Below, one piece after another: positions 1 to 64,000 of a DNA stretch of 64,000 nucleotides. The notes beneath the pieces were generated by a model. The model was not told where the DNA came from. It saw only the letters and a program-made list of their open reading frames with translations, and ran no database searches. Both the position numbers and the translations under genes were made by a program. Origin of the DNA: Candidatus Petromonas tenebris (GTDB lineage Bacteria; Bacillota; Clostridia; Peptostreptococcales; Caminicellaceae). The stretch lies in NCBI GenBank assembly GCA_014236755.1, contig JACCKY010000017.1, positions 1 through 64,000 on the forward strand, given 5' to 3'. Every line of letters begins with the position of its first letter. Positions within the stretch are counted from its first letter, which is position 1.

Positions 1-429
1 GAAGAAACTGGGGCAGACATTGACTATGGTTTTAGGGTATTTAAAGTAGATACTACTAATATGAAGGATGTATATTATTTACCTGATGAATTAGACCAGA
101 ACTTAATAGAGAAATTTGAATCCAATATTAAGGAAGATAGGACAGGATTAGATTTACTTATTCAGGTAATGCTAGAAGCCGGATTAGAGTTATCTTTACC
201 AATCGAAACTAAAATGATTAATGGAAAGGAAGTTCATTTTGTAGCTGAAGATTCTTTAGTTACTTGTTTTGATGAAGATATAGATGAAGAATTAATAAAA
301 GAAATTGCTAAAATTAAGCCTTTAAAGGTAGTCTTTAGAGATAACTCCTTTAACTCTTGCCCAGATAGAATAAATTTAGAGGAAATATTTAAAAGTATAT
401 CTCCTAATACAGAGATTAAGGTTCTATAA
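1..429 (+). CDS. mod: Type III restriction-modification methyltransferase (Mod), C-terminal part
   Basis: The reading frame is open from base 1, so the gene begins before the window and only about 142 C-terminal residues are visible. The stretch GFRVFKVDTTNMKD, encoded just before the first internal ATG at 61, is typical of the C-terminal region of type III (beta-class) N6-adenine Mod subunits. The catalytic DPPY and AdoMet motifs would lie upstream, outside the window. It ends 11 bases before res, the normal mod-res operon order. Mod supplies both sequence recognition and methylation and is needed for Res to cleave. Identification rests on the tail motif and the neighbour. Confidence 0.85.
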   Translation, partial: EETGADIDYGFRVFKVDTTNMKDVYYLPDELDQNLIEKFESNIKEDRTGLDLLIQVMLEAGLELSLPIETKMINGKEVHFVAEDSLVTCFDEDIDEELIKEIAKIKPLKVVFRDNSFNSCPDRINLEEIFKSISPNTEIKVL

Positions 430-440
430 GGGGTGATTGG

Positions 441-3400
441 ATGAAGATAAAATTTAAAGAGCAAAGATTCCAATTAGATGCTGTTCAATCTGTAGTTGAC
501 TGTTTTAAAGGACAAAAAAATGAATCCTCTAAATTTATATTAGATAAAGGCAGAGCAAAGAGCGTATTAGAAGGACAAGTTCATGTTTTATATGATGAAG
601 GATTTAAAAACAAAGCAATAGAAATAACAGAAGAAGATATACTTGAAAATGTAAAAAGAGTTCAAATAAGAAATGGATTAAAACCATCACAAAAACTAGA
701 GGGAAAATACAATTTAACCATAGAAATGGAAACGGGAACAGGAAAAACCTACACTTATATAAGAACCATGTATGAACTGTATAAACACTATGGATGGAGT
801 AAATATATCGTGGTAGTTCCATCTATTGCTATTAGAGAAGGGGTGTACAAATCATTCCAAATAACAGAAGACCATTTTATGAACATATATGGAACTAAAA
901 TTAGATATTTTATTTATAACTCTAAGCAACTCCATAAAATTGACCAGTTTGCATCAGATTCAGGCATAAATGTAATGATTATAAACTCTCAAGCATTTAA
1001 TGCAAGGGGTAAAGATGCAAGAAGAATATATATGGAGTTAGATGATTTTGCCTCAAGACGACCTATTGATGTAATAGCCCAGACTAATCCAATACTCATA
1101 ATAGATGAGCCCCAGTCAGTAGAAGGTAAAAAGACAAAAGAAGCGTTGAGATTATTTAATCCACTATTTACTTTAAGATATTCAGCTACACATAAAGAAG
1201 AATTTAATAAAATATATAGATTAGATGCATTGGATGCCTACAATAAAAAATTAGTTAAGAAAATTAAAGTAAAAGGAATATCTGTAAAAGGTTTAACAGG
1301 TACCGATGGATATATTTATTTTGAAGGTATAGATTTAAGCAAAAAGAATAAGCCAATGGCTAAAATTGAGTTTGAAGTAAAACAAAAATCAGGTATAAAA
1401 AGAGTCCCTAGGAATGTAGACGAAGGTTATGATTTATACACCCATTCTAATTATATGGAACAATACAAAGGATATAGAGTAGCCGAAATAAATGGATATA
1501 AAAATACTATAACATTTACCAATGGTGTTACATTATATGCCGGAGATGTTCAAGGAGATATAAGTGAAATAAATATTAGAAGAATACAAATAAGGGAAGC
1601 AATTAAATCTCACTTTGAGAGAGAAAAAGCGTTATTTGATAAAGGAATTAAAGTATTGACTTTATTTTTTATAGATGAAGTTGCAAAATATAGACAATAT
1701 GATGAATTTGGAGAAGAGAAAAATGGAGTATATGGAGAGATATTTGAAGAAGAATATTTGAACATTCTCAATGAATATATAACTTTATTTAATGACCCAT
1801 ATGTAGAGTATTTGAAAAGTATTGATGTTAAAGATACTCATAACGGTTATTTCTCTATAGATAAAAAGGGAAGGATGATTGACCCTAAAGCTAAAGGAAA
1901 GGAAAAGTTATCTGAAGATGAATCAGCCTATGATTTAATAATGAAGGATAAAGAGAGATTATTAAGCTTTGATGAACCAGTTAGATTTATCTTTTCTCAT
2001 TCTGCATTAAGAGAAGGATGGGACAATCCAAATGTATTTCAAATTTGCACATTAAAACATAGCGATTCTGTTATAAAAAAGAGACAAGAAGTAGGTAGAG
2101 GACTTAGACTTTGTGTAGACCAAAATGGAAATAGAATAGATGCTGAAACTCCAGGGGTAAATGTTCATGATATAAACGTATTAACAGTTATAGCCAGTGA
2201 ATCCTATGAATCCTTTGCAAAGGGGCTTCAATCTGAAATCGCTGAGACATTATCTGATAGACCACAGAAAGCTAATGCAGAATTCTTCTTAAATAATGTA
2301 ATTAAAAATGCTAGAGGCGAGGAATTGATTATAGATGAAACTTTAGCGAATACTCTTCATCGCTCTTTTATAAGAAATGAATATGTTGATGATAATGATT
2401 ATTTAACTGAGAAATATTATAAAGATATAGAAAAAGGTAAAATAAAATTACCTGATGAATTTGAGGATTTTAAAGAAGGTATTGTACAGTTAGTAGAAAA
2501 AATTTATACAGAAGGTGTTACTCCTCTTGTTGAAAATAGTAGAGCTGAAAATATTAAAGAACTAAAGACTAATGAAAACTTTAAGAAAAAAGAATTCAAA
2601 GAATTGTGGGAAAAGATAAATATGAAAACTTCATATTATGTAGATTTTGATACAGATGAACTAATTAGAAATTGTATAAATGCTCTAGACAAAGACTTAA
2701 GAGTATCGGATTTAGCCTATAAAATAAAAGTTGGAGAGATGGAGTCTATATCTTCTAAAGAAGAATTAGAAAAAGGTGAATCCTTTGTAGTAAAAGAATC
2801 TGAAATGAGTAAAGATTATTCAAAAATAACGACAACGTTAAAATATGATTTAATAGGCAAATTAGTAGATGAGACAAAGCTTACTAGAAATGCTATAGTG
2901 AAGATACTAAAAGGGATAAAACCAAATACTTTCTACCTATTTAGAAAAAACCCAGAAGAATTTATATTAAAAGCCTCAAGAATAATTAACGAACAAAAAG
3001 CTACTATGATAATAAAGCATATTACGTATAATCCTATAGATCAAGTTTTTGATGAAAATATATTTACGAGTAATAATTTAAAAGGAACTTTAGGGAAAGA
3101 TACTATAGATGTTAAAAAACATATTTACGATTATGTAGTTACTGATTCAAAACTGGAGATGGAATTTGCTAAAGAGCTTGATGCCAGTAAAGAAGTCTGC
3201 GTATATGCTAAACTTCCAAAGGGATTCTTCATACCAACTCCTGTAGGAAACTACAACCCAGATTGGGCTATAGTATTTAATGAAGGCAAGGTAAGACATA
3301 TATATTTCATAGCAGAAACTAAAGGAGCACTTGATTCTTTAAAAATTCGGACAGATGATATTGAAAATGCCAAAATACATTGTGCAAGAGAACATTTTAA

Positions 3401-3479
3401 GAAAATAAGTAATGATACTGTAAAATATGATGCAGTAGGAAGTTATGAGATGTTGATGGAAAAGGTAATGGGTAGATGA
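441..3479 (+). CDS. res: Type III restriction endonuclease, Res subunit
   Basis: This 1012-residue protein has the usual length and layout of Res subunits. A superfamily 2 helicase core comes first, with Walker A METGTGKT at residues 96-103 and a DEPQ box at 222-225 standing for DEAD/DEPH. A later helicase motif reads HSALREGWDNPNVFQIC and is followed by a QEVGRGLRL motif. The C-terminal nuclease domain shows a PD-(D/E)XK pattern: a conserved acidic residue in EMEFAKEL, NPDWA, then FIAETKG. It needs Mod to recognise and cut unmethylated DNA, translocating with ATP. The start ATG follows GGGGTGATTGG, 11 bases after mod, so the two are co-transcribed. No frame damage is visible, so the system may be active. 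Confidence 0.95.
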   Translation: MKIKFKEQRFQLDAVQSVVDCFKGQKNESSKFILDKGRAKSVLEGQVHVLYDEGFKNKAIEITEEDILENVKRVQIRNGLKPSQKLEGKYNLTIEMETGTGKTYTYIRTMYELYKHYGWSKYIVVVPSIAIREGVYKSFQITEDHFMNIYGTKIRYFIYNSKQLHKIDQFASDSGINVMIINSQAFNARGKDARRIYMELDDFASRRPIDVIAQTNPILIIDEPQSVEGKKTKEALRLFNPLFTLRYSATHKEEFNKIYRLDALDAYNKKLVKKIKVKGISVKGLTGTDGYIYFEGIDLSKKNKPMAKIEFEVKQKSGIKRVPRNVDEGYDLYTHSNYMEQYKGYRVAEINGYKNTITFTNGVTLYAGDVQGDISEINIRRIQIREAIKSHFEREKALFDKGIKVLTLFFIDEVAKYRQYDEFGEEKNGVYGEIFEEEYLNILNEYITLFNDPYVEYLKSIDVKDTHNGYFSIDKKGRMIDPKAKGKEKLSEDESAYDLIMKDKERLLSFDEPVRFIFSHSALREGWDNPNVFQICTLKHSDSVIKKRQEVGRGLRLCVDQNGNRIDAETPGVNVHDINVLTVIASESYESFAKGLQSEIAETLSDRPQKANAEFFLNNVIKNARGEELIIDETLANTLHRSFIRNEYVDDNDYLTEKYYKDIEKGKIKLPDEFEDFKEGIVQLVEKIYTEGVTPLVENSRAENIKELKTNENFKKKEFKELWEKINMKTSYYVDFDTDELIRNCINALDKDLRVSDLAYKIKVGEMESISSKEELEKGESFVVKESEMSKDYSKITTTLKYDLIGKLVDETKLTRNAIVKILKGIKPNTFYLFRKNPEEFILKASRIINEQKATMIIKHITYNPIDQVFDENIFTSNNLKGTLGKDTIDVKKHIYDYVVTDSKLEMEFAKELDASKEVCVYAKLPKGFFIPTPVGNYNPDWAIVFNEGKVRHIYFIAETKGALDSLKIRTDDIENAKIHCAREHFKKISNDTVKYDAVGSYEMLMEKVMGR

Positions 3480-3505
3480 GTCAAAGTTTAACTTTGACTC
3501 TTTTA
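3479..3505 (+). terminator. Rho-independent terminator after res
   Basis: The inverted repeat AGTCAAAGTT/AACTTTGACT begins at the res stop codon and is followed by CTTTTATA. It closes the mod-res operon. The group II intron fragment begins immediately 3' of it, the preferred target site for group IIC introns. Confidence 0.8.
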
Positions 3506-3507
3506 TA

Positions 3508-3790
3508 GTGGTTCGCCCAGCATGGGCGACAACTTGGTGGTAAAAGGGGCTGGCCGTGCTAACCACTAGCCAAAGGCAAGGGTGTCCACCGTGAGGTGGA
3601 ATCTGAAGGAAGCCGGAGGCAAAATCCTGTTCCGAGGTATATGAATCACATTCGAGGCTATATAAACTGGGTGAGTTTGCTAAACAAAACAAAGCCCAAA
3701 ACGGTTCGAGGGTTTATATAGTAAATGTGGCGGATATATGGGAGGAAAGTGGTTACGCTTACACCGAGAGGTCTCAAGGATACGTTATTA
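3508..3790 (+). mobile_element. Group IIC intron, 5' fragment (ribozyme domain I and following)
   Basis: The sequence starts with GTGG and keeps several blocks typical of group IIC domain I as in the Oceanobacillus iheyensis intron: GCAAGGGTGTCC, GGAATCTGAAGGAAGC, GAGGCTATA, GAGTTTGCTAAACAAAACAA and a GAGAGGTCTC block near 3770. No reverse transcriptase, domain V or domain VI follows; instead a promoter and a truncated acyl-CoA dehydrogenase gene begin. The element sits directly behind the res terminator, as expected for IIC introns. It is a dead remnant, and the right-hand junction probably marks a deletion. The right boundary is approximate. Confidence 0.85.
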
Positions 3791-3828
3791 AAATAATTAA
3801 TTACCTCCTCGTAAAAAATGAAAAATTC

Positions 3829-3857
3829 TTGTAAAGATAAAATATAATTGGTATAAT
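3829..3857 (+). promoter_or_regulatory. Sigma-A type promoter for the bcd-etfBA operon
   Basis: TTGTAA at 3829-3834 and TATAAT at 3852-3857 are separated by 17 bases. They lie about 30 bases before the first usable start codon of the acyl-CoA dehydrogenase gene. The promoter lies in or just after intron-derived DNA, so the operon may have gained it when its original 5' end was lost. Confidence 0.6.
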
Positions 3858-3884
3858 ATTTTTGATAAGTTACGAAGACTTATA

Positions 3885-4994
3885 GTGAAACAAGAGCTTT
3901 ATAAAAATTTTGCTGAAAATGAAGTAAAGCCTCTTGCAGCCGAGGTTGATGAAGAAGAAAAATTTCCGGTTGAAACAGTAAAGAAATTAGCACGATATGG
4001 TTTTATGGGTATACCATTTCCAAAAGAATATGGAGGCCAGGGCGGAGATAATCTTGCCTATGCTATGGCGGTAGAAGAACTATCAAAGGTTTGTGCAACT
4101 ACAGGAGTTATTGTATCAGCCCATACATCACTTTGTGCCGCACCAATATATGAATTTGGCACAGAAGAGCAAAAGCAAAAGTATTTAATTCCTTTAGCTA
4201 AGGGCGAGAAGTTAGGAGCCTTTGGCCTTACAGAGCCAAATGCTGGAACTGATGCTTCAGCTCAACAGACTAGGGCGGTACTGGAAGGAGATCACTATGT
4301 ACTTAATGGATCAAAGATATTTATAACAAATGCAGGATATGCGGACGTATATATAATAATGGCGATGACTGATAAGAGTAAAGGGGTAAAGGGAATATCA
4401 GCCTTTATAGTTGAAAGAGACTTTGAAGGATTTAGTGTAGGAAAGAAAGAAGCAAAGATGGGAATAAGGGGCTCAGCAACCTGTGAGCTTATTTTTGAAA
4501 ACTGTAAAGTTCCAAAGGAAAATTTATTAGGAAAAGTTGGTCAAGGTTTTAAAATAGCTATGAAAACTTTAGACGGAGGTCGTATAGGTATAGCTGCACA
4601 GGCTTTAGGAATTGCGCAAGGTGCAATAGACGAGACAGTTAAATACGTAAAGGAAAGAAAACAGTTTGGAAGACCAATAGCTAAATTCCAAAATACTCAG
4701 TTTACCCTTGCAGATATGCAGACAAAAACAGATGCATCAAGACTTTTGGTATATAGAGCAGCAAGGGCAAAGGATAATAATGAAAGATACAGCAGTTTTG
4801 CGGCAATGGCCAAGCTCTTTGCATCAGAAACTGCTATGGAGGTTACAACTAAAGCGGTACAGCTTCATGGTGGATATGGATATACAAGGGAGTACCCGGT
4901 AGAGAGAATGATGAGAGATGCTAAGATAACAGAGATATACGAAGGAACTTCAGAAGTTCAAAAAATGGTTATAGCAGGAACTTTATTAAAATAA
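3885..4994 (+). CDS. bcd: Short-chain acyl-CoA (butyryl-CoA) dehydrogenase, N-terminally shortened
   Basis: This FAD-dependent dehydrogenase interconverts crotonyl-CoA and butyryl-CoA. With the EtfBA pair downstream it can form the electron-bifurcating complex that also reduces ferredoxin. It reads [44 protein letters not shown] and ends with [11 protein letters not shown], which carries the catalytic Glu. The protein is 369 residues from GTG 3885, whereas clostridial Bcd is about 379 and starts MDFxLTxEQE. Here homology begins only at [13 protein letters not shown]. The GTG has no evident Shine-Dalgarno site, and no better start lies in the frame upstream. The 5' end was therefore probably lost at the intron junction. 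Activity is plausible but unproven. Confidence 0.9.
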
Positions 4995-5007
4995 GGAGGT
5001 CTAAACA

Positions 5008-5790
5008 ATGAAGATAGTAGTATGTATAAAACAAGTTCCAGATACTACAGAAGTTAGACTTGATCCAAAAACTGGAACATTGATAAGAGAGGGAGTACCA
5101 AGTATAATAAACCCCGATGATAAAAGCGGTTTGGAGGCTGCTTTAAGATTAAAGGATGAAATAGGAGCGAAGGTAACGGTAATTACTATGGGACCGCCCC
5201 AAGCTGAAAAAGCTTTAAAGGAGGCTCTGGCAATGGGAGCTGATGAAGCTATACTTCTTAGCGATAGAGCTTTTGCTGGTGCCGACACATGGGCAACTTC
5301 AAGTACTCTGGCAGCAGCCATAAGAAAACTAGATTATGACCTTATTATAGCAGGAAGACAGGCAATAGACGGAGATACGGCTCAGGTTGGTCCACAAATA
5401 GCAGAGCATTTGAACTTACCCCAGGTAAGCTATGTGGAAGATCTTGAACGTGACGGGGACAGTTTGATACTAAAGAGAGTATTTGAAGATGGATATCATA
5501 AAGTAAAGGTAAAAATGCCTTGCCTTATAACGACTTTAAGCGAAATGAACAAACCAAGATATATGTCAGTAAGCGGAGTACTGGATGCATATAGAGAAAA
5601 GGAAGTAATAAAGTGGACATTAGATGATATAGAAGTAAACAAAGAGCATATAGGACTAAAGGGTTCTCCTACAAAGGTTAAAAAGTCCTTTACAAAGGGA
5701 GCAAAGGCAGCTGGCAAAAAGTTTGAGGTAACTCCTCAAGAAGGTGCAAAGATAATTGTAGAAAAGCTTAAGGAAAAATACATCATATAA
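5008..5790 (+). CDS. etfB: Electron transfer flavoprotein beta subunit
   Basis: The 260-residue EtfB carries the second flavin, the bifurcating one in clostridial Bcd-Etf complexes. It starts MKIVVCIKQVPDTTEVRLD and includes NPDDKSGLEAALRLKDE and the AGRQAIDGDTAQVGPQIAE segment conserved in EtfB. A GGAGG site ends 9 bases before the ATG. It lies 13 bases after bcd and 29 bases before etfA, in the usual bcd-etfB-etfA order. No crotonase or hydroxybutyryl-CoA dehydrogenase gene is nearby, so the rest of the butyrate pathway must lie elsewhere. Confidence 0.95.
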   Translation: MKIVVCIKQVPDTTEVRLDPKTGTLIREGVPSIINPDDKSGLEAALRLKDEIGAKVTVITMGPPQAEKALKEALAMGADEAILLSDRAFAGADTWATSSTLAAAIRKLDYDLIIAGRQAIDGDTAQVGPQIAEHLNLPQVSYVEDLERDGDSLILKRVFEDGYHKVKVKMPCLITTLSEMNKPRYMSVSGVLDAYREKEVIKWTLDDIEVNKEHIGLKGSPTKVKKSFTKGAKAAGKKFEVTPQEGAKIIVEKLKEKYII

Positions 5791-5819
5791 CTTTGACTTT
5801 GAATTAAGGAGGGAGAAAA

Positions 5820-6845
5820 TTGAATATATCAGAGTATAAAGGAGTATATGTTTTTGTAGAGCAAAGAGAAGGAGAAATTCAAAAAGTATCTCTTGAACTT
5901 TTAGGAAAAGCTAGGGAACTTGCAGATAAATTAAATGAGAAGGTAACGGCTGTGGTTTTGGGATATGACATAAAAGATGATTTGAACGAACTGATCTATT
6001 ACGGAGCCGATGAAGTGCTATATACTGATGATGAGCTACTAAAAGTATATATGACAGAGCCCTATACAAAGGTGCTTAGTGAAGTTATATCAGCTAACAA
6101 GCCAGAAATAGTTTTAATAGGTGCAACGGCTATAGGTAGGGATTTAGCTCCGAGGGTATCTGCTAGAATCTATACGGGTCTTACAGCAGACTGTACATCA
6201 CTAGATATAGATGAGGAAAATAAAAACTTGTTGATGACAAGACCTGCCTTTGGCGGTAATATCATGGCCACAATTGTTTGCCCTGATCATAGACCACAGA
6301 TGTCTACCGTTAGACCAGGAGTTATGACTATATGTGAAAAAGATGAAAGCAGAATAGGGGATATAAAAGAATTTAAAGTAGAATTATCTGAAAAAGATGT
6401 AAACGTTGAAATACTAGAAGTAGTTAAAGAAGAAAAAGAAAGAATAAACATAGAAGAGGCCGACGTCTTAGTTTCAGGAGGTAGAGGAATTGGACAGCCT
6501 GATAACTTTAAGATGTTAAAGGAATTAGCTGACCTGCTTAAGGGTCAAGTATCGGCATCTCGTGCAGTAGTTGATGCCGGTTGGATAGATAGAGACCACC
6601 AGGTTGGACAAACGGGTAAAACCGTCAGGCCAGGCCTGTATATTGCATGTGGCATCTCAGGTGCGATTCAACACCTTGCAGGTATGGAGGAATCAGAATT
6701 TATAGTAGCTATCAATAAAGACCCAGGAGCACCAATTTTTGAAGTGGCTGATGTTGGAATAGTTGGAGATGTTAATAAGGTTGTACCATTATTAATTGAA
6801 GAGCTAAAAATGTCTAGCGTGAAAGAAGAAAAGGCCCAAAAATAA
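5820..6845 (+). CDS. etfA: Electron transfer flavoprotein alpha subunit
   Basis: A 341-residue EtfA. The N-terminal domain reads EYKGVYVFVEQREGEIQKVS. The C-terminal FAD-binding domain carries LVSGGRGIG, GASRAVVDAGW-like VSASRAVVDAGWIDRD, QVGQTGKTVRPGLYIACGISGAIQH and INKDPGAPIF. The start is TTG at 5820, set by a strong AAGGAGGGAG about five bases upstream; no ATG fits better. It accepts electrons with EtfB from NADH and passes them to the acyl-CoA dehydrogenase. It is the last gene of the operon, with a terminator at 6910-6952. Confidence 0.95.
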   Translation: MNISEYKGVYVFVEQREGEIQKVSLELLGKARELADKLNEKVTAVVLGYDIKDDLNELIYYGADEVLYTDDELLKVYMTEPYTKVLSEVISANKPEIVLIGATAIGRDLAPRVSARIYTGLTADCTSLDIDEENKNLLMTRPAFGGNIMATIVCPDHRPQMSTVRPGVMTICEKDESRIGDIKEFKVELSEKDVNVEILEVVKEEKERINIEEADVLVSGGRGIGQPDNFKMLKELADLLKGQVSASRAVVDAGWIDRDHQVGQTGKTVRPGLYIACGISGAIQHLAGMEESEFIVAINKDPGAPIFEVADVGIVGDVNKVVPLLIEELKMSSVKEEKAQK

Positions 6846-6909
6846 GCTAGGCTTGCTAATTAAGTAACTTAAAGTTTCCATAATAGATTAATATTAAAAT
6901 TATTTAATT

Positions 6910-6952
6910 AATAGCCTCTCTTGATTTTTACCTAAAGAGAGGCTATTATTTT
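6910..6952 (+). terminator. Terminator after etfA
   Basis: A 13-base stem, AATAGCCTCTCTT with AAGAGAGGCTATT, is followed by ATTTT. It ends the bcd-etfBA operon. Confidence 0.85.
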
Positions 6953-6968
6953 GGACTAAGGATTAACT

Positions 6969-6996
6969 TTGATGGAAGTGAAATATGTGTTATAAT
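6969..6996 (+). promoter_or_regulatory. Promoter for the first sigma-54 activator gene
   Basis: TTGATG at 6969-6974 and TATAAT at 6991-6996 are spaced by 16 bases, about 35 bases upstream of the regulator start. The activator itself therefore appears to be transcribed by the housekeeping sigma factor. Confidence 0.55.
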
Positions 6997-7031
6997 TACT
7001 AAAAAATCTGTTCCATACAGAGGTGTTAATG

Positions 7032-8744
7032 ATGAAACTTCTAGATATCTATTTTTCCTCTATTCTTGAAAACATGCAGGATGCAGTAATAGGGATAGAT
7101 GTAAATGGGAAAATAATCATAATAAACAGACGTGCTAAGGAACTGCTTAATATAAGCTATGAAGATGTAATAGGAAAAAAGATTACTGATGTAGTTTCTG
7201 AAAGTAAACTTATCAGTGTTATTAATAATGAAAATGTAGGAATTGATGAAAATTTTATCATAAGCGGCAAGCATTTTATTGTAAACAGAGTCCCTGTAGA
7301 AACTAACGGGCAAATCTATGGTGCCTTGGCTTTATTCAATGATATAACAGATTATCGTAAGATAAGTAAAAGATTAGATGAAGACGAAGGGTATATTGAC
7401 ATTTTGAACACCATAATGGATACAGTTAACGAATGGGTAGTAGTTGTAGATAAAGACGGGATAATTACAATGATGAGTAAGGCGTATAAAGACTTTTTGA
7501 AGGTACCAAATCCTGAAGGAAAGCATGTAACGGAGGTTATAGAAAACACCAGAATGCATATAGTAGCAAAAACAGGAAAGGCTTTAATTGGCGATATCCA
7601 GGAAATCAAAGGTAATAGAATGATAGCTATGCGTGTTCCTATCAAGAAGGATGGTAAAGTAATTGGTGCTGTTGGAAAAGTTATGTTTAAAGATATAAGT
7701 GATTTTTTATCTTTGAGCAAAAAGCTCAATAAACTGGAACAAGAATTGGAGTACTATAAAAAGGAATTGGATAATAATAGAGTAGCTAAATATTCTTTTA
7801 GAAATATAATAGGTAATAGTAAGAGTCTCATGAAGGTAAAAAAAATAGCTGAAAAGGCCGCTAGGACAAATTCTAATGTCCTCATTATAGGTGAAAGCGG
7901 TACAGGTAAAGAGCTTTTTGCTCATGCTATTCATAATGCCAGTGAAAGACGACTCGGTCCCTTTGTAAAAATAAATTGTGCTGCAATTCCAAGTGAATTG
8001 TTAGAGTCAGAATTGTTCGGTTATGAAGAAGGGGCTTTTACTGGAGCTAAAAAAGGCGGAAAAAAAGGTAAGTTTGAACTGGCAAATGGAGGAACTATAC
8101 TATTGGATGAAATAGGAGATATGCCCCTAAATATGCAGGCAAAGCTTTTAAGAGTTCTCCAGGAAAAGGAACTTGAGCGGGTTGGGGGAAATATAGTTCA
8201 AAACTTAGATGTGAGAATAATAGCCTCTACCAATAAAGATTTAGAAGAACTTGTTAAGAATAAGAAGTTTAGACAAGATCTTTATTATAGGCTTAATGTT
8301 ATGACTGTCAGCCTTCCTCCCCTTAGGGAGAGACGGGAAGATATAAAGGAACTTGCAATTGCCATAAAAACTAAATTGACAAAGAGATTAGGCATATATG
8401 TAGAAGGAATAACAGAGGAAGCCCTTGATTATCTAGCTAACTACAATTGGCCAGGCAATATAAGGGAATTAGAAAATGTAATAGAAAGGGCCATCAATCT
8501 TTTAGATTCAGATTTATTAATAAAACCTGAACACCTACCAAAAAGAATAACGAAAAACACAACAAAGTTCCATATTAGGAGTAATAGGAAATTGAAAAAT
8601 ATTCTTGAAGAAGTAGAGAAGGAAGTGATTCTGGAATATCTGCAAGAAAATAATGGTAACAAAAATAAAACAGCTAAAATGCTTGGTATAAGCAGAGTAA
8701 ATTTATATAAGAAACTAGAAAAGTATGATTTGAAAGATGTATAA
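7032..8744 (+). CDS. Sigma-54-dependent activator, PAS-PAS-AAA+-Fis
   Basis: This 570-residue enhancer-binding protein has two PAS sensor domains (about 10-105 and 125-225), a short coiled linker, an AAA+ domain and a Fis-type helix-turn-helix at about 525-565. The AAA+ core has Walker A GESGTGKE from residue 287, the sigma-54 contact loop GAFTGA at 334-339 and LLDEIGDMP as Walker B. The start at ATG 7032 is chosen because AGAGGTG sits six bases upstream; GTG 7023 and ATG 7029 also fit the frame. The sigma-54 promoter at 8939 is the obvious target. The signal sensed is unknown, possibly a short acid or its CoA ester. A paralogue lies at 14686. Confidence 0.9.
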
Positions 8745-8828
8745 AAAAATTACATATTAAAAAATAATAACACTTATATATATATGTATAATTTCGTGCT
8801 TTATAATGGAAATCTAGGTTGGATTCTA

Positions 8829-8866
8829 TAAGAACTGTAAAGTTTTTTTAACAGTTCTTTTTTTAT
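8829..8866 (+). terminator. Terminator after the first activator gene
   Basis: The inverted repeat AGAACTGT/ACAGTTCT is followed by a run of T. It lies about 90 bases upstream of the sigma-54 promoter, so a double role as an activator binding site cannot be excluded from sequence alone. Confidence 0.75.
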
Positions 8867-8938
8867 TTTAACATTAAGTTTTCTGAAAATTTATTAATGA
8901 ATTGCTAAATAACTTAATTTAAGGGTTCTAGTAAATAA

Positions 8939-8955
8939 TTGGCATGGTACTTGCT
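8939..8955 (+). promoter_or_regulatory. Sigma-54 (-24/-12) promoter
   Basis: TTGGCATGGTACTTGCT matches the consensus TGGCAYR-N4-TTGCW, with exactly ten bases between the -24 GG and the -12 GC. It lies between two sigma-54 activator genes and 229 bases upstream of the permease start. It is the expected promoter for the permease/CoA-transferase/SDR/thiolase operon. The 438-base gap around it (8745-9183) holds only the terminator, this promoter and an AT-rich leader. Confidence 0.9.
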
Positions 8956-9183
8956 CATATATATCCATGAACAGAAAAATTTAAAGGAAGGAGGGCCGTT
9001 GAATTACTGATGGTATAAAAATGAGCTATTTGGTATAATACAAGATAATTTTTTATGAAGTTAATGAAAGCGTTTGCCAGTGATTGCTGTAAAACTAGTC
9101 AATCAAATTTATTACTATTGATTTTACATTTTAAAAGCTTATATTTTCATTTAAAAATTAAGAATTAAAGGGAGGTTTTATTA

Positions 9184-10540
9184 GTGTTAGGAGTTATTTC
9201 TATTATTTTAACGTTGGTAGCACTTATGTATTTTGCCTATAGAGGCGTAACGGTGCTTGTGCTTGCACCCATATTAGCAATGGCTGCAGTATTAATTGCA
9301 GGAGAGCTTCCACCTTTATATGCGTTGTCAAATGTATTTATGCCAGCAGCAGTAGGATATGTAGGAAAATACCTACCTGTATTCTTAGCTGGTGCAATAT
9401 TTGGTAAGCTTATGGGAGTAACAGGTGCAGCAGCATCAATAGCTGATTACGTGGCTAGGAAATTTGGTGAAAAAAGAGCTATAACAGCGATAGTAGTTGC
9501 AACAGCATTGTTGACTTATGGTGGGGTTTCATTATTCGTTGTTGTTTTTGTAATGTATCCTATTGGTGCAACACTACTAAAAAGAGCAAATCAACCTAAA
9601 AGATTGTTACCAGCAGCTATTGCCCTTGGCGCATTTACTTTTACCATGACGGCACTTCCAGGTTCCCCACAATATATTAATACCATGCCAACAGTTTATT
9701 TTGGAACTGATATTTATGCTGCTCCTATTTTAGGAATTATAGCTTCAATTATTATGTTGTTTGGTGGAATTTGGTATCTTAATAGAGAAGTCGCAAAAGC
9801 AGCAGTAAAGGGTGAAGGATATGGAGATCATCCCAATGAAAATCTTCATGAAGTAGACGAAAATATACCGAGTTTAGGTCTTGCCACTACACCAATAATA
9901 CTTGTATTTGTATTTAACTTTATACTAACAAAATTGGTATTTCAAACAGCCTTCAGTTATAGCTAAATATGAGGCTATTGGAGGAGCAGTAAATGGTACT
10001 TGGCCTGTTATTATTGCACTTGCTGTTGCAGTTATTTTTGTAATAGTTACAATGAGAAAATTCATTCCTAATACAAACAAAACAGTATTTGAGGGAGCAG
10101 TTGGTGCACTTTTACCTATATTCAATACAGCATCTGAAGTTGGTTACGGTGGAGTTATTAAGTCGTTGGCAGCATTTACGGCTGTAAAGATGGGTATAGT
10201 TAGAATGGCAATACCATCTGTATTTAAAGTTGGAATTTCAACCACATTACTTGCAGGTATAGTTGGATCTTGTTCAGGGGGGACAGCTATAGCCCTTGAA
10301 GTGTTATCTAAGGAATTTATATCTATGGGAATTGCACCGGAAGCCTTGCACAGAATCATGATTATAGCAGCAGGTGGGCTGGACACTTTCCCACACTCTG
10401 GTGCAATAATTACATTACTAGCAGTTTGTCAGCTTACTCACAGGGAAAGTTATAAAGATATAGCTGTTAACACCATGTTACTACCATTGATAGCCACTTT
10501 TGCTGTTTCAGTATTCTACCTTGTAACAGGTATTTATTAA
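9184..10540 (+). pseudogene. GntP-family permease (hydroxybutyrate/gluconate type), frameshifted
   Basis: Two adjacent frames together encode one GntP-family transporter of about 450 residues. The first part (9184-9966, GTG start after AAAGGGAGG) starts MLGVISIILTLVALMYF and has many hydrophobic segments. It ends at a stop just after LTKLVF. The second frame is open from before 9966 as PSVIAKYEAIGG and runs through TASEVGYGGVIKSL and GGLDTFPHSGAIITLL to 10540. A single one-base shift near 9940-9960 joins them. The family includes D-beta-hydroxybutyrate permeases, which fits the CoA-transferase, SDR and thiolase that follow. A real lesion, a sequencing error or programmed shifting are all possible; no classical slippery site was seen. 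Confidence 0.85.
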
Positions 10541-10587
10541 AAGATACTAATTTTATATTAGATATCAGATAGATGAGGTGATAAAAG

Positions 10588-12138
10588 ATGACTAAAATAA
10601 TGTCTGCAAAAGAAGCAGTCAATCTAATAAAAGATGGAGCAACTGTAGCTACCGGTGGTTTTGTTGGTAATATGCATCCGGAAGCAATTACACATGCAAT
10701 AGAAGAAAAGTTTTTATGTGAAGGAAAGCCTAAGAACTTGACTCTGATTTATGCTGCAGGCCAGGGAGATGGAAATGATAGAGGGCTTAACCATCTTGGA
10801 TATGAAGGTCTTGTAAATAAGGTAATAGGTGGTCACTGGGGTCTTGCTCCAAAACTTCAGAAGTTGGCCCTTGAAAACAAAATCGAAGCATATAATCTGC
10901 CTCAAGGAGCAATATCTCAACTATTTAGAGCAACGGCAGGTCATAAGCCTGGAATCTTAACTAAAGTGGGTTTGAAAACCTTTGCTGACCCGAGGATAGA
11001 GGGTGGAAAAATAAACGATATAACAAAGGAAGATATTGTTGAAATTGTAAATCTAAGAGGAGAAGAGTGGATGTTTTATCACTCTATACCAGTAGATGTT
11101 GCTATTATTAGAGGAACTTATGCAGATGAAAATGGAAATTGTACTTTCCAAAAGGAATGTTTAAGTCTTGAAATGTTAACTATGGCCCAGGCAGCTAAAA
11201 ATTCAGGAGGAATTGTAATTCTTCAAGTAGAAAAGGTAGTTGCTAACGGTTCCTTAGATTATAGTCAGGTTAAAATACCAGGTATATATGTGGACGCAAT
11301 AGTAGAGGCAAAACCTGAAGAGCATATGCAAACATTTGCTGAGCAATATAATCCCTCATATTCACAGGAAATACGAGTGCCTCTGGGAGCTATTCGTCCT
11401 ATGGAATTAGATGTTAGAAAGGTAATAGCAAGAAGGGCAGCTATGGAGCTTGTTCCAAATGCAGTAACTAACCTAGGTATAGGTATGCCGGAAGGGGTTT
11501 CAATGGTAGCTAATGAAGAGGGAATAGATGGTCTGATTCTTACCACAGAGGCAGGAACAATTGGAGGCGTTCCTGCAGGTGGATTAAGCTTTGGAGCAGC
11601 CACAAATCCGGATGCCATAATAGACCAGCCATACCAATTTGATTTTTATGATGGCGGTGGACTAGACATTACATTTCTAGGGCTTGCACAATGTGATAAA
11701 AAGGGAAATGTAAATGTAAGTAAATTTGGTCCTAAGATAGCAGGTTGCGGTGGATTTATAAACATATCACAAAATACTAAAAAGGTTGTATATTGTGGTA
11801 CCTTTACAGCTAGCGGATTGAAGGTAGATATTAAGGATGGTAAGCTTCAAATCCTGCAGGAAGGAAAGCTTAAGAAATTTATTAATGAAGTAGAGCAAAT
11901 CACATTCTCTGGAGAATATGCATATGAAATAGGGCAGCCAGTTATCTATGTAACAGAAAGAGCAGTATTTGAACTAACGGAAAAAGGCCTTACATTAACT
12001 GAAATAGCTCCAGGAGTTGATTTGGAAAAGGATATAATTGCTCAAATGGAATTCAGACCTAATATAGCTGAAGATTTGAAAGTTATGGATGAAAGAATAT
12101 TTAACAATGGCAAGATGGGACTAAAGATTACTAGATAA
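10588..12138 (+). CDS. Acyl-CoA:acetate/3-ketoacid CoA-transferase (fused alpha-beta)
   Basis: A 516-residue family I CoA-transferase with alpha and beta halves fused, as in propionate CoA-transferase and YdiF types. The catalytic Glu is E321 in [14 protein letters not shown]. The N-terminal half has the [14 protein letters not shown] segment and the C-terminal half LGIGMPEGV. It transfers CoA between acyl-CoA and free acids such as acetoacetate, 3-hydroxybutyrate or acetate. It is the second gene behind the sigma-54 promoter, 47 bases after the permease, with GAGGTGATAAAAG before its ATG. Substrate choice cannot be read from sequence; the neighbours suggest a four-carbon acid. Confidence 0.92.
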
Positions 12139-12182
12139 ATTGTGAGTGTGTGAAGTGAAAAACCTCGGCTTTAATTAAAAAA

Positions 12183-12285
12183 TATTAGAGGTGAAAACAG
12201 CTCTTCAAAGTCGCTTCAGAGGAAACATTGAAGGATATCTTAAAACTATACTGTTAGAATAACTAGCATAAGAGGTTAATTTATA
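12183..12285 (+). repeat. Palindromic repeat family B, copy B1 (right arm only)
   Basis: This copy keeps the right half of family B: the AACAGCTCTTC arm, the segment with TCGCTTCAGAGG, the ATTGAAGGATAT arm and the end AACTAGCATAAGAGGTTAA. The left arm is missing. It ends 28 bases before the SDR gene, inside the operon driven by the sigma-54 promoter. Confidence 0.85.
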
Positions 12286-12312
12286 TATGAAATAAAAAGA
12301 GGAGGATTTAAT

Positions 12313-13053
12313 ATGAGATTAAAGGATAAGGTGGCAATTATTACAGGTGCAGGGAGAGGTATTGGTGCAGAAACTGCTAAAAAATTTGCTAAGGAAGGAG
12401 CAAAGGTTGTAGTTTCAGATATTAATGAAGAGGATGTCAACAAAACTGTAGAAGAAATTAAGGCAGAAGATGGAGAATCCTTTGGAATAGTAGCAAATGT
12501 TGTGATTAGAGATCAAGTTGATAAAATGATAGAAGACACTGTAGAAAAATATGGAAAATTAGATATAATAGTGAATAATGCTGGAATCACAGCAGATGCT
12601 AAACTTGTAAAAATGACTGAAGATCAGTGGGATAAAGTTATAGCTGTAAATCTAAAAGGTGTTTTCAACTGCGGCCAAGCTGCTGCTAAGGTAATGACGG
12701 AGCAGGGCCATGGAGTTATATTGAACGCTTCTTCAATAGTAGGTATTTATGGTAACTTCGGTCAAACTAACTATGCTGCAACTAAGTGGGGAGTTATAGG
12801 AATGACTAAATCTTGGGCTAAGGAATTAGGTGGAAAAGGTATAAGAGTTAATGCAGTTGCCCCCGGGTTTATAGTTACTCCCATGACTGAAAAAATGCCT
12901 GAAAAAGTACTTGAAATGATGAAAAATAAATCACCTATTAAAAGTTTAGGATATCCGGAAGATATAGCAAATGCCTATGCTTTCCTAGCGTCTGATGAAG
13001 CAAGATTCATAACTGGTGCAGTTCTTAGTGTAGATGGTGGCGTGGTTTTATAA
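12313..13053 (+). CDS. Short-chain dehydrogenase/reductase (3-hydroxyacyl-CoA or 3-hydroxybutyrate dehydrogenase like)
   Basis: A 246-residue classical SDR of the FabG/PhaB group. The Rossmann motif TGAGRGIG is near residue 12, NNAG follows, and the active site is SSIVG with YAATK (Ser, Tyr-x3-Lys). The tail reads FITGAVLSVDGGVV. The start ATG follows AGAGGAGG. Between a CoA-transferase and a thiolase it most likely interconverts a 3-hydroxy acid or CoA ester with its 3-oxo form. A FabG-like role in fatty acid synthesis is less likely given the operon. Repeat B1 separates it from the upstream gene. NADH versus NADPH preference cannot be told. Confidence 0.85.
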   Translation: MRLKDKVAIITGAGRGIGAETAKKFAKEGAKVVVSDINEEDVNKTVEEIKAEDGESFGIVANVVIRDQVDKMIEDTVEKYGKLDIIVNNAGITADAKLVKMTEDQWDKVIAVNLKGVFNCGQAAAKVMTEQGHGVILNASSIVGIYGNFGQTNYAATKWGVIGMTKSWAKELGGKGIRVNAVAPGFIVTPMTEKMPEKVLEMMKNKSPIKSLGYPEDIANAYAFLASDEARFITGAVLSVDGGVVL

Positions 13054-13097
13054 AAAATAGCTAAGGGTTATGGAAAGAAATATTGAGGAGGTTTGGA

Positions 13098-14276
13098 ATG
13101 AGAGAAGTTGCTATTGTAGGCGCTGCTAGAACACCTATAGGAAGTTTTGGAGGTAGTCTTTCAAAATTATCGGCTGTTGACCTCGGTGTAGTTGCAGCTA
13201 AAGAAGCTATCAAAAGGACGGGAATAAAGCCTGAAGATATAGATGAGGTACTGATTGGCAATATTTTATCAGCTGGATTGGGGCAAAATCCTGCAAGACA
13301 AGTTGCCATAGGAGCTGGTATTCCTGAGACAACACCAGCTATTACAATTAATAAACTATGCGGTTCAGGTCTTAGAACCGTAAGTATGGCTGCTCAATTT
13401 ATAATGCTTGGTGATGCAGACGTTGTTTTAGCAGGTGGAATTGAAAGCATGAGCAATGCGCCATATTTGCTACCAAAAGCAAGATGGGGACATAGAATGG
13501 GACATGGAGAGATTTTAGATACAATGATAAGCGACGGGTTGATGGACGCATTTAACAACTATCATATGGGAATTACTGCTGAGAATATAGCTGAGCAATG
13601 GAACATGTCAAGAGAAGAGCAAGATAAATTTGCACTTGAGAGTCAACTGAAAGCAGAAAAGGCGCAAAAAGAAGGAAAGTTTCAGGATGAAATAGTACCT
13701 GTGGAAATCCCTCAAAGAAAGGGAGATCCAATTGTAGTAGATAAAGATGAGTATCCAAAGCATGGGATGACCATAGAAAAACTTCAGAAATTGAGACCTA
13801 TCTTCAAAAAGGACGGTACCGTAACTGCAGGAAATGCATCAGGAATAAATGATGGAGCAGCAATGCTTATAGTTATGGCTAAGGAAAAAGCTGAAGAACT
13901 TGGGTTAAAACCTCTTGTAACAATTAAATCCTATGCTTCAGCTGCTTTAGATCCAAAGATTATGGGCTATGGCCCAGTTCCAGCTACTAAAAAGGCTTTA
14001 GAAAGAGCTGGTTTAACTGTTGAAGATTTGGATTTGATAGAGGCTAATGAAGCATTTGCGGCACAATCATTAGCGGTAGTAAAGGACTTGGGACTTGATG
14101 TGAATAAAGTTAATGTAAACGGTGGTGCTATAGCTTTAGGACATCCTATAGGTGCCTCCGGTGCCAGAATTTTAGTAACACTTATTTATGAAATGATAAG
14201 AAGGGATGCTAAAACTGGCCTAGCCACACTATGTATAGGTGGAGGTCAAGGGACTTCTATTATTGTTGAAAAGTAA
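13098..14276 (+). CDS. thlA: Acetyl-CoA C-acetyltransferase (thiolase)
   Basis: A 392-residue degradative/biosynthetic type thiolase. The nucleophile is C88 in [10 protein letters not shown], and the other catalytic residues sit in [12 protein letters not shown] and [10 protein letters not shown]. It cleaves acetoacetyl-CoA to two acetyl-CoA or runs in reverse. The ATG at 13098 is chosen because GAGGAGG lies just before it; the longer TTG start at 13083 would overlap that site. It is the last gene of the sigma-54 operon. As the final step it fits conversion of 3-hydroxybutyrate or acetoacetate to acetyl-CoA. The gene name follows clostridial usage. Confidence 0.93.
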
Positions 14277-14297
14277 ATTAGATTAAAAAACTATAAA

Positions 14298-14331
14298 AGC
14301 CTCTTGCTTTAAATAGCAGGGGGTTTTTATT
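14298..14331 (+). terminator. Terminator after the thiolase gene
   Basis: AGCCTCTTGCT pairs with AGCAGGGGGT, with two G-T pairs, and is followed by TTTTATTT. Repeat family A copy A1 starts right behind it. Confidence 0.75.
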
Positions 14332-14604
14332 TATAGTAAAGGAACTCAAACATTTTTTGAAAAAAATTGCAGGTATAAAACAAAGTAAATTCAAGGCATG
14401 CAAGAAATTACAAATTTTTACCAGTTAAATATTAAAAAGGCTAACAGCTAACTGCTGACCGCTCATGGCAAAAAGGTGACGGGCTGCAAGAAAGACCCTA
14501 AAGAACGACTAGGATTTGCCAAGAGCCAAGAGCTAAGAACTAAGAGCTAATCAGGGCTACCAACTACGAACTACTAACTACGAACTAACAAAGCGTCGCT
14601 AGAC
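14332..14604 (+). repeat. Dispersed repeat family A, copy A1
   Basis: About 270 bases, closely matching 30579-30865 and 48592-48828. It starts TATAGTAAAGGAACTC and carries CTAACAGCTAACTGCTGACC, GACCCTAAAGAACGACTAGG and a stretch built from GAGCTAA/GAACTAA and CTACGAACTA units. Other copies end in a GCGTC-loop-GACGC hairpin with a T run. This copy stops inside that hairpin, at GCGTCGCTAGAC, and passes directly into the regulator coding frame. No gene of its own was seen in it. Confidence 0.9.
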
Positions 14605-14685
14605 TTAGAAAATATAAGAGATGCAGTAGTAGGTGTTGATGAGAAAGGTAAAATAATATTAATAAATAAAGCCGCAGAAAGACTG

Positions 14686-16305
14686 TTGAATTTATGTGTA
14701 GAAAAGGACATAGGAAAAAATATTGGCTATTTAATGGACAAAAACGATGTTTTAAAGGTAATAAAGACATGTAAATCTGAAAAGAACGTACCCTTTTCTT
14801 TAAACGATAAAGACTTTATTATTGACAAAATTCCTCTAATGATAGATGGAAAAGCCAAAGGAGCATTAATTTTTTTTCACGATATAACTGTATATAATAA
14901 AATGAGTAGAAAATTAGATGAAGATGAAGGATATATTAATGTTTTAAACACTATAATGGACACGGTTAATGAGTGGGTAGTAGTTACCGATGAAAAGGGT
15001 ATTATAAAGATGATAAGTAAGGGATATAAAGATTTTTTGAATGAGCCCAATCCTGAAGGAAAGCATGTAACGGAGGTTATTGAAAACACAAGACTTCATA
15101 TAGTGCTAGAAACAGGAGAAAGAGAAGTTGGGGATATACAGGAAATTAAAGGTAATAGAATGATAGTTATGCGTATTCCCATTAAAAAGGACGGTAAAGT
15201 AATTGGAGCAGTCGGTAAGGGGATATTTAAAGATATAAGTGATTTTGTATCCTTAAGTAAAAAAGTTAAAAGAAGTAAAAAAGTTAAAAGTCTTGAAAAG
15301 GAATTGGAGTATTATAAAAAAGAGCTTGATAGGGAAAGTATAGCAAAATATTCCTTTGATGATATTGTTGGTAATAGCAAAAGTATTAAATCAGTAAAAG
15401 ATATTGCTACGAAAGTAGCAAAGACCGATTCCAATGTTCTAATACTTGGAGAAAGTGGGACTGGAAAGGAGCTTTTTGCCCATGCCATTCATAATGTTAG
15501 CAATAGAAGACTGGGACCGTTTATTAAAATAAATTGTGCAGCAATACCTGGAGAACTCTTGGAATCTGAATTATTTGGATATGAAGAAGGAGCCTTTACA
15601 GGAGCAAAAAGAGGCGGTAAAAAAGGTAAATTTGAATTAGCCAATGGAGGAACTATACTTCTAGACGAGATAGGTGATATGCCCCTCAATATGCAAGCTA
15701 AGATACTCAGAGTTATACAGGAAAAAGAAGTAGAAAGACTCGGAGGTAATGTGTCTAGAAAAATCGATGTTAGGATAATAGCATCTACAAATAAAAAACT
15801 AGAACAGCTTGTTAATAGAGGCGAGTTTAGAGAAGATCTATATTATAGACTTAATGTAATAACTATTAAACTGCCTCCTTTGAGGGAAAGAAAAGAGGAT
15901 ATAGAGGACCTTGCCAATACACTTAGGATTAAAGTGGCAAAAAGGCTTGGAATATATGTAGAAGGTATATCCAAAGAAGCTTTGGAGTACCTAAGGAGTT
16001 ATGACTGGCCTGGAAATATCAGAGAATTGGAAAATGTAATAGAAAGGGCAATAAACCTTTTAGATGTAGATTTGATGATTAAACCCGAGCACTTGCCAAA
16101 GAGACTGACAAAAAATAAAACAAAAAGTTATTTAAAGAACAATAGACCCTTAAAAAATATAGTAGAAGATATTGAAAAAGAAATTATCAAAGATTGCCTT
16201 AAGAAAACGAATGGAAATAAAAACAAAGCGGCTAAAATCCTAGGTCTTAGCAGAACAGGGTTATACAAAAAAATAAATAGATATAATTTAGAGGATTTGG
16301 ATTAG
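14686..16305 (+). CDS. Sigma-54-dependent activator, PAS-PAS-AAA+-Fis, 5'-truncated paralogue
   Basis: This is a close paralogue of the activator at 7032, sharing the second PAS domain, linker, AAA+ ([25 protein letters not shown]) and Fis helix-turn-helix. The homologous frame extends upstream to 14605 ([15 protein letters not shown]), where it runs into repeat A1. The first ~15 residues and the original start codon are gone. The first available start in frame is TTG 14686, which cuts into the first PAS domain and has no clear ribosome site. It may be silent, translated from the TTG, or constitutive through loss of the sensor start. It would act on the same -24/-12 promoters if made. Confidence 0.85.
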
Positions 16306-16371
16306 TATCATAAGTCAATTCTCAAAAAAATATAGTAGCAATAGAGAAAAAGCAGAGAATCAGAAAGCAAT

Positions 16372-16396
16372 ATAAGGGGCCTAGGCCCCTTATTAT
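16372..16396. terminator. Terminator between the second activator and the peroxiredoxin gene
   Basis: The near-perfect palindrome ATAAGGGGC/GCCCCTTAT lies between two convergent genes and has A/T-rich flanks on both sides, so it can serve either strand. Confidence 0.7.
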
Positions 16397-16402
16397 AAAA
16401 AT

Positions 16403-17068
16403 TTAATACTTCCCTATATATTCCCATCCCGTTGGTATTCCTTGATCTCCAGGCTCCCAGACGGCATGTACTCCGAGACCCGTTTTTCTATGATACTGCA
16501 AACCAGCTATAATTCTTAAAATCTCATCAATGTTTCTTCCAACAGGCTGGGGATTAACCAAGAAAGCCTGGATAGTACTTTCGGGGTCAATAATAAAGGC
16601 TGCCCTATAAGCAAATCCTTCCTTTTCATTTAATACTCCGTATTTTCTAGAAACCTCTTGTGTTCTATCGGATAAAAGTGGAAAGTTTATTTTTTGACCT
16701 GATGGAGAAGTTTCTTCGAAAATTTTATGAGAATATATGCTATCTGTGCTTATTCCTAAAACAACTGTATTCAGTTTCTTAAACATATCATACCTTTCAG
16801 CAACTGCTGCGAGCTCTGTAGGTCAAACGAAGGTAAAATCAGAACCGTAGAAGAATAGGACCACCCATTTTCCTCTTAAATCCGATAAAGATACGTCTGC
16901 AGGTTTTCGGTTAACTATTCCCGGCAAAGTAAAATCTGGTGCCTTATCTCCAATATCAAAATAATCGCAATATTTCTCTTTTTTAGCTTCATAAGAATAA
17001 TTGTTAATGGGATCCATGGGATTAGGCATGTTAACAGCAGGAGCATAACGCCAATATGGATAATACAT
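16403..17068 (-). CDS. Selenocysteine-containing peroxiredoxin (in-frame UGA at 16823-16825)
   Basis: Two collinear minus-strand frames are separated by one TGA. The text around it, GSDFTFV-U-PTELAAVAERY, puts the TGA at the peroxidatic Cys of the family motif (FTFVCPTE). Read through, the protein is 221 residues with Sec at position 82. The start ATG at 17066-17068 follows AAGGAGG. Thioredoxin-fold segments PDFTLPGIVNR and VLFFYGSDFTFV are present. The C-terminal VCPA-type resolving Cys of 2-Cys enzymes is absent, so it resembles a 1-Cys/1-Sec Prx. Bases just 3' of the TGA can form CAGC-AGTT-GCTG, a candidate bacterial SECIS apex. It would reduce peroxides. A plain nonsense mutation is the alternative, but the exact position argues against it. 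Confidence 0.88.
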
Positions 17069-17222
17069 TAAAAGAACCTCCTTAAAAGTATTTATCAATT
17101 ATATAATATTCGAAGGATTTAACACTTGTTCCTAAAACTTCTAGAATATATTAAGTGAAACTTAGTTCAGATAGAGTTTAGGACTCCAGCTGAACTGTAA
17201 CCTAGCTAATCCGTGGACTGTA

Positions 17223-17268
17223 ACTGCTCTAATACTCTCACTTGTAGAAGTAAGAGTATTAGAGCAGT
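17223..17268. repeat. Long perfect-like hairpin
   Basis: A 21-base arm, ACTGCTCTAATACTCTCACTT, pairs with its complement across a GTAG loop with a single mismatch. No T run follows, so it is not a normal terminator. The apex resembles the second hairpin of repeat family C (CACTT-TAG-AAGT). It lies in the 610-base gap between the peroxiredoxin and pflB genes. Confidence 0.75.
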
Positions 17269-17304
17269 CATTCATCGGATAAAATACCTAATACGAAAAT
17301 TTTA

Positions 17305-17487
17305 ATTTAACTTTCCTCGCTAGTTCCTTATAGATATCCTTCAATAATTCTCTTCAGGCTCCGTAGAAGAGCTGTTTTAATAGAAAAGATTTAGAGGTAA
17401 AACACCTCTTCAAAGTCGCTTCAGAGGAAACATTGAAGGATATTTAAAGCTATACTGTTAGAGTAACTAGCACAAGGAGTTAATTTA
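17305..17487 (+). repeat. Palindromic repeat family B, copy B2
   Basis: A full-length 183-base copy. The left end TTTAACTTTCCTCGCTAGTT mirrors the right end AACTAGCACAAGGAGTTAA. GATATCCTTCAAT pairs with ATTGAAGGATAT, and GAAGAGCTGTTTT pairs with AAAACACCTCTTC around the centre. The pflB promoter lies 40 bases downstream, so this copy is probably outside the pfl transcript. Confidence 0.9.
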
Positions 17488-17526
17488 GAGTGAATATTTT
17501 TAAGTTTCTATAATTTTCAAAGAAAC

Positions 17527-17555
17527 TTGATTCGTTTACTCAGAATTAGTATAAT
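17527..17555 (+). promoter_or_regulatory. Promoter for pflB-pflA
   Basis: TTGATT at 17527-17532 and TATAAT at 17550-17555 are spaced by 17 bases. The leader to the pflB start is about 115 bases. Confidence 0.65.
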
Positions 17556-17678
17556 ATAAATAAAGAATACTGTGTACAATATACAGCATATCATATCGGT
17601 AAATATTAAAGCATAGGTGGTTTAAATAAAGGTTATTATATATTTCAAAATCCTATTTAGAGAAAGGATGTGTTAGTT

Positions 17679-19904
17679 GTGAAAGAATGGAAAGGTTTCA
17701 AAGAGGGGAAATGGACTAAAGAAATTGATGTTAGAGATTTTATACAAAGGAATTATAAACCCTATGAAGGTGATGAAAATTTTTTAGCTCCAGCCACTGA
17801 GAGAACAAAGAAGCTGTGGAATAAAGTAATGGAACTTATGAAAGAAGAAAGAAAAAAAGGTATTCTAGATGCTGAAACTAAGGTAGTTTCAACTATTACT
17901 TCCCATGGACCGGGATATATAGACAAGGACTTAGAGCAGATAGTAGGGGTTCAGACGGATAAACCGCTAAAGAGAGGAATTATGCCTTTTGGAGGCCTTA
18001 GAGTGGTTAAAAAAGCTTTAAAAGCCTATGGATATGAACTGGATAAACAAACTGAAGAGATATTTTTAAAGTATAGAAAGACTCACAATGATGGTGTATT
18101 TCACGCATATACCGATGAAATGAGAAAAGCGAGAAGCTCAGGAATTATAACAGGACTTCCAGATGCTTATGGTCGTGGAAGAATTATTGGTGACTATAGA
18201 AGGGTAGCCCTTTACGGAGTTGACAGATTGATAGAGGGTAAAATGGAAGAAAAGAAACAACTTGAAATGGATTATATGGAGTCCCCTATAGTAAGATTAA
18301 GGGAAGAAATAACTGAGCAGATTAAGGCTTTAAAAGAATTAAAAGAAATGGCTAAAATGTATGGGTTTGACATATCACGCCCTGCAGTTAATGCAAAGGA
18401 AGCGGTTCAATGGACATACTTTGCATATCTTGCGGCTATTAAAGAGCAGGATGGTGCAGCTATGTCATTAGGACGTGTTTCTACATTCCTAGATATATAT
18501 ATTGAAAGAGATTTGGAAAACCGAACATTGACAGAAGAAGAGGCTCAGGAATTAATGGACCATTTTGTAATGAAGCTTCGTATGGTACGTTTCTTAAGAA
18601 CGCCGGAGTATAATGAACTGTTTTCAGGAGATCCAACGTGGGTAACTGAAGTTATTGGCGGTATGGGAATAGATGGAAGAACACTAGTTACTAAAAATAG
18701 TTTTCGTATTTTGCATACTCTTTACAACTTAGGACCCGCACCAGAACCAAACTTGACTGTATTATGGTCTACTAAACTTCCTGAGAGCTTTAAGAAATAC
18801 TGTGCGAAGGTATCTATTGACACAAGCTCCATTCAGTATGAGAATGATGACCTCATGAGGCAATGGTACGGAGATGACTATGGTATAGCTTGCTGTGTAT
18901 CTGCTATGAAGATAGGAAAGCAGATGCAGTTCTTTGGAGCCCGCGCTAACCTTGCAAAGGCACTTTTATATGCAATCAATGGTGGTAAGGATGAAAAATC
19001 AGGTGAGCAGGTTGGACCTAAGTTTGCTCCAATAACTAGTGAATACCTAGAATATGATGAGGTTATAGAAAGATTTGATCAGGTAATGGATTGGCTTGCA
19101 CAGCTATATATAAATACTCTGAACATAATTCACTATATGCATGATAAATACGCTTATGAAAAACTTCAGATGGCACTACACGATAAGGATGTTCTAAGAA
19201 CTTCTGCTTGTGGTATTGCAGGACTTTCAGTTGTTGCTGACTCACTATCAGCTATTAAACATTCAAAGGTTAAAGTGATTAGAAATGAAGAAGGATTAGC
19301 AATAGATTACGAGGTTGAGGGAGATTATCCTGCTTTTGGTAATAATGATGAGAGAGTGGACGAGATAGCATCTGATTTAGTAAAAAGTTTTATGAATAAG
19401 CTTCGTAAACATAAAACATATAGGGATTCTATTCCGACCCTTTCCATTCTTACTATAACGTCAAATGTAGTGTATGGTAAGAAAACAGGTAGTACGCCTG
19501 ATGGAAGAAAGGCAGGAGAGCCCTTTGCACCAGGAGCTAATCCTATGCACGGAAGAGATAAAAAAGGAGCTATTGCATCTATGTCTTCTGTTGCCAAGCT
19601 TCCCTACGAACATTCTGAAGATGGAATTTCTTATACTTTCTCAATAGTACCGAAGGTACTTGGAAAAGATAAGGATGAAAGGGCAAATAATCTTGTGGGT
19701 ATTCTAGATGGATACTTCCACGATACCGGACACCATATAAATGTAAACGTGTTGGATAAGGAGACCTTAATGGATGCCATGGATCATCCTGAAAAATATC
19801 CACAGTTGACTATACGTGTATCTGGTTATGCTGTAAACTTTATCAAGCTTACTAGAGAACAACAGTTAGATGTCATTAAGAGAACATTCCACGAGAGATT
19901 CTAA
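17679..19904 (+). CDS. pflB: Pyruvate formate-lyase
   Basis: A 741-residue glycyl-radical enzyme that converts pyruvate and CoA to acetyl-CoA and formate. The catalytic pair C405-C406 sits in GIACCVSAM, and the radical Gly is G716 in TIRVSGYAV near the C terminus. The double Cys and full length mark a true PFL rather than a diol dehydratase or decarboxylase paralogue. The GTG at 17679 is preferred because AAAGGA lies eleven bases before it; GTG 17670 is closer to that site than usual. The activase gene follows. The radical is oxygen sensitive, consistent with a strict anaerobe. Confidence 0.95.
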
Positions 19905-20034
19905 CAAATAAGAGATAGAACATAAGAAAATAATAATAATTTGTGAAAATTAGTAGATACTTCTTTTGATAGAGATTGATTTATGGGTTAAAATAGATAG
20001 TGTATTCTATTTTAAGAAAGTGGTGGGGTTTGCG

Positions 20035-20766
20035 ATGAAAACTACAGGAAAAATTCATTCAGTAGAAACCTGCGGAACACTTGACGGGCCCGGGATTCGT
20101 TTCGTAATATTTACTCAAGGTTGTCCTTTGAGATGCCAATACTGTCATAATCCAGATACTTGGAAAATGGAAGATGGGAAAAACGTTACAGTAGATGAGC
20201 TTATGAAGGAAATTAATAAATATAAATCTTACATGAAATATTCCGGCGGAGGTGTTACCGCTAGTGGTGGTGAACCTCTTATGCAGCCCCAGTTTATAAA
20301 GGAACTTTTTGAAAGATGTAAGGGGGAGAGAATCCATACGGTTTTGGATACCTCCGGTTGCATTAGTTTAAATAAAGTTAAAGAGGTTATTGAACTTACT
20401 GATCTTGTGCTTCTAGACATCAAGTCCTTTGATGTTCACAAATACAAAGAGATAACGGGAGCCTCCCTTGAACCTACTATAGAGTTTGCTAAATACCTTT
20501 CTAAGATAAATAAACCAATGTGGGTAAGGTATGTGCTGGTACCCGGTTTAACCGACGATTTTGACAGTATAGCAAAGCTGGCAGAATTTTTGTCGAACCT
20601 AGGAAACGTAGAAAAAGTAGAGATACTTCCCTTTCATAAGATGGGAGAGTACAAGTGGGAAGAGCTAAAGTATGAGTACAAATTGAAGGATACTCAACCT
20701 CCTTCCAAGGAAAGAGTTGAAAAAGTATCTAATATTTTTAGAAAATACAATTTAAGTGTAAGATAA
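20035..20766 (+). CDS. pflA: Pyruvate formate-lyase activating enzyme (radical SAM)
   Basis: A 243-residue radical SAM protein that installs the glycyl radical on PflB. The cluster motif CxxxCxxC uses C30, C34 and C37 (CPLRCQYCHNPDTW). VETCGTLDGPGIRFVIF and SGGEPLMQP are typical of PflA. The ATG at 20035 follows GGTGGGG; the longer frame from 19966 has no ribosome site. There is no extra ferredoxin domain, so it is the short PFL type. It is co-transcribed with pflB, 130 bases downstream. Confidence 0.95.
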   Translation: MKTTGKIHSVETCGTLDGPGIRFVIFTQGCPLRCQYCHNPDTWKMEDGKNVTVDELMKEINKYKSYMKYSGGGVTASGGEPLMQPQFIKELFERCKGERIHTVLDTSGCISLNKVKEVIELTDLVLLDIKSFDVHKYKEITGASLEPTIEFAKYLSKINKPMWVRYVLVPGLTDDFDSIAKLAEFLSNLGNVEKVEILPFHKMGEYKWEELKYEYKLKDTQPPSKERVEKVSNIFRKYNLSVR

Positions 20767-20769
20767 AGT

Positions 20770-20815
20770 AAAAAAGCACTGTAAACTTGGTAGTCATGGT
20801 TTACAGTGCTTTTAC
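20770..20815. terminator. Bidirectional terminator between pflA and cotJC
   Basis: AAAAGCACTGTAAAC pairs with GTTTACAGTGCTTTT over a 12-base loop, with A and T runs on either side. It serves both convergent genes. Confidence 0.9.
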
Positions 20816-20816
20816 T

Positions 20817-21389
20817 TTAGAAATAATGTTTAGAGCTCATATAATCTTGAACACCCATTAAAACTTCTCCGAATCTCTGGTAGTGCACTACTTCTCTTTC
20901 CCGAAGGAATCTTAAGGCATCATTTACTCCTGGGTCATCAGAAACATTAAGAAGATGTTCATAGGTAGCTCTGGCTTTTTGTTCGGCTGCCATGTCCTCA
21001 TGCAAATCTGCTATAGGATCTTGCTTAGATTGTATGAAGGTTGCAGTCCATGCATAACCACCTGCATTATGGGGGAAAGGACTTTTGCCATGATTAACAT
21101 AGTGGGCCTCAAATGGCGTTCCCTTAATCTTTTCTATTGGTACATCCTTAACTAATTTCCATACAATCGTTCCAATTATTTCCCAATGAGCTAATTCTTC
21201 AGTGCCTATATCTGTTAGAATACCTTTTGCTTGGTTTGTAGGCATATGCCATCTTTGGGTTAAATATCTTATTCCCGCTGACAATTCACCATCTGGTCCT
21301 CCAAATTGTTCCAATATCATTTGTGCTAAGGTAGGATTGCAAGAGTCTACTCTAACGGGATATTCTAATTTTTTTTCATAAATCCACAT
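20817..21389 (-). CDS. cotJC: Spore coat protein CotJC (manganese catalase family)
   Basis: A 190-residue four-helix protein of the manganese catalase family found in the inner spore coat. Likely metal ligands are Glu and His residues in ILEQFGGPDGELSAG, DIGTEELAHWEIIG and EREVVHYQRFGE. It begins MWIYEKKLEYPVRVDS. It is the third gene of cotJA-cotJB-cotJC, all on the minus strand, with an AGGAGG site before its ATG. Its presence indicates a spore former; expression would come late in the mother cell. Confidence 0.95.
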   Translation of the reverse strand: MWIYEKKLEYPVRVDSCNPTLAQMILEQFGGPDGELSAGIRYLTQRWHMPTNQAKGILTDIGTEELAHWEIIGTIVWKLVKDVPIEKIKGTPFEAHYVNHGKSPFPHNAGGYAWTATFIQSKQDPIADLHEDMAAEQKARATYEHLLNVSDDPGVNDALRFLREREVVHYQRFGEVLMGVQDYMSSKHYF

Positions 21390-21402
21390 ACTTTTACCTC
21401 CT

Positions 21403-21669
21403 TTAATACTCTATTTCCCAAGGCCACGGATCCTCTATCCATCTCCAAGGATATTGACTTGGTGCATATCCGAAATTTGTAAGCGGGCCATACTTCATCT
21501 CATACATTCTTTTCAATCTAATAAGCTCGCTAGTAAACATGTTATAATCCATAAGAGCTCTTTGATTTTCCGGATGGGTATCCAGGTATAGGTTTAAATC
21601 TATAACTGCAAATTCCAGCTCTTGAATCTTCCTTAATAAATCTTCACGAGACATTTCTTTTTCTTTCAC
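21403..21669 (-). CDS. cotJB: Spore coat protein CotJB
   Basis: An 88-residue small acidic, Tyr/Pro/Trp-rich coat protein. The CotJB features here are a helical start (LLRKIQELEFAVIDLNLYLD), then DTHPENQRAL, and a C-terminal YPWRWIEDPWPWEIEY. It lies 13 bases upstream of cotJC and follows cotJA, matching the conserved operon. An AGGAGG site precedes it. It needs CotJA and CotJC for assembly into the coat in Bacillus; the same is inferred here. Confidence 0.93.
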   Translation of the reverse strand: MKEKEMSREDLLRKIQELEFAVIDLNLYLDTHPENQRALMDYNMFTSELIRLKRMYEMKYGPLTNFGYAPSQYPWRWIEDPWPWEIEY

Positions 21670-21710
21670 TATTATACCTCCTCTTCATATACCGATAGCT
21701 CTCGTTTATA

Positions 21711-21908
21711 TTATTTTTTATACTCTTTTTTATGGGGTTTATAGGGTCTATATAGATTTGGGAAGAGAGTTCCCTTTTCTAAAGCCTCATCTAGAGGATA
21801 TCTATCTACATAGGGCTGATCGATAATGATAGTTTTAGGCAATTCGAAGTCTTCCATTTTTAAAGGTCCATGTATAGGCATTTTTCCATAATACTTCACA
21901 TATCTCAC
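21711..21908 (-). CDS. cotJA: Spore coat associated protein CotJA
   Basis: A 65-residue protein that includes FELPKTIIIDQPYVDRY and LDEALEKGTLFPNLYRPY, the latter a CotJA signature. It is the first gene of the minus-strand cotJ operon. An AAGGAG site lies just before the ATG at 21908. The upstream gap (21909-22431) should carry its promoter; a sporulation sigma-E site was not resolved by eye. Confidence 0.92.
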   Translation of the reverse strand: MRYVKYYGKMPIHGPLKMEDFELPKTIIIDQPYVDRYPLDEALEKGTLFPNLYRPYKPHKKEYKK

Positions 21909-22075
21909 TCCTTTTAATTTATGCTCAATATCATGATATGAACAATATGAAAAAATTGTGTATTTTTTTACATGAAATTATAGATATCCAACTTTAAAAT
22001 TTAATTTATATTACTTTAGGGGTTTTGAGGTTTTCTTCTGGGGGTTTTTGAAGTATTTGTTGCTACTTCTATCTT

Positions 22076-22226
22076 TAACTTAACTTGCCTCGCTAGTTCC
22101 TTATAAATATCCTTCAATAATCCTCTTCAGGCTCCGTAGAAGAGCTGTTTTAATAGAAAAGATTTAGAGGTAAAAACAGCTCTTCAAAGTCGCTTCAGAG
22201 GAAACATTGAAGGATATTTAAAGCTT
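22076..22226 (+). repeat. Palindromic repeat family B, copy B3 (right end lost)
   Basis: The left end TTAACTTGCCTCGCTAGTT, the centre GAAGAGCTGTTTT/AAAACAGCTCTTC and the ATTGAAGGATAT arm are present. After TTTAAAGCTTCAAC the copy diverges, so the right terminal arm is missing. It lies about 205 bases upstream of the MATE gene. A TATAAT at 22303-22308 between them suggests a separate promoter. Confidence 0.88.
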
Positions 22227-22350
22227 CAACTTGAAAGGCTATCAGATAGCAAAATGATCGAAAAAGTCTAAAAAAATTTTCAAAGTATATAGAAAAATAG
22301 TATATAATATATATGGTTTTAGATATCTAATTGCCCCCTAATAATGGATT

Positions 22351-22378
22351 TGAGGAGGTTAAAATTATGGTAATTTGA
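22351..22378 (+). promoter_or_regulatory. Strong ribosome site with three-codon leader before the MATE gene
   Basis: GAGGAGGT at 22352-22359 sits seven bases before ATG GTA ATT TGA (22367-22378). The TGA overlaps an ATG at 22378 that is in frame with the MATE protein. This could couple translation, or it could be the remains of an older start. Confidence 0.5.
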
Positions 22379-22431
22379 TGAATAGAAATTTAAAAATAAT
22401 AAATAAAATTAAATACTTTAGGGAGAGTATT

Positions 22432-23772
22432 ATGAATAAACGGTTAATAAGAAATAAAATATTTAAGCTTGCTTTGCCAGCTATACTGGAAATGACCCTT
22501 CATACATTGGTCTGGACCCTTGATACAGCCATGGTAGGTAGACTTAATGCTGAATCAATTACGGCAGTAAATTTGGGAGCTCAAATCATGTTTGGTTCCA
22601 CTTTTATTTTAGGAGGTATGGCTGGGGTAGGTGTCACCTCACTAGTGGCGAGAAACGTTGGTGCAAAAAACTACGATAGAGCATCCTACGTGACCTCTCA
22701 GGGCTTTTTATTTAGTATTATAATTGGGCTTATAGTTTGTGGACTGAGCTTTTTTTTTGCTGAAGACATATTTAAGCTCATAGTTGATGACATGAAAGTA
22801 ATAGAGCTTGGCAGTACTTATCTCAGAATAGTTCTTATAGGAGGATTCTTTAATCTTCCCTATTTTATAAGTAATTCGGCCCTAAGAGGAGCAGGAAATA
22901 CGGTTGCACCTCTCATAGCAGCAGCTGTAGCAGATATTTTTAATATCATAGGAGACTATGTACTCATCTTTGGCAAGTTTGGTTTTCCCAGACTAGGTGT
23001 CACAGGGGCGGCTATAGCTACTGCAGGTGCTTTGATGCTAGGAACTATAGTTTCTCTATCCTACCTTTTTGCAGGAAAGGTAGGTTTCAAGGTAAAAATA
23101 AGAGATATATTTAACGTAGATGTAGATACTATAAAAAGCCTAATAAAATTAGGAGTTCCGGCTGGACTTGAAAATCTAATGAATGAGGGAAGTAGGATGT
23201 TGTCTTCATTTTGGATAGCTCAGCTTGGGACTATAAATTTTGCTGCTAATTCTATAGCAGTAGCTGCAGAGTCACTATCTTTTATGCCGGGATACGGTTT
23301 TGCTATCGCTGCAACCACTTTGGTAGGACAAAATTTAGGTAGTAATGACCCGGAAATGGCACAGATAAGTGCAAGTAAATCAGTAAAATATGGAGTCTTA
23401 TTAATGTCAATGGTTGGTATGGCTTTTTTGTTTATACCTAACGTTATTATGAGTTTTTTCACAAATGAAAGAGAAGTTATTGATTTGGCAGCTAAAAGTA
23501 TAAGGATAGGGGCTTTGGAGCAGCCAACCATAGCTGTTGCAATGGTTCTGTCAGGAGCTCTTAAAGGGGCTGGAGACACAAAGGGTCCTTTTTATATATC
23601 TACCATATCGAATATGTGCATAAGAATGCCTTTGATTTTTCTTATTGTATTTGTTTTCAAACTGAATGTAGTATATATCTGGATGGCTACAGCTCTCCAA
23701 TTTGCAGTAGAGGCTTTGCTAATGTCCATAAGGTATGGGAAGGGAAGCTGGAAAACCATTGAGATAGAATAA
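22432..23772 (+). CDS. MATE family efflux transporter
   Basis: A 446-residue multidrug and toxin extrusion type antiporter with about 12 membrane segments. The N-terminal motif is LALPAILEMTLHTLVWTLDTAMVG, and the internal repeat includes LIKLGVPAGLENLMNEGSR. It is most like the NorM/DinF side of the family and would export organic cations using Na+ or H+. The ATG at 22432 follows GGGAGAG. An ATG at 22378 is also in frame and overlaps the stop of a three-codon leader that has a very strong ribosome site, so translation may begin there by re-initiation. The substrate is unknown. Confidence 0.92.
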   Translation: MNKRLIRNKIFKLALPAILEMTLHTLVWTLDTAMVGRLNAESITAVNLGAQIMFGSTFILGGMAGVGVTSLVARNVGAKNYDRASYVTSQGFLFSIIIGLIVCGLSFFFAEDIFKLIVDDMKVIELGSTYLRIVLIGGFFNLPYFISNSALRGAGNTVAPLIAAAVADIFNIIGDYVLIFGKFGFPRLGVTGAAIATAGALMLGTIVSLSYLFAGKVGFKVKIRDIFNVDVDTIKSLIKLGVPAGLENLMNEGSRMLSSFWIAQLGTINFAANSIAVAAESLSFMPGYGFAIAATTLVGQNLGSNDPEMAQISASKSVKYGVLLMSMVGMAFLFIPNVIMSFFTNEREVIDLAAKSIRIGALEQPTIAVAMVLSGALKGAGDTKGPFYISTISNMCIRMPLIFLIVFVFKLNVVYIWMATALQFAVEALLMSIRYGKGSWKTIEIE

Positions 23773-23804
23773 GCCAAGGTTTATCCTTGGCTTAAAAATT
23801 TTTT
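23770..23804. terminator. Terminator between the MATE and aldolase genes
   Basis: AAGCCAAGG pairs with CCTTGGCTT and is followed by AAAAATTTTTT. It lies between convergent genes. Confidence 0.8.
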
Positions 23805-23823
23805 AGTATGTATAATTATAATA

Positions 23824-24777
<954 letters not shown>

Positions 24778-25004
24778 TCAATTGTTTTTATCATCTGTAT
24801 TATATTATAATACTCTAAAAAAAACTACAAAAAACTCATATTTTAGGGTAAAATTAAGTAAAACCTATTGAATATCTTAGTTCTGTTTGAAATTAGGAAA
24901 TAATGGAATACATTTAAATCTTAACAAATAAATATATAAAAAGTGATTTGATTTCTTCATGGCAGTAAAAATCAGGGTGTACAAGTTAATAGGAGTGACT
25001 ACAA

Positions 25005-25520
25005 ATGAAATATAAAGAGCAGATACCTAATTTGTTTACAAGTATTAATTTGGTTATGGGCATTATGGCAATAATATTTATGTTTTCTGACAGGTATTTA
25101 GAGGCTTCTTTACTGATTCTAGTGGCAGTATTTCTTGATCGGATGGATGGCAATATTGCAAGAAAGTTAGATGTTGTCAGTGACTTCGGGAAAGAGCTGG
25201 ATTCCCTGTGTGATTTGATTTCTTTTGGGGTAGCCCCTTCTCTTTTAATTTGGAACATCTTCTTAGAAAACTCCGGTCTATTAGGAATTGTAATAACGTT
25301 ATTATTTGCTCTTGCTGGTGCTTTCAGATTGGCAAGATACAATATTACTGAGTTTGACGGGTTTTATACAGGGATTCCAATAACTATATGTGGGGGGCTG
25401 GTAGCATTAATATCTCTGGTGCTGATCAACCATAAAGCAAATATAAACTTAATCATGTTGTTTATGCTATTTTTATCCTATGCTATGATAAGCAAAAGGA
25501 TTAGACTAAAGAAAAGATAA
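25005..25520 (+). CDS. pssA: CDP-diacylglycerol-serine O-phosphatidyltransferase
   Basis: A 171-residue membrane enzyme making phosphatidylserine from CDP-diacylglycerol and serine. The CDP-alcohol phosphatidyltransferase motif is complete: DRMDGNIARKLD followed by FGKELDSLCD, i.e. DG-x2-AR-x8-G-x3-D-x3-D. Several hydrophobic helices follow, and the short length matches Gram-positive PssA. An AGGAG site precedes the ATG. No decarboxylase (psd) gene is adjacent. Confidence 0.92.
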   Translation: MKYKEQIPNLFTSINLVMGIMAIIFMFSDRYLEASLLILVAVFLDRMDGNIARKLDVVSDFGKELDSLCDLISFGVAPSLLIWNIFLENSGLLGIVITLLFALAGAFRLARYNITEFDGFYTGIPITICGGLVALISLVLINHKANINLIMLFMLFLSYAMISKRIRLKKR

Positions 25521-25606
25521 AGCCCTGCGTTTGTTTTGATAAAATAATATAGAATAAAGTATAATAAAAGTTGAAACCTTAAACATAATACTTAGGAGGA
25601 AAACTG

Positions 25607-26338
25607 ATGGGGAAAACCTTAAGATTGGATAGAATACTTGGTAATATGGGTTATGGTACGAGGAAGGAACTGAAAAAAATTGTCAGAGCAGGACTTGTAA
25701 AGGTTGACGGGGAAGTGGTAAATAAGAGCTCCATACATGTTAATCCATATGTAAGTATAATTGAAATAAATGGCGAAAGGGTAAATTATAGAGAATACAT
25801 TTACCTCATGATGAATAAACCCCCTAATGTCATATCGGCAACATATGACAATGTCCATAGGACTGTTCTAGACCTGCTTGATGAAAAATATTTAGTATTT
25901 AATCCATTTCCTATGGGAAGACTTGATATAGACACCGAGGGTCTTTTAATAATAACAAATGACGGTAAGATGGCCCATGAAGTGCTTTCGCCTAAAAATC
26001 ATATACCAAAAACCTATTGTGCTCATATAGAGGGAAAAGTTACAGATGAAGATGTGGAGGAATTTAAGAAGGGGATAGTCTTGGATGACGGTTATAAAAC
26101 CTTGTCTTCAGAGCTTAATATACTGGAGAGTGGAGATATTTCAAAGGTTGAACTTACAATTTACGAGGGGAAATTTCATCAAGTTAAAAGAATGTTTAAA
26201 GCCCTTGATAAAGAAGTACTATATCTAAAGCGAATAGCTATGGGCAGCTTAAAGCTTGATGAAAGTTTAAAACCTGGAGAGTACAGAGAGCTAACTAAAT
26301 TAGAGATAATGACTATAAAAGAAAAAGAAGAGAGCTAA
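25607..26338 (+). CDS. rsuA: 16S rRNA pseudouridine synthase, RsuA family
   Basis: A 243-residue protein with an N-terminal S4 RNA-binding domain (LRLDRILGNMGYGTRKELKK) and the catalytic motif GRLDIDTEGLLIITNDG, whose second Asp is the nucleophile. KFHQVKRMFKAL near the end is typical of RsuA/RluB/RluE/RluF enzymes. It most likely modifies U516 of 16S rRNA; RluB-type 23S activity cannot be excluded. An AGGAGG site precedes the ATG. Confidence 0.9.
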   Translation: MGKTLRLDRILGNMGYGTRKELKKIVRAGLVKVDGEVVNKSSIHVNPYVSIIEINGERVNYREYIYLMMNKPPNVISATYDNVHRTVLDLLDEKYLVFNPFPMGRLDIDTEGLLIITNDGKMAHEVLSPKNHIPKTYCAHIEGKVTDEDVEEFKKGIVLDDGYKTLSSELNILESGDISKVELTIYEGKFHQVKRMFKALDKEVLYLKRIAMGSLKLDESLKPGEYRELTKLEIMTIKEKEES

Positions 26339-26372
26339 GGAAACTACTTCCTTAATTCTCTTCTTTATTTTC
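26325..26372. terminator. Bidirectional terminator between rsuA and a minus-strand gene
   Basis: AAGAAGAGAGCTAAGGAA pairs with TTCCTTAATTCTCTTCTT with few mismatches, followed by TATTTTC. It overlaps the rsuA stop codon. Confidence 0.75.
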
Positions 26373-26381
26373 TTTATCAAA

Positions 26382-27500
26382 TCATTCTATGTCAGTTTGG
26401 TGTTCCTCTTGAGGCTCTTCATTTTCATAGATTTCATTCTGCAATTTACTCTGATTATCAGACTCTTCGTAGTCATAATCATCATCTTCATCATCATATT
26501 TTTCTATGTCGATAACCTTACCTTCATCAAGAGATCTGGTTTTGTTAGCAAGTTTTTCTATTATTTTCATTAAGTTGTTTTTCTTGCTCCCCCTTTGCCT
26601 TTTTTTCTTCTTTTTATCTTTATTATCATCTTCATCATTAATATCCTCATCGTATTCTTCTACGTCTATAATTTTATTCTCATCGAAGGTAACCTTATTA
26701 TCTTTTTTATTATTTCTTTTTTTATTTGTAAAATTGTCTATTATATCCATTAAATCTAGATCGTCTTTCTTGTTTTCTTCAACAGAATCGGAGTCATCTT
26801 CACTAAAGATAGACATTAATTCCGCCATTTTTAAAATACCTTCAATATTGTCTAGATCTATAAATTTATCGGAACCTAAAAGAGGGCCTATTATCCCTAG
26901 CATACTTGTAAGGTCTAAATTACCGTTTTTTTCTTCTGATTTTTTTCCTCCTATCATATCACTCATATCCATAAAAGTGGTCAAAGTTTTCATCATGTTT
27001 CTCATTTTACCTATATTCTGTCTTGTATCTTCCTTCAATAAAGGTTCTATGGCTTCAATCATTTTAAAAGTGATATCTCTATCGCTAATAGTTTTTTTAG
27101 GTCCACGAGCTAGAGATTCCTGTGGAGGAGTTTCGGAAAAATTTTTTTGAAGATTTTGAAGAATGCTAAATTTATAAGCAGTTTCCAGTATTGTTGAAAA
27201 AGTACCGATAAGCTGACTATAGTTAGGATTTGCATAGGGTTTTATGGAGTTTATGGTTTTTAAAGATTTTTCTATATTGTCAGGAGTAAGATTAAGTTTG
27301 GAGAAGATGCCGGAAAAATTTTCTGTCAAACTTGATATATTGTCAAATATATCAAAATTAGAACCTTTTTTGCCGTATATGAATATAAATAATATAGGTA
27401 GCAGGGACATTTGGTTCGAAAATAATTTACTGAAAAAATTATTTTTTACAACTTCTGCCTCGGTAGTTCGATTGATCTTCAAAGGAATTACATCATTCAT
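26382..27500 (-). CDS. Uncharacterised acidic/basic repeat protein
   Basis: I do not recognise this 372-residue protein. A short hydrophobic stretch (SLLPILFIFIYG) lies near residue 35. A helical middle part follows with a GPKK-type basic spot and a hydrophobic NLDLTSMLGIIGPLLG segment. The C-terminal 130 residues alternate lysine-rich and Asp/Glu-rich blocks. Two units share one pattern: a LMDIID or LMKIIE start, basic residues, then NKIIDVEEYDED or GKVIDIEKYDDED. The start ATG follows AAGGAGGATCC. A small charged protein gene diverges from the same 128-base spacer. The composition resembles scaffold or coat-like proteins, but no function is claimed. Confidence 0.8.
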   Translation of the reverse strand: MNDVIPLKINRTTEAEVVKNNFFSKLFSNQMSLLPILFIFIYGKKGSNFDIFDNISSLTENFSGIFSKLNLTPDNIEKSLKTINSIKPYANPNYSQLIGTFSTILETAYKFSILQNLQKNFSETPPQESLARGPKKTISDRDITFKMIEAIEPLLKEDTRQNIGKMRNMMKTLTTFMDMSDMIGGKKSEEKNGNLDLTSMLGIIGPLLGSDKFIDLDNIEGILKMAELMSIFSEDDSDSVEENKKDDLDLMDIIDNFTNKKRNNKKDNKVTFDENKIIDVEEYDEDINDEDDNKDKKKKKRQRGSKKNNLMKIIEKLANKTRSLDEGKVIDIEKYDDEDDDYDYEESDNQSKLQNEIYENEEPQEEHQTDIE

Positions 27501-27628
27501 AAGGATCCTCCTTTACTTATGATTACAATTCATATTATGCAACAACATTTTTTTTGTTACGCATATTATTATTGATAATAGGAGGGTCTACTTAAAAATT
27601 TTAAAAAAATATTTGGAGGGATTAATGC

Positions 27629-27928
27629 ATGAAAATTAATAAAGAAGATTTAAAAGAAGCAATGGAGAAATTGAATGAAATAAAGGATAATGACGAGAAA
27701 GTTGAGGAAATGAAAAAAATTTTTGAAGGGTACAAAGAGAAATACAAAGATAAAAATGAAGAAGAGGTTTTGGAGGAGATTGAAAAGTTTAAAGACAAGA
27801 TAGACATGGATGAAATAAAAAAGAAACTAAAAAAGCATAAAAAAACTATCAAAAAACTTGAGGGAATGCTAAATGAAGAACAAAAGGAAAGGCTTAAAAA
27901 GGTAATGGATTTGTTAGATAAAAGTTGA
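27629..27928 (+). CDS. Small Lys/Glu-rich helical protein, uncharacterised
   Basis: A 99-residue protein made almost entirely of charged helix-forming residues (DLKEAMEKLNEIKDNDEKVE, EMLNEEQKERLKKVM style), probably a coiled coil. There is no membrane segment or cysteine. GGAGGG precedes the ATG. It diverges from the acidic/basic repeat protein gene, sharing a 128-base spacer, so the two may be related in function or regulation. I do not recognise a family. Confidence 0.75.
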   Translation: MKINKEDLKEAMEKLNEIKDNDEKVEEMKKIFEGYKEKYKDKNEEEVLEEIEKFKDKIDMDEIKKKLKKHKKTIKKLEGMLNEEQKERLKKVMDLLDKS

Positions 27929-27930
27929 AC

Positions 27931-28040
27931 AATTTAGTAGGAGTTTTTTATCTCCTACTAAATCATTGTGAAACTTTATCTAACTTCCTTACTCTATCTC
28001 CCACTTCTAGAAGTGGGAGTATTATAATCAGGTGAGATAA
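27931..28040 (+). repeat. Two-hairpin repeat family C, copy C1
   Basis: About 108 bases with two palindromes: AATTTAGTAGGAG/CTCCTACTAAAT around a T-rich loop, and CTCCCACTT-CTAG-AAGTGGGAG. The spacer reads CTTTATCTAACTTCCTTACT. A copy in the opposite orientation lies at 46067-46172. Here the first hairpin follows the 99-residue protein gene directly and could serve as its terminator. Confidence 0.9.
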
Positions 28041-28045
28041 ATAAA

Positions 28046-28084
28046 AAAATAAGATGGTGGATATCCACCATCTTATTTTTTTAT
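28046..28084. terminator. Bidirectional terminator overlapping the end of the MltG-like gene
   Basis: AAAAAAATAAGATGGTGGAT pairs with its complement to 28083 over almost no loop, with A and T runs on both sides. The stop codon of the minus-strand gene lies inside it. Confidence 0.88.
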
Positions 28085-28573
28085 TCCGGTAATTATGTAT
28101 ATCATTTCATCGATGGAGCTACTGGATTTTATAGTGAACTTCCCAAATCTAAGCTTTGGAGCAAGTCCCAGCTCTTCTACTCTGTTTATGAAGTCTCCTA
28201 CAGCCTCTATAAGACCCTTATCCTTCAGTATCTTGGCTATGCCAACTCCGGTAGTTCCTTTAGGGATTTCAACGACTATATCCTTAGATTCTATAGGAAC
28301 TATTTGAATAATCTCTTCTTTAGATTGTTCAGGGGGTTGAGAATAAGTTTCATTACTATAGCTCTGCTCAGAAGGCAATTTATCATGGACATCATAAGTA
28401 GTGTCATCTTTTTCCTTTTCAACTGTATTTATTGCTGCAGACTTATAATCAAGGGGAACAGTTATGATGCCTGAAAGTTTCCAGCTAATAATACCTGTCA
28501 TAACAATTATTATAAATAAAGCAAGTAAAACATCACTGCAGTCATAAATGAAATTCTTAAATTTTTCTATCAC
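28073..28573 (-). CDS. Membrane-anchored protein with YceG/MltG N-terminal-like domain
   Basis: A 166-residue protein with one N-terminal membrane helix (VLLALFIIIVMTGIISW), a Ser/Glu-rich linker and a C-terminal domain with EIPKGTTGVGIAKILKDKGLI. That segment resembles the LysM-like part of MltG endolytic transglycosylases. The catalytic transglycosylase part of MltG is absent, so it cannot be a full enzyme. It may bind cell wall or partner with a wall enzyme. The start follows GGGGGCGTAC-type sequence. Small MltG-like proteins are common in Clostridia, but their role is unclear. Confidence 0.75.
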   Translation of the reverse strand: MIEKFKNFIYDCSDVLLALFIIIVMTGIISWKLSGIITVPLDYKSAAINTVEKEKDDTTYDVHDKLPSEQSYSNETYSQPPEQSKEEIIQIVPIESKDIVVEIPKGTTGVGIAKILKDKGLIEAVGDFINRVEELGLAPKLRFGKFTIKSSSSIDEMIYIITGIKK

Positions 28574-28782
28574 AATGTACGCCCCCTTTTTATGGTTGCA
28601 TGGTTGTAGAGGATTCTAATGAAAAATTGGCATAATAATTCTAGGAAGACTAATAATTTAAGAATACCATAAATCAAAATATATTTTCAATAAGACAAAA
28701 GTTTTATTTTTTTGAAGGTATATAGAAATTTACCTAGAATATTTATTCTTGGGCATTTCTTTGGAACATTAGGAGGAAAAAT

Positions 28783-29625
28783 ATGACTGAATTTAGACTA
28801 CTAAAGGACAGAGATACAGAGATAGCAAGGGAATATCTGGACAACTATCATATGGAATGTACTTTTCTGATCGGGAATCTTGAAAATTATGGGATAGAAA
28901 ATAATCCTTTTCATAGGAGAAGTGGAGATTATTATGGGTATTTTGTGGAAGACAAGATAAAGGGAATATTTTTATTTACAAATATGGGAAGCTTTGTTTG
29001 TCATTATGAAGATGATGGAGTCTTGAAAAAAATTGCACTATTAAAAACTATAAAAAAATACAAGCCAAAGTATATGTTAGGTGTAAGTAGTAAAATGATC
29101 CCTCTTTGGATGATGCTGCAAAAGACTGCTAAGTGTAGCAAATATGAAGAATGCCATTATATGATATTAGAAAAAGAGAATTTTAATCCATTTATTGTAA
29201 AAAATGACATTGTCAATGCAAAGGACTATGAGTTTTTTAAAGCTATTGACTTTCTGATTGAAGTTGAAAAAGCTTTTGGTAGAAATCCAAAGACGATAAA
29301 TGAATTGAAAAATACGGTATATGATAGGACTAATGAGGAAGAATATTTATATCTCTTGGAGAACGGCAGCATAGTGGCTCAAGGAGTCATACAGACTACT
29401 ACATCCAGAATCAATCAAATTGGAGGGGTATATACGGTCCCTAGCTCTCGAGGAAAGGGATATGCCAAGGCAGTAGTTTCTAAGCTTTGTACAAAAATAC
29501 TTGATAGAGATAAAATGCCAACTCTAATAGTAGCTAAAGATAATGAAGGAGCTAAAAAAGCTTATATGGATATCGGTTTTAAATACTATAGTGATTATTT
29601 AGTAATTGAAACCCAAGTGATTTAG
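28783..29625 (+). CDS. GNAT family N-acetyltransferase
   Basis: A 280-residue protein whose C-terminal half is a GNAT fold: QIGGVYTVPSSRGKGYAKAVV includes the acetyl-CoA binding R/Q-x2-G-x-G/A loop, followed by LIVAKDNEGAKKAYMDIGF. The N-terminal ~150 residues form a second, degenerate GNAT-like half as in tandem-type proteins. AGGAGG precedes the ATG. The acceptor is unknown. It may be co-transcribed with the pseudouridine synthase gene 19 bases downstream. Confidence 0.85.
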   Translation: MTEFRLLKDRDTEIAREYLDNYHMECTFLIGNLENYGIENNPFHRRSGDYYGYFVEDKIKGIFLFTNMGSFVCHYEDDGVLKKIALLKTIKKYKPKYMLGVSSKMIPLWMMLQKTAKCSKYEECHYMILEKENFNPFIVKNDIVNAKDYEFFKAIDFLIEVEKAFGRNPKTINELKNTVYDRTNEEEYLYLLENGSIVAQGVIQTTTSRINQIGGVYTVPSSRGKGYAKAVVSKLCTKILDRDKMPTLIVAKDNEGAKKAYMDIGFKYYSDYLVIETQVI

Positions 29626-29644
29626 AAGAGAAAGTGGTGATAAA

Positions 29645-30544
29645 GTGAGAGAAATTATAGTTGGAGAGAATGAAGCTAATCAGAGATTGGATAGATTTTT
29701 ACTAAAATATTTGAATAAATCTACAAGAGGTAATGTATTTAAGCTTTTGAGGAAAAAAGTAATCAAGGTAAATAATAAAAAGAAGAAAGAAAACTACTAT
29801 CTAAAACTAAATGACAAGATACAGTTTTTTTTATCAGATGAAGCTCTAGAAGAGTTAAGGCAGGAAGAAGAAATGGTTCTGAGTAAAAATGTAAATCTTG
29901 ATATAGTATATGAAGATGATGAAATACTGGTTGTCAATAAACCTAAGGGATTATTAACCCATCCAAACAAAAATGAGTATAAAAAAACTTTGACTACAAG
30001 GGTGCAAACATATTTAAATCATCTTGCAACCAGAACCTTTAAACCTGCGTCTGTTAACAGGCTGGATCGAAATACAAGTGGGTTGATACTTTTTTGCAAG
30101 ACCTATGATGCACTGAAGAAATATAATAAAATGATGAGAAATAGGGAGATAAAGAAATATTATATATGTATAGTTCATGGAAGGGTAAAGAGAAAAGGAG
30201 AAATCAAGGGATATCTAGATAAAGATCATCAGAAGAACATTGTAAAAATAAGGGAAGATAATTCCGATGGTAAGGGACGATTTATTCACACAAGATATAA
30301 ACCCTTAGAATATATAAAAAACTATACTCTTCTGGAGGTGGAAATACTTACTGGAAGGACTCATCAGATCAGAGCCTCTCTAAGTAAAATTGGGCACCCT
30401 ATTGTTGGAGATACTAAATACGGAGGCAAGAAGGTAAAAAATGTTACGACCCAAGTACTTCATGCATACAAACTGATTGTTGGAGATAAGATTATTGTAA
30501 AAGATAGTGATGAAATAAAGGATATAATAGGCAAATTAAGCTAA
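29645..30544 (+). CDS. Pseudouridine synthase, RluA family
   Basis: A 299-residue RluA-type enzyme with an N-terminal S4 domain (ANQRLDRFLLKYLNKSTRGN) and the catalytic motif VNRLDRNTSGLILF, whose Asp is the nucleophile. LLEVEILTGRTHQIRASL is also diagnostic. It is in the RluC/RluD group and probably modifies 23S rRNA; the exact uridines cannot be told. The start is GTG after GTGGTGATAAA. Its stop codon lies inside the terminator stem at 30538. Confidence 0.9.
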   Translation: MREIIVGENEANQRLDRFLLKYLNKSTRGNVFKLLRKKVIKVNNKKKKENYYLKLNDKIQFFLSDEALEELRQEEEMVLSKNVNLDIVYEDDEILVVNKPKGLLTHPNKNEYKKTLTTRVQTYLNHLATRTFKPASVNRLDRNTSGLILFCKTYDALKKYNKMMRNREIKKYYICIVHGRVKRKGEIKGYLDKDHQKNIVKIREDNSDGKGRFIHTRYKPLEYIKNYTLLEVEILTGRTHQIRASLSKIGHPIVGDTKYGGKKVKNVTTQVLHAYKLIVGDKIIVKDSDEIKDIIGKLS

Positions 30545-30578
30545 TACATATAATAAATTACAGGCATTAGCTTTTTTT
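30538..30578 (+). terminator. Terminator after the RluA-family gene
   Basis: AAGCTAAT, which contains the stop codon, pairs with ATTAGCTT followed by TTTTTA. Repeat A2 starts immediately downstream. Confidence 0.75.
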
Positions 30579-30865
30579 ATAGTAAAGGAACTCCAACATT
30601 AAAAAAAAAATTGCAGGTATAAAACAAAGTAAATTCAAGTGATGCAAGAAATTGCAAATTTTTACCAGTTAAATGTTAAAAAGGCTGACAGCTAACTGCT
30701 GACCGCTCATGGCAAAAAGGTGACAGGTGACGGGCTACAGGAAAGACCCTAAAGAACGACTAGGATTTTCCAAGAGCTAAGAGCTAAGAACTAAGAACTA
30801 ATCAGGGCTACCAACTACGAACTACTAACTACGAACTAACAAAGCGTCGCTAGACGCTTTTGTTC
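30579..30865 (+). repeat. Dispersed repeat family A, copy A2
   Basis: The most complete copy, 287 bases from TATAGTAAAGGAACTC to the hairpin AAAGCGTC-GCTA-GACGCTTTTG at 30841-30861. An extra AGGTGAC unit compared with A1 shows expansion of short direct repeats. It begins straight after the upstream gene's terminator, like A1. It fills most of the 389-base gap before the HEPN gene. Confidence 0.9.
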
Positions 30866-30894
30866 TGACATAACAGCTGATATCGTAATATAAT
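30865..30894 (+). promoter_or_regulatory. Promoter for the orphan HEPN gene
   Basis: CTGACA at 30865-30870 and TATAAT at 30889-30894 are spaced by 18 bases. They begin exactly where the terminator hairpin of repeat A2 ends. This suggests the HEPN gene is a separate, live transcription unit. Confidence 0.6.
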
Positions 30895-30933
30895 AATATA
30901 GACCCTATATTTGCTGAAAGGAATGATCTGAGA

Positions 30934-31758
30934 TTGGTAGAGTCTTATAATGTATTGACTAAGTTAATAGATAGATACGACTATGGAGGAGCATTGCAGG
31001 TAATTAAAGAGATGGGATTTGAAAACAGTGACGCTGCTATATTAATAGAGTCATGCAAATATGCAGTTAACTTTGATTTTGAAACTGCCTTTAGTATTTT
31101 GGACAGATTGTCAGAAGTAAGAAAAAACAAAAGTGAAATAAAGGGGCTGGTTTCAAATCTAGAAAGCCTCATTAGGGGTGAACCTAATGATATGTTTTCA
31201 GAGCTTATTGAAAATATAAAATTTCAGATAGTAAATGAAGAATATATAGATTTTTTGGGAAGAGTTTATAGATTTAAAGAAGCCATATTCAAATATATTT
31301 TTATTAAAAAACATTTAAATAAAAACCAATTTTCGTTTTTACTTGATATTATGTCTAAAAGAAGAATACTAAAGATATTAAGAAAAAAATATAAAATATA
31401 TAATTCAAATATGGTTTATGCTATAACGACTTATATAAATAGATATTTAAGCGATGAAAAAAGATACGTTGAAATAGCAAAGATATTAAATTCTGAAAAA
31501 ATGACTAATCTTATAGAACTTAGAAATAACTCAATAGTAGGGCACGGATTTAAGGGTGTGAGCAGAGAAGATATAGTAAAGGTTTATGGAAATCCTTATC
31601 ATGTATTGGATGATTTTAAACATTGTTTAAATCTATTGGACGTTAAATTATTTGAATATAAATATAGCAAACTAAACGATATTATAAAAAAAGAGTTAAA
31701 TAAGCCAGATGAATGTGATATGGGAGAAAACTTTGGCATTGTACCTAACATGATTTAA
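30934..31758 (+). CDS. Orphan HEPN-domain protein resembling the C-terminal half of Csm6
   Basis: The 274-residue protein is mostly helical. The key feature is ELRNNSIVGHGFKGVS, giving R197-x6-H204, the HEPN RNase motif in the form found in Csm6/Csx1-type ribonucleases (RN-x-S-I-x-x-HG). The N-terminal segment LIDRYDYGGALQVI also resembles the start of the Csm6 HEPN region. The CARF domain that senses cyclic oligoadenylate in Csm6 is missing. No cas gene or CRISPR array is in the window. The start is TTG 30934, ten bases after AAAGGAA; an in-frame stop at 30886 limits extension. It could be a decayed Csm6, a stand-alone RNase or a toxin. lepB follows after 39 bases. The family link is my reading and unverified by search. 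Confidence 0.7.
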   Translation: MVESYNVLTKLIDRYDYGGALQVIKEMGFENSDAAILIESCKYAVNFDFETAFSILDRLSEVRKNKSEIKGLVSNLESLIRGEPNDMFSELIENIKFQIVNEEYIDFLGRVYRFKEAIFKYIFIKKHLNKNQFSFLLDIMSKRRILKILRKKYKIYNSNMVYAITTYINRYLSDEKRYVEIAKILNSEKMTNLIELRNNSIVGHGFKGVSREDIVKVYGNPYHVLDDFKHCLNLLDVKLFEYKYSKLNDIIKKELNKPDECDMGENFGIVPNMI

Positions 31759-31797
31759 TGGTAGAATATATTTGTGAAATTAGAAAGGAAGATATAA

Positions 31798-32319
31798 ATG
31801 GCTAAAGAAATATTTGAATGGGTAAAAACTATTATTATTTCAGTTATTATAGCCCTTTTTATTACTGCATTTATTAGACCTACCTTGGTAAAAGGGCATT
31901 CAATGTATCCGACTCTAGAACCCAATAATTATTTAATAATCAACAAAATACCCTATATGCTTCATGAACCTCAAAGAGGGGATATAGTAGTTTTTAAATC
32001 TCATTTAAAGGCAATTGATGGTGATGAAAAGGATTTAATTAAAAGAGTAATAGCTGTTGAAGGGGACAAATTGGTAATAAAAGATGGTAAAGTTTTTGTT
32101 AATGGAAAAGAGATGAAAGAAAATTATATAAATGGAAATTATACTAGTGGTAATATAGATATAGTTGTGCCAGAAGGAAAGGTTTTCGTTATGGGCGACA
32201 ATAGACCCAACAGTTTAGATAGTAGAAGTCCCGATGTCGGGCTTGTAGATGTAGACGACATAAGAGGAAAGGTATTAGTAAGATTATTTCCATTTAATGA
32301 AATAGGAACAGTAGATTAG
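31798..32319 (+). CDS. lepB: Signal peptidase I
   Basis: A 173-residue membrane serine protease that removes signal peptides from exported proteins. One N-terminal membrane helix is followed by the nucleophile S35 in KGHSMYPT and the general base K82 in LIKRVIAVEGD. GDNRPNSLDSR is the C-terminal signature. The size is typical for Gram-positive SipS types. AGGAAG precedes the ATG. It follows the HEPN gene closely and may share its transcript. Confidence 0.95.
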   Translation: MAKEIFEWVKTIIISVIIALFITAFIRPTLVKGHSMYPTLEPNNYLIINKIPYMLHEPQRGDIVVFKSHLKAIDGDEKDLIKRVIAVEGDKLVIKDGKVFVNGKEMKENYINGNYTSGNIDIVVPEGKVFVMGDNRPNSLDSRSPDVGLVDVDDIRGKVLVRLFPFNEIGTVD

Positions 32320-32343
32320 ACTTGAAAAAATTGTCAAATATCA

Positions 32344-32372
32344 AATTAGAGATTTTTCTCTGATTTTTTGTT
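32344..32372 (+). terminator. Terminator after lepB
   Basis: AAATTAGAGA pairs with TCTCTGATTTTTTG across a short T loop. Confidence 0.65.
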
Positions 32373-32429
32373 TATTTTAGGTATTAACTGCACATCCTAT
32401 AAGTGATAAACTTATAAGGAGGTATGTAA

Positions 32430-32855
32430 ATGAAAGTAAGAGATTTAATGACTACGAATGTAACTGCAGCAAATATAAACAGTAGCGTAACAGAAATCGC
32501 AAAAAATATGAAAGACTTGAATGTTGGTGCAATACCTGTTTGTGATAACAGTAATAATGTAGTGGGGATAGTTACGGATAGAGATATAGTTTTAAGAAAT
32601 GTTGCTGATGGAGGTAATAAAACAAAAGCTCAGGATGTCATGTCAGGGCATGTAGTTTCAGTTGCTCCTGATACCCACCCTCATGAAGCGGCAAGGATTA
32701 TGGCTGAAAATCAAATAAGAAGACTTCCCGTAGTAGAAAACGGAAAGCTTGTAGGAATCCTTTCAATAGGTGACTTTGCAACTCAAGATATATATGTAAA
32801 TGAAGCTGGAGAAGCTTTAAGCAGTATTTCGACCCCAAGTCGACCAATGAAATAA
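32430..32855 (+). CDS. CBS-domain pair protein
   Basis: A 141-residue protein made of two tandem CBS domains (about 1-60 and 70-125), with the repeated pattern VRDLMTTNV...VGIVTDRDIVLRNV and DVMSGHVVSVAPD...LVGILSIGDFA. Such pairs bind adenine nucleotides and act as small energy sensors. AAGGAGG precedes the ATG. It is monocistronic, with its own terminator at 32863. No partner domain is attached, so its target is unknown. Confidence 0.9.
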   Translation: MKVRDLMTTNVTAANINSSVTEIAKNMKDLNVGAIPVCDNSNNVVGIVTDRDIVLRNVADGGNKTKAQDVMSGHVVSVAPDTHPHEAARIMAENQIRRLPVVENGKLVGILSIGDFATQDIYVNEAGEALSSISTPSRPMK

Positions 32856-32862
32856 ATAAAAG

Positions 32863-32902
32863 CTAAAGTTCCTGTGAAAACAGGAACTTTTAGTTTTTAT
32901 AT
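32863..32902 (+). terminator. Terminator after the CBS gene
   Basis: AAAGTTCCTGT pairs with ACAGGAACTTT over GAAA and is followed by TAGTTTTT. Confidence 0.88.
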
Positions 32903-32971
32903 AAGAGAATTTGGTATATATTAATAATGTGAGAGAAAATAATATATAAAAAATTATGGGGGAAAGATAAG

Positions 32972-34630
32972 ATGGGCAGCAAGGTAAATATTACGTTGAA
33001 AAATGGAAAAACGATAAAAGTAGAAAGAGGGACTACTCTTGAAAAAGTAAGTCAAACAGTGCAGGATGACTATAAAGCAATAATAGTAGCTGCCAAAGTA
33101 AATAATAAATTAAAGGAGTTAAACTATCAAGTAGAAAGAGATACTAAAGTTGAATTTATAGATTTAACAACTATAGATGGGCAGAGGATCTATCAGAGGG
33201 GACTTTCATTTGTGTTTATAAGGGCTGCAATGGAACTTCTTCCTGATTGCAAAGTAAGTGTAGAGCATTCCTTAAGTAAAGGCCTTTACTGCGAAATACG
33301 TTATAAAAGACCAATAAATGAAAAGGATGTAGAAAATATTGAAGAGAGAATGAAGGAGATAATTGATGAAGATATTCCCTTTATTAAGGAAAAGGTGGCA
33401 AAAGAGAAGGCAAGAGAAATATTTAAAAAGTACGGAATGGAAGCAAAGGAAAAGCTGCTGAAATATAGAAATAAAGATTTTATAAATATTTATAGTTGTG
33501 GTTGGCTTAAAAATTATTTTTATGGCTATATGGTTCCAAGCACTGGTTATCTTAAAAAATTCAGATTAAAATTTTTTCTTCCAGGTGTAATTATACAATA
33601 TCCAACCAAGGAAGAACCGAATAAAATTCCTGAATTTTTTCAACAAAGTAAGCTGGCTTCTATTTTTAGAGAAGCGGAAGTTTGGGGTAATATACTGGAT
33701 GTAGGATATGTTGCAAATCTCAACGAGTTGATTGAACAAAATAAATATCCTGAGATTATAAGGATATCAGAGGCCCTACATGAAAAGAAGGTAGCAAAAA
33801 TAGCAGATATGATTACAGAAAGCAAAAAGAGAGTTGTACTCATAGCAGGACCATCTTCTTCGGGAAAGACGACCTTTGCTCAAAGATTGTTAATTCAGCT
33901 AAGAGTAAACGGGCAAAGACCAGTTACCCTTTCTACTGATGATTATTTTGTAGATAGAGAAAAGACTCCTAAGGATGAAGAAGGAAATTATGATTTCGAA
34001 TCTATTGAAGCAGTAGATCTAGAGTTGTTTAATTATCACCTTTCTAAACTAATACAAGGGGAAGAAGTAGAAATTCCTAAGTTTAATTTCCATGAGGGGC
34101 GCAGGGAATATCAGGGTAACATACTTAAGATCAGAGAAGATCAGCCAATAATAATAGAAGGTATACACGGACTGAACGAAAGGCTTACAAAAGACATTCC
34201 ACAAAACAAAAAATTCAAAATCTATATAAGTGCACTGACCCAATTAAATATAGATGATCACAATAGAATACCTACAACGGATACAAGACTCATTAGAAGA
34301 ATAGTAAGGGACAGTAAATATAGAGGACATTCTGCACTGACTACTTTAAGATTGTGGAAGTCAGTAAGAAGGGGAGAGGAGAAAAATATATTTCCTTTCC
34401 AGGAGGAAGCAGATATAATGTTTAACTCAGCTTTGGTTTATGAGCTGGCAGTTTTAAAAAAATATGCTAAACCTTTATTAAAGGAAATAAGTGAAAAGGA
34501 ACCAGAATATATTGAAGCAAAGAGGCTTTTGAAGTTTCTCAGTTATTTTAAATCCATAGAGGACGACAAATATATTCTTCAAACGTCTATACTTAAAGAA
34601 TTTATAGGAGGAAGTTGTTTCGTGGAATAA
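32972..34630 (+). CDS. TGS-domain nucleoside (uridine-like) kinase
   Basis: A 552-residue fusion. The N-terminal ~65 residues form a TGS domain (VNITLKNGKTIKVERGTTLE). The following region resembles the second additional domain of threonyl-tRNA synthetase. The C-terminal half is a phosphoribulokinase/uridine kinase domain with P-loop GPSSSGKTT at 293-301 and DDYFVDREKTP. This architecture is widespread in Clostridia and annotated as nucleoside kinase. It may phosphorylate uridine or cytidine; the role of the synthetase-like half is unclear and could be regulatory RNA or amino acid sensing. GGGGGAAAG precedes the ATG. Confidence 0.88.
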   Translation: MGSKVNITLKNGKTIKVERGTTLEKVSQTVQDDYKAIIVAAKVNNKLKELNYQVERDTKVEFIDLTTIDGQRIYQRGLSFVFIRAAMELLPDCKVSVEHSLSKGLYCEIRYKRPINEKDVENIEERMKEIIDEDIPFIKEKVAKEKAREIFKKYGMEAKEKLLKYRNKDFINIYSCGWLKNYFYGYMVPSTGYLKKFRLKFFLPGVIIQYPTKEEPNKIPEFFQQSKLASIFREAEVWGNILDVGYVANLNELIEQNKYPEIIRISEALHEKKVAKIADMITESKKRVVLIAGPSSSGKTTFAQRLLIQLRVNGQRPVTLSTDDYFVDREKTPKDEEGNYDFESIEAVDLELFNYHLSKLIQGEEVEIPKFNFHEGRREYQGNILKIREDQPIIIEGIHGLNERLTKDIPQNKKFKIYISALTQLNIDDHNRIPTTDTRLIRRIVRDSKYRGHSALTTLRLWKSVRRGEEKNIFPFQEEADIMFNSALVYELAVLKKYAKPLLKEISEKEPEYIEAKRLLKFLSYFKSIEDDKYILQTSILKEFIGGSCFVE

Positions 34631-34723
34631 ATTCATTTTCTATTGACTATAGGAGATCTTTACTTTAAAGTGAAAGTTATAGTAACAGTATTTTAAATAA
34701 CAGACAATTGGGAGATGAATTGC

Positions 34724-35641
34724 ATGCAGCTTTTACTAAAAAGGTTGGTTGAGCAAAATAGGCATTATACGAAGTATGGTAAGGTTGCCAATTATATACC
34801 GGAACTAGGTAAAATGGACCCCGATAAACTAGGCATAGTTATTGTGGATACGGGAGGGAAGATATATAGGGCAGGAGACTATGATTTGAAATTTACTTTG
34901 CAAAGTATGTCTAAGCCAATAGTGCTGCTTTTAGCCTTAATGGATAATGGAGAGGAGACCGTGTTTAAGAAAGTAGGTAAGGAACCTACTGGGGATCCCT
35001 TTAATTCTATGAGAAAACTAGAGACATTGAGTCCCCCAAAACCTCTCAATCCAATGATTAATGCAGGGGCAATAACTGTAACTTCTCTAATTAAGGGCAA
35101 AGATAGCAAGGAAAAGTTTGAGAGAATTTTGGATATGGTTAGAAAAATATCAAATAATCCTAGGCTCAATATAAATATGGATGTATATTTGAGTGAGAAG
35201 AAAACCGGAGATAGAAACCGTGCAATAGCTTACTTTTTAAAGGATGTGGGAATCCTTGAAGGCGATGTGGAAGAAGCTTTGGATTTATATTTTAAACAAT
35301 GCTCTATAGAAGTTACCTGTGAAGATATTGCAAATATAGGAATGTTTTTGGCAAATCAAGGAATAGATAGGAAAACCGGTAAAGTTATAGCACCTAAATA
35401 CCTGACGCAAATAGTTAAAACCTTTATGGTCACTTGTGGAATGTATGATGAATCAGGAGAGTTTGCCATAAATGTAGGGGTGCCCTCAAAAAGCGGTGTC
35501 AGTGGTGGAATAATAAGTGCAGTTCCAAATAGAATGGGAATAGGTGTTATTGGTCCGGCCTTAAACGCAAAAGGCAACAGTATAGCAGGAGTTAAGCTGC
35601 TTATGGATTTGTCAAGAGAATTAAAACTCAGTATATTTTAG
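34724..35641 (+). CDS. glsA: Glutaminase A
   Basis: A 305-residue glutaminase hydrolysing glutamine to glutamate and ammonia. The beta-lactamase-like serine site is TLQSMSKP (S-x2-K). Other family motifs are NPMINAGAI, TGDRNRAIAYFLK and CSIEVTCEDIA. The ATG at 34724 is chosen because GGGAG lies nine bases before it; the ATG at 34715 is immediately adjacent to that site. It ends four bases before the in-frame ATG of the nitroreductase, so the two genes are probably coupled. Confidence 0.93.
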   Translation: MQLLLKRLVEQNRHYTKYGKVANYIPELGKMDPDKLGIVIVDTGGKIYRAGDYDLKFTLQSMSKPIVLLLALMDNGEETVFKKVGKEPTGDPFNSMRKLETLSPPKPLNPMINAGAITVTSLIKGKDSKEKFERILDMVRKISNNPRLNINMDVYLSEKKTGDRNRAIAYFLKDVGILEGDVEEALDLYFKQCSIEVTCEDIANIGMFLANQGIDRKTGKVIAPKYLTQIVKTFMVTCGMYDESGEFAINVGVPSKSGVSGGIISAVPNRMGIGVIGPALNAKGNSIAGVKLLMDLSRELKLSIF

Positions 35642-35654
35642 AGGAATGATAGGT

Positions 35655-36512
35655 ATGAATACAATTTCCCTTTTAAAATCTAGAAAGTCTGTCAGGCGAT
35701 TTTCAAATAAGGATGTAAATCTTGAGAAACTAGATAGAGTTGTTTTTGCAGGAATTAATTCAAAGCCCTTGGATGAAAATATCAATCTTAAATTTAAACT
35801 TATTGTTAATGGTCATGAATTTGCTAAAGAGTTAAAGGGATATGGTGGGTATTTCGGTGAGGTTTTTGATGCTCCACATTATATAGCTGTAATCACGGAA
35901 AATAAAAGTGGATTTCTTGAAAATCTAGGATATAGAGTAGAGCAGCTAATGATAAAAGCCCATGAGCTTGGTCTAGGTACATGCTGGATTGAGCTGTTTT
36001 TTGGTAGGGATAAAATTAAAAAGTTGCTTAATTTAGAAGGTGAAGATTCAGAGGTTGTAGTAGTTACCCCTATAGGATATGAAAAGATAACAATTATGGA
36101 CAAATTTATTAAAAACTTAAAGGATTCCAGGAGTTATAGAAAATCTTTGAAGGAAATTGTTTATTTTAATAAGTGGGGTTGCATTAGAGAGGCGGAAACA
36201 GAGATAGAATCAAAGTTTCTTAAGATTCTAGATCATGCTCGACTTGCCCCATCATGGGGAAATAAACAGCCGTGGAAGTTTTTGATAAATGACAATAAGG
36301 TTATAGTGTTCGCTAAAAAAGAGGTATTTAGGCGGAAAAATGAATTGAACTATAACCGACTGGATTGTGGTATTATAATGCTATATTTTGAACTAGTAGG
36401 TGAAGAACTGGCGGTTAGAGGAAACTGGAGCATAGAAAAAAAAGATACTTTATGTCACCAATTTGATGTATCAGATAAGTATGAATATATAGGTTCTTTT
36501 ATTATGAAATAG
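35655..36512 (+). CDS. Nitroreductase family protein (TM1586-like)
   Basis: A 285-residue FMN-dependent nitroreductase-fold protein. The N-terminal SLLKSRKSVRRFSNKDV is the usual FMN phosphate-binding region, and HELGLGTCWIELFF is a second family motif. The C-terminal half repeats part of the fold (LDHARLAPSWGNKQPWKF), matching double-domain TM nitroreductases. The start at 35655 is preferred since AGAGGA lies ten bases upstream; ATG 35646 nearly touches it. Its substrate is unknown. Confidence 0.85.
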   Translation: MNTISLLKSRKSVRRFSNKDVNLEKLDRVVFAGINSKPLDENINLKFKLIVNGHEFAKELKGYGGYFGEVFDAPHYIAVITENKSGFLENLGYRVEQLMIKAHELGLGTCWIELFFGRDKIKKLLNLEGEDSEVVVVTPIGYEKITIMDKFIKNLKDSRSYRKSLKEIVYFNKWGCIREAETEIESKFLKILDHARLAPSWGNKQPWKFLINDNKVIVFAKKEVFRRKNELNYNRLDCGIIMLYFELVGEELAVRGNWSIEKKDTLCHQFDVSDKYEYIGSFIMK

Positions 36513-36542
36513 CTTCTTTTATCACAAAGAAGCTATTTTTGC
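36506..36542 (+). terminator. Terminator after the nitroreductase gene
   Basis: AAATAGCTTCTTT pairs with AAAGAAGCTATTT, followed by TTG. The stop codon is within the stem. Confidence 0.8.
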
Positions 36543-36688
36543 GTTAGTAATTAGAAAAATTTTCAATGTTTTTGTTGATTTTTGTAAAAAAAGCAGGAAA
36601 CTTTTACCTTTTGTAGAATTATAATAGCTATGGGAGTAGCTGTGAATAAATAATTTGACATATATAAATAATAGCTGAAGGTGATTAC

Positions 36689-38362
36689 ATGATTTTAGAA
36701 AAAGAAAACAAAAGATACCGCATAAAGAATGATTATTTGTATCTTGTAATAACGCTATTAATATCTTTTTTTATACTTTATATTTCAGTAATATATGAGA
36801 AACAGATATATTACGTCTTTCATAATGTAAACTTTTTAACTAAACATATTATAACTGAGCTAATAACAATTATAATTTCATTTATAATATTTATAAACTG
36901 TTACCATGCCTACAAACATACTAAAAGAATAAGACTGTTGATACTTTCTATGACTTTTTTTATAGTGGGATGTATAGATTTTCTTCATATGATTTCCTAT
37001 GAAGGAATGCCTTATACATTTACGGAAAGCTCAATTGCTGCGGCTACAACCTACTGGATTATTGGCAGGTTGATTATGTCTACTGGAATTCTTATAACCT
37101 CTGTAGTGTATTTTTATAAAAAGGTAAAAAGGATAAATGAAAAACATATTTTGTTAATTAGTATACTTATTGCTATGTTTTTATTTTATATAGTTACATA
37201 TAAGGTTGAATATTTACCGGCCATATTCATTGAAGGAGTAGGACTTGTAAAGCTAAAGATATCTCTTGAATATTTAATAATGATTTTGCAGGCAATGGCT
37301 GTATATTTCTACTTAAGAACCTACAAGAAGTTACAAAGTAAATATATAATATTAATGTGCTGTGGACTTGTACTCAGCATTTTTAGTGAAGCATTATTTA
37401 TTCTTTACAGAAACGTTTATGATACATATAATCTACTAGCACACGTTTACAAAATAGGGAGTTTCTATTTGATTTATCACTCCATATTTAAATATAATGT
37501 TGATATGCCCTATGTACAGCTTAAAAAGGCTCAGGATAGAATAAAGCTTTATGCAAACAACCTTGAGAAAATAGTGGATAAAAGGACGGAACAGGTCAAG
37601 AAAGTAAATGATACACTAATAAAAGAGCTTGACTATGCTAAGAATATTCAGCAAGCCCTACTTCCACCACACAAGATAAGTTTTCAAAATGTTACTTTTA
37701 TATCAGAATATATTCCCTGTGAAAGACTGAGTGGGGATTTTTATGATATTTATGAGATAGATAATGATAATATAGGGATGTACATTTTAGATGTATCGGG
37801 ACACGGAGTGTCAGCAGCTCTGCTTACCATGTTTAGCAAAAATTATATAAAGTCTACAGAGAGACTTATTAAGAGATATAGAGGATTAAAGCCTCATAAA
37901 AATTTAAAAAATTTATATGATGAATTTAATAAATTAAATTTTCCTGAAGAGATGCATATGGTAGTATTTTATGCAGCTTATAACACAACTAACAAAGTCC
38001 TTACATATTGTTCTGGAGGTATGAATTGCTATCCTATTTTAATGCGAAGGGATGGAGGCTACGAATATCTAGACAAGAGCAAAGGGTTTCCAATATGCCA
38101 ATTTAAGGACTTTTATGAACCTGAATACGAGAGTGCAAAGATTCAGTTAAATGCAGGGGATAAAATTATATTTTATACTGATGGTTTGACCGAAAAGCAG
38201 AAAAATACTAGTATAGATAAGGAAGTTCTTATAAATCTCTTGCTGGAAAATAAAGATAAAAATATTGAAGAATTAAATAAAAAGATTTTAAGTGTTTTAA
38301 GGGGTACTAAAGAAGTAATAAATGACGATATAACATATTTTATAATGGAAATAGGCCACTAA
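36689..38362 (+). CDS. Membrane-bound PP2C phosphatase (MASE3-like sensor plus SpoIIE domain)
   Basis: A 557-residue protein. About 250 N-terminal residues form seven or eight membrane helices like the MASE3 sensor domain (motif CIDFLHMISYEGMPY). A coiled segment follows, then a SpoIIE-type PP2C domain from about 330: SGDFYDIYEIDNDNIGMYILD, VSGHGVSAALLTMF and DDITYFIMEI carry the metal-binding Asp residues. It probably dephosphorylates an anti-sigma-factor antagonist in response to a membrane or extracellular signal. It differs from SpoIIE itself, which has ten helices and an FtsZ-binding region. No partner kinase or antagonist gene is adjacent. Confidence 0.88.
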   Translation: MILEKENKRYRIKNDYLYLVITLLISFFILYISVIYEKQIYYVFHNVNFLTKHIITELITIIISFIIFINCYHAYKHTKRIRLLILSMTFFIVGCIDFLHMISYEGMPYTFTESSIAAATTYWIIGRLIMSTGILITSVVYFYKKVKRINEKHILLISILIAMFLFYIVTYKVEYLPAIFIEGVGLVKLKISLEYLIMILQAMAVYFYLRTYKKLQSKYIILMCCGLVLSIFSEALFILYRNVYDTYNLLAHVYKIGSFYLIYHSIFKYNVDMPYVQLKKAQDRIKLYANNLEKIVDKRTEQVKKVNDTLIKELDYAKNIQQALLPPHKISFQNVTFISEYIPCERLSGDFYDIYEIDNDNIGMYILDVSGHGVSAALLTMFSKNYIKSTERLIKRYRGLKPHKNLKNLYDEFNKLNFPEEMHMVVFYAAYNTTNKVLTYCSGGMNCYPILMRRDGGYEYLDKSKGFPICQFKDFYEPEYESAKIQLNAGDKIIFYTDGLTEKQKNTSIDKEVLINLLLENKDKNIEELNKKILSVLRGTKEVINDDITYFIMEIGH

Positions 38363-38493
38363 TTATTTGAGAAATAAGGGTAATCTGAAAACATTGACTA
38401 ATTTTTATAAAAAGAATATAATAAATATAAATTGTCGAAAATATTCTTAAATTTACTATATAAAAAACTATTCTGATAAAAAGGAGCTTTGCT

Positions 38494-39066
38494 ATGAAAG
38501 ATGTTTTAGTGTTAAGGGATTTACAACAAATAAAAGCTATTTCGCATCCATATAGAATAGAGATACTTGAAGCCTTTGAGGATTCAGCTGCAACGGCTAA
38601 GCAAATTGCAGATAAGTTAGGTGAACCTCACGCAAAGGTTAATTATCACATCAAGACCTTATTAAAAGTAGAGATTTTAGAGTTGGTTGAAGAGAAAGTT
38701 AAATTAGGGATTGTGGAAAAATATTACATACCTGCTGCCAGAACCTTTGTTATAGATAGAAATATTTTAAATACCATCGAAAAGAATGTAGCTGAATCTA
38801 TTAATCAAGCCTCAATATCTATATTTGAGAATATTTCCAAGGACTTTTATAAAGCGATAGAAGCTGCCAATGATAAGGAGCATCCTAAAAAAATGCTTCA
38901 TTACAATGATTACTATCTTACCCTCGACGAGGTAAAAGAACTTCACGATAAACTTAAATCTGTTATGCAGGAGTTTTTACAGGGTAAAAAAGATAAAAAC
39001 CGCGAAAATGTAAAAAAATATTCAATATCTTCTCTTATTATTCCAAGAGTAAAAACTAAAAAATAA
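38494..39066 (+). CDS. ArsR-like winged-helix regulator
   Basis: A 190-residue protein with an N-terminal winged helix (QIKAISHPYRIEILEAF, AKQIADKLGEPHAKVNYHIKTL). The C-terminal ~110 residues are helical, as in regulators that dimerise through a long tail. There is no obvious metal-binding Cys set, so it is not a classical ArsR metal sensor. AAGGAG precedes the ATG. The target is unknown; it may control itself or the endonuclease IV gene downstream. Confidence 0.82.
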   Translation: MKDVLVLRDLQQIKAISHPYRIEILEAFEDSAATAKQIADKLGEPHAKVNYHIKTLLKVEILELVEEKVKLGIVEKYYIPAARTFVIDRNILNTIEKNVAESINQASISIFENISKDFYKAIEAANDKEHPKKMLHYNDYYLTLDEVKELHDKLKSVMQEFLQGKKDKNRENVKKYSISSLIIPRVKTKK

Positions 39067-39089
39067 AGATAAGCATTTTAAGTTTATAG

Positions 39090-39125
39090 TAAGCTGATGA
39101 AATAATATGCATCAGCTTATTTGTA
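39090..39125 (+). terminator. Terminator after the ArsR-like gene
   Basis: TAAGCTGATG pairs with CATCAGCTTA over a ten-base loop, followed by TTTGT. Confidence 0.75.
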
Positions 39126-39249
39126 TGCAAGAAATGACTATATTAAAGTATAAAATGTATTTCATAAAAAAGAATATAAAACTTTCAAGTTTTAAAACTT
39201 ATTAAAAGGGTATCTAACAATAATGGAATAATTTTGAGGAGTTGAGACA

Positions 39250-40083
39250 ATGTATATAGGATGCCATTTGTCAATATCAAAAGGTTTTGAAGCTGCAGTT
39301 AAACAAGCTATTGAAATAGGAGGAAATACTTTTCAATTCTTCACCAGAAATCCTAGGGGAGGGAATGTAAAAAAGCTAGACCTTAAGGATTTGCAAAAGG
39401 CCGACCAGCTATGTAAAGAGCATAACTTCGCCTCACTTTTGGCACATGCGCCCTATACCTATAACTTTGCTTCGGATAAGGATAAAGCATGGGGTTTTGC
39501 AAAATATAGACTTAGAGATGATTTGGATAGACTCCAACATTTAGATAGCTGCAAATATTTAGTAATGCATCCTGGGAATCATGTGAAAAGAGGTATGGAG
39601 TTCGGCATAGAAAGAATATCCGAAGGAATTAATGAAGTTTTGCAGGGCGATGAAAATACTATGATTTTATTGGAAACAATGTCAGGAAAAGGTACTGAAG
39701 TAGGCTATAAGTTTGAACAGTTAAAGGAAATAATTAATAGAATTGAGTACAAAGAACTAATAGGGGTCTGTTTTGATACGTGCCATACCTATTCGGCTGG
39801 ATATGACATAGTCAATGATTTAGACGGAGTACTGAATGAGTTTGATCAGATAATAGGACTTGATAAATTGAAGGCTATACATTTAAATGATAGCAACCAT
39901 AAACTAGGTAGCGAAAAAGATAGACATGCACGTATCGGAGAAGGAACTCTAGGCTTAGATAATATCTTGGATTTTATCAATCATCCGAAGGTCCAAGGTA
40001 TTCCGTTGTTCTTGGAGACTCCCAATGAATTAGACGGATATGCTAAGGAAATAAAAGTTTTAAAATATGGATATTCTTTGTAA
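39250..40083 (+). CDS. nfo: Endonuclease IV (AP endonuclease)
   Basis: A 277-residue TIM-barrel enzyme with three zinc ions that cuts DNA 5' of abasic sites in base excision repair. The metal ligands are in YLVMHPGNH, LLETMSGKGTE, VCFDTCHTYSAGYD, IHLNDS and RHARIGEG. The start MYIGCHLSISKGFE is standard, with TGAGGAG before it. It stands alone between terminators. Confidence 0.96.
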   Translation: MYIGCHLSISKGFEAAVKQAIEIGGNTFQFFTRNPRGGNVKKLDLKDLQKADQLCKEHNFASLLAHAPYTYNFASDKDKAWGFAKYRLRDDLDRLQHLDSCKYLVMHPGNHVKRGMEFGIERISEGINEVLQGDENTMILLETMSGKGTEVGYKFEQLKEIINRIEYKELIGVCFDTCHTYSAGYDIVNDLDGVLNEFDQIIGLDKLKAIHLNDSNHKLGSEKDRHARIGEGTLGLDNILDFINHPKVQGIPLFLETPNELDGYAKEIKVLKYGYSL

Positions 40084-40085
40084 AA

Positions 40086-40118
40086 AAGGGTAAACTTTAA
40101 AGGTTTGCCCTTTCTTAC
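40086..40118 (+). terminator. Terminator after nfo
   Basis: AAGGGTAAAC pairs with GTTTGCCCTT across a short loop, followed by TCTT. Confidence 0.7.
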
Positions 40119-40216
40119 TTAAAGTATGGAAGTATCGCTAAGTAATAAAAAGTATTTTTGCTCTCCATAATATTATTAATAACAAAAATTATAAATTGTT
40201 GTGGAGAGTGAGAGGA

Positions 40217-40954
40217 TTGAAGAGTTTAATTGCAGGAACTTTAGCTGGGTTATGCAGTGGTATAGGAACATTACCCTTATTATTTATAAATAGAATTTCA
40301 AAGGCTGTTGAAGATACGTTGCTTGGCTTTGCTGCGGGGATAATGATATTTGCAAGCTCTTTTAGTCTTATAAAGCCAGCACTTAAAAATAAGAATATAG
40401 TGCAAGTAATATTAGGCCTACTTTTGGGAGCCATTATTATGACCTTTATTGAAAAAACAGTTCCTCATATCCATTTAGAAAGATTAAGAGTTTTAAATTT
40501 CAAAGATGAAACAATGAAAAAAACCTACCTCTTATTAGCTGCAATAATAATTCACAGCATACCTGAAGGTCTTGCAATAGGTATAGGATTTGCTTCAGAA
40601 AGGGCTGGAATTGGACTTTCCTTAGCAATTGCAATAGGTATTCAAAATTTACCTGAAGGGTTGGTTGTATCAGCTCCTTTAATTCAGAAGGGATATTCAA
40701 AGTCAAAAGCAATTGCCTTTGGGTTTTTAGCGGGAATAGGAGAACCTACAGCTGCACTGATGGGAAGCATTTTAGGAAAGAAAGTTTATGGCTTTATGCC
40801 TTTAATTTTAAGTTTAGCAGCTGGTGCAATGTATTATGTAGTTTCACATGAGCTTATACCTGAAAGCCATTGTAGCGGACATCAATTAAAGGCTACCTAC
40901 GGAGTTATCTTTGGATTTATAGTTATGCTTATAATAGATTATATGGTAAAATAG
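40217..40954 (+). CDS. ZIP family metal transporter
   Basis: A membrane protein of about 245 residues with roughly eight helices. The ZIP metal site motifs are IIHSIPEGLAIGIGF and IGIQNLPEGLVVSAP in adjacent helices, with a later VSHELIPES. It likely imports zinc or another divalent cation. The start is uncertain: TTG 40217, GTG 40208 and TTG 40196 are all in frame, and GGAG at 40203 best fits 40217. The next gene begins 15 bases after the stop. Confidence 0.9.
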   Translation: MKSLIAGTLAGLCSGIGTLPLLFINRISKAVEDTLLGFAAGIMIFASSFSLIKPALKNKNIVQVILGLLLGAIIMTFIEKTVPHIHLERLRVLNFKDETMKKTYLLLAAIIIHSIPEGLAIGIGFASERAGIGLSLAIAIGIQNLPEGLVVSAPLIQKGYSKSKAIAFGFLAGIGEPTAALMGSILGKKVYGFMPLILSLAAGAMYYVVSHELIPESHCSGHQLKATYGVIFGFIVMLIIDYMVK

Positions 40955-40969
40955 CATAAGGTGAGATAA

Positions 40970-42085
40970 ATGAATTTAAAAGAAAAGACAATAAAGTATG
41001 CTAAAAGTATTGGAATAGATTTGATAGGATTTGTAAAGTCGGAAGTTTTTGAAGATTTGAGGGAGAGAATCAATAGCAGAAAAGAGAAGGATTACCTTTC
41101 GGGTTTTGAAGAAAAAGATATAGAGAAAAGAATTGATCCCCAGTTAACGATGAAGGATGCTAAAACTATCATAGTTGTGGGCGTACCTTATTATATTCAT
41201 GAAAATAACATAAATCATGATACCAATCCTGAATTTTACGGAAAAATATCAAGATCATCGTGGGGGAAGGACTATCATGTAGTTTTAAAAGAAAAAATGA
41301 AAAAATTGATGGAACTGATGCAGGAAGAGCTGGGTAAAATTAAGTACCGTTTTTTCGTAGATACAGGACCTTTAGTTGACAGACATCTTGCCTATAAAGC
41401 AGGTATTGGGTGGTATGGCAAAAATAACTGTATTATAACAGAAAATTATGGCTCGTGGGTATTTATAGGGTATATACTGTGCGATCTTGAAATTGAAACC
41501 GAAAATCATGAAGAAAATAGGTGTGCAAAGTGTAATAAATGTATAGATGCCTGTCCAACAGGTGCATTAATGGATAACTATGAGTATAATGCTAAAAGAT
41601 GTATATCCTTTTTGACACAGACGAAGGAAGACATAAGCTATCAGTTAAGAGAAAAGATGGGAAATAGCCTTTACGGTTGTGATGTATGTCAATTAGTATG
41701 TCCTCATAATGTAAATGTAGAAGGTGGATATGATGAGTTCTTTCCTGAAGAGCATAATTATAGACCTAACTTATTAGAGCTACTTCAGCTGTCCAATAAA
41801 CAATTTAAGAAAAAATATGGAGATATAGCCCTAGGATGGAGGGGAAATAAGGTACTTAAAAGAAATACGATCATTGCTTTGGGAAATTCAGGAGACATAA
41901 AAGTTTTAGATCATATAAAAAAATATCTGGAAGATAGTTCTCCCATGATTAGAAAATATGCTGCCTGGGCAGCTATCAGACTAGATAAAGTTAGAGGAAA
42001 AAAACTATTGGAGGAGCATTTAAAAAAGGAGAAGGATCCCCAAGTTATATCTGAAATTAAAAAACTATATAAGTATTATTTATAA
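40970..42085 (+). CDS. queG: Epoxyqueuosine reductase
   Basis: A 371-residue cobalamin and iron-sulfur enzyme performing the last step of queuosine synthesis in tRNA. Two 4Fe-4S motifs are visible: CAKCNKCIDACPTGAL and, together with CISF, CDVCQLVCPHN. The N-terminal part binds cobalamin. The tail (IRKYAAWAAIRLDK) is a HEAT-like repeat. Overlapping use of cobalamin gives a loose link to the B12 genes later in the window. AAGGTGAG precedes the ATG. Confidence 0.94.
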   Translation: MNLKEKTIKYAKSIGIDLIGFVKSEVFEDLRERINSRKEKDYLSGFEEKDIEKRIDPQLTMKDAKTIIVVGVPYYIHENNINHDTNPEFYGKISRSSWGKDYHVVLKEKMKKLMELMQEELGKIKYRFFVDTGPLVDRHLAYKAGIGWYGKNNCIITENYGSWVFIGYILCDLEIETENHEENRCAKCNKCIDACPTGALMDNYEYNAKRCISFLTQTKEDISYQLREKMGNSLYGCDVCQLVCPHNVNVEGGYDEFFPEEHNYRPNLLELLQLSNKQFKKKYGDIALGWRGNKVLKRNTIIALGNSGDIKVLDHIKKYLEDSSPMIRKYAAWAAIRLDKVRGKKLLEEHLKKEKDPQVISEIKKLYKYYL

Positions 42086-42095
42086 ATCTTTAGTT

Positions 42096-42128
42096 ATGCC
42101 TCGTTCATTTTGAACGGGGTTTTGTTTT
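42096..42128 (+). terminator. Terminator after queG
   Basis: CCTCGTTCA pairs with GAACGGGG across TTTT, followed by TTTTGTTTTT. Confidence 0.8.
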
Positions 42129-42214
42129 TAAAATTCCTCAATTTTCATGAAGCAAAGCATACTTTGGTGAATATTATATAAAATATAGGTTTGATTCAAC
42201 AAAGGGGGAATTTT

Positions 42215-44569
42215 GTGAGAAAGCATAATAAGTTAAACTACAGACAGCTAAAAAAATTTTATAATCCAAAACAATTTAAATTTAAGACGACAAAGGATCT
42301 TAAGGAGCTTAATGATATAATCGGTCAGGATAGGGCTATTAGAGCTATGGAGTTTGGACTTGATGTAAAAAATCCAAAGTATAACATGTTTTTAAGCGGA
42401 GTAAAAGGTACGGGGAAAACTAGCTATTGTATTTCAAAAGTAAAAGAAAGGGCAGTCTTGGAGGAAAGACCTGATGATTGGTGCTATGTATATAACTTTA
42501 AAGAACCAGATAAACCCAGATCGATCAATTTACCTGCAGGTATGGGAAAAACCTTTAGAGACGATATGGAATTACTCGTTCATGATCTAATAACTGAAAT
42601 TCCTAAAGCATTTATAAGTGAAGAGTATGTAAAGAACAAAAATGAAATTGTTAAGGAATATCAGAAAAAAAGAAGTGAATTACTTGATTACTTAATTGAA
42701 TACGGATACCAGTTAGAATTTGAAGTAAAAAACAATTCTACTGGATTAGTATTTATACCTATAAAGGATGGAGAAAATCTAAGTGATGAAGAATATGAAG
42801 AGCTCGATGAAGAGGAAAAGCAAAGATATGAAGAAAATGCTGAAATATTACAGATAAAAGCTTTAGAGTCTTTGAAAAAAATCAGAATACTGGAAAAAGA
42901 AGTTAAAAAGAAATTGATGGATTATCAAAAAATGACAGCACATTTTGTGATAAAGCCTATAATTGAGGTTTTAAAGGAAAGGTACAAAAATTATACAAAA
43001 ATTGTTGAGTATATTGAGGAAGTTAAAGAAAATATTATAGAAAATATATCAGATTTTGAATTAATAGCTGAGGAAGATGTACCAATTAATTTTGATATAA
43101 AGGAAATTGCTCCTAAATATTATGTAAATCTATTCATCGATAACGGTGACCAGAAGGGTGCTCCGGTAATAATAGAAAATAATCCAACATATATCAATTT
43201 AATAGGAACAGTTGAATATGAAAATGAAAAAGGAACTTTAAAAACAGACTTTACAATGATTAAATCCGGTGCCATCCATAAAGCAAACGGAGGGTATTTA
43301 ATTCTTCAAGCAGAACAGCTCTTAAGAGACATTCACTCTTGGACTGCTTTAAAGAGAGTATTGAATACAGGAAAAATAAAAATTGAAAGTCTAAGCCGTC
43401 AATTAGGGATTGCTAGTATAGCTACCTTAAGCCCGGAAGAAATACCGATTAATGTAAAGGTTATTTTAATAGGAAGCACCTATATTTATCATTTGTTGTA
43501 TAGTTATGATGATGATTTCCATAAGCTCTTTAAAATTAAAGTGGATTTTGACTCTGTCATGGAAAGTAATTTTGATAATGAGATGAAGATGGCTTGCTTT
43601 ATTAGCTCCTATTGCGAAAGTGAAGGGTTAAAGCATTTTGACAGAGAAGGTGTAATAAAAGTTTTGGAATACAGTAACAGATTGGCTGGCAGCCAAAAAA
43701 AAATGTCGACTCGTTTTAGTAAAATTATAGAAATTTTGGTTGAGGCAGATGTGTTTGCAAACTATGACAAAAGTAATATTATAACTGGGAAGCATGTAGA
43801 AAGAGCTATTTTCGAAAGGCAGTATAGAAGTAATAGAACCGAAGAAAGAATAGATGAAATGTATAAAGAAGGAAAGATAGTAATAGATATTAAAGGAAGT
43901 AGAGTAGGAAGGATAAATGGGCTCTCAGTACTGGATATGGGAGACTATGTTTTCGGAAAACCGAGCGTCATAACAGTATCCACCTATGCAGGGGATAAAG
44001 GAATTATCAATATTGAGAGAGAAGTAGAAATGAGTGGAAGTATCCATGACAAGGGAGTAATGATATTAGAAGGATATCTAAATGAAAAATTTTGTAAAAA
44101 AGGTCCCTTAGGGGTAACCTCTAAAATATGTTTTGAACAGTCCTATGGTGGAGTAGATGGTGACAGTGCATCCAGTACGGAACTGTATGGGATTTTATCT
44201 AGCATAGGAGATATTCCAATAAAACAAAGTATTGCAGTTACGGGCTCAGTAAACCAAAAAGGTGAAATACAGCCTGTAGGAGGTGTTACTGAAAAAATCG
44301 AAGGATTTTATAATATATGTAAATATTTAGGATTGACTGGTGACCAAGGAGTTATAATCCCTAAACAAAATATTGATGAGCTTGTGTTGAAGGATGAAGT
44401 AATAGATGCAGTTAAACAAGGGGAATTTCAGATATATTCTGTTTCAACCATAGAAGAAGGCATGGAAATATTGACCGATAAAAGCTTTAAGGAAGTTGAG
44501 AAGTTAGTAGAAAGAAAATTGGAAGAGTACAATCAGATTATGAAGAATAAAGAAAACCATGAAGAATGA
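42215..44569 (+). CDS. Lon-family ATP-dependent protease (LonB/LonC-like)
   Basis: A 784-residue protein with Walker A GTGKT at 65-69 and a C-terminal Lon protease domain. The catalytic dyad is S651 in VDGDSASSTEL and K694 in GVTEKIEGF. Between them lie a long coiled-coil insert (about 130-300) and a second AAA+ part (ANGGYLILQAEQLL). There is no Lon N-terminal substrate domain and no membrane helix. The GTG at 42215 is chosen because AAAGGGGG lies six bases upstream; the longer TTG frame at 42191 contains that site. Its substrates are unknown; related LonB proteins act in sporulation. Confidence 0.9.
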   Translation: MRKHNKLNYRQLKKFYNPKQFKFKTTKDLKELNDIIGQDRAIRAMEFGLDVKNPKYNMFLSGVKGTGKTSYCISKVKERAVLEERPDDWCYVYNFKEPDKPRSINLPAGMGKTFRDDMELLVHDLITEIPKAFISEEYVKNKNEIVKEYQKKRSELLDYLIEYGYQLEFEVKNNSTGLVFIPIKDGENLSDEEYEELDEEEKQRYEENAEILQIKALESLKKIRILEKEVKKKLMDYQKMTAHFVIKPIIEVLKERYKNYTKIVEYIEEVKENIIENISDFELIAEEDVPINFDIKEIAPKYYVNLFIDNGDQKGAPVIIENNPTYINLIGTVEYENEKGTLKTDFTMIKSGAIHKANGGYLILQAEQLLRDIHSWTALKRVLNTGKIKIESLSRQLGIASIATLSPEEIPINVKVILIGSTYIYHLLYSYDDDFHKLFKIKVDFDSVMESNFDNEMKMACFISSYCESEGLKHFDREGVIKVLEYSNRLAGSQKKMSTRFSKIIEILVEADVFANYDKSNIITGKHVERAIFERQYRSNRTEERIDEMYKEGKIVIDIKGSRVGRINGLSVLDMGDYVFGKPSVITVSTYAGDKGIINIEREVEMSGSIHDKGVMILEGYLNEKFCKKGPLGVTSKICFEQSYGGVDGDSASSTELYGILSSIGDIPIKQSIAVTGSVNQKGEIQPVGGVTEKIEGFYNICKYLGLTGDQGVIIPKQNIDELVLKDEVIDAVKQGEFQIYSVSTIEEGMEILTDKSFKEVEKLVERKLEEYNQIMKNKENHEE

Positions 44570-44576
44570 ATATCAT

Positions 44577-44620
44577 TTAAGTAGGCTGACATTAGATTAG
44601 TCTACTTAATATTTTTTACA
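44577..44620 (+). terminator. Terminator after the Lon-family gene
   Basis: TTAAGTAGGCT pairs with AGTCTACTTAA over a ten-base loop, followed by TATTTTTT. Confidence 0.8.
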
Positions 44621-44768
44621 AATAATATAAAAAGGAGATTTCATAGCATACTGGTAAAAACTATATTAATTTGACACAGTTACTTAACAACATTTATTTG
44701 TTAAATAATTTTAAGAAATTAAAAAAGGAAAATATTTTTTTTTGTAGTATACTTAACAATACGGAAGT

Positions 44769-44953
44769 AATTTAACTTGCCTCGCTAGTTCCTTATAGAT
44801 ATCCTTCAATAATCCTCTTCAGGCTTCGTAGAAGAGCTGTTTTAATAGAAAGGATTTAGAGGTAAAATAGCTCTTCAAAGTCGCTTCAGAGGAAACATTG
44901 AAGGATATTTAAAGCTATACTGTTAGAATAGCTAGCATAAGAGGTTAATTTAA
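44769..44953 (+). repeat. Palindromic repeat family B, copy B4
   Basis: A full copy of about 185 bases. TTTAACTTGCCTCGCTAGTT and GCTAGCATAAGAGGTTAA are the ends, ATATCCTTCAAT/ATTGAAGGATAT forms a perfect 12-base stem, and GAAGAGCTGTTTT/AAAATAGCTCTTC is the inner stem. The copy ends 37 bases before tdh. Apart from it, the 420-base gap holds only the terminator and AT-rich sequence. Confidence 0.92.
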
Positions 44954-44989
44954 GTATATTAAAATATAGATGATATAGGAGGAAAAAGA

Positions 44990-46039
44990 ATGGAAGGGAC
45001 TATGAAATGTGTAGTTAAAAATGAACCAAAGGTAGGAGCAGAGTTAACTTCAATAGAGATACCCAAAATAGGTCAAAATGAAATACTTGTAAAGGTCTTA
45101 GCAACTTCTATTTGTGGCACGGACTACCATATATACAGCTGGGATGCTTGGTCACAGAAAAGAATAAATCCTCCAAAGATAATGGGACACGAATTCGCAG
45201 GTGAAGTCGTTAAGGTAGGGGAAAAGGTTTCCAAGGTAAAAGTAGGTGATATAGTATCTGCTGAAACCCATATAGTTTGCGGCAAATGTGCTCTTTGTGT
45301 TACAGGACAGGCACATATATGTACCAGTACAAAAATATTAGGTGTTGATACCCATGGAACATTTGCTGAGTACGTTGCTATTCCAGAAGATAATGCATGG
45401 GTAAATGACCCGGCAATCCCGCCTGAATATCTTTGTATTCAGGAACCACTTGGAAATGCTGTACATACTGTTTTATCCGGAGATATTATTGGAAAGACTA
45501 TAGCCGTAGTAGGTTGTGGCCCCATAGGCATAATGGCTGTTGCCGTTGCAAAGGCCGTTGGAGCTGCCAAGGTAATAGCAATTGAAGTAAATGAATATAG
45601 ATTAAATCTGGCAAAGGAAATTGGAACAGATGTAGTTATAAATCCTCTAGAAGAAGATGTCGTAAAGAGAGTGCTAGAAGAAACCGACAGTTTAGGTGTA
45701 GATGTAGTAGCCGAGATGTCAGGAAATCCGAAGGCTATTCAACAGGCTTTAAAGTACATTAGACTAGGCGGAAGAATGGCCATGCTTGGAATACCAGCTG
45801 AAGATGTAAAACTTGATGTTGCCAACGGGATAATATTTAAAGGTATACAGATACACGGAATAGTTGGAAGAAAGATGTATGAAACATGGTATCAAGTCAA
45901 AGGACTGTTGGCATCAGGAAATTTAAATCTAGACAAAGTAATTACTCATAAACTGCCTTTAGAGGATTATGAAAAAGGTATGGAGCTGATGAAGAGCGGA
46001 AATTGCGGAAAAGTTGTATTATTTCCTAATATGAAGTAA
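44990..46039 (+). CDS. tdh: L-threonine 3-dehydrogenase
   Basis: A 349-residue zinc-dependent medium-chain dehydrogenase that oxidises threonine to 2-amino-3-ketobutyrate with NAD+. Catalytic zinc is bound by C42 in TSICGTDYHIY and by GHEFAGEV. The structural zinc loop is CGKCALCVTGQAHIC. The Rossmann motif is VVGCGPIGIMA. AGGAGG precedes the ATG. kbl follows 234 bases later with repeat C2 in between. Together they convert threonine to glycine and acetyl-CoA, a route suited to an amino-acid fermenter. Confidence 0.96.
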   Translation: MEGTMKCVVKNEPKVGAELTSIEIPKIGQNEILVKVLATSICGTDYHIYSWDAWSQKRINPPKIMGHEFAGEVVKVGEKVSKVKVGDIVSAETHIVCGKCALCVTGQAHICTSTKILGVDTHGTFAEYVAIPEDNAWVNDPAIPPEYLCIQEPLGNAVHTVLSGDIIGKTIAVVGCGPIGIMAVAVAKAVGAAKVIAIEVNEYRLNLAKEIGTDVVINPLEEDVVKRVLEETDSLGVDVVAEMSGNPKAIQQALKYIRLGGRMAMLGIPAEDVKLDVANGIIFKGIQIHGIVGRKMYETWYQVKGLLASGNLNLDKVITHKLPLEDYEKGMELMKSGNCGKVVLFPNMK

Positions 46040-46066
46040 ATAATTAAATAAGAAAACGCATACATC

Positions 46067-46172
46067 TATCTCACTTGATTATAGTACTCCCACTTGTACA
46101 AGTGGGATATAGAGTAAGGAAGTAAGATAAAGTCTCACAACAATTTAGTAGGAGATAAAAAACTCCTATTAA
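46067..46172 (-). repeat. Two-hairpin repeat family C, copy C2 (inverted relative to C1)
   Basis: Read on the minus strand this matches C1 along about 106 bases: the AGTAGGAG/CTCCTA hairpin, the spacer ACTTTATCTTACTTCCTTACT and the CCCACTT-GTAC-AAGTGGG hairpin. It lies between tdh and kbl and could affect how much kbl message is read through from tdh. Confidence 0.9.
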
Positions 46173-46273
46173 TTTATATTAGACTTTAAGTGTAAATTTA
46201 TATTAAAATTGATTTAAGGGAAGATAGATGATTGAATTCTTAACCTTAATACTTAATAGAAAGAGGGTTTTGC

Positions 46274-47464
46274 ATGTCAAATGTTCACGAATTAAAATTT
46301 TTAAAGGAAAAAATTGAGGAGTTAAAGGAACAAGGTGTTTATAGAAAACTTCCTATCTTGGAAACTGCAAACGAAGCGGAAATCATTTTAAATGGCAAAA
46401 AAGTAATTAACCTTTCCTCCAATAACTATCTTGGGTTTGCCAATCATCCGAGACTGAAGAAGGCTGCTATTGATGCTGTAGAAAAATATGGTGTAGGAGC
46501 AGGAGCCGTTAGAACAATAGTTGGAAACATGGATATCCATGAGGAAATGGAAAGAGTTTTAGCAGAGTTTAAAAGAGAAGAAGCAGTTATGGTTTTTCAG
46601 TCAGGGTTTAACTGTAATGCGGGAGCCATTCAAGCAATAACCGAAAAAGGGGATTTGATAGTTTCTGATGAGCTTAATCATGCCAGCATAATTGATGGAG
46701 CTAGACTTTCTAAGGCAGATAAAACGATTTACAAACATAATGATATGAATAACTTAGAAAAAGTACTAAAAGAGAATAGAGACAAATATAAGAACATACT
46801 CATAATCACTGACGGGGTTTTTAGTATGGAAGGAGACATTGCAAATCTACCTGATATAGTAAACTTAGCTGAAAAGTATGAAGCCATGACATACGTTGAT
46901 GATGCCCATGGCTCTGGGGTTTTGGGTGAGAATGGACGTGGAACGGTAGATCATTTTGGGCTTCACGGAAGAGTAGATTTTAGTATAGGTACACTTTCAA
47001 AGGCGATAGGTGTAGTCGGAGGTTACGTAGCCGGCAGCAAAACAATGCAGGATTGGCTGAGTCATAGAGGAAGACCGATATTGTTCAGTACATCATTACC
47101 TCCAGCAGCGGTAGGTGCTATCATAGAAGCGGTAAAAATGCTTATGGAATCCAGTGAATATACAGACAAATTGTGGTCAAATGCCAAATTTTTCAAAGAA
47201 AAACTTGGAAAGCTAGGATTCAATATAGGTAATAGCCAGACTCCTATCACTCCAGTTATTATTGGCGAAGAGGCCAAGACTATGGAATTCTCAAGAAAAC
47301 TTCTTGAAAATGGAGTATTCGTTTCAGGAATAGTATTCCCAACTGTACCAAGAGGAACAGGAAGGGTAAGATGTATGGTAACTGCAGGACATACAGAAGA
47401 ACAACTTGATAGAGCAGTAGGTGTTTTTGAAAAAGTAGGAAAAGAAATGGGTATACTTAAATAA
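46274..47464 (+). CDS. kbl: Glycine C-acetyltransferase (2-amino-3-ketobutyrate CoA ligase)
   Basis: A 396-residue PLP enzyme of the alpha-oxoamine synthase family. The Schiff-base Lys is K243 in [37 protein letters not shown] and [10 protein letters not shown] are family motifs. It cleaves 2-amino-3-ketobutyrate with CoA into glycine and acetyl-CoA, directly after Tdh. AGAGGG precedes the ATG. It is distinguished from BioF or HemA mainly by its neighbour tdh. Confidence 0.95.
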
Positions 47465-47478
47465 CGATACATAGGAAT

Positions 47479-47509
47479 AGGGCAGCTAAAATGCTGCTCT
47501 GTTTTTTAA
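47479..47509 (+). terminator. Terminator after kbl
   Basis: AGGGCAGC pairs with GCTGCTCT over TAAAAT and is followed by GTTTTTT. The second group II intron starts about nine bases downstream. Confidence 0.85.
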
Positions 47510-47517
47510 TTGTCTGC

Positions 47518-48589
47518 GTGTCCAGCGAAGCTGTCATTCGCTAGTTGGTGAAAGTCCAACCCAAGTAATTGTCAAGAAGCTTGGTAGCTATAAGACTAAT
47601 TATAGGCGAGAGCCTGTGGTTAAAGCGTCTTGAAAATGCGTCTATTATGATGCTAGCAAATATACAGACCGTAACGTTAAGTGAATTCTGCAGCACTGTT
47701 AGAAAGCTCATGATTGAGAGAAGAGATACTGACGAGCCTTTAGGCATAGGGCGAAGTCCGATGGAAACTTAATTGGAACTTGGAGCATTGTACGAAAGTG
47801 GCTTAAAGCAGGGGTTATGAAAGATGGTGTGTTTGCTGAGAGTGATATAGGGAGCCCGCAGGGCGGTGTAATATCTCCATTACTTGCAAATATCTATTTA
47901 GATTACTTAGATACAGTGTGGGAAAAGTATTATAGGCACTTAGGTAAATTAATTAGATTTGCCGATGACTTTGTAGTTGTTTGCAAGAACTATAAAGACG
48001 TTAAGCATGCGCATAAAGCTATAAGTCTTATAATGCAACGATTAGAATTAAGTCTAAATAAGGATAAAACTAAAATTATTTCATTATGGGATGGAAAAGA
48101 AGGCTTTGATTTTCTTGGATATCATAATAGAAAGATTAAAACAAAGACTATAGACGGTAGAATCTACTATGTACTAAAACAATGGATTAGTAAGAAAGCA
48201 ATAAAGAAGGTATTTAACAAGGTTAAGGAAACTCTAGGTAGGAAAACCCTATATGTATCCCTTGATGAAATAATCAAAATACTAAATCGTAAGATTGTAG
48301 GGTGGAGAAATTACTATGGCTTATCGCCATTTGATAAATTAGCAAAGGTTGATAAGTATATAAGAATGCGATTAGTATTCTGGTATAACAACAAAAGACA
48401 AGCACGAAAGAGAAAAGAGTTCTATAACCTAGTATCTTTCTTTAATAACACTGGCTTAAAATATGTTGCTCAAAACTCGTAATGCAGATGGAAGAAGGAC
48501 ATCGGAAAGCCGTATGAGGGAAAACTTCACGTACGGTTTGATGAGGAGATGGTGGAAGAGAATAAATCAAATCCACCATTTTACTCTAC
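47518..48589 (+). mobile_element. Group II intron with internal deletion
   Basis: The 5' end GTGTCC and the region to about 47760 look like ribozyme domain I onward. The 3' end has a clear domain V hairpin (AGCCGTATGAGGG-loop-CTTCACGTACGGTTT, 48504-48540). A domain VI stem GGTGG/CCACC is followed by TTACTCTAC. Between lies only the C-terminal half of the reverse transcriptase. Its 5' sequence differs from the IIC fragment at 3508, so it belongs to another class. It cannot move by itself. Confidence 0.85.
47760..48482 (+). pseudogene. ltrA: Group II intron reverse transcriptase/maturase, N-terminal half deleted
   Basis: The frame starts making sense at GNLIGTWSIVRKWLKAGVM and continues with SPQGGVISPLLANIYLDYLD, the catalytic FADD box in LIRFADDFVVVCKN, and the maturase (X) part WRNYYGLSPFDKLAKVDKYI. 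The first fingers/palm motifs (RT-0 to RT-3) are absent, and ribozyme sequence is joined directly to the remaining part. No HNH endonuclease tail is present. The first ATG is at 47817, without a clear ribosome site. The protein is very unlikely to be active as a polymerase. Confidence 0.88.
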
Positions 48590-48591
48590 AG

Positions 48592-48828
48592 AAGTTTAAA
48601 CATTTTTTGAAAGAAATTGCAGATGTGAATATAAGTAAATTCAAGGTTTGTGAGGGATTACAAATTTTCATCAGTGAAATATTAAAAGGCTAACAGCTAA
48701 CTGCTGACCGCTCATGGCAAAAAGGTGACAGGCCGCAAGAAAGACCCTAAAGAACGACTAGGATTTGCCAAGAGCCAAGAGCTAAGAACTAAGAGCTAAT
48801 CAAAAGGCGTCGTCAGACGCTTTTGTTC
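48592..48828 (+). repeat. Dispersed repeat family A, copy A3
   Basis: It matches A1 and A2 from AAACATTTTTTGAAA through CTAACAGCTAACTGCTGACC and the GAGCTAAGAACTAAGAGCTAA units to the hairpin GGCGTC-GTCA-GACGCTTTT. The CTACGAACTACTAACTACGA block is missing, and its first bases are replaced by the end of the group II intron. The intron thus appears to have landed between a terminator and this repeat. Confidence 0.88.
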
Positions 48829-48833
48829 TTCCA

Positions 48834-48862
48834 TTGAAGCTTGTATTTTTTTATAATATAAT
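48834..48862 (+). promoter_or_regulatory. Promoter for the DUF503 gene
   Basis: TTGAAG at 48834-48839 and TATAAT at 48857-48862 are spaced by 17 bases. They lie just after the hairpin that ends repeat A3. Confidence 0.55.
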
Positions 48863-48926
48863 TAATTTATGCAAGTAAAACTTTGAGTTTATAAAAATAT
48901 TTGCTAGTTAAGAAAAGAGGATAATT

Positions 48927-49208
48927 ATGATAATAGGAAGCTGTCAAATTGACTTAACACTTTTTGAAGTAAATTCTTTAAAGGAAAAAAGACAGATAAT
49001 AAAAAGCATAATTGGAAGAGTGCAGTCGAGATTTAATGTTTCAATAGCTGAAGTTAGTCTCAATGATATATGGAGGAGAAGCTCTGTAGGTATTGCCTGT
49101 GTAACTACATCTACCAAGCATGCAAATCAGATAATAAATAATGTGATAAAATTTATCGAGAGAGACAATAGAGTGGAAATAATTAATTTTGAAATTGAGA
49201 TATTATAG
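48927..49208 (+). CDS. DUF503 family protein (YlxP-like)
   Basis: A 93-residue protein that begins MIIGSCQIDLTLFEVNSLKEKRQIIKSI, the signature of the DUF503/YlxP family. Its ferredoxin-like fold is short and compact. Family members often sit near translation genes such as rbfA and infB, but here it is alone. AGAGGATAATT precedes the ATG. Function is unknown; ribosome-related roles have been proposed for the family. Confidence 0.9.
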   Translation: MIIGSCQIDLTLFEVNSLKEKRQIIKSIIGRVQSRFNVSIAEVSLNDIWRRSSVGIACVTTSTKHANQIINNVIKFIERDNRVEIINFEIEIL

Positions 49209-49271
49209 CATTTATACGTTTTATTTTCTTTTTACTTATATTTAAAATTATAAGTTGGAAAACTATAATAA

Positions 49272-49478
49272 TCTAACTTTAACTCGCCTTGTTAGTTTTT
49301 CATAATAGCTGCCTATAAGGATCTACTTCGGACTCCCATGAAGGCCTGTTTTTCTTTTCGATTAAAACATTAAGCTAAAAGAACAGATCTTCAAATTCGC
49401 CTGATCAGAAACCTTATAGGCAGCTTAGACAGCTTAGCTTATTTTAACAAGAACAGCTAACACAATAGGTAACTTTAG
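49272..49478 (+). repeat. Palindromic repeat family B, diverged copy B5
   Basis: It has the same layout as B2 and B4 but mostly different bases. The ends are TAACTTTAACTCGCCTTGTTAGTT and AACAGCTAACACAATAGGTAAC. The main stem is AGCTGCCTATAAGG/CCTTATAGGCAGCT (14 perfect pairs), and the inner stem GAAGGCCTGTT/AACAGATCTTC. The TCTTCAAA-TTCGC segment is shared with the others. It ends 22 bases before nth. Confidence 0.8.
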
Positions 49479-49499
49479 TATAAAAGAGAGGATTTGATT

Positions 49500-50168
49500 A
49501 TGAACACAAAAAAACTAAACATGCTCTCTAAAGAAAAAATTAAAGAGGCTTTGAAAATTTTAAAAAGTTTATATCCCAATGCAGAGTCGGAGCTGAACTA
49601 CAGAAGTCCCTTTGAACTGCTCATATCTACAATATTGGCTGCTCAGTGTACTGATAAGAGAGTAAATAAGGTCACTAAAGAATTATATAAAAAGTATAAT
49701 AATCCAGAAAGCTTTTTGAGACTTACAGAAGAACAATTGGGTGAGCTAATTAAAAGTTGTGGGTTTTATAGAATGAAGTCAAAAAATATTTTAAAAACCT
49801 GTAGAATCCTAGTTGAAAAATATGATTCAAGAGTACCGACCACAATAGAAGAATTAATGAAGCTGCCGGGGGTTGGTAGAAAGACGGCAAATGTGGTCGT
49901 AAGTAATGCCTTTGGGCAAGATGCTATAGCAGTAGATACCCATGTGTTCAGAGTGTCTAACAGAATAGGACTAGCTAATAGTGACAACGTACTGGAGACA
50001 GAAGAGCAGCTTATGGAAAATATTGACAAAAGGTTATGGTCAGATGCCCATCATTGGCTTATATACCATGGTAGAAGAATTTGCAAGGCTAGAAGGCCTC
50101 AGTGTGAGGTCTGCCCAGTATCAAAGGTATGCCTATACTATAAAAATAACGTTTTAAAAAGTAATTAA
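49500..50168 (+). CDS. nth: Endonuclease III
   Basis: A 222-residue DNA glycosylase/AP lyase that removes oxidised pyrimidines. The helix-hairpin-helix LPGVGRKTANVV holds the catalytic Lys and VDTHVFRVSNRIG the catalytic Asp. The 4Fe-4S loop C-x6-C-x2-C-x5-C is intact (CKARRPQCEVCPVSKVC). The ATG at 49500 follows AGAGAGGA; TTG 49494 overlaps poorly with it. It lies just downstream of repeat B5 and may be transcribed through it. Confidence 0.96.
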   Translation: MNTKKLNMLSKEKIKEALKILKSLYPNAESELNYRSPFELLISTILAAQCTDKRVNKVTKELYKKYNNPESFLRLTEEQLGELIKSCGFYRMKSKNILKTCRILVEKYDSRVPTTIEELMKLPGVGRKTANVVVSNAFGQDAIAVDTHVFRVSNRIGLANSDNVLETEEQLMENIDKRLWSDAHHWLIYHGRRICKARRPQCEVCPVSKVCLYYKNNVLKSN

Positions 50169-50195
50169 AGCTAATAGTAAAGGGGGGAATTATAT

Positions 50196-52199
50196 ATGGA
50201 TGATCTAATTTTTTCTCTTGATATCGGAACAAGAAATGTGGTAGGGATGATAGGTAAGATGGAAGGAGATACCTATAGGTTAATTGATTATGAGATTATG
50301 GAGCATCCCGATAGGGCTATGTATGATGGACAAATTCATGATATTGAAAAGGTATCTGACATTGTGGGAAAAGTAAAGTCAAAGTTGGAAGATAGATTAG
50401 GAACAAAGCTTAAATATGTTTCAATTGCAGCTGCCGGTAGGGCGTTAAAAACCCAAAAGGTATTTGTTGAAAATGAAATTAACTACTCCAAGGAAATTAA
50501 TAAATCTATTATAAACAGTTTAGAAATGGAGGGAATACAGCTGGCCCAAAGAGAACTTGAAGAGACCTCTGAGGACAATGACGGCAAGTATTATTGTGTG
50601 GGATATACTGTTGTCAATTATTACTTGGATGGAAGCACAATAGGAAATTTGAAAGGTCATAGGGGAAATAGAATCGGGGCCGATATACTGGCCACTTTTT
50701 TGCCCCATGTGGTAGTGGACAGCTTATACACAGTAGTTCATAATGCTGGCCTTGAAGTCATTAGTTTGACTCTCGAGCCTATTGCTGCAATAAATGTAGC
50801 CATTCCTCCAAAGTTTAGACTTTTAAACTTAGCCCTTGTTGACGTAGGAGCAGGAACTTCAGATATAGCAATAACGAAGGAAGGCACAATAGTTTCCTAT
50901 GCTATGGTTTCAGTAGCAGGAGATGAGATAACAGAAGCACTTTCTCAAGCCTTTCTTCTAGACTTTAACACGGCTGAAAAACTAAAAACGGAATTAAATA
51001 AAAAGCCACGACATAGTTTTAAAGATGTGGTAGGAATGAGCTATGAGCTTGAAACAGGTGAAATATTATCTAAACTTGAGAATTCAATTAAGGAATTAAC
51101 CCAGAAAATATCAAAGAAGATTAAAGAATATAATGGAAAAACACCAAGTGCAGTATTCTGTATAGGTGGAGGATGTCAAATACCCCAATTTACTGACTAC
51201 CTTGCAGAAAGTTTGGGATTAGCTAAAGAGCGTGTGGTAGTAAGGGGAACAGAAATGCTGGAAGACGTTGAAATATCTTGTGATAATTTAACCGGGCCCG
51301 AGTATATTACTCCTATAGGAATAGGATATACTGCCCTTAAGGATAAAGAACAGGATTTTCTTAAAGTCACAGTCAATGGCAAACAAATTAGATTATTTAA
51401 CTCAAGAAAGCTTACAGTCTCCGATGCGTTAATTTTAACGGGCTACAATGCTAGGAAGCTTATTGCCCAAAAAGGAAAGCCGGTAAGCTTTATATTAAAT
51501 GGTAAAAGAAAAGTAATCTATGGAGAATACGGGGAATCGGCAAAGATATACGTTAATGGAAGATTGGCAAGTCTTGATACAAAGCTAACGGGCGGAGATG
51601 AAATAATTGTGAATCCTGCAACACAGGGTAAAGATGCAAAAGTACATGTAAAAGATATTATTAAAAAAGAAGAAAAAATAGTATTTCAAGGGAAAAATAT
51701 TAAACTTTTTAACGGGATATATGTTAATGGAAGAAAGACAGATGGGGACTATGAAGTACATGAAAATGACGAAATACATATAGACAAAATAAGAGATATT
51801 AAAGAATTAATGTTTTCATATGATATAGATTTAGATATTCATAAAGTATTTGCAAACGGTAAAGAGGTAAATGGGAATTATATCTTGAAGGATGGAGATG
51901 TTATAGAAGTAGAGAAAGAAAAAAGAGAACAGCAAGACCATATAAAGAAAAATCCTGGACTTGAGGCAGTTAAGATTGAAGAAGAGAATATGGGAGAATA
52001 CATTGAAGTGCAAGTCAATGGAAAAAAAGTAAATATAGAAAAAAATAATAGAGATCCCATTTTCGTAGATATATTTAACTATATAGATTTTGACATAAAA
52101 AAGGCTAAAGGCATTCTAGAACTAAGGTTAAATGGAGAAAGGGCTAATTATACAGATATACTTAAACAAAATGATGTAATTGAAATATTTTGGAAATAA
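50196..52199 (+). CDS. FtsA-like actin-fold ATPase with C-terminal beta-grasp-like repeats
   Basis: A 667-residue protein. Residues 1-390 are FtsA-like: FSLDIGTRNVVGMIG (phosphate 1), an SHS2-like insert, LALVDVGAGTSDIAI (phosphate 2) and FCIGGGCQIPQFTDYLAE. The last ~275 residues contain repeated short units of the type hydroxyl-V-NG-K followed by GDEI or NDVIEI: KVTVNGKQIRLFN, AKIYVNGRLAS...GGDEIIV, GIYVNGRKTDG...ENDEIHI, VFANGKEVNG...DGDVIEV, VQVNGKKVNI and ELRLNGERAN...NDVIEIF. These look like beta-grasp or SLBB-like modules. There is no C-terminal amphipathic MinD-like helix. It is probably a membrane-remote actin homologue rather than the cell-division FtsA. Role unknown. GGGGGGAA precedes the ATG. 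Confidence 0.85.
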   Translation: MDDLIFSLDIGTRNVVGMIGKMEGDTYRLIDYEIMEHPDRAMYDGQIHDIEKVSDIVGKVKSKLEDRLGTKLKYVSIAAAGRALKTQKVFVENEINYSKEINKSIINSLEMEGIQLAQRELEETSEDNDGKYYCVGYTVVNYYLDGSTIGNLKGHRGNRIGADILATFLPHVVVDSLYTVVHNAGLEVISLTLEPIAAINVAIPPKFRLLNLALVDVGAGTSDIAITKEGTIVSYAMVSVAGDEITEALSQAFLLDFNTAEKLKTELNKKPRHSFKDVVGMSYELETGEILSKLENSIKELTQKISKKIKEYNGKTPSAVFCIGGGCQIPQFTDYLAESLGLAKERVVVRGTEMLEDVEISCDNLTGPEYITPIGIGYTALKDKEQDFLKVTVNGKQIRLFNSRKLTVSDALILTGYNARKLIAQKGKPVSFILNGKRKVIYGEYGESAKIYVNGRLASLDTKLTGGDEIIVNPATQGKDAKVHVKDIIKKEEKIVFQGKNIKLFNGIYVNGRKTDGDYEVHENDEIHIDKIRDIKELMFSYDIDLDIHKVFANGKEVNGNYILKDGDVIEVEKEKREQQDHIKKNPGLEAVKIEEENMGEYIEVQVNGKKVNIEKNNRDPIFVDIFNYIDFDIKKAKGILELRLNGERANYTDILKQNDVIEIFWK

Positions 52200-52278
52200 G
52201 AGACTTTAGTAATATTATTTAAGCCATGTAAATAGTAATATTAGTGTGAATATTTATACCATTACATGGAGGCAGATA

Positions 52279-53754
52279 ATGATAATGAGAAAAAAGGTGG
52301 ATAAAAAAAAGAAAAGTCTAAATATCCAAAATAAAAATGATAAAAGGAATAGATTAATTAGTTTTTTTATAGTAGTTGCAAGTGCCCTTTTTTTTAGTGG
52401 AGTTTTTGCTGCCGGTTCACTTATAGTGATTAATAGAGATTCAATTCATGATGGTATTTATGTGGAAAACGTTGATGTTGGAGGACTTTCGATAATTGAA
52501 GCTGCCGATAAGATTGAAACGGTACTAAATAAAACTGAGGGAAAGGAAAAACTGAGATTAAGATACAGGGATAAAATATGGAAGTTTACAGCAGATGAAT
52601 TAAGTTTACAATATGACCTTTTAAAAGCTGCAAATGAAGCTTTTCTTATAGGAAGAAGGGGTAATTATTTAAATAGGTTTGCTACTGTTATTGAACTCTT
52701 AAAAGATCCCCGCAATATTTCTCTTAAACCGTCAGTTGACATGGAAAAACTTGATGCAATATTAAATAGTATTTCAAAGGAGATTAACCGTCCGGCAAAA
52801 GAAGCACAAGTAGAAAGACGAGATGGGAAATTTATTATCAGAGACGAAGTTTTGGGATTAAAGTTGGACAAGGAAAAGACTATTGAGAGAATACAGGAAG
52901 CATTTATGAACAGCGGATATAAAGATATTGTAGAAATTAACCTTATGGTTAAAACTGCATCACCAAAGTATACTTCCAAAATGCTAAGTTACATAAGGGA
53001 CTTGCTTGGATCTTATACCACAAAATTTAATTCTGCAATAAAAGGACGTAGTTATAACATAGCTTTGTCTTCAAAAGCAATCAATGGGACAGTACTTTTG
53101 CCTAATGAAATATTCTCATTTAATGAGATAGTTGGTCCAAGAACCGTTAACAATGGATATAAAACAGCACCTGTCATATTTAGAGGAGAGCTGGTTGACG
53201 GTATAGGGGGAGGAGTATGCCAGGTATCCAGCACTATTTATAATAGTGTTCTGAAAAGTCGTCTGGGAATAGTAGAAAGAGTGAATCACAGTATACCTTC
53301 TACTTACGTTCCAATGGGCTTGGACGCAACGGTTTCATATGGTGTGCTTGATTTCAAGTTTAAAAATACTACCGATTATCCAATCTATATTGAAAGTTTT
53401 GTAAAGGGGAATGAACTGACGGTCAATATCTATGGACATGAAACAAAAAAACAAGATGTTAAGGTAATGAGTAAAGTAAATGATGTAATAGAGAAGGATA
53501 CTGAAATAATCTTTGATTCAAATATGTATGAAGATGAAAAAGTAGTAAAAGATAAAGGTAGAAACGGTTACAGAGTTTCTTCATACATGATTATTTATGA
53601 AAATGGCAGAGAAGTTGAAAGAAAGCTGCTTTCAAAGGATTACTATCCTCCAAGTAAACAGATTATAATTAAAGGGACAAAGAAGAGAATAGAAAAAAGT
53701 AAAATCGAAAATAGGAATAAAATGCAAGATGTTAAAGGATATATTATACAGTAA
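52279..53754 (+). CDS. VanW family protein with YoaR-type domain
   Basis: A 491-residue protein with one N-terminal membrane helix (ISFFIVVASALFFSGVFAAG). A YoaR/PG-binding type domain follows (GIYVENVDVGGLSIIEA), then a VanW domain (GRSYNIALSSKAINGTVLLP, GGGVCQVSSTIYNSVLKS, VSYGVLDFKFKN), with a G5-like tail. It is extracellular and wall-associated. VanW proteins occur in many Clostridia without vancomycin resistance. The ATG at 52279 is favoured by GGAGG six bases upstream; the frame opens at GTG 52246. The FtsA-like gene just before it suggests a shared envelope role. Confidence 0.88.
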   Translation: MIMRKKVDKKKKSLNIQNKNDKRNRLISFFIVVASALFFSGVFAAGSLIVINRDSIHDGIYVENVDVGGLSIIEAADKIETVLNKTEGKEKLRLRYRDKIWKFTADELSLQYDLLKAANEAFLIGRRGNYLNRFATVIELLKDPRNISLKPSVDMEKLDAILNSISKEINRPAKEAQVERRDGKFIIRDEVLGLKLDKEKTIERIQEAFMNSGYKDIVEINLMVKTASPKYTSKMLSYIRDLLGSYTTKFNSAIKGRSYNIALSSKAINGTVLLPNEIFSFNEIVGPRTVNNGYKTAPVIFRGELVDGIGGGVCQVSSTIYNSVLKSRLGIVERVNHSIPSTYVPMGLDATVSYGVLDFKFKNTTDYPIYIESFVKGNELTVNIYGHETKKQDVKVMSKVNDVIEKDTEIIFDSNMYEDEKVVKDKGRNGYRVSSYMIIYENGREVERKLLSKDYYPPSKQIIIKGTKKRIEKSKIENRNKMQDVKGYIIQ

Positions 53755-53775
53755 ATAAGATATGAGGTGTAAGAA

Positions 53776-54471
53776 ATGAATAATGAATTGTATGAAAAAA
53801 CCGTTCACTGTCCTGTATGTGACCGGGATTTCACCACACAAAAAGTAAGAACTTCTGCAATTAGAGTTGAAAATAGAGATGAGGATTTTTGTCCCTATTA
53901 TAAAAGTCAAAATCCTCTATTTTATTCTGTGTTTGTTTGCCCCCACTGTGGTTATGCAGCTTTAGAGGGGGACTTTTCAAGAATTGGCGAACGTGAAAAG
54001 GAAAAGATAAAAGAAACTATTTCACCTAAATGGAGACCAAGAAGTTATGACGGCGAGAGAACTATAGAGGACGCCCTTGAAGTCTATAAGCTAGCACTGC
54101 TGTGTAGTCAGGTTATTGGTGCATCTGAAAGTACTATAGGAAAAATTTGTCTAAGGCTTGCATGGCTTCATAGGTATTTGGGGGACGAAAAAGAAAAAGA
54201 CTTTATAAAATTTGCAGTGAAGGCCTTTCATAAAGCCTATACAACTGAACGATTAGATGAAGATCAAAACGACATGGTAATAATTTTATATTTATTGGGA
54301 GAACTTAATAGGAGAGTAGGCAATTATAAGGATGCAATAAAATGGTTTGATAAAGCCTTAAGAGAACCATCTATAAAGAAGAAGAGACATATTGAATTAA
54401 AGGCTAGAGAACAGTGGAGTTTCACAAGGGAAGAGTATAGAAAACAAAAAAGTGAAAGCGTAGATAATTAA
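53776..54471 (+). CDS. DUF2225 zinc-ribbon/TPR-like protein
   Basis: A 231-residue protein with N-terminal zinc-ribbon pairs (HCPVCDRDF and CPHCGYAA, with CPYY between) and a helical C-terminal half containing TPR-like units (LLGELNRRVGNYKDAIKWFDKAL). This matches DUF2225, common in Firmicutes and without a settled function. GAGGTG precedes the ATG. It lies 21 bases after the VanW gene and 37 bases before the YbjQ gene, so these form an operon. Confidence 0.88.
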   Translation: MNNELYEKTVHCPVCDRDFTTQKVRTSAIRVENRDEDFCPYYKSQNPLFYSVFVCPHCGYAALEGDFSRIGEREKEKIKETISPKWRPRSYDGERTIEDALEVYKLALLCSQVIGASESTIGKICLRLAWLHRYLGDEKEKDFIKFAVKAFHKAYTTERLDEDQNDMVIILYLLGELNRRVGNYKDAIKWFDKALREPSIKKKRHIELKAREQWSFTREEYRKQKSESVDN

Positions 54472-54508
54472 TTGCAAGCCCATATAATACATAGAAAGGG
54501 AGAAAAAG

Positions 54509-54823
54509 ATGATTCTAGTGAATACTAATGAAATTCCTGGGAAAGAAATTGTGGAAGTAATGGGATTAGTAAGGGGAAGTACTATACAATCAAAGCATAT
54601 AGGGAAGGACTTAATGGCCGGGTTTAAAACAATAGTCGGAGGAGAAATAAGACAATATACTGAGATGTTTGAAGAGGCAAGACAAATAGCAATAGATAGA
54701 ATGGTAGAGGAGGCTCAAAATCGGGGAGCTAATGCAATAGTGAATATAAGGTTTGCAACATCGGCTATAATGCAGGGAGCAGCAGAGCTTTTAGCCTATG
54801 GTACGGCTGTAAAGGTGAAATAA
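54509..54823 (+). CDS. YbjQ/UPF0145 family protein
   Basis: A 104-residue protein with the family motif VEVMGLVRGSTIQSKHIGKDLMAGFKTIVGGEI and AQNRGANAIVNIRF. Homologues form pentameric rings; the function is unknown. AAAGGGAG precedes the ATG. It is last in the short operon with the VanW and DUF2225 genes. Confidence 0.9.
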   Translation: MILVNTNEIPGKEIVEVMGLVRGSTIQSKHIGKDLMAGFKTIVGGEIRQYTEMFEEARQIAIDRMVEEAQNRGANAIVNIRFATSAIMQGAAELLAYGTAVKVK

Positions 54824-54827
54824 GCTG

Positions 54828-54857
54828 TTGATTTTATGCATTTTTATCTTATATAAT
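54828..54857 (+). promoter_or_regulatory. Possible promoter for cobU-cobS-cobC
   Basis: TTGATT at 54828-54833 and TATAAT at 54852-54857 are spaced by 18 bases. A transcript from here would begin with the hairpin at 54861, so the hairpin may be a terminator for the upstream operon, a 5' stabiliser, or both. No second cobalamin riboswitch precedes cobU. Confidence 0.4.
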
Positions 54858-54858
54858 T

Positions 54859-54890
54859 AAAATGTCCTAGATTCTAGGGCATTATTTTTC
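54859..54890 (+). terminator. Terminator after the YbjQ gene
   Basis: AATGTCCTAG pairs with CTAGGGCATT over ATT, followed by ATTTTTC. Confidence 0.75.
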
Positions 54891-54923
54891 TTGTTATATA
54901 AAAAGAGATGGGTGATAGGAGAA

Positions 54924-55520
54924 ATGAACTTTAATTTTAAAGAGATAAAAATAGATAGTAATTCAAATCTAATATTAGTAACTGGTGGAGCAAGAAGTGG
55001 GAAAAGCTGCTTTGCTGAAAGACTGGTGGCTGAAATAGGACAAAATATAGCCTATATAGCTACTGCTATTCCCTTCGATGAAGGGATGAGGGATAGGATA
55101 AAAAAACATAGAGAGTCAAGACCTAGTGAATGGACTACATATGAAGCCTATAGAGATGTATACAAATCTATAACTGATATTGCAAGGAACCATGATACTA
55201 TGCTTTTAGATTGTATTACTATAATGGTAACTAATTTAATGTTTGAAAATGGAGATATAGACTGGGAGAAAATCACTCGAGAAGAGATTGATGAGATAGA
55301 AGAGATGATAAGGAAACAGATAGAACTTTTGATTGAAAATATTAAAAAAAATAATTTGAATGCTGTGTTAGTTACAAATGAGATTGGAATGGGTTTAGTA
55401 CCTGAAAATAGACTTGCCAGGATATTTAGAGATATAGCAGGTAGAATAAATCAATTGATAGCAAGGGAAGCTGATTTTGTATATCTAACTGTTTCAGGGA
55501 TTCCCATTAAAATTAAATAG
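54924..55520 (+). CDS. cobU: Adenosylcobinamide kinase / adenosylcobinamide-phosphate guanylyltransferase
   Basis: A 198-residue bifunctional enzyme that phosphorylates adenosylcobinamide and attaches GMP, in nucleotide-loop assembly of cobalamin. The P-loop LVTGGARSGKS and YIATAIPFDEGMRDRIKKHR are diagnostic, as is VTNEIGMGLVPENRLARIFRD. The start is ATG 54924 with AGGAG close by; GTG 54912 also fits. cobS follows after 16 bases. Confidence 0.94.
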   Translation: MNFNFKEIKIDSNSNLILVTGGARSGKSCFAERLVAEIGQNIAYIATAIPFDEGMRDRIKKHRESRPSEWTTYEAYRDVYKSITDIARNHDTMLLDCITIMVTNLMFENGDIDWEKITREEIDEIEEMIRKQIELLIENIKKNNLNAVLVTNEIGMGLVPENRLARIFRDIAGRINQLIAREADFVYLTVSGIPIKIK

Positions 55521-55536
55521 AAGGGAATTTAAACGC

Positions 55537-56277
55537 ATGAAAAGACTTATATTGATGATTCAGTTTTTAACCCGTATACCGATAAATATTAATTTAGATG
55601 TTAAAGAAGAAGACTTTTTAAAGGGAATAGTTTACTTTCCCTTGGTAGGTTTACTTATAGGTATGACTGCAGTGATTGCATATTATGTAGGTCTTAATCT
55701 TTCGAGCCCCCTTTTAGGAGTTATTTTTGCTGTAGTAATTGAAATATTCATAACGGGTGGTTTGCATTTAGACGGACTGGCAGATACCTTTGATGGTATA
55801 TATAGTAATAGACCTAAGGATAGGGTTTTAGAAATAATGAAGGATAGCAGACTAGGTACCAATGGAGCCCTTGCCATAATATTACTTATAATAACAAAGA
55901 TTGCATTAATATACAGCATACCTATACCTAAAATTTATCCTATTTTAATGTTAATGCCTGTTTTAGCAAGATTAAATCTTGTTATAGCTTGTAGATTTGC
56001 AAAGCCAGCAAGGAACACAGGTATGGGAATTATGCTTATTGGTAAAGTCGATACTAAACAAGTTATTACTGCCCTCATTATATCTACTTTGGCTACAATT
56101 ATTTATCCAGCAGTATTACCTGGCATTTTCATATTAATTATATTTGCCCTTTGGTACATAGGACATATAAGTGGAAAAATTGACGGTATGACAGGAGACA
56201 CTTTAGGGGCTTTGTGCGAGTTATCAGAGCTGCTGTTTCTATTTTATGTAATAGTATTTCTAAAAGTTTTCAGTTAG
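55537..56277 (+). CDS. cobS: Adenosylcobinamide-GDP ribazoletransferase
   Basis: A 246-residue membrane enzyme joining adenosylcobinamide-GDP with alpha-ribazole or its phosphate to form cobalamin. It has about six membrane helices and the conserved signature GGLHLDGLADTFDGIYSNRPKDRVLEIMKDSRLGTNGA, seen here in split parts. The cobU-cobS-cobC order is standard. Confidence 0.95.
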   Translation: MKRLILMIQFLTRIPININLDVKEEDFLKGIVYFPLVGLLIGMTAVIAYYVGLNLSSPLLGVIFAVVIEIFITGGLHLDGLADTFDGIYSNRPKDRVLEIMKDSRLGTNGALAIILLIITKIALIYSIPIPKIYPILMLMPVLARLNLVIACRFAKPARNTGMGIMLIGKVDTKQVITALIISTLATIIYPAVLPGIFILIIFALWYIGHISGKIDGMTGDTLGALCELSELLFLFYVIVFLKVFS

Positions 56278-56288
56278 GTGGGTTTAGG

Positions 56289-56879
56289 ATGACAGAAATT
56301 ATTTTTGTAAGACATGGTGAATCATGTATGAATAGAAAGGGAGTCTTCTGTGGATGGTCTAATTCTCCCTTGACTGATAGAGGGATAAAACAGGCCCTCG
56401 ATGTTAGAGAAAAATTAAAGAATGAAAAAATTGATTTAATAATAAGTAGTGATTTAGACAGGTGTTTTAAGACTGCTGAACTGATTAATGAAAATCATAA
56501 TATAAAAATAGTTAGGGAACCGGGATTAAAGGAATTAAATTTTGGTGAATGGGAAGGACTTAGCTATGAGGAAATCTGTACCCGATTTCCTGAAGTGACA
56601 GAATTATGGCAGAATGATTATATAAATTTTAAGATTCCCCTAGGAGAAAGTCTTAGGGAGATGTATGAAAGGGTTAACAGAACCTATAAAAATATTTTAA
56701 ATAAACATGAAAAAAGCAAAATTCTTATAGTCTCTCACTCAGGAGTTATAAGATCAATACTATCAGAGGAGATCTGCGGAAACATTGAGAGTTATTGGAA
56801 ATTTAAGATTGAAAACTGTGGCATAGCAAGACTTGGGTATGTAGATGATTTTCCTGTATTAAAGGGTATAAATCAATAG
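56289..56879 (+). CDS. cobC: Alpha-ribazole phosphatase (histidine phosphatase family)
   Basis: A 196-residue histidine phosphatase with the RHGES motif (IIFVRHGESCMN) and the second His in ILIVSHSGVIRSIL. It removes the phosphate from alpha-ribazole phosphate or adenosylcobalamin phosphate. The ATG at 56289 is chosen because AGGTGGG lies six bases before it; the frame continues upstream into cobS. The cobamide role is inferred from its position after cobS; other phosphoglycerate-mutase-like substrates are possible. Confidence 0.88.
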   Translation: MTEIIFVRHGESCMNRKGVFCGWSNSPLTDRGIKQALDVREKLKNEKIDLIISSDLDRCFKTAELINENHNIKIVREPGLKELNFGEWEGLSYEEICTRFPEVTELWQNDYINFKIPLGESLREMYERVNRTYKNILNKHEKSKILIVSHSGVIRSILSEEICGNIESYWKFKIENCGIARLGYVDDFPVLKGINQ

Positions 56880-56971
56880 TACTTTGTTGCTATTGTTATA
56901 TTTATTTGATAATATATAAGTAAATAATTTCATAGGTGAATTGATGTAACACAACTTAATAATATAGCAAT

Positions 56972-57130
56972 AATTAGGTGTCGCAAGACTTAAAAGGGAA
57001 GACGGTGAAAATCCGTCACAGCCCCCGCTACTGTAAGCGAGGATGAAACCGGAGCATGCCACTTAAGCAATTTTGCCTAGGGAAGGTGCCGGGAGTAAGT
57101 TGATTCGCAAGTCAGGAGACCTGCCTGATT
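56972..57130 (+). ncRNA. Cobalamin riboswitch
   Basis: All main landmarks of the B12 aptamer are present: GGTGTCGCAAGACTTAAAAGGGAA, GGTGAAAATCCGTCACAG, CCCCCGCTACTGTAAGCG, GGATGAAACCGGAGCATGCCACTT (the B12 box) and GCCGGGAGTAAG with GTCAGGAGACCTGCC. It lies between cobC and cbiA and controls the second cobalamin operon. The expression platform extends to the terminator at 57184-57208. Confidence 0.97.
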
Positions 57131-57183
57131 AGATTGATGCTACCTTCGGAGGGAAGGGACGTACATAGATAGTGAATTTATAT

Positions 57184-57208
57184 CCTGGCCCTTTGGTGCC
57201 AGTTTTTT
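57184..57208 (+). terminator. Riboswitch expression-platform terminator
   Basis: CTGGC pairs with GCCAG, with an internal CCTTTGG palindrome, followed by TTTTTTG. It stands 48 bases before cbiA. When cobalamin is bound it should stop transcription of the cbiA operon. Confidence 0.85.
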
Positions 57209-57255
57209 GTTGATAAGGAAATGTTAGATAAAAAAGGTAAAGGGGAAGAGAGCTT

Positions 57256-58653
57256 ATGAAAATGCCGAGATTTGTAATAGGTGGAACCCAGAGTGGAGTA
57301 GGTAAGACGACGGTATCTACGGGTATTATGCGAGCTCTTGTGAGAAGGGGATATAAGGTGCAGCCTTATAAGGTAGGACCTGATTATATAGACCCTGCAT
57401 TTCATAGTTTTGTAACAGGAAATAAGTCGAGGAACTTAGATAGCTGGATGCTCGATGAAGAGGCTTTAAGAGAAATATTTGTTAGAAATTCCTCTAGTAA
57501 GGATATATCGGTTATCGAAGGAGTGATGGGGCTTTACGACGGATTTTCCATCAAAAAAGATATGGGGAGCAGTGCTCATGTATCTAAAATATTAAAAAGT
57601 CCAGTCATATTAGTTATAGATGGAAGCGGTATGTCATCCAGTGCAGCAGCTCAAGTCCTTGGTTATAAAATCTATGACAAAGAGATTGATTTAAAGGGTG
57701 TGATAGTCAATAGGGTATCAGGTGAAAAACATTATGAATTGATAAAAAAGGCCATTGAAAGGGATACGGGAATTAAATGCGTAGGCTATCTTAGGAGAAA
57801 TATTGGCATTAAGCTGGAAAGCAGGCATCTTGGCTTAGTTCCAAGTGTAGAGGTTGAAAACCTAAATGAAAGGTTGGATGAGCTGGCTAAAATGGTGGAA
57901 GAGACTGTAGAAATAGATAAAATAATACAGTTGGCTAAAGATTCATCCGATATGGATAACTATGGGTATATTGTAGAGGAAAAGTCTGATGCAAAAACGG
58001 TAAATTTAGGAGTTGCTTTAGATAAGGCTTTTAATTTTTATTATCAAGATAATCTTGATCTTTTGGAGGAGTTAGGGGCAAATTTGATTTACTTTAGTCC
58101 CCTGGAGGATAACGTTTTGCCGGAAAATTTACATGGAATATATCTGGGAGGCGGATTTCCTGAGGTGTTTGCAAAAGAATTAGAGGAAAACAGACAAATG
58201 AGGGAGCAAATAAAAGATGCTTCTTTTAAAGGTATGCCAATCTACGCCGAATGCGGAGGACTTATGTATTTGACGAGATCTATTACTACATTTGATGGCG
58301 GAAAGTATGAAATGGCGGGAGTATTTAATAAAGAAGCTAAAATGACCAAGAGACTTCAAAGATTCGGATACGTCTATGTAAATATAAACAGTCCCTGTGT
58401 TATATCAAGAGAACCGACCAAAGTAAAGGCCCATGAGTTTCATAGATCCATATTAAGTGATTCTTGTGATGGAGATTATGTTTATAAAGTCGACAAGATA
58501 AGAGAAAACACTCTTGTAAAATCATGGGAGTGCGGTCTTGTAAAAAATAATACTTTAGGGGCCTATGCCCATATACATTTTTATGCTAATAAAAAATTGG
58601 CTCAGGATTTTATAAACAGCTGCAAAGAATTCAAGAAAAAAGGATGTGTTTAA
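57256..58653 (+). CDS. cbiA: Cobyrinate a,c-diamide synthase
   Basis: A 465-residue amidotransferase. The N-terminal ATPase domain has [19 protein letters not shown] and [15 protein letters not shown]. The C-terminal class I glutaminase has [10 protein letters not shown]. It amidates side chains a and c using glutamine and ATP. GGGGAAGAGAG precedes the ATG. Its stop overlaps the start of cobQ by ten bases, which implies translational coupling. Confidence 0.96.
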
Positions 58654-60182
58654 AATTGAAAGGTAAACCATTGATGATACAGGGAACGGCTTCTTCAGTT
58701 GGGAAGAGTGTTTTAACAGCTGGACTTTGTAGGATATTCAAGGAAGATGGATACGAGGTGGCTCCTTTTAAATCTCAAAACATGGCTCTGAATTCCTACA
58801 TAACTGAAGAAGGATTGGAAATGGGAAGAGCTCAGGTGGTACAGGCTGAAGCAAGTGGCAAGAAACCTTCCGTACTTATGAATCCCATCCTTCTTAAACC
58901 TACCACCGATAAAAAATGTCAGGTTATTCTGAAGGGAAAGATTTATGGAAACCTTTCTGCAATGGAATATCATAAATTTAAGCCGAAACTAAAGGATTTA
59001 GTTAAAAAAACCTTTAAAGAACTGGCTGTAGAAAACGATATAGTTGTCATAGAGGGGGCGGGAAGTCCTGCAGAAATAAATTTAAGAGAAAATGATCTAG
59101 TGAATATGGGCATGGCAGAGATCGCAGATTCACCGGTAATCCTAGTGGGAGATATAGATAGGGGAGGGGTATTTGCCTCCATATATGGAACTATTATGCT
59201 TTTAACTGAAGAAGAGAGAAAAAGAGTTAAGGGGGTAATTATAAATAAATTTCGAGGAGATGTAGAGATACTGAAGCCCGGCATAGAGATGCTTGAAGAG
59301 CTTATAAAAATACCAGTTTTAGGAGTAGTGCCCTATGCTGATATTCAGATAGAGGATGAAGACAGCCTTGCCGAAAGATTCAGAAGACGTAGGAAAGCAG
59401 AGGGTGAGATATATGTAGAGGTATTATATCTGCCCCATGTTTCAAACTTTACTGATTTTAATGTATTTGAAACCCAAAAAGATGTTAATTTAAGGTATGT
59501 CATGAGGGGTGAGAGTATAGGAGACCCTGATATTTTAATAATTCCAGGTTCCAAGAATACGATTGAAGATCTGATATATCTTAGAAACTCAGGACTAGAG
59601 GAACAAATACTTAGATTAAACAGAGCTGGAAAGCTCATAGTGGGTATCTGTGGAGGCTATCAGATATTAGGAAGAAAAATTAAAGATCCCCATGAAACAG
59701 AAAGTTCTATTGGTGAAATAAACGGTTTGGGACTATTAGATGTAGAGACGGTATTTGAACTAGAAAAAACAACTACCCAGGTCGAAGGAGAGATTATTAC
59801 CGGTAAAGATGGAATGTTTAAAGATTTAAAGGTGGGAGGTATAAAGGGTTACGAAATTCATATGGGTCAAACAAAGCTTTGGGAAGGAACGGTTCCCTTT
59901 GCTAAAATAACTAAGAGACTTAAGGATGATGTTCAAATATTAGATGGAGCAGTTAGTAAAGACGGTAATGTATTTGGTACCTATATCCATGGAATTTTCG
60001 ATAACATAAATTTTACAAGAGGGATTTTAAATAGAATAAGAAGAGAAAAGGGATTAAATGAGCTTTGTGCAGATATAAAAAGTTTTGATGAGTTCAAGGA
60101 AAAAGAATATAAAAAGCTTGCAAAAATTGTGAGAAAAAATTTGGACATGGAAAAAATCTATGAGATAGTTAATGGTGGTTAA
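58644..60182 (+). CDS. cobQ: Cobyric acid synthase
   Basis: A 512-residue amidotransferase that adds four amides (b, d, e, g) to adenosylcobyrinate diamide. The ATPase motif is [18 protein letters not shown], followed by [14 protein letters not shown]. The glutaminase nucleophile lies in [11 protein letters not shown], with [10 protein letters not shown] near the end. Called CbiP in the anaerobic pathway. The ATG at 58644 follows AAAAAGG inside cbiA. Confidence 0.96.
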
Positions 60183-60183
60183 A

Positions 60184-61137
60184 ATGGAATTGATTTTTAT
60201 AGGCTATATTATGGACTTGGTCTTAGGTGATCCTTATTTTATACCCCACCCTATAAGATTTATAGGAAAGTGCATAGGAATACTTGAAAAGAGGCTTAGG
60301 ATAATATTTAAAGAAAGATCTAAAGAAAAAATTGGAGGAATTTTATTAGCCCTAGGAATTATTGGAAGCACCTATTTGATGACCTATTGGATTTTAAAAT
60401 TAGCTGGGATCTTTAGTTTAGCGTTGGTTAAAATGATAGCTATCTTCTGGATTTTTCAAACTCTTGCAGCTAAAAGTTTAGCTGTGGAAAGCAGAAAGGT
60501 ATACTATCCATTGAAGGAAGATAACCTTTCACAAGCTAGAAAATTTTTATCCTACATAGTGGGAAGAAATACTCAAGAGCTGAATAAGGATGAAATAACC
60601 AGGGCAACGGTTGAAACAATAGCTGAAAATATCTCTGATGGAATTATAGCTCCTCTTTTTTACATTTTTATTGGAGGAGCGCCATTGGGTATGGCATATA
60701 AGGCTATTAACACTTTGGATTCCATGGTAGGGTACAAAAATGAAAAGTACATAAACTTTGGCTGGGCTTCGGCTAAGATAGATGATTTAGCAAATTACAT
60801 ACCTGCAAGAATTACGGCTTTTTGTATTGTTATAGCATCGTTTTTTTTAAAGATGGATTTCAGAAATAGCTTTAAAATCTTGCTTAGAGATAGAAAAAAC
60901 CATAGCAGCCCTAATGCAGGCTACCCCGAAGCAGCGGTGGCAGGTGCCTTAGGAGTTCAACTCGGTGGAACCAATGTGTACTTTGGAAAACCTGTCGTTA
61001 AGCCTACTATCGGAGATAAAAAAAGGGATCTGGAAATAGAAGATATAAATAGGACTATTAAGATAATGTATGTTGCATCTTTTATAGGAATTTGTATATT
61101 TGGATTTATCGGTTATTTACTACGAGAATTCTTCTAA
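60184..61137 (+). CDS. cbiB: Adenosylcobinamide-phosphate synthase
   Basis: A 317-residue membrane protein that joins adenosylcobyric acid to aminopropanol or its phosphate. It starts MELIFIGYIMDLVLGDP and has the conserved HPIRFIGKCIG, TVETIAENISDGIIAPLFY and RNHSSPNAGYPEAAVAGAL. The ATG at 60184 is preferred because GGTGG lies six bases before it, inside the end of cobQ; ATG 60172 is also in frame. Confidence 0.95.
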   Translation: MELIFIGYIMDLVLGDPYFIPHPIRFIGKCIGILEKRLRIIFKERSKEKIGGILLALGIIGSTYLMTYWILKLAGIFSLALVKMIAIFWIFQTLAAKSLAVESRKVYYPLKEDNLSQARKFLSYIVGRNTQELNKDEITRATVETIAENISDGIIAPLFYIFIGGAPLGMAYKAINTLDSMVGYKNEKYINFGWASAKIDDLANYIPARITAFCIVIASFFLKMDFRNSFKILLRDRKNHSSPNAGYPEAAVAGALGVQLGGTNVYFGKPVVKPTIGDKKRDLEIEDINRTIKIMYVASFIGICIFGFIGYLLREFF

Positions 61138-61210
61138 TCTCTTTAGAAAGGTGAGAAGTTACATGTGATAGCTAATAAGTAACAGGAGGTAGGAGAAAGG
61201 AGATAGAAAA

Positions 61211-61320
61211 TAAGTAACGGGTGACGGGCAACAGGAAAGACCCTAAAGAATGACCTTAATTTGCCAAGAACTAAGAGCTAAGAACTAAGAACTAACAAAG
61301 CGTCGAAGACGCCTTTATTC
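61211..61320 (+). repeat. Dispersed repeat family A, copy A4 (3' half)
   Basis: It matches the other copies from GGGTGACGGGC through AAGACCCTAAAGAA, the GAGCTAAGAACTAAGAACTAA units and the end hairpin AAAGCGTC-GAA-GACGCCTTTATT. The first ~120 bases of the family are missing. It lies in the 205-base gap between cbiB and cobD, inside a metabolic operon, where its hairpin could reduce read-through. Confidence 0.85.
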
Positions 61321-61342
61321 ATGATAGAAAAGGAAGATAGAT

Positions 61343-62425
61343 ATGAGAATAAAACACGGTGGAAATATATATGAAGCTGCAAAAAGATACGGTATTGCCC
61401 CTGGAGAGATTATTGATTTTAGCGCAAATATCAATCCTTTTGGAATACCCGATAGTCTCAAAGAGGCAATTATTTCAAATATAGATATCCTGGAAAATTA
61501 CCCCGATCCCGAGTATGAGTCTCTGGTGAAAAGTATCGGAATTTATAATAAAGTAGATGAAAAGTTTGTGATTCCAGGAAATGGAGCCACTGAAGTAATT
61601 TTTTTAATAATTGGGGCCCTTGCTCCCCAAAAAGCTCTTTTGCTTGCTCCAACATTCTCTGAATACGAAAGGGCTTTAAGGAGATATGGAAGTAGTGTAA
61701 ACTATTTCTTATTAAAAGAAGAAAATAAATTTTGTTTAGATAAAGATGAATTTTTAAAAAATATGAAAAAAGATACGGATTTGATAATACTATGTAATCC
61801 CAACAATCCAACAGGGCAAATAGTAGAAAGAAAAGATTTGATTGAGATTTTAGAAAAATGTAGGGAAAGTAATACATATTTAATGCTTGATGAGGCCTTT
61901 ATAGAGTTTATCGACAACGAAGACAAAGTATCTATGGAGAAATTTGTAGATAGATTCGACAATTTATTTATTATTAAAGCCCTGACGAAATTTTTTGCCA
62001 TACCGGGTTTAAGACTGGGCTATGGACTGACTTCAAATACTAGAATAAGGGAAAAAATTAAGGATATTAGGGAGCCTTGGACAATAAACGGTTTTGCATC
62101 TATAGCGGCACAAACTTTGCTACAAGACGAGAATTATATTTTTAAAAGCAAGGAATTTTTTAGAGATGAAAGAAAATATTTATATGAAAGCCTAAAAAAA
62201 ATAAAGGAGCTTCGGGTTTATAAACCTGAAGCCAACTATATATTTTTCAAAATTCTTAAAGGGAATATTGATCTGAAGGAAGAATTGATTAAAAGAAAAA
62301 TACTTATTAGAGACTGTAGCAACTATGTGAGCCTGAGTAAAGGTTATTATAGAGCTGCAATTAGGGATAGAGTTTCAAATGATAAACTAATTAATGCGCT
62401 GAAAGAGGTTGTATATGAAGATTAA
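61343..62425 (+). CDS. cobD: Threonine-phosphate decarboxylase (CobD-like aminotransferase fold)
   Basis: A 360-residue PLP enzyme of the histidinol-phosphate aminotransferase family. It starts RIKHGGNIYEAAKRYG and has DFSANINPFG, ILCNPNNPTGQIV, MLDEAFIEF and the PLP Lys in KALTKFFAIPGLRLGY. It makes (R)-1-amino-2-propanol phosphate for the nucleotide loop, used by CbiB. Its place next to cbiB and pduX supports CobD over HisC. GGAAGATAGAT precedes the ATG. Confidence 0.93.
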   Translation: MRIKHGGNIYEAAKRYGIAPGEIIDFSANINPFGIPDSLKEAIISNIDILENYPDPEYESLVKSIGIYNKVDEKFVIPGNGATEVIFLIIGALAPQKALLLAPTFSEYERALRRYGSSVNYFLLKEENKFCLDKDEFLKNMKKDTDLIILCNPNNPTGQIVERKDLIEILEKCRESNTYLMLDEAFIEFIDNEDKVSMEKFVDRFDNLFIIKALTKFFAIPGLRLGYGLTSNTRIREKIKDIREPWTINGFASIAAQTLLQDENYIFKSKEFFRDERKYLYESLKKIKELRVYKPEANYIFFKILKGNIDLKEELIKRKILIRDCSNYVSLSKGYYRAAIRDRVSNDKLINALKEVVYED

Positions 62426-63296
62426 GGCATTATGCCCTGCATCCTGTGGAGAATTGATCCAGGGAGTTGTAGGAGATGGAGAAAAATTAATATCGTTGCC
62501 TATTAATATTTTTTCAGAGGTAACTATTGAAGAAACGAGAAAAGGTAGTTTGCAGAAGGGAAAAAGAAAATCTATCGAAGCACTGTATAAAACCTTCCAA
62601 TATTTTGGAATACCTCAAAGACACTTAGAAAATTTGAGCCTTAAAATAAAATCAGAAATACCTATTGCTAAGGGGATGGCTAGCAGTACCGCCGATATTG
62701 CGGGAACTATAATTGCCGCCGCCGGACTTTTAGGGAAAAGGCTGAAGAATGAAGAACTCGCAAAGCTCTGCTGCGAAATCGAACCTACAGATAGCACTAT
62801 ATTTGCAAGACTTACCTTGTTTGATCATATAAAGGGAAGGGTCATAGAGGAATTTGAATGGAGTCCTGACATAAAGATATTGGTGTTAGAGTTGGAGGAT
62901 ATATTAGATACTCAGGAGTTCAGAAAAAAGGATTATGGAAAAGTCAGAGAAGAAAATAGGAAAGATATAGAAAGGGCATTCAGTATCTTTAGTGAAGGTT
63001 GTAAGAAAAGAGATAAAAAATTATTGGGAAAGGCAGTTACCATGAGCTCAGTAGCTAACCAAAAATTGATATATAAGCCAATGTTGAGTGAAATAATCGA
63101 TATATCATATAAATGTGGAGCATATGGAGTAAATGTAGCCCATAGTGGTACTGTGATAGGAATCCTTTATGATGAACATTTAGTTGACATAGATAGACTA
63201 AAAAGAATGCTTTGGGAAAATGAAATAAATAAACATTATTTTAAAGTATACTCTGTCGATATGATAAAGGGCGGAGTGAGGATAATGGAAGAATAA
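62415..63296 (+). CDS. pduX: L-threonine kinase (GHMP family)
   Basis: A 293-residue GHMP kinase with PASCGELIQGVVG at the start and the phosphate loop PIAKGMASSTADIAG. PduX phosphorylates threonine to the substrate of CobD, so the two form one branch. The ATG at 62415 follows AAAGAGG and overlaps the end of cobD by 11 bases. The diol-utilisation genes usually linked to the name are absent; the cobalamin role is inferred from the neighbours. Confidence 0.9.
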   Translation: MKIKALCPASCGELIQGVVGDGEKLISLPINIFSEVTIEETRKGSLQKGKRKSIEALYKTFQYFGIPQRHLENLSLKIKSEIPIAKGMASSTADIAGTIIAAAGLLGKRLKNEELAKLCCEIEPTDSTIFARLTLFDHIKGRVIEEFEWSPDIKILVLELEDILDTQEFRKKDYGKVREENRKDIERAFSIFSEGCKKRDKKLLGKAVTMSSVANQKLIYKPMLSEIIDISYKCGAYGVNVAHSGTVIGILYDEHLVDIDRLKRMLWENEINKHYFKVYSVDMIKGGVRIMEE

Positions 63297-63314
63297 TTTA
63301 AGGAGAGATATTCT

Positions 63315-63932
63315 ATGAGTTATATAAAAGACCCAATGGAAATAGAAAAGAGAAGCTTTGAGATAATTACTGAGGAACTGGGAGATAAGACATTTCCTGA
63401 AGATATTGGAAAAGTTATTAAAAGGATAATACATACCACTGCAGATTTTCAGTATGCAGATATTACAGTAATAAAAGATGGAGCTCTACAAAAGGCTAAG
63501 CAGGCCATTAAAAGAGGAGAAAATGTAGTTACTGATACAAAGATGGCCATGGCGGGAATAAATAAGAGAAAGCTAGGAGAATTTGGAGGTCAAGTATTTA
63601 ATTATGTATCTGATGAAGATGTGGCTACAAAGGCAAAAGAGTTAGGAATTACTCGTTCGATAGTAGGTATGAGAAAGGCAGTGAAGGAAAATCCTGAGGG
63701 GATATTCGTGATTGGAAATGCTCCTACGGCTTTATTTGAGTTAATCAGACAGATAAAGGAAGGAAATGTAAGACCTTCTCTTATAGTAGGAGTTCCCGTG
63801 GGATTTGTAGGAGCAGCCGAATCTAAAGAGGAACTTTTTAAATTAGATGTTCCTTATATTGTTACTAGAGGTAGAAAAGGTGGAAGTACAGTAGCAGCAT
63901 CTATAATAAATGCTATCTTATATATGATATAG
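63315..63932 (+). CDS. cbiC: Cobalt-precorrin-8 methylmutase
   Basis: A 205-residue enzyme moving a methyl group from C11 to C12 to give cobyrinate. It starts MSYIKDPMEIEKRSFEIITEE, has the catalytic His in IIHTTADFQYAD, and GNAPTALFELIRQI and VPVGFVGAAESKEEL further on. Its presence points to the anaerobic (early cobalt) pathway. AAGGAGAGA precedes the ATG. The last 68 bases of the window hold no gene; cbiD would be expected next. Confidence 0.96.
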   Translation: MSYIKDPMEIEKRSFEIITEELGDKTFPEDIGKVIKRIIHTTADFQYADITVIKDGALQKAKQAIKRGENVVTDTKMAMAGINKRKLGEFGGQVFNYVSDEDVATKAKELGITRSIVGMRKAVKENPEGIFVIGNAPTALFELIRQIKEGNVRPSLIVGVPVGFVGAAESKEELFKLDVPYIVTRGRKGGSTVAASIINAILYMI

Positions 63933-64000
63933 TGGCTATAGATAACAAAGTGCAAAGCTTAACTTATTAGGATTTTGGGAATCCTTATGGCTCATGTGAA

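Follow-up and report, generated by a model that had tools for sequence, protein, structure and literature searches.

Matched changes on both stem arms of an intergenic hairpin repeat in Candidatus Petromonas tenebris, and the level at which its pairing is kept

Hairpin-forming MITE-like repeats are known from many bacteria, and to our knowledge the selection on their pairing, together with the level at which it acts, is usually asserted rather than tested. The question is raised by the spacer upstream of nth in a 64,000-nucleotide stretch of the Candidatus Petromonas tenebris genome (contig JACCKY010000017.1, positions 1 to 64,000; hereafter the window), which carries the repeat B5. A sequence-only reading of the window had noticed that the main stem of B5 differs on both arms from that of the repeats B2 to B4 and is again perfectly paired, and had taken this as a sign of selection on base-pairing, as in a functional RNA or a hairpin-dependent mobile element. 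Is the pairing selected, and if so, in which molecule and at which stage?

B5 is a complete MITE-like hairpin element of the B5-type subfamily (49282-49469, forward strand, as for all parts and copies located below), with the exact 8-bp direct repeat TAACTTTA on both flanks (49274-49281 and 49470-49477), of which the left one is backed as a target-site duplication by the family-wide duplication test given below. From the outside inwards follow the terminal inverted repeats (ACTCGCCTTGTTAGTT, 49282-49297, and AGCTAACACAATAGGT, 49455-49470), the main stem (AGCTGCCTATAAGG, 49307-49320, and CCTTATAGGCAGCT, 49412-49425), an internal loop with GAAAC on the 3' arm, the middle stem, a second internal loop, the inner stem (GAAGGCCTGTTTT, 49340-49352, and AGAACAGATCTTC, 49380-49392, with one mismatch plus G-U pairs) and the terminal loop. 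Across genera, conservation along the 3' arm is highest at 49394-49412 (AATTCGCCTGATCAGAAAC), which includes the second internal loop, the 3' arm of the middle stem and the GAAAC loop. Complementarity of the main-stem arms is perfect, while the middle and inner helices hold a few mismatches, as in a somewhat diverged copy. B5 sits between a gene which we take, from its sequence, to be DUF503-like and nth, endonuclease III by Pfam; it lies 30 bp upstream of the nth ATG (49500), directly 5' of the ribosome-binding site AGAGAGG, and a promoter-like site (49241-49269) stands upstream of it.

The other copies in the window are all B4-type: B1 (12170-12288) is without the left main-stem arm and left end, B2 (17303-17487) and the reference copy B4 (44768-44952) are given with their TAATTTA duplications, and B3 (22076-22222) is truncated at the right end. 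As the earlier reading had stated, B2 to B4 share the succession of stems and loops of B5, with main-stem arms ATATCCTTCAAT/ATTGAAGGATAT (B2, 17334-17345/17432-17443; B3, 22107-22118/22206-22217; B4, 44799-44810/44897-44908) in place of those of B5.

The 2.94-Mb genome (an assembly of 120 contigs) gave at least 40 scored candidates with B4 as query and 97 copies of a 24-base half-motif common to B4 and B5, against none for the reversed-pattern control, and the family is shown to comprise more than 100 intergenic copies. These are non-coding and about 115-190 bp long; the majority belong to the B4-type, around a dozen to the B5-type (72-80% alike over long matches), and a third subfamily, B6-type, was recovered by the covariance model. 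None of the 76 copies with enough flank lay inside an ORF; relative to same-strand neighbours, 32 were oriented the same way and 15 the opposite way (binomial test, p about 0.02), and further copies stand in convergent (9) and divergent (8) spacers. Three copies are chimeras with broken stems, L034 and L041 joining a B5-type left arm to a B4-type right arm and L058 the reverse; a comparable hybrid of two subtypes was seen in another genus (L169 of genome G002). Short 115-bp B4-type elements (L033 at 1191 and 1640, L074, L091, L092) have no inner hairpin, the deletion spanning between two CCTCTTCA/CTTCAAAG repeats.

The ends of the element bear the marks of transposition. The imperfect terminal inverted repeats ACTYGCCTYGCTAGTT/ACCTCTTGTGCTAGTT gave 206 matches versus 7 in the control. 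The target duplication is palindromic and of 7-8 bp; its 7-bp form TAANTTA is exact in 24 of 62 copies versus 6.35 expected, a level reached by none of 20,000 partner shuffles, and its free centre base matched in 39 of these copies versus 20.4 expected. A look at related genomes for an orthologous insertion, as had been proposed, found the site empty in all four other genera of the family (G001-G004), in which the DUF503-nth order is kept, the spacer is short and the B5 element is absent; no covariance-model match was found in these spacers (best E 0.57). One B6-type element carries a B4-type copy (L062) in its loop, at TAAATTA, and the empty TAAATTA target is visible in intact B6-type copies such as L202. 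The notion of a hairpin-dependent mobile element thus fits, because terminal inverted repeats, target duplications and empty orthologous sites are all present, and we regard B1 to B5, with a moderate confidence that applies to the whole explanation developed below, as copies of a non-autonomous MITE-like DNA element.

Two kinds of ends occur. GCTAGTT-type terminal repeats are carried by B4-type, B5-type and G001 copies, and TATAGAT...ATCTATA ends, which a 2-bp TA duplication would fit, by B6-type, G002 and G004 copies; the occurrence of one core with both kinds of ends is what is most unusual about the family. Among the listed lone ends and DDE_Tnp_1 loci, no autonomous element or transposase with B-family ends was found, and an IS982 profile search gave weak matches. 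As candidate partners, the complete transposase L148 was rejected on its different ends (TTGTTGAATAA), and an apparent TATAGAT-ended IS (L224) was found to sit inside genes.

Comparison of the subfamilies indicates clearly that the stem change of B5 is real covariation. In a MAFFT alignment the main-stem arms of B4-type and B5-type copies are gap-free, except for an extra base in one B5-type copy (L040). Between the subfamily consensuses, 6 of the 13 main-stem pairs are the same, 7 differ and none is broken; six of the differing pairs are altered on both arms and one is changed from A-T to G-T, and the middle stem adds 2 further two-sided differences. The main stem was therefore not exchanged as one block, and its arms changed jointly and repeatedly. 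For 20 sequences, 74 cells were altered on both sides versus 32.2 +/- 4.5 after shuffling, and with one arm shifted by 1-3 columns, pairing, which is 91% in register, did not exceed about 50%.

The same three-helix core, with diverged sequence, was identified in G001, G002 and G004: main stem, AA/AAC loop with GAAAC, middle stem, GCTC/AAANTCGCT loop and inner stem. With covariance model R1, 32 copies came to light in G002 and 4 in G004. Model R2, trained solely on the G002 and G004 copies, recovers copies in the Ca. P. tenebris genome and in G001, so that the core occurs in every genus of the family but G003, four out of five; within the window it scores B5 at E = 1.9e-8 and B2 to B4 at 8e-13 to 8.5e-16. 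Asymmetric internal loops are retained in 5 of 6 lineages, and in G001 the first loop, GAAAC, is now fully paired. Taking the six lineages together with weak sequences from genus g103 of another family, two-sided change was observed at 24 of 31 pairs (144 cells versus 45.7 +/- 6.1), and G002 and G004 alone gave 10 two-sided pairs versus 2.7 +/- 1.2, a number reached in none of 500 shuffles. When 33 copies of four lineages are placed on a tree, paired co-changes fall on 15 branches and involve 12 pairs, whereas the null, with the number of changes per column held, averages 2.15 (sd 1.5, at most 10 in 1000); this test presumes tree-like descent of copies, which the chimeras violate, and the inner-helix rows of G002 were shifted by hand by one column, the main stem being unaffected. 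Alignment A4, which was model-fitted and mixes both strands of each palindrome, was left out. The sequence-only reading had asked for a covariance model and a test of covariation; covariation between subfamilies and genera is supported as significant by three controls.

Searches further afield gave little. A sequence-pattern search of 97 relatives yielded nothing convincing, its two matches both lying inside apparent coding sequence and being no elements; a pattern scan across 84,980 species gave two matches. No family member was found in the plasmids and phages searched, and a class-wide covariance search, in a sample without the other genera of the family, gave none outside the Ca. P. tenebris genome. 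The g103 genomes G194 and G235 hold weak R2 matches (E 4e-7 and 4e-6) that we do not count as members; loci L184, L185, L190 and L191 of these two genomes (E 4e-7 to 5e-4) differ in stems and ends, have a similar AAAAGGCGTTCAAAA stretch and are possibly a distant relative of the B family.

A different result was obtained within subfamilies. The 63 B4-type copies carry 196 stem-position changes, 96 on the left and 100 on the right; 6 double changes were counted versus 4.9 expected under independent mutation of the arms, and 184 single-arm changes remain uncorrected. Stem changes are thus paired beyond chance between subfamilies and genera and not within the recent B4-type burst, in which the arms of single copies are shown to decay independently; individual insertions are therefore not under selection to fold. 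Among 9 B5-type copies the excess of double changes is slight (7 cells versus 3.9 +/- 1.6). Mismatches of the G-U and A-C kinds are about equal in every set (23/21 in all lineages, 8/8 in G002/G004, 12/12 in B5-type and 56/45 in B4-type copies), which gives no support for selection on RNA; it weakens an RNA role without excluding it, because equal transcription of the two strands would also equalise the counts. Of the marks of a structured RNA, helix-supporting covariation is present and tolerance of G-U over A-C is absent. Rfam, searched at gathering and permissive thresholds, has no such family; what it returned were sub-threshold hairpins resembling eukaryotic miRNAs or snoRNAs, and a single weak match to RAGATH-7. 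Since copies decay uncompensated, with neither a G-U excess nor an Rfam match, the claim of selection on pairing, for which the covariation is significant, is kept for the propagating lineage only: pairing would be maintained between source lineages and lost in finished insertions. The broken-stem chimeras L034, L041 and L058 agree with this; as such arm-swapped copies exist (none shown to move later), unpaired copies are able to persist.

The reading that we favour, though it is about evenly balanced against everything else, is a MITE for whose propagation it matters that the arms are complementary as DNA. The element would be cut and pasted by a transposase provided in trans, and a lineage would multiply only while its arms stay complementary, which would explain why pairing is preserved along source copies and lost in finished insertions. 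While the element is mobilised or replicated, the arms would pair in DNA, as a hairpin or cruciform, rather than in a transcript. B5 is part of an older burst whose source had a different, equally well paired stem. Against it stand the absence of a located autonomous partner, the persistence of broken-stem chimeras, which also violate the assumption of the tree test, and, mildly, the orientation bias, not obviously needed by a pure DNA parasite. A bolder form, which we consider possible and put forward tentatively, is that the conserved hairpin core is a transferable module, present in several genera inside two sets of ends (GCTAGTT-type with TAANTTA, and TATAGAT-type), with each round of transposition either requiring or producing the complementarity of the arms; if true, folded DNA, beyond the terminal repeats, is part of the mobilisation mechanism.

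Among the rivals, a minor but real chance is left to template-switch correction, in which replication errors copy one arm onto the other and the match arises without selection. Template switching is documented and yields compensatory changes (PMC8794818), equal G-U and A-C counts are what it predicts, and the fully paired GAAAC loop of G001 is what correction would leave; the asymmetric internal loops that persist in five of six lineages are not. Steady switching acting on all copies is too slow, because of the uncorrected single-arm changes and the chance-level doubles in the B4-type copies, an argument that leaves correction coupled to transposition unaffected. Somewhat less probable is a functional RNA, a transcribed hairpin that would be processed, stabilise mRNA or regulate the next gene, with selection on RNA pairing. 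The strong covariation, the partly conserved internal loops, the orientation bias and the place of B5 between promoter-like site and ribosome-binding site speak for it, and similar repeats are transcribed in Bacillus cereus (PMC3446304); the lack of compensation in the B4-type copies, the G-U counts, the empty Rfam search and the copies in convergent and divergent spacers speak against it, and this part of the sequence-only reading found no backing. Equally doubtful are matched binding sites, where one and the same protein would recognise each arm as double-stranded DNA and the arms would track its specificity without a hairpin. The arms are indeed inverted copies, the terminal repeats also differ between subfamilies, and G-U again equals A-C, but the match extends over a long region of three helices and more than 30 pairs, and two loop segments beside the main stem are conserved at 0.83-0.89 versus 0.53 for the stem, in few columns (taken as a whole, internal loops do not significantly exceed stems in conservation, p = 0.31). 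That B5 is an unrelated palindrome of chance resemblance is ruled out for practical purposes by intermediate copies, ungapped homology, conserved loops and its R2 score.

In kind, the B family is a hairpin-forming MITE, like the reviewed prokaryotic MITEs, ERIC and bcr1-bcr3. Prokaryotic MITEs such as QMITE2 of Coxiella burnetii, reviewed in PMC10969869, are likewise short, AT-rich and intergenic, with terminal inverted repeats, 7-9 bp direct repeats and a stable stem-loop, but differ in sequence and host, and compensatory change is not discussed in that review. ERIC/IRU of enterobacteria (PMC2267715) is an intergenic repeat of about 127 bp with one predicted long stem-loop and many copies in several genera; compared by description, the B family differs in its 7-8 bp target duplication and in cores whose sequence varies between genera. 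In the Bacillus cereus group, bcr1-bcr3 (PMC3446304, PMC6542083) are MITE-like intergenic Firmicute repeats with secondary structure, whose copies number from tens to more than 100; their mobility is linked to a TTTAT motif (PMC6542083), whereas the ends and target of the B family are different. No report on the B family itself was found in a partial coverage of the literature. One family here gives both halves of the picture, strong compensation between source lineages and genera and none in finished insertions, with no G-U signature, so that "selected as RNA" becomes separable from "kept during propagation" and the latter testable. It also calls for caution: in a mobile palindrome, covariation by itself is no proof of a functional RNA.

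Other features of the window were recorded alongside. A second repeat family (14360-14604, 30604-30895, 48609-48858 and 61203-61295; units of 93-165 nt, 73-88% alike) contains AAGACCCTAAAGAACGACTAGGATTTGCC, short CTAAGAGCTAAGAACTAA repeats and a AAAGCGTCG...AGACGCTTTTGTTCT hairpin, and some B-family copies (L080, L095, L041) have pieces of it fused to them. A group II intron, matched in D1-D4 and D5-D6, lies at 47542-48589 and looks truncated, because its reverse-transcriptase ORF (47817-48482) starts inside the RT domain; at 3585-3759 a D1-D4-3 match of 142 bits has no second intron match nearby. A 112-nt inverted repeat pair (27931-28042 and 46064-46175) is 89% complementary over a distance of 18 kb, and a Cobalamin riboswitch (126.5 bits) was identified at 56959-57142.
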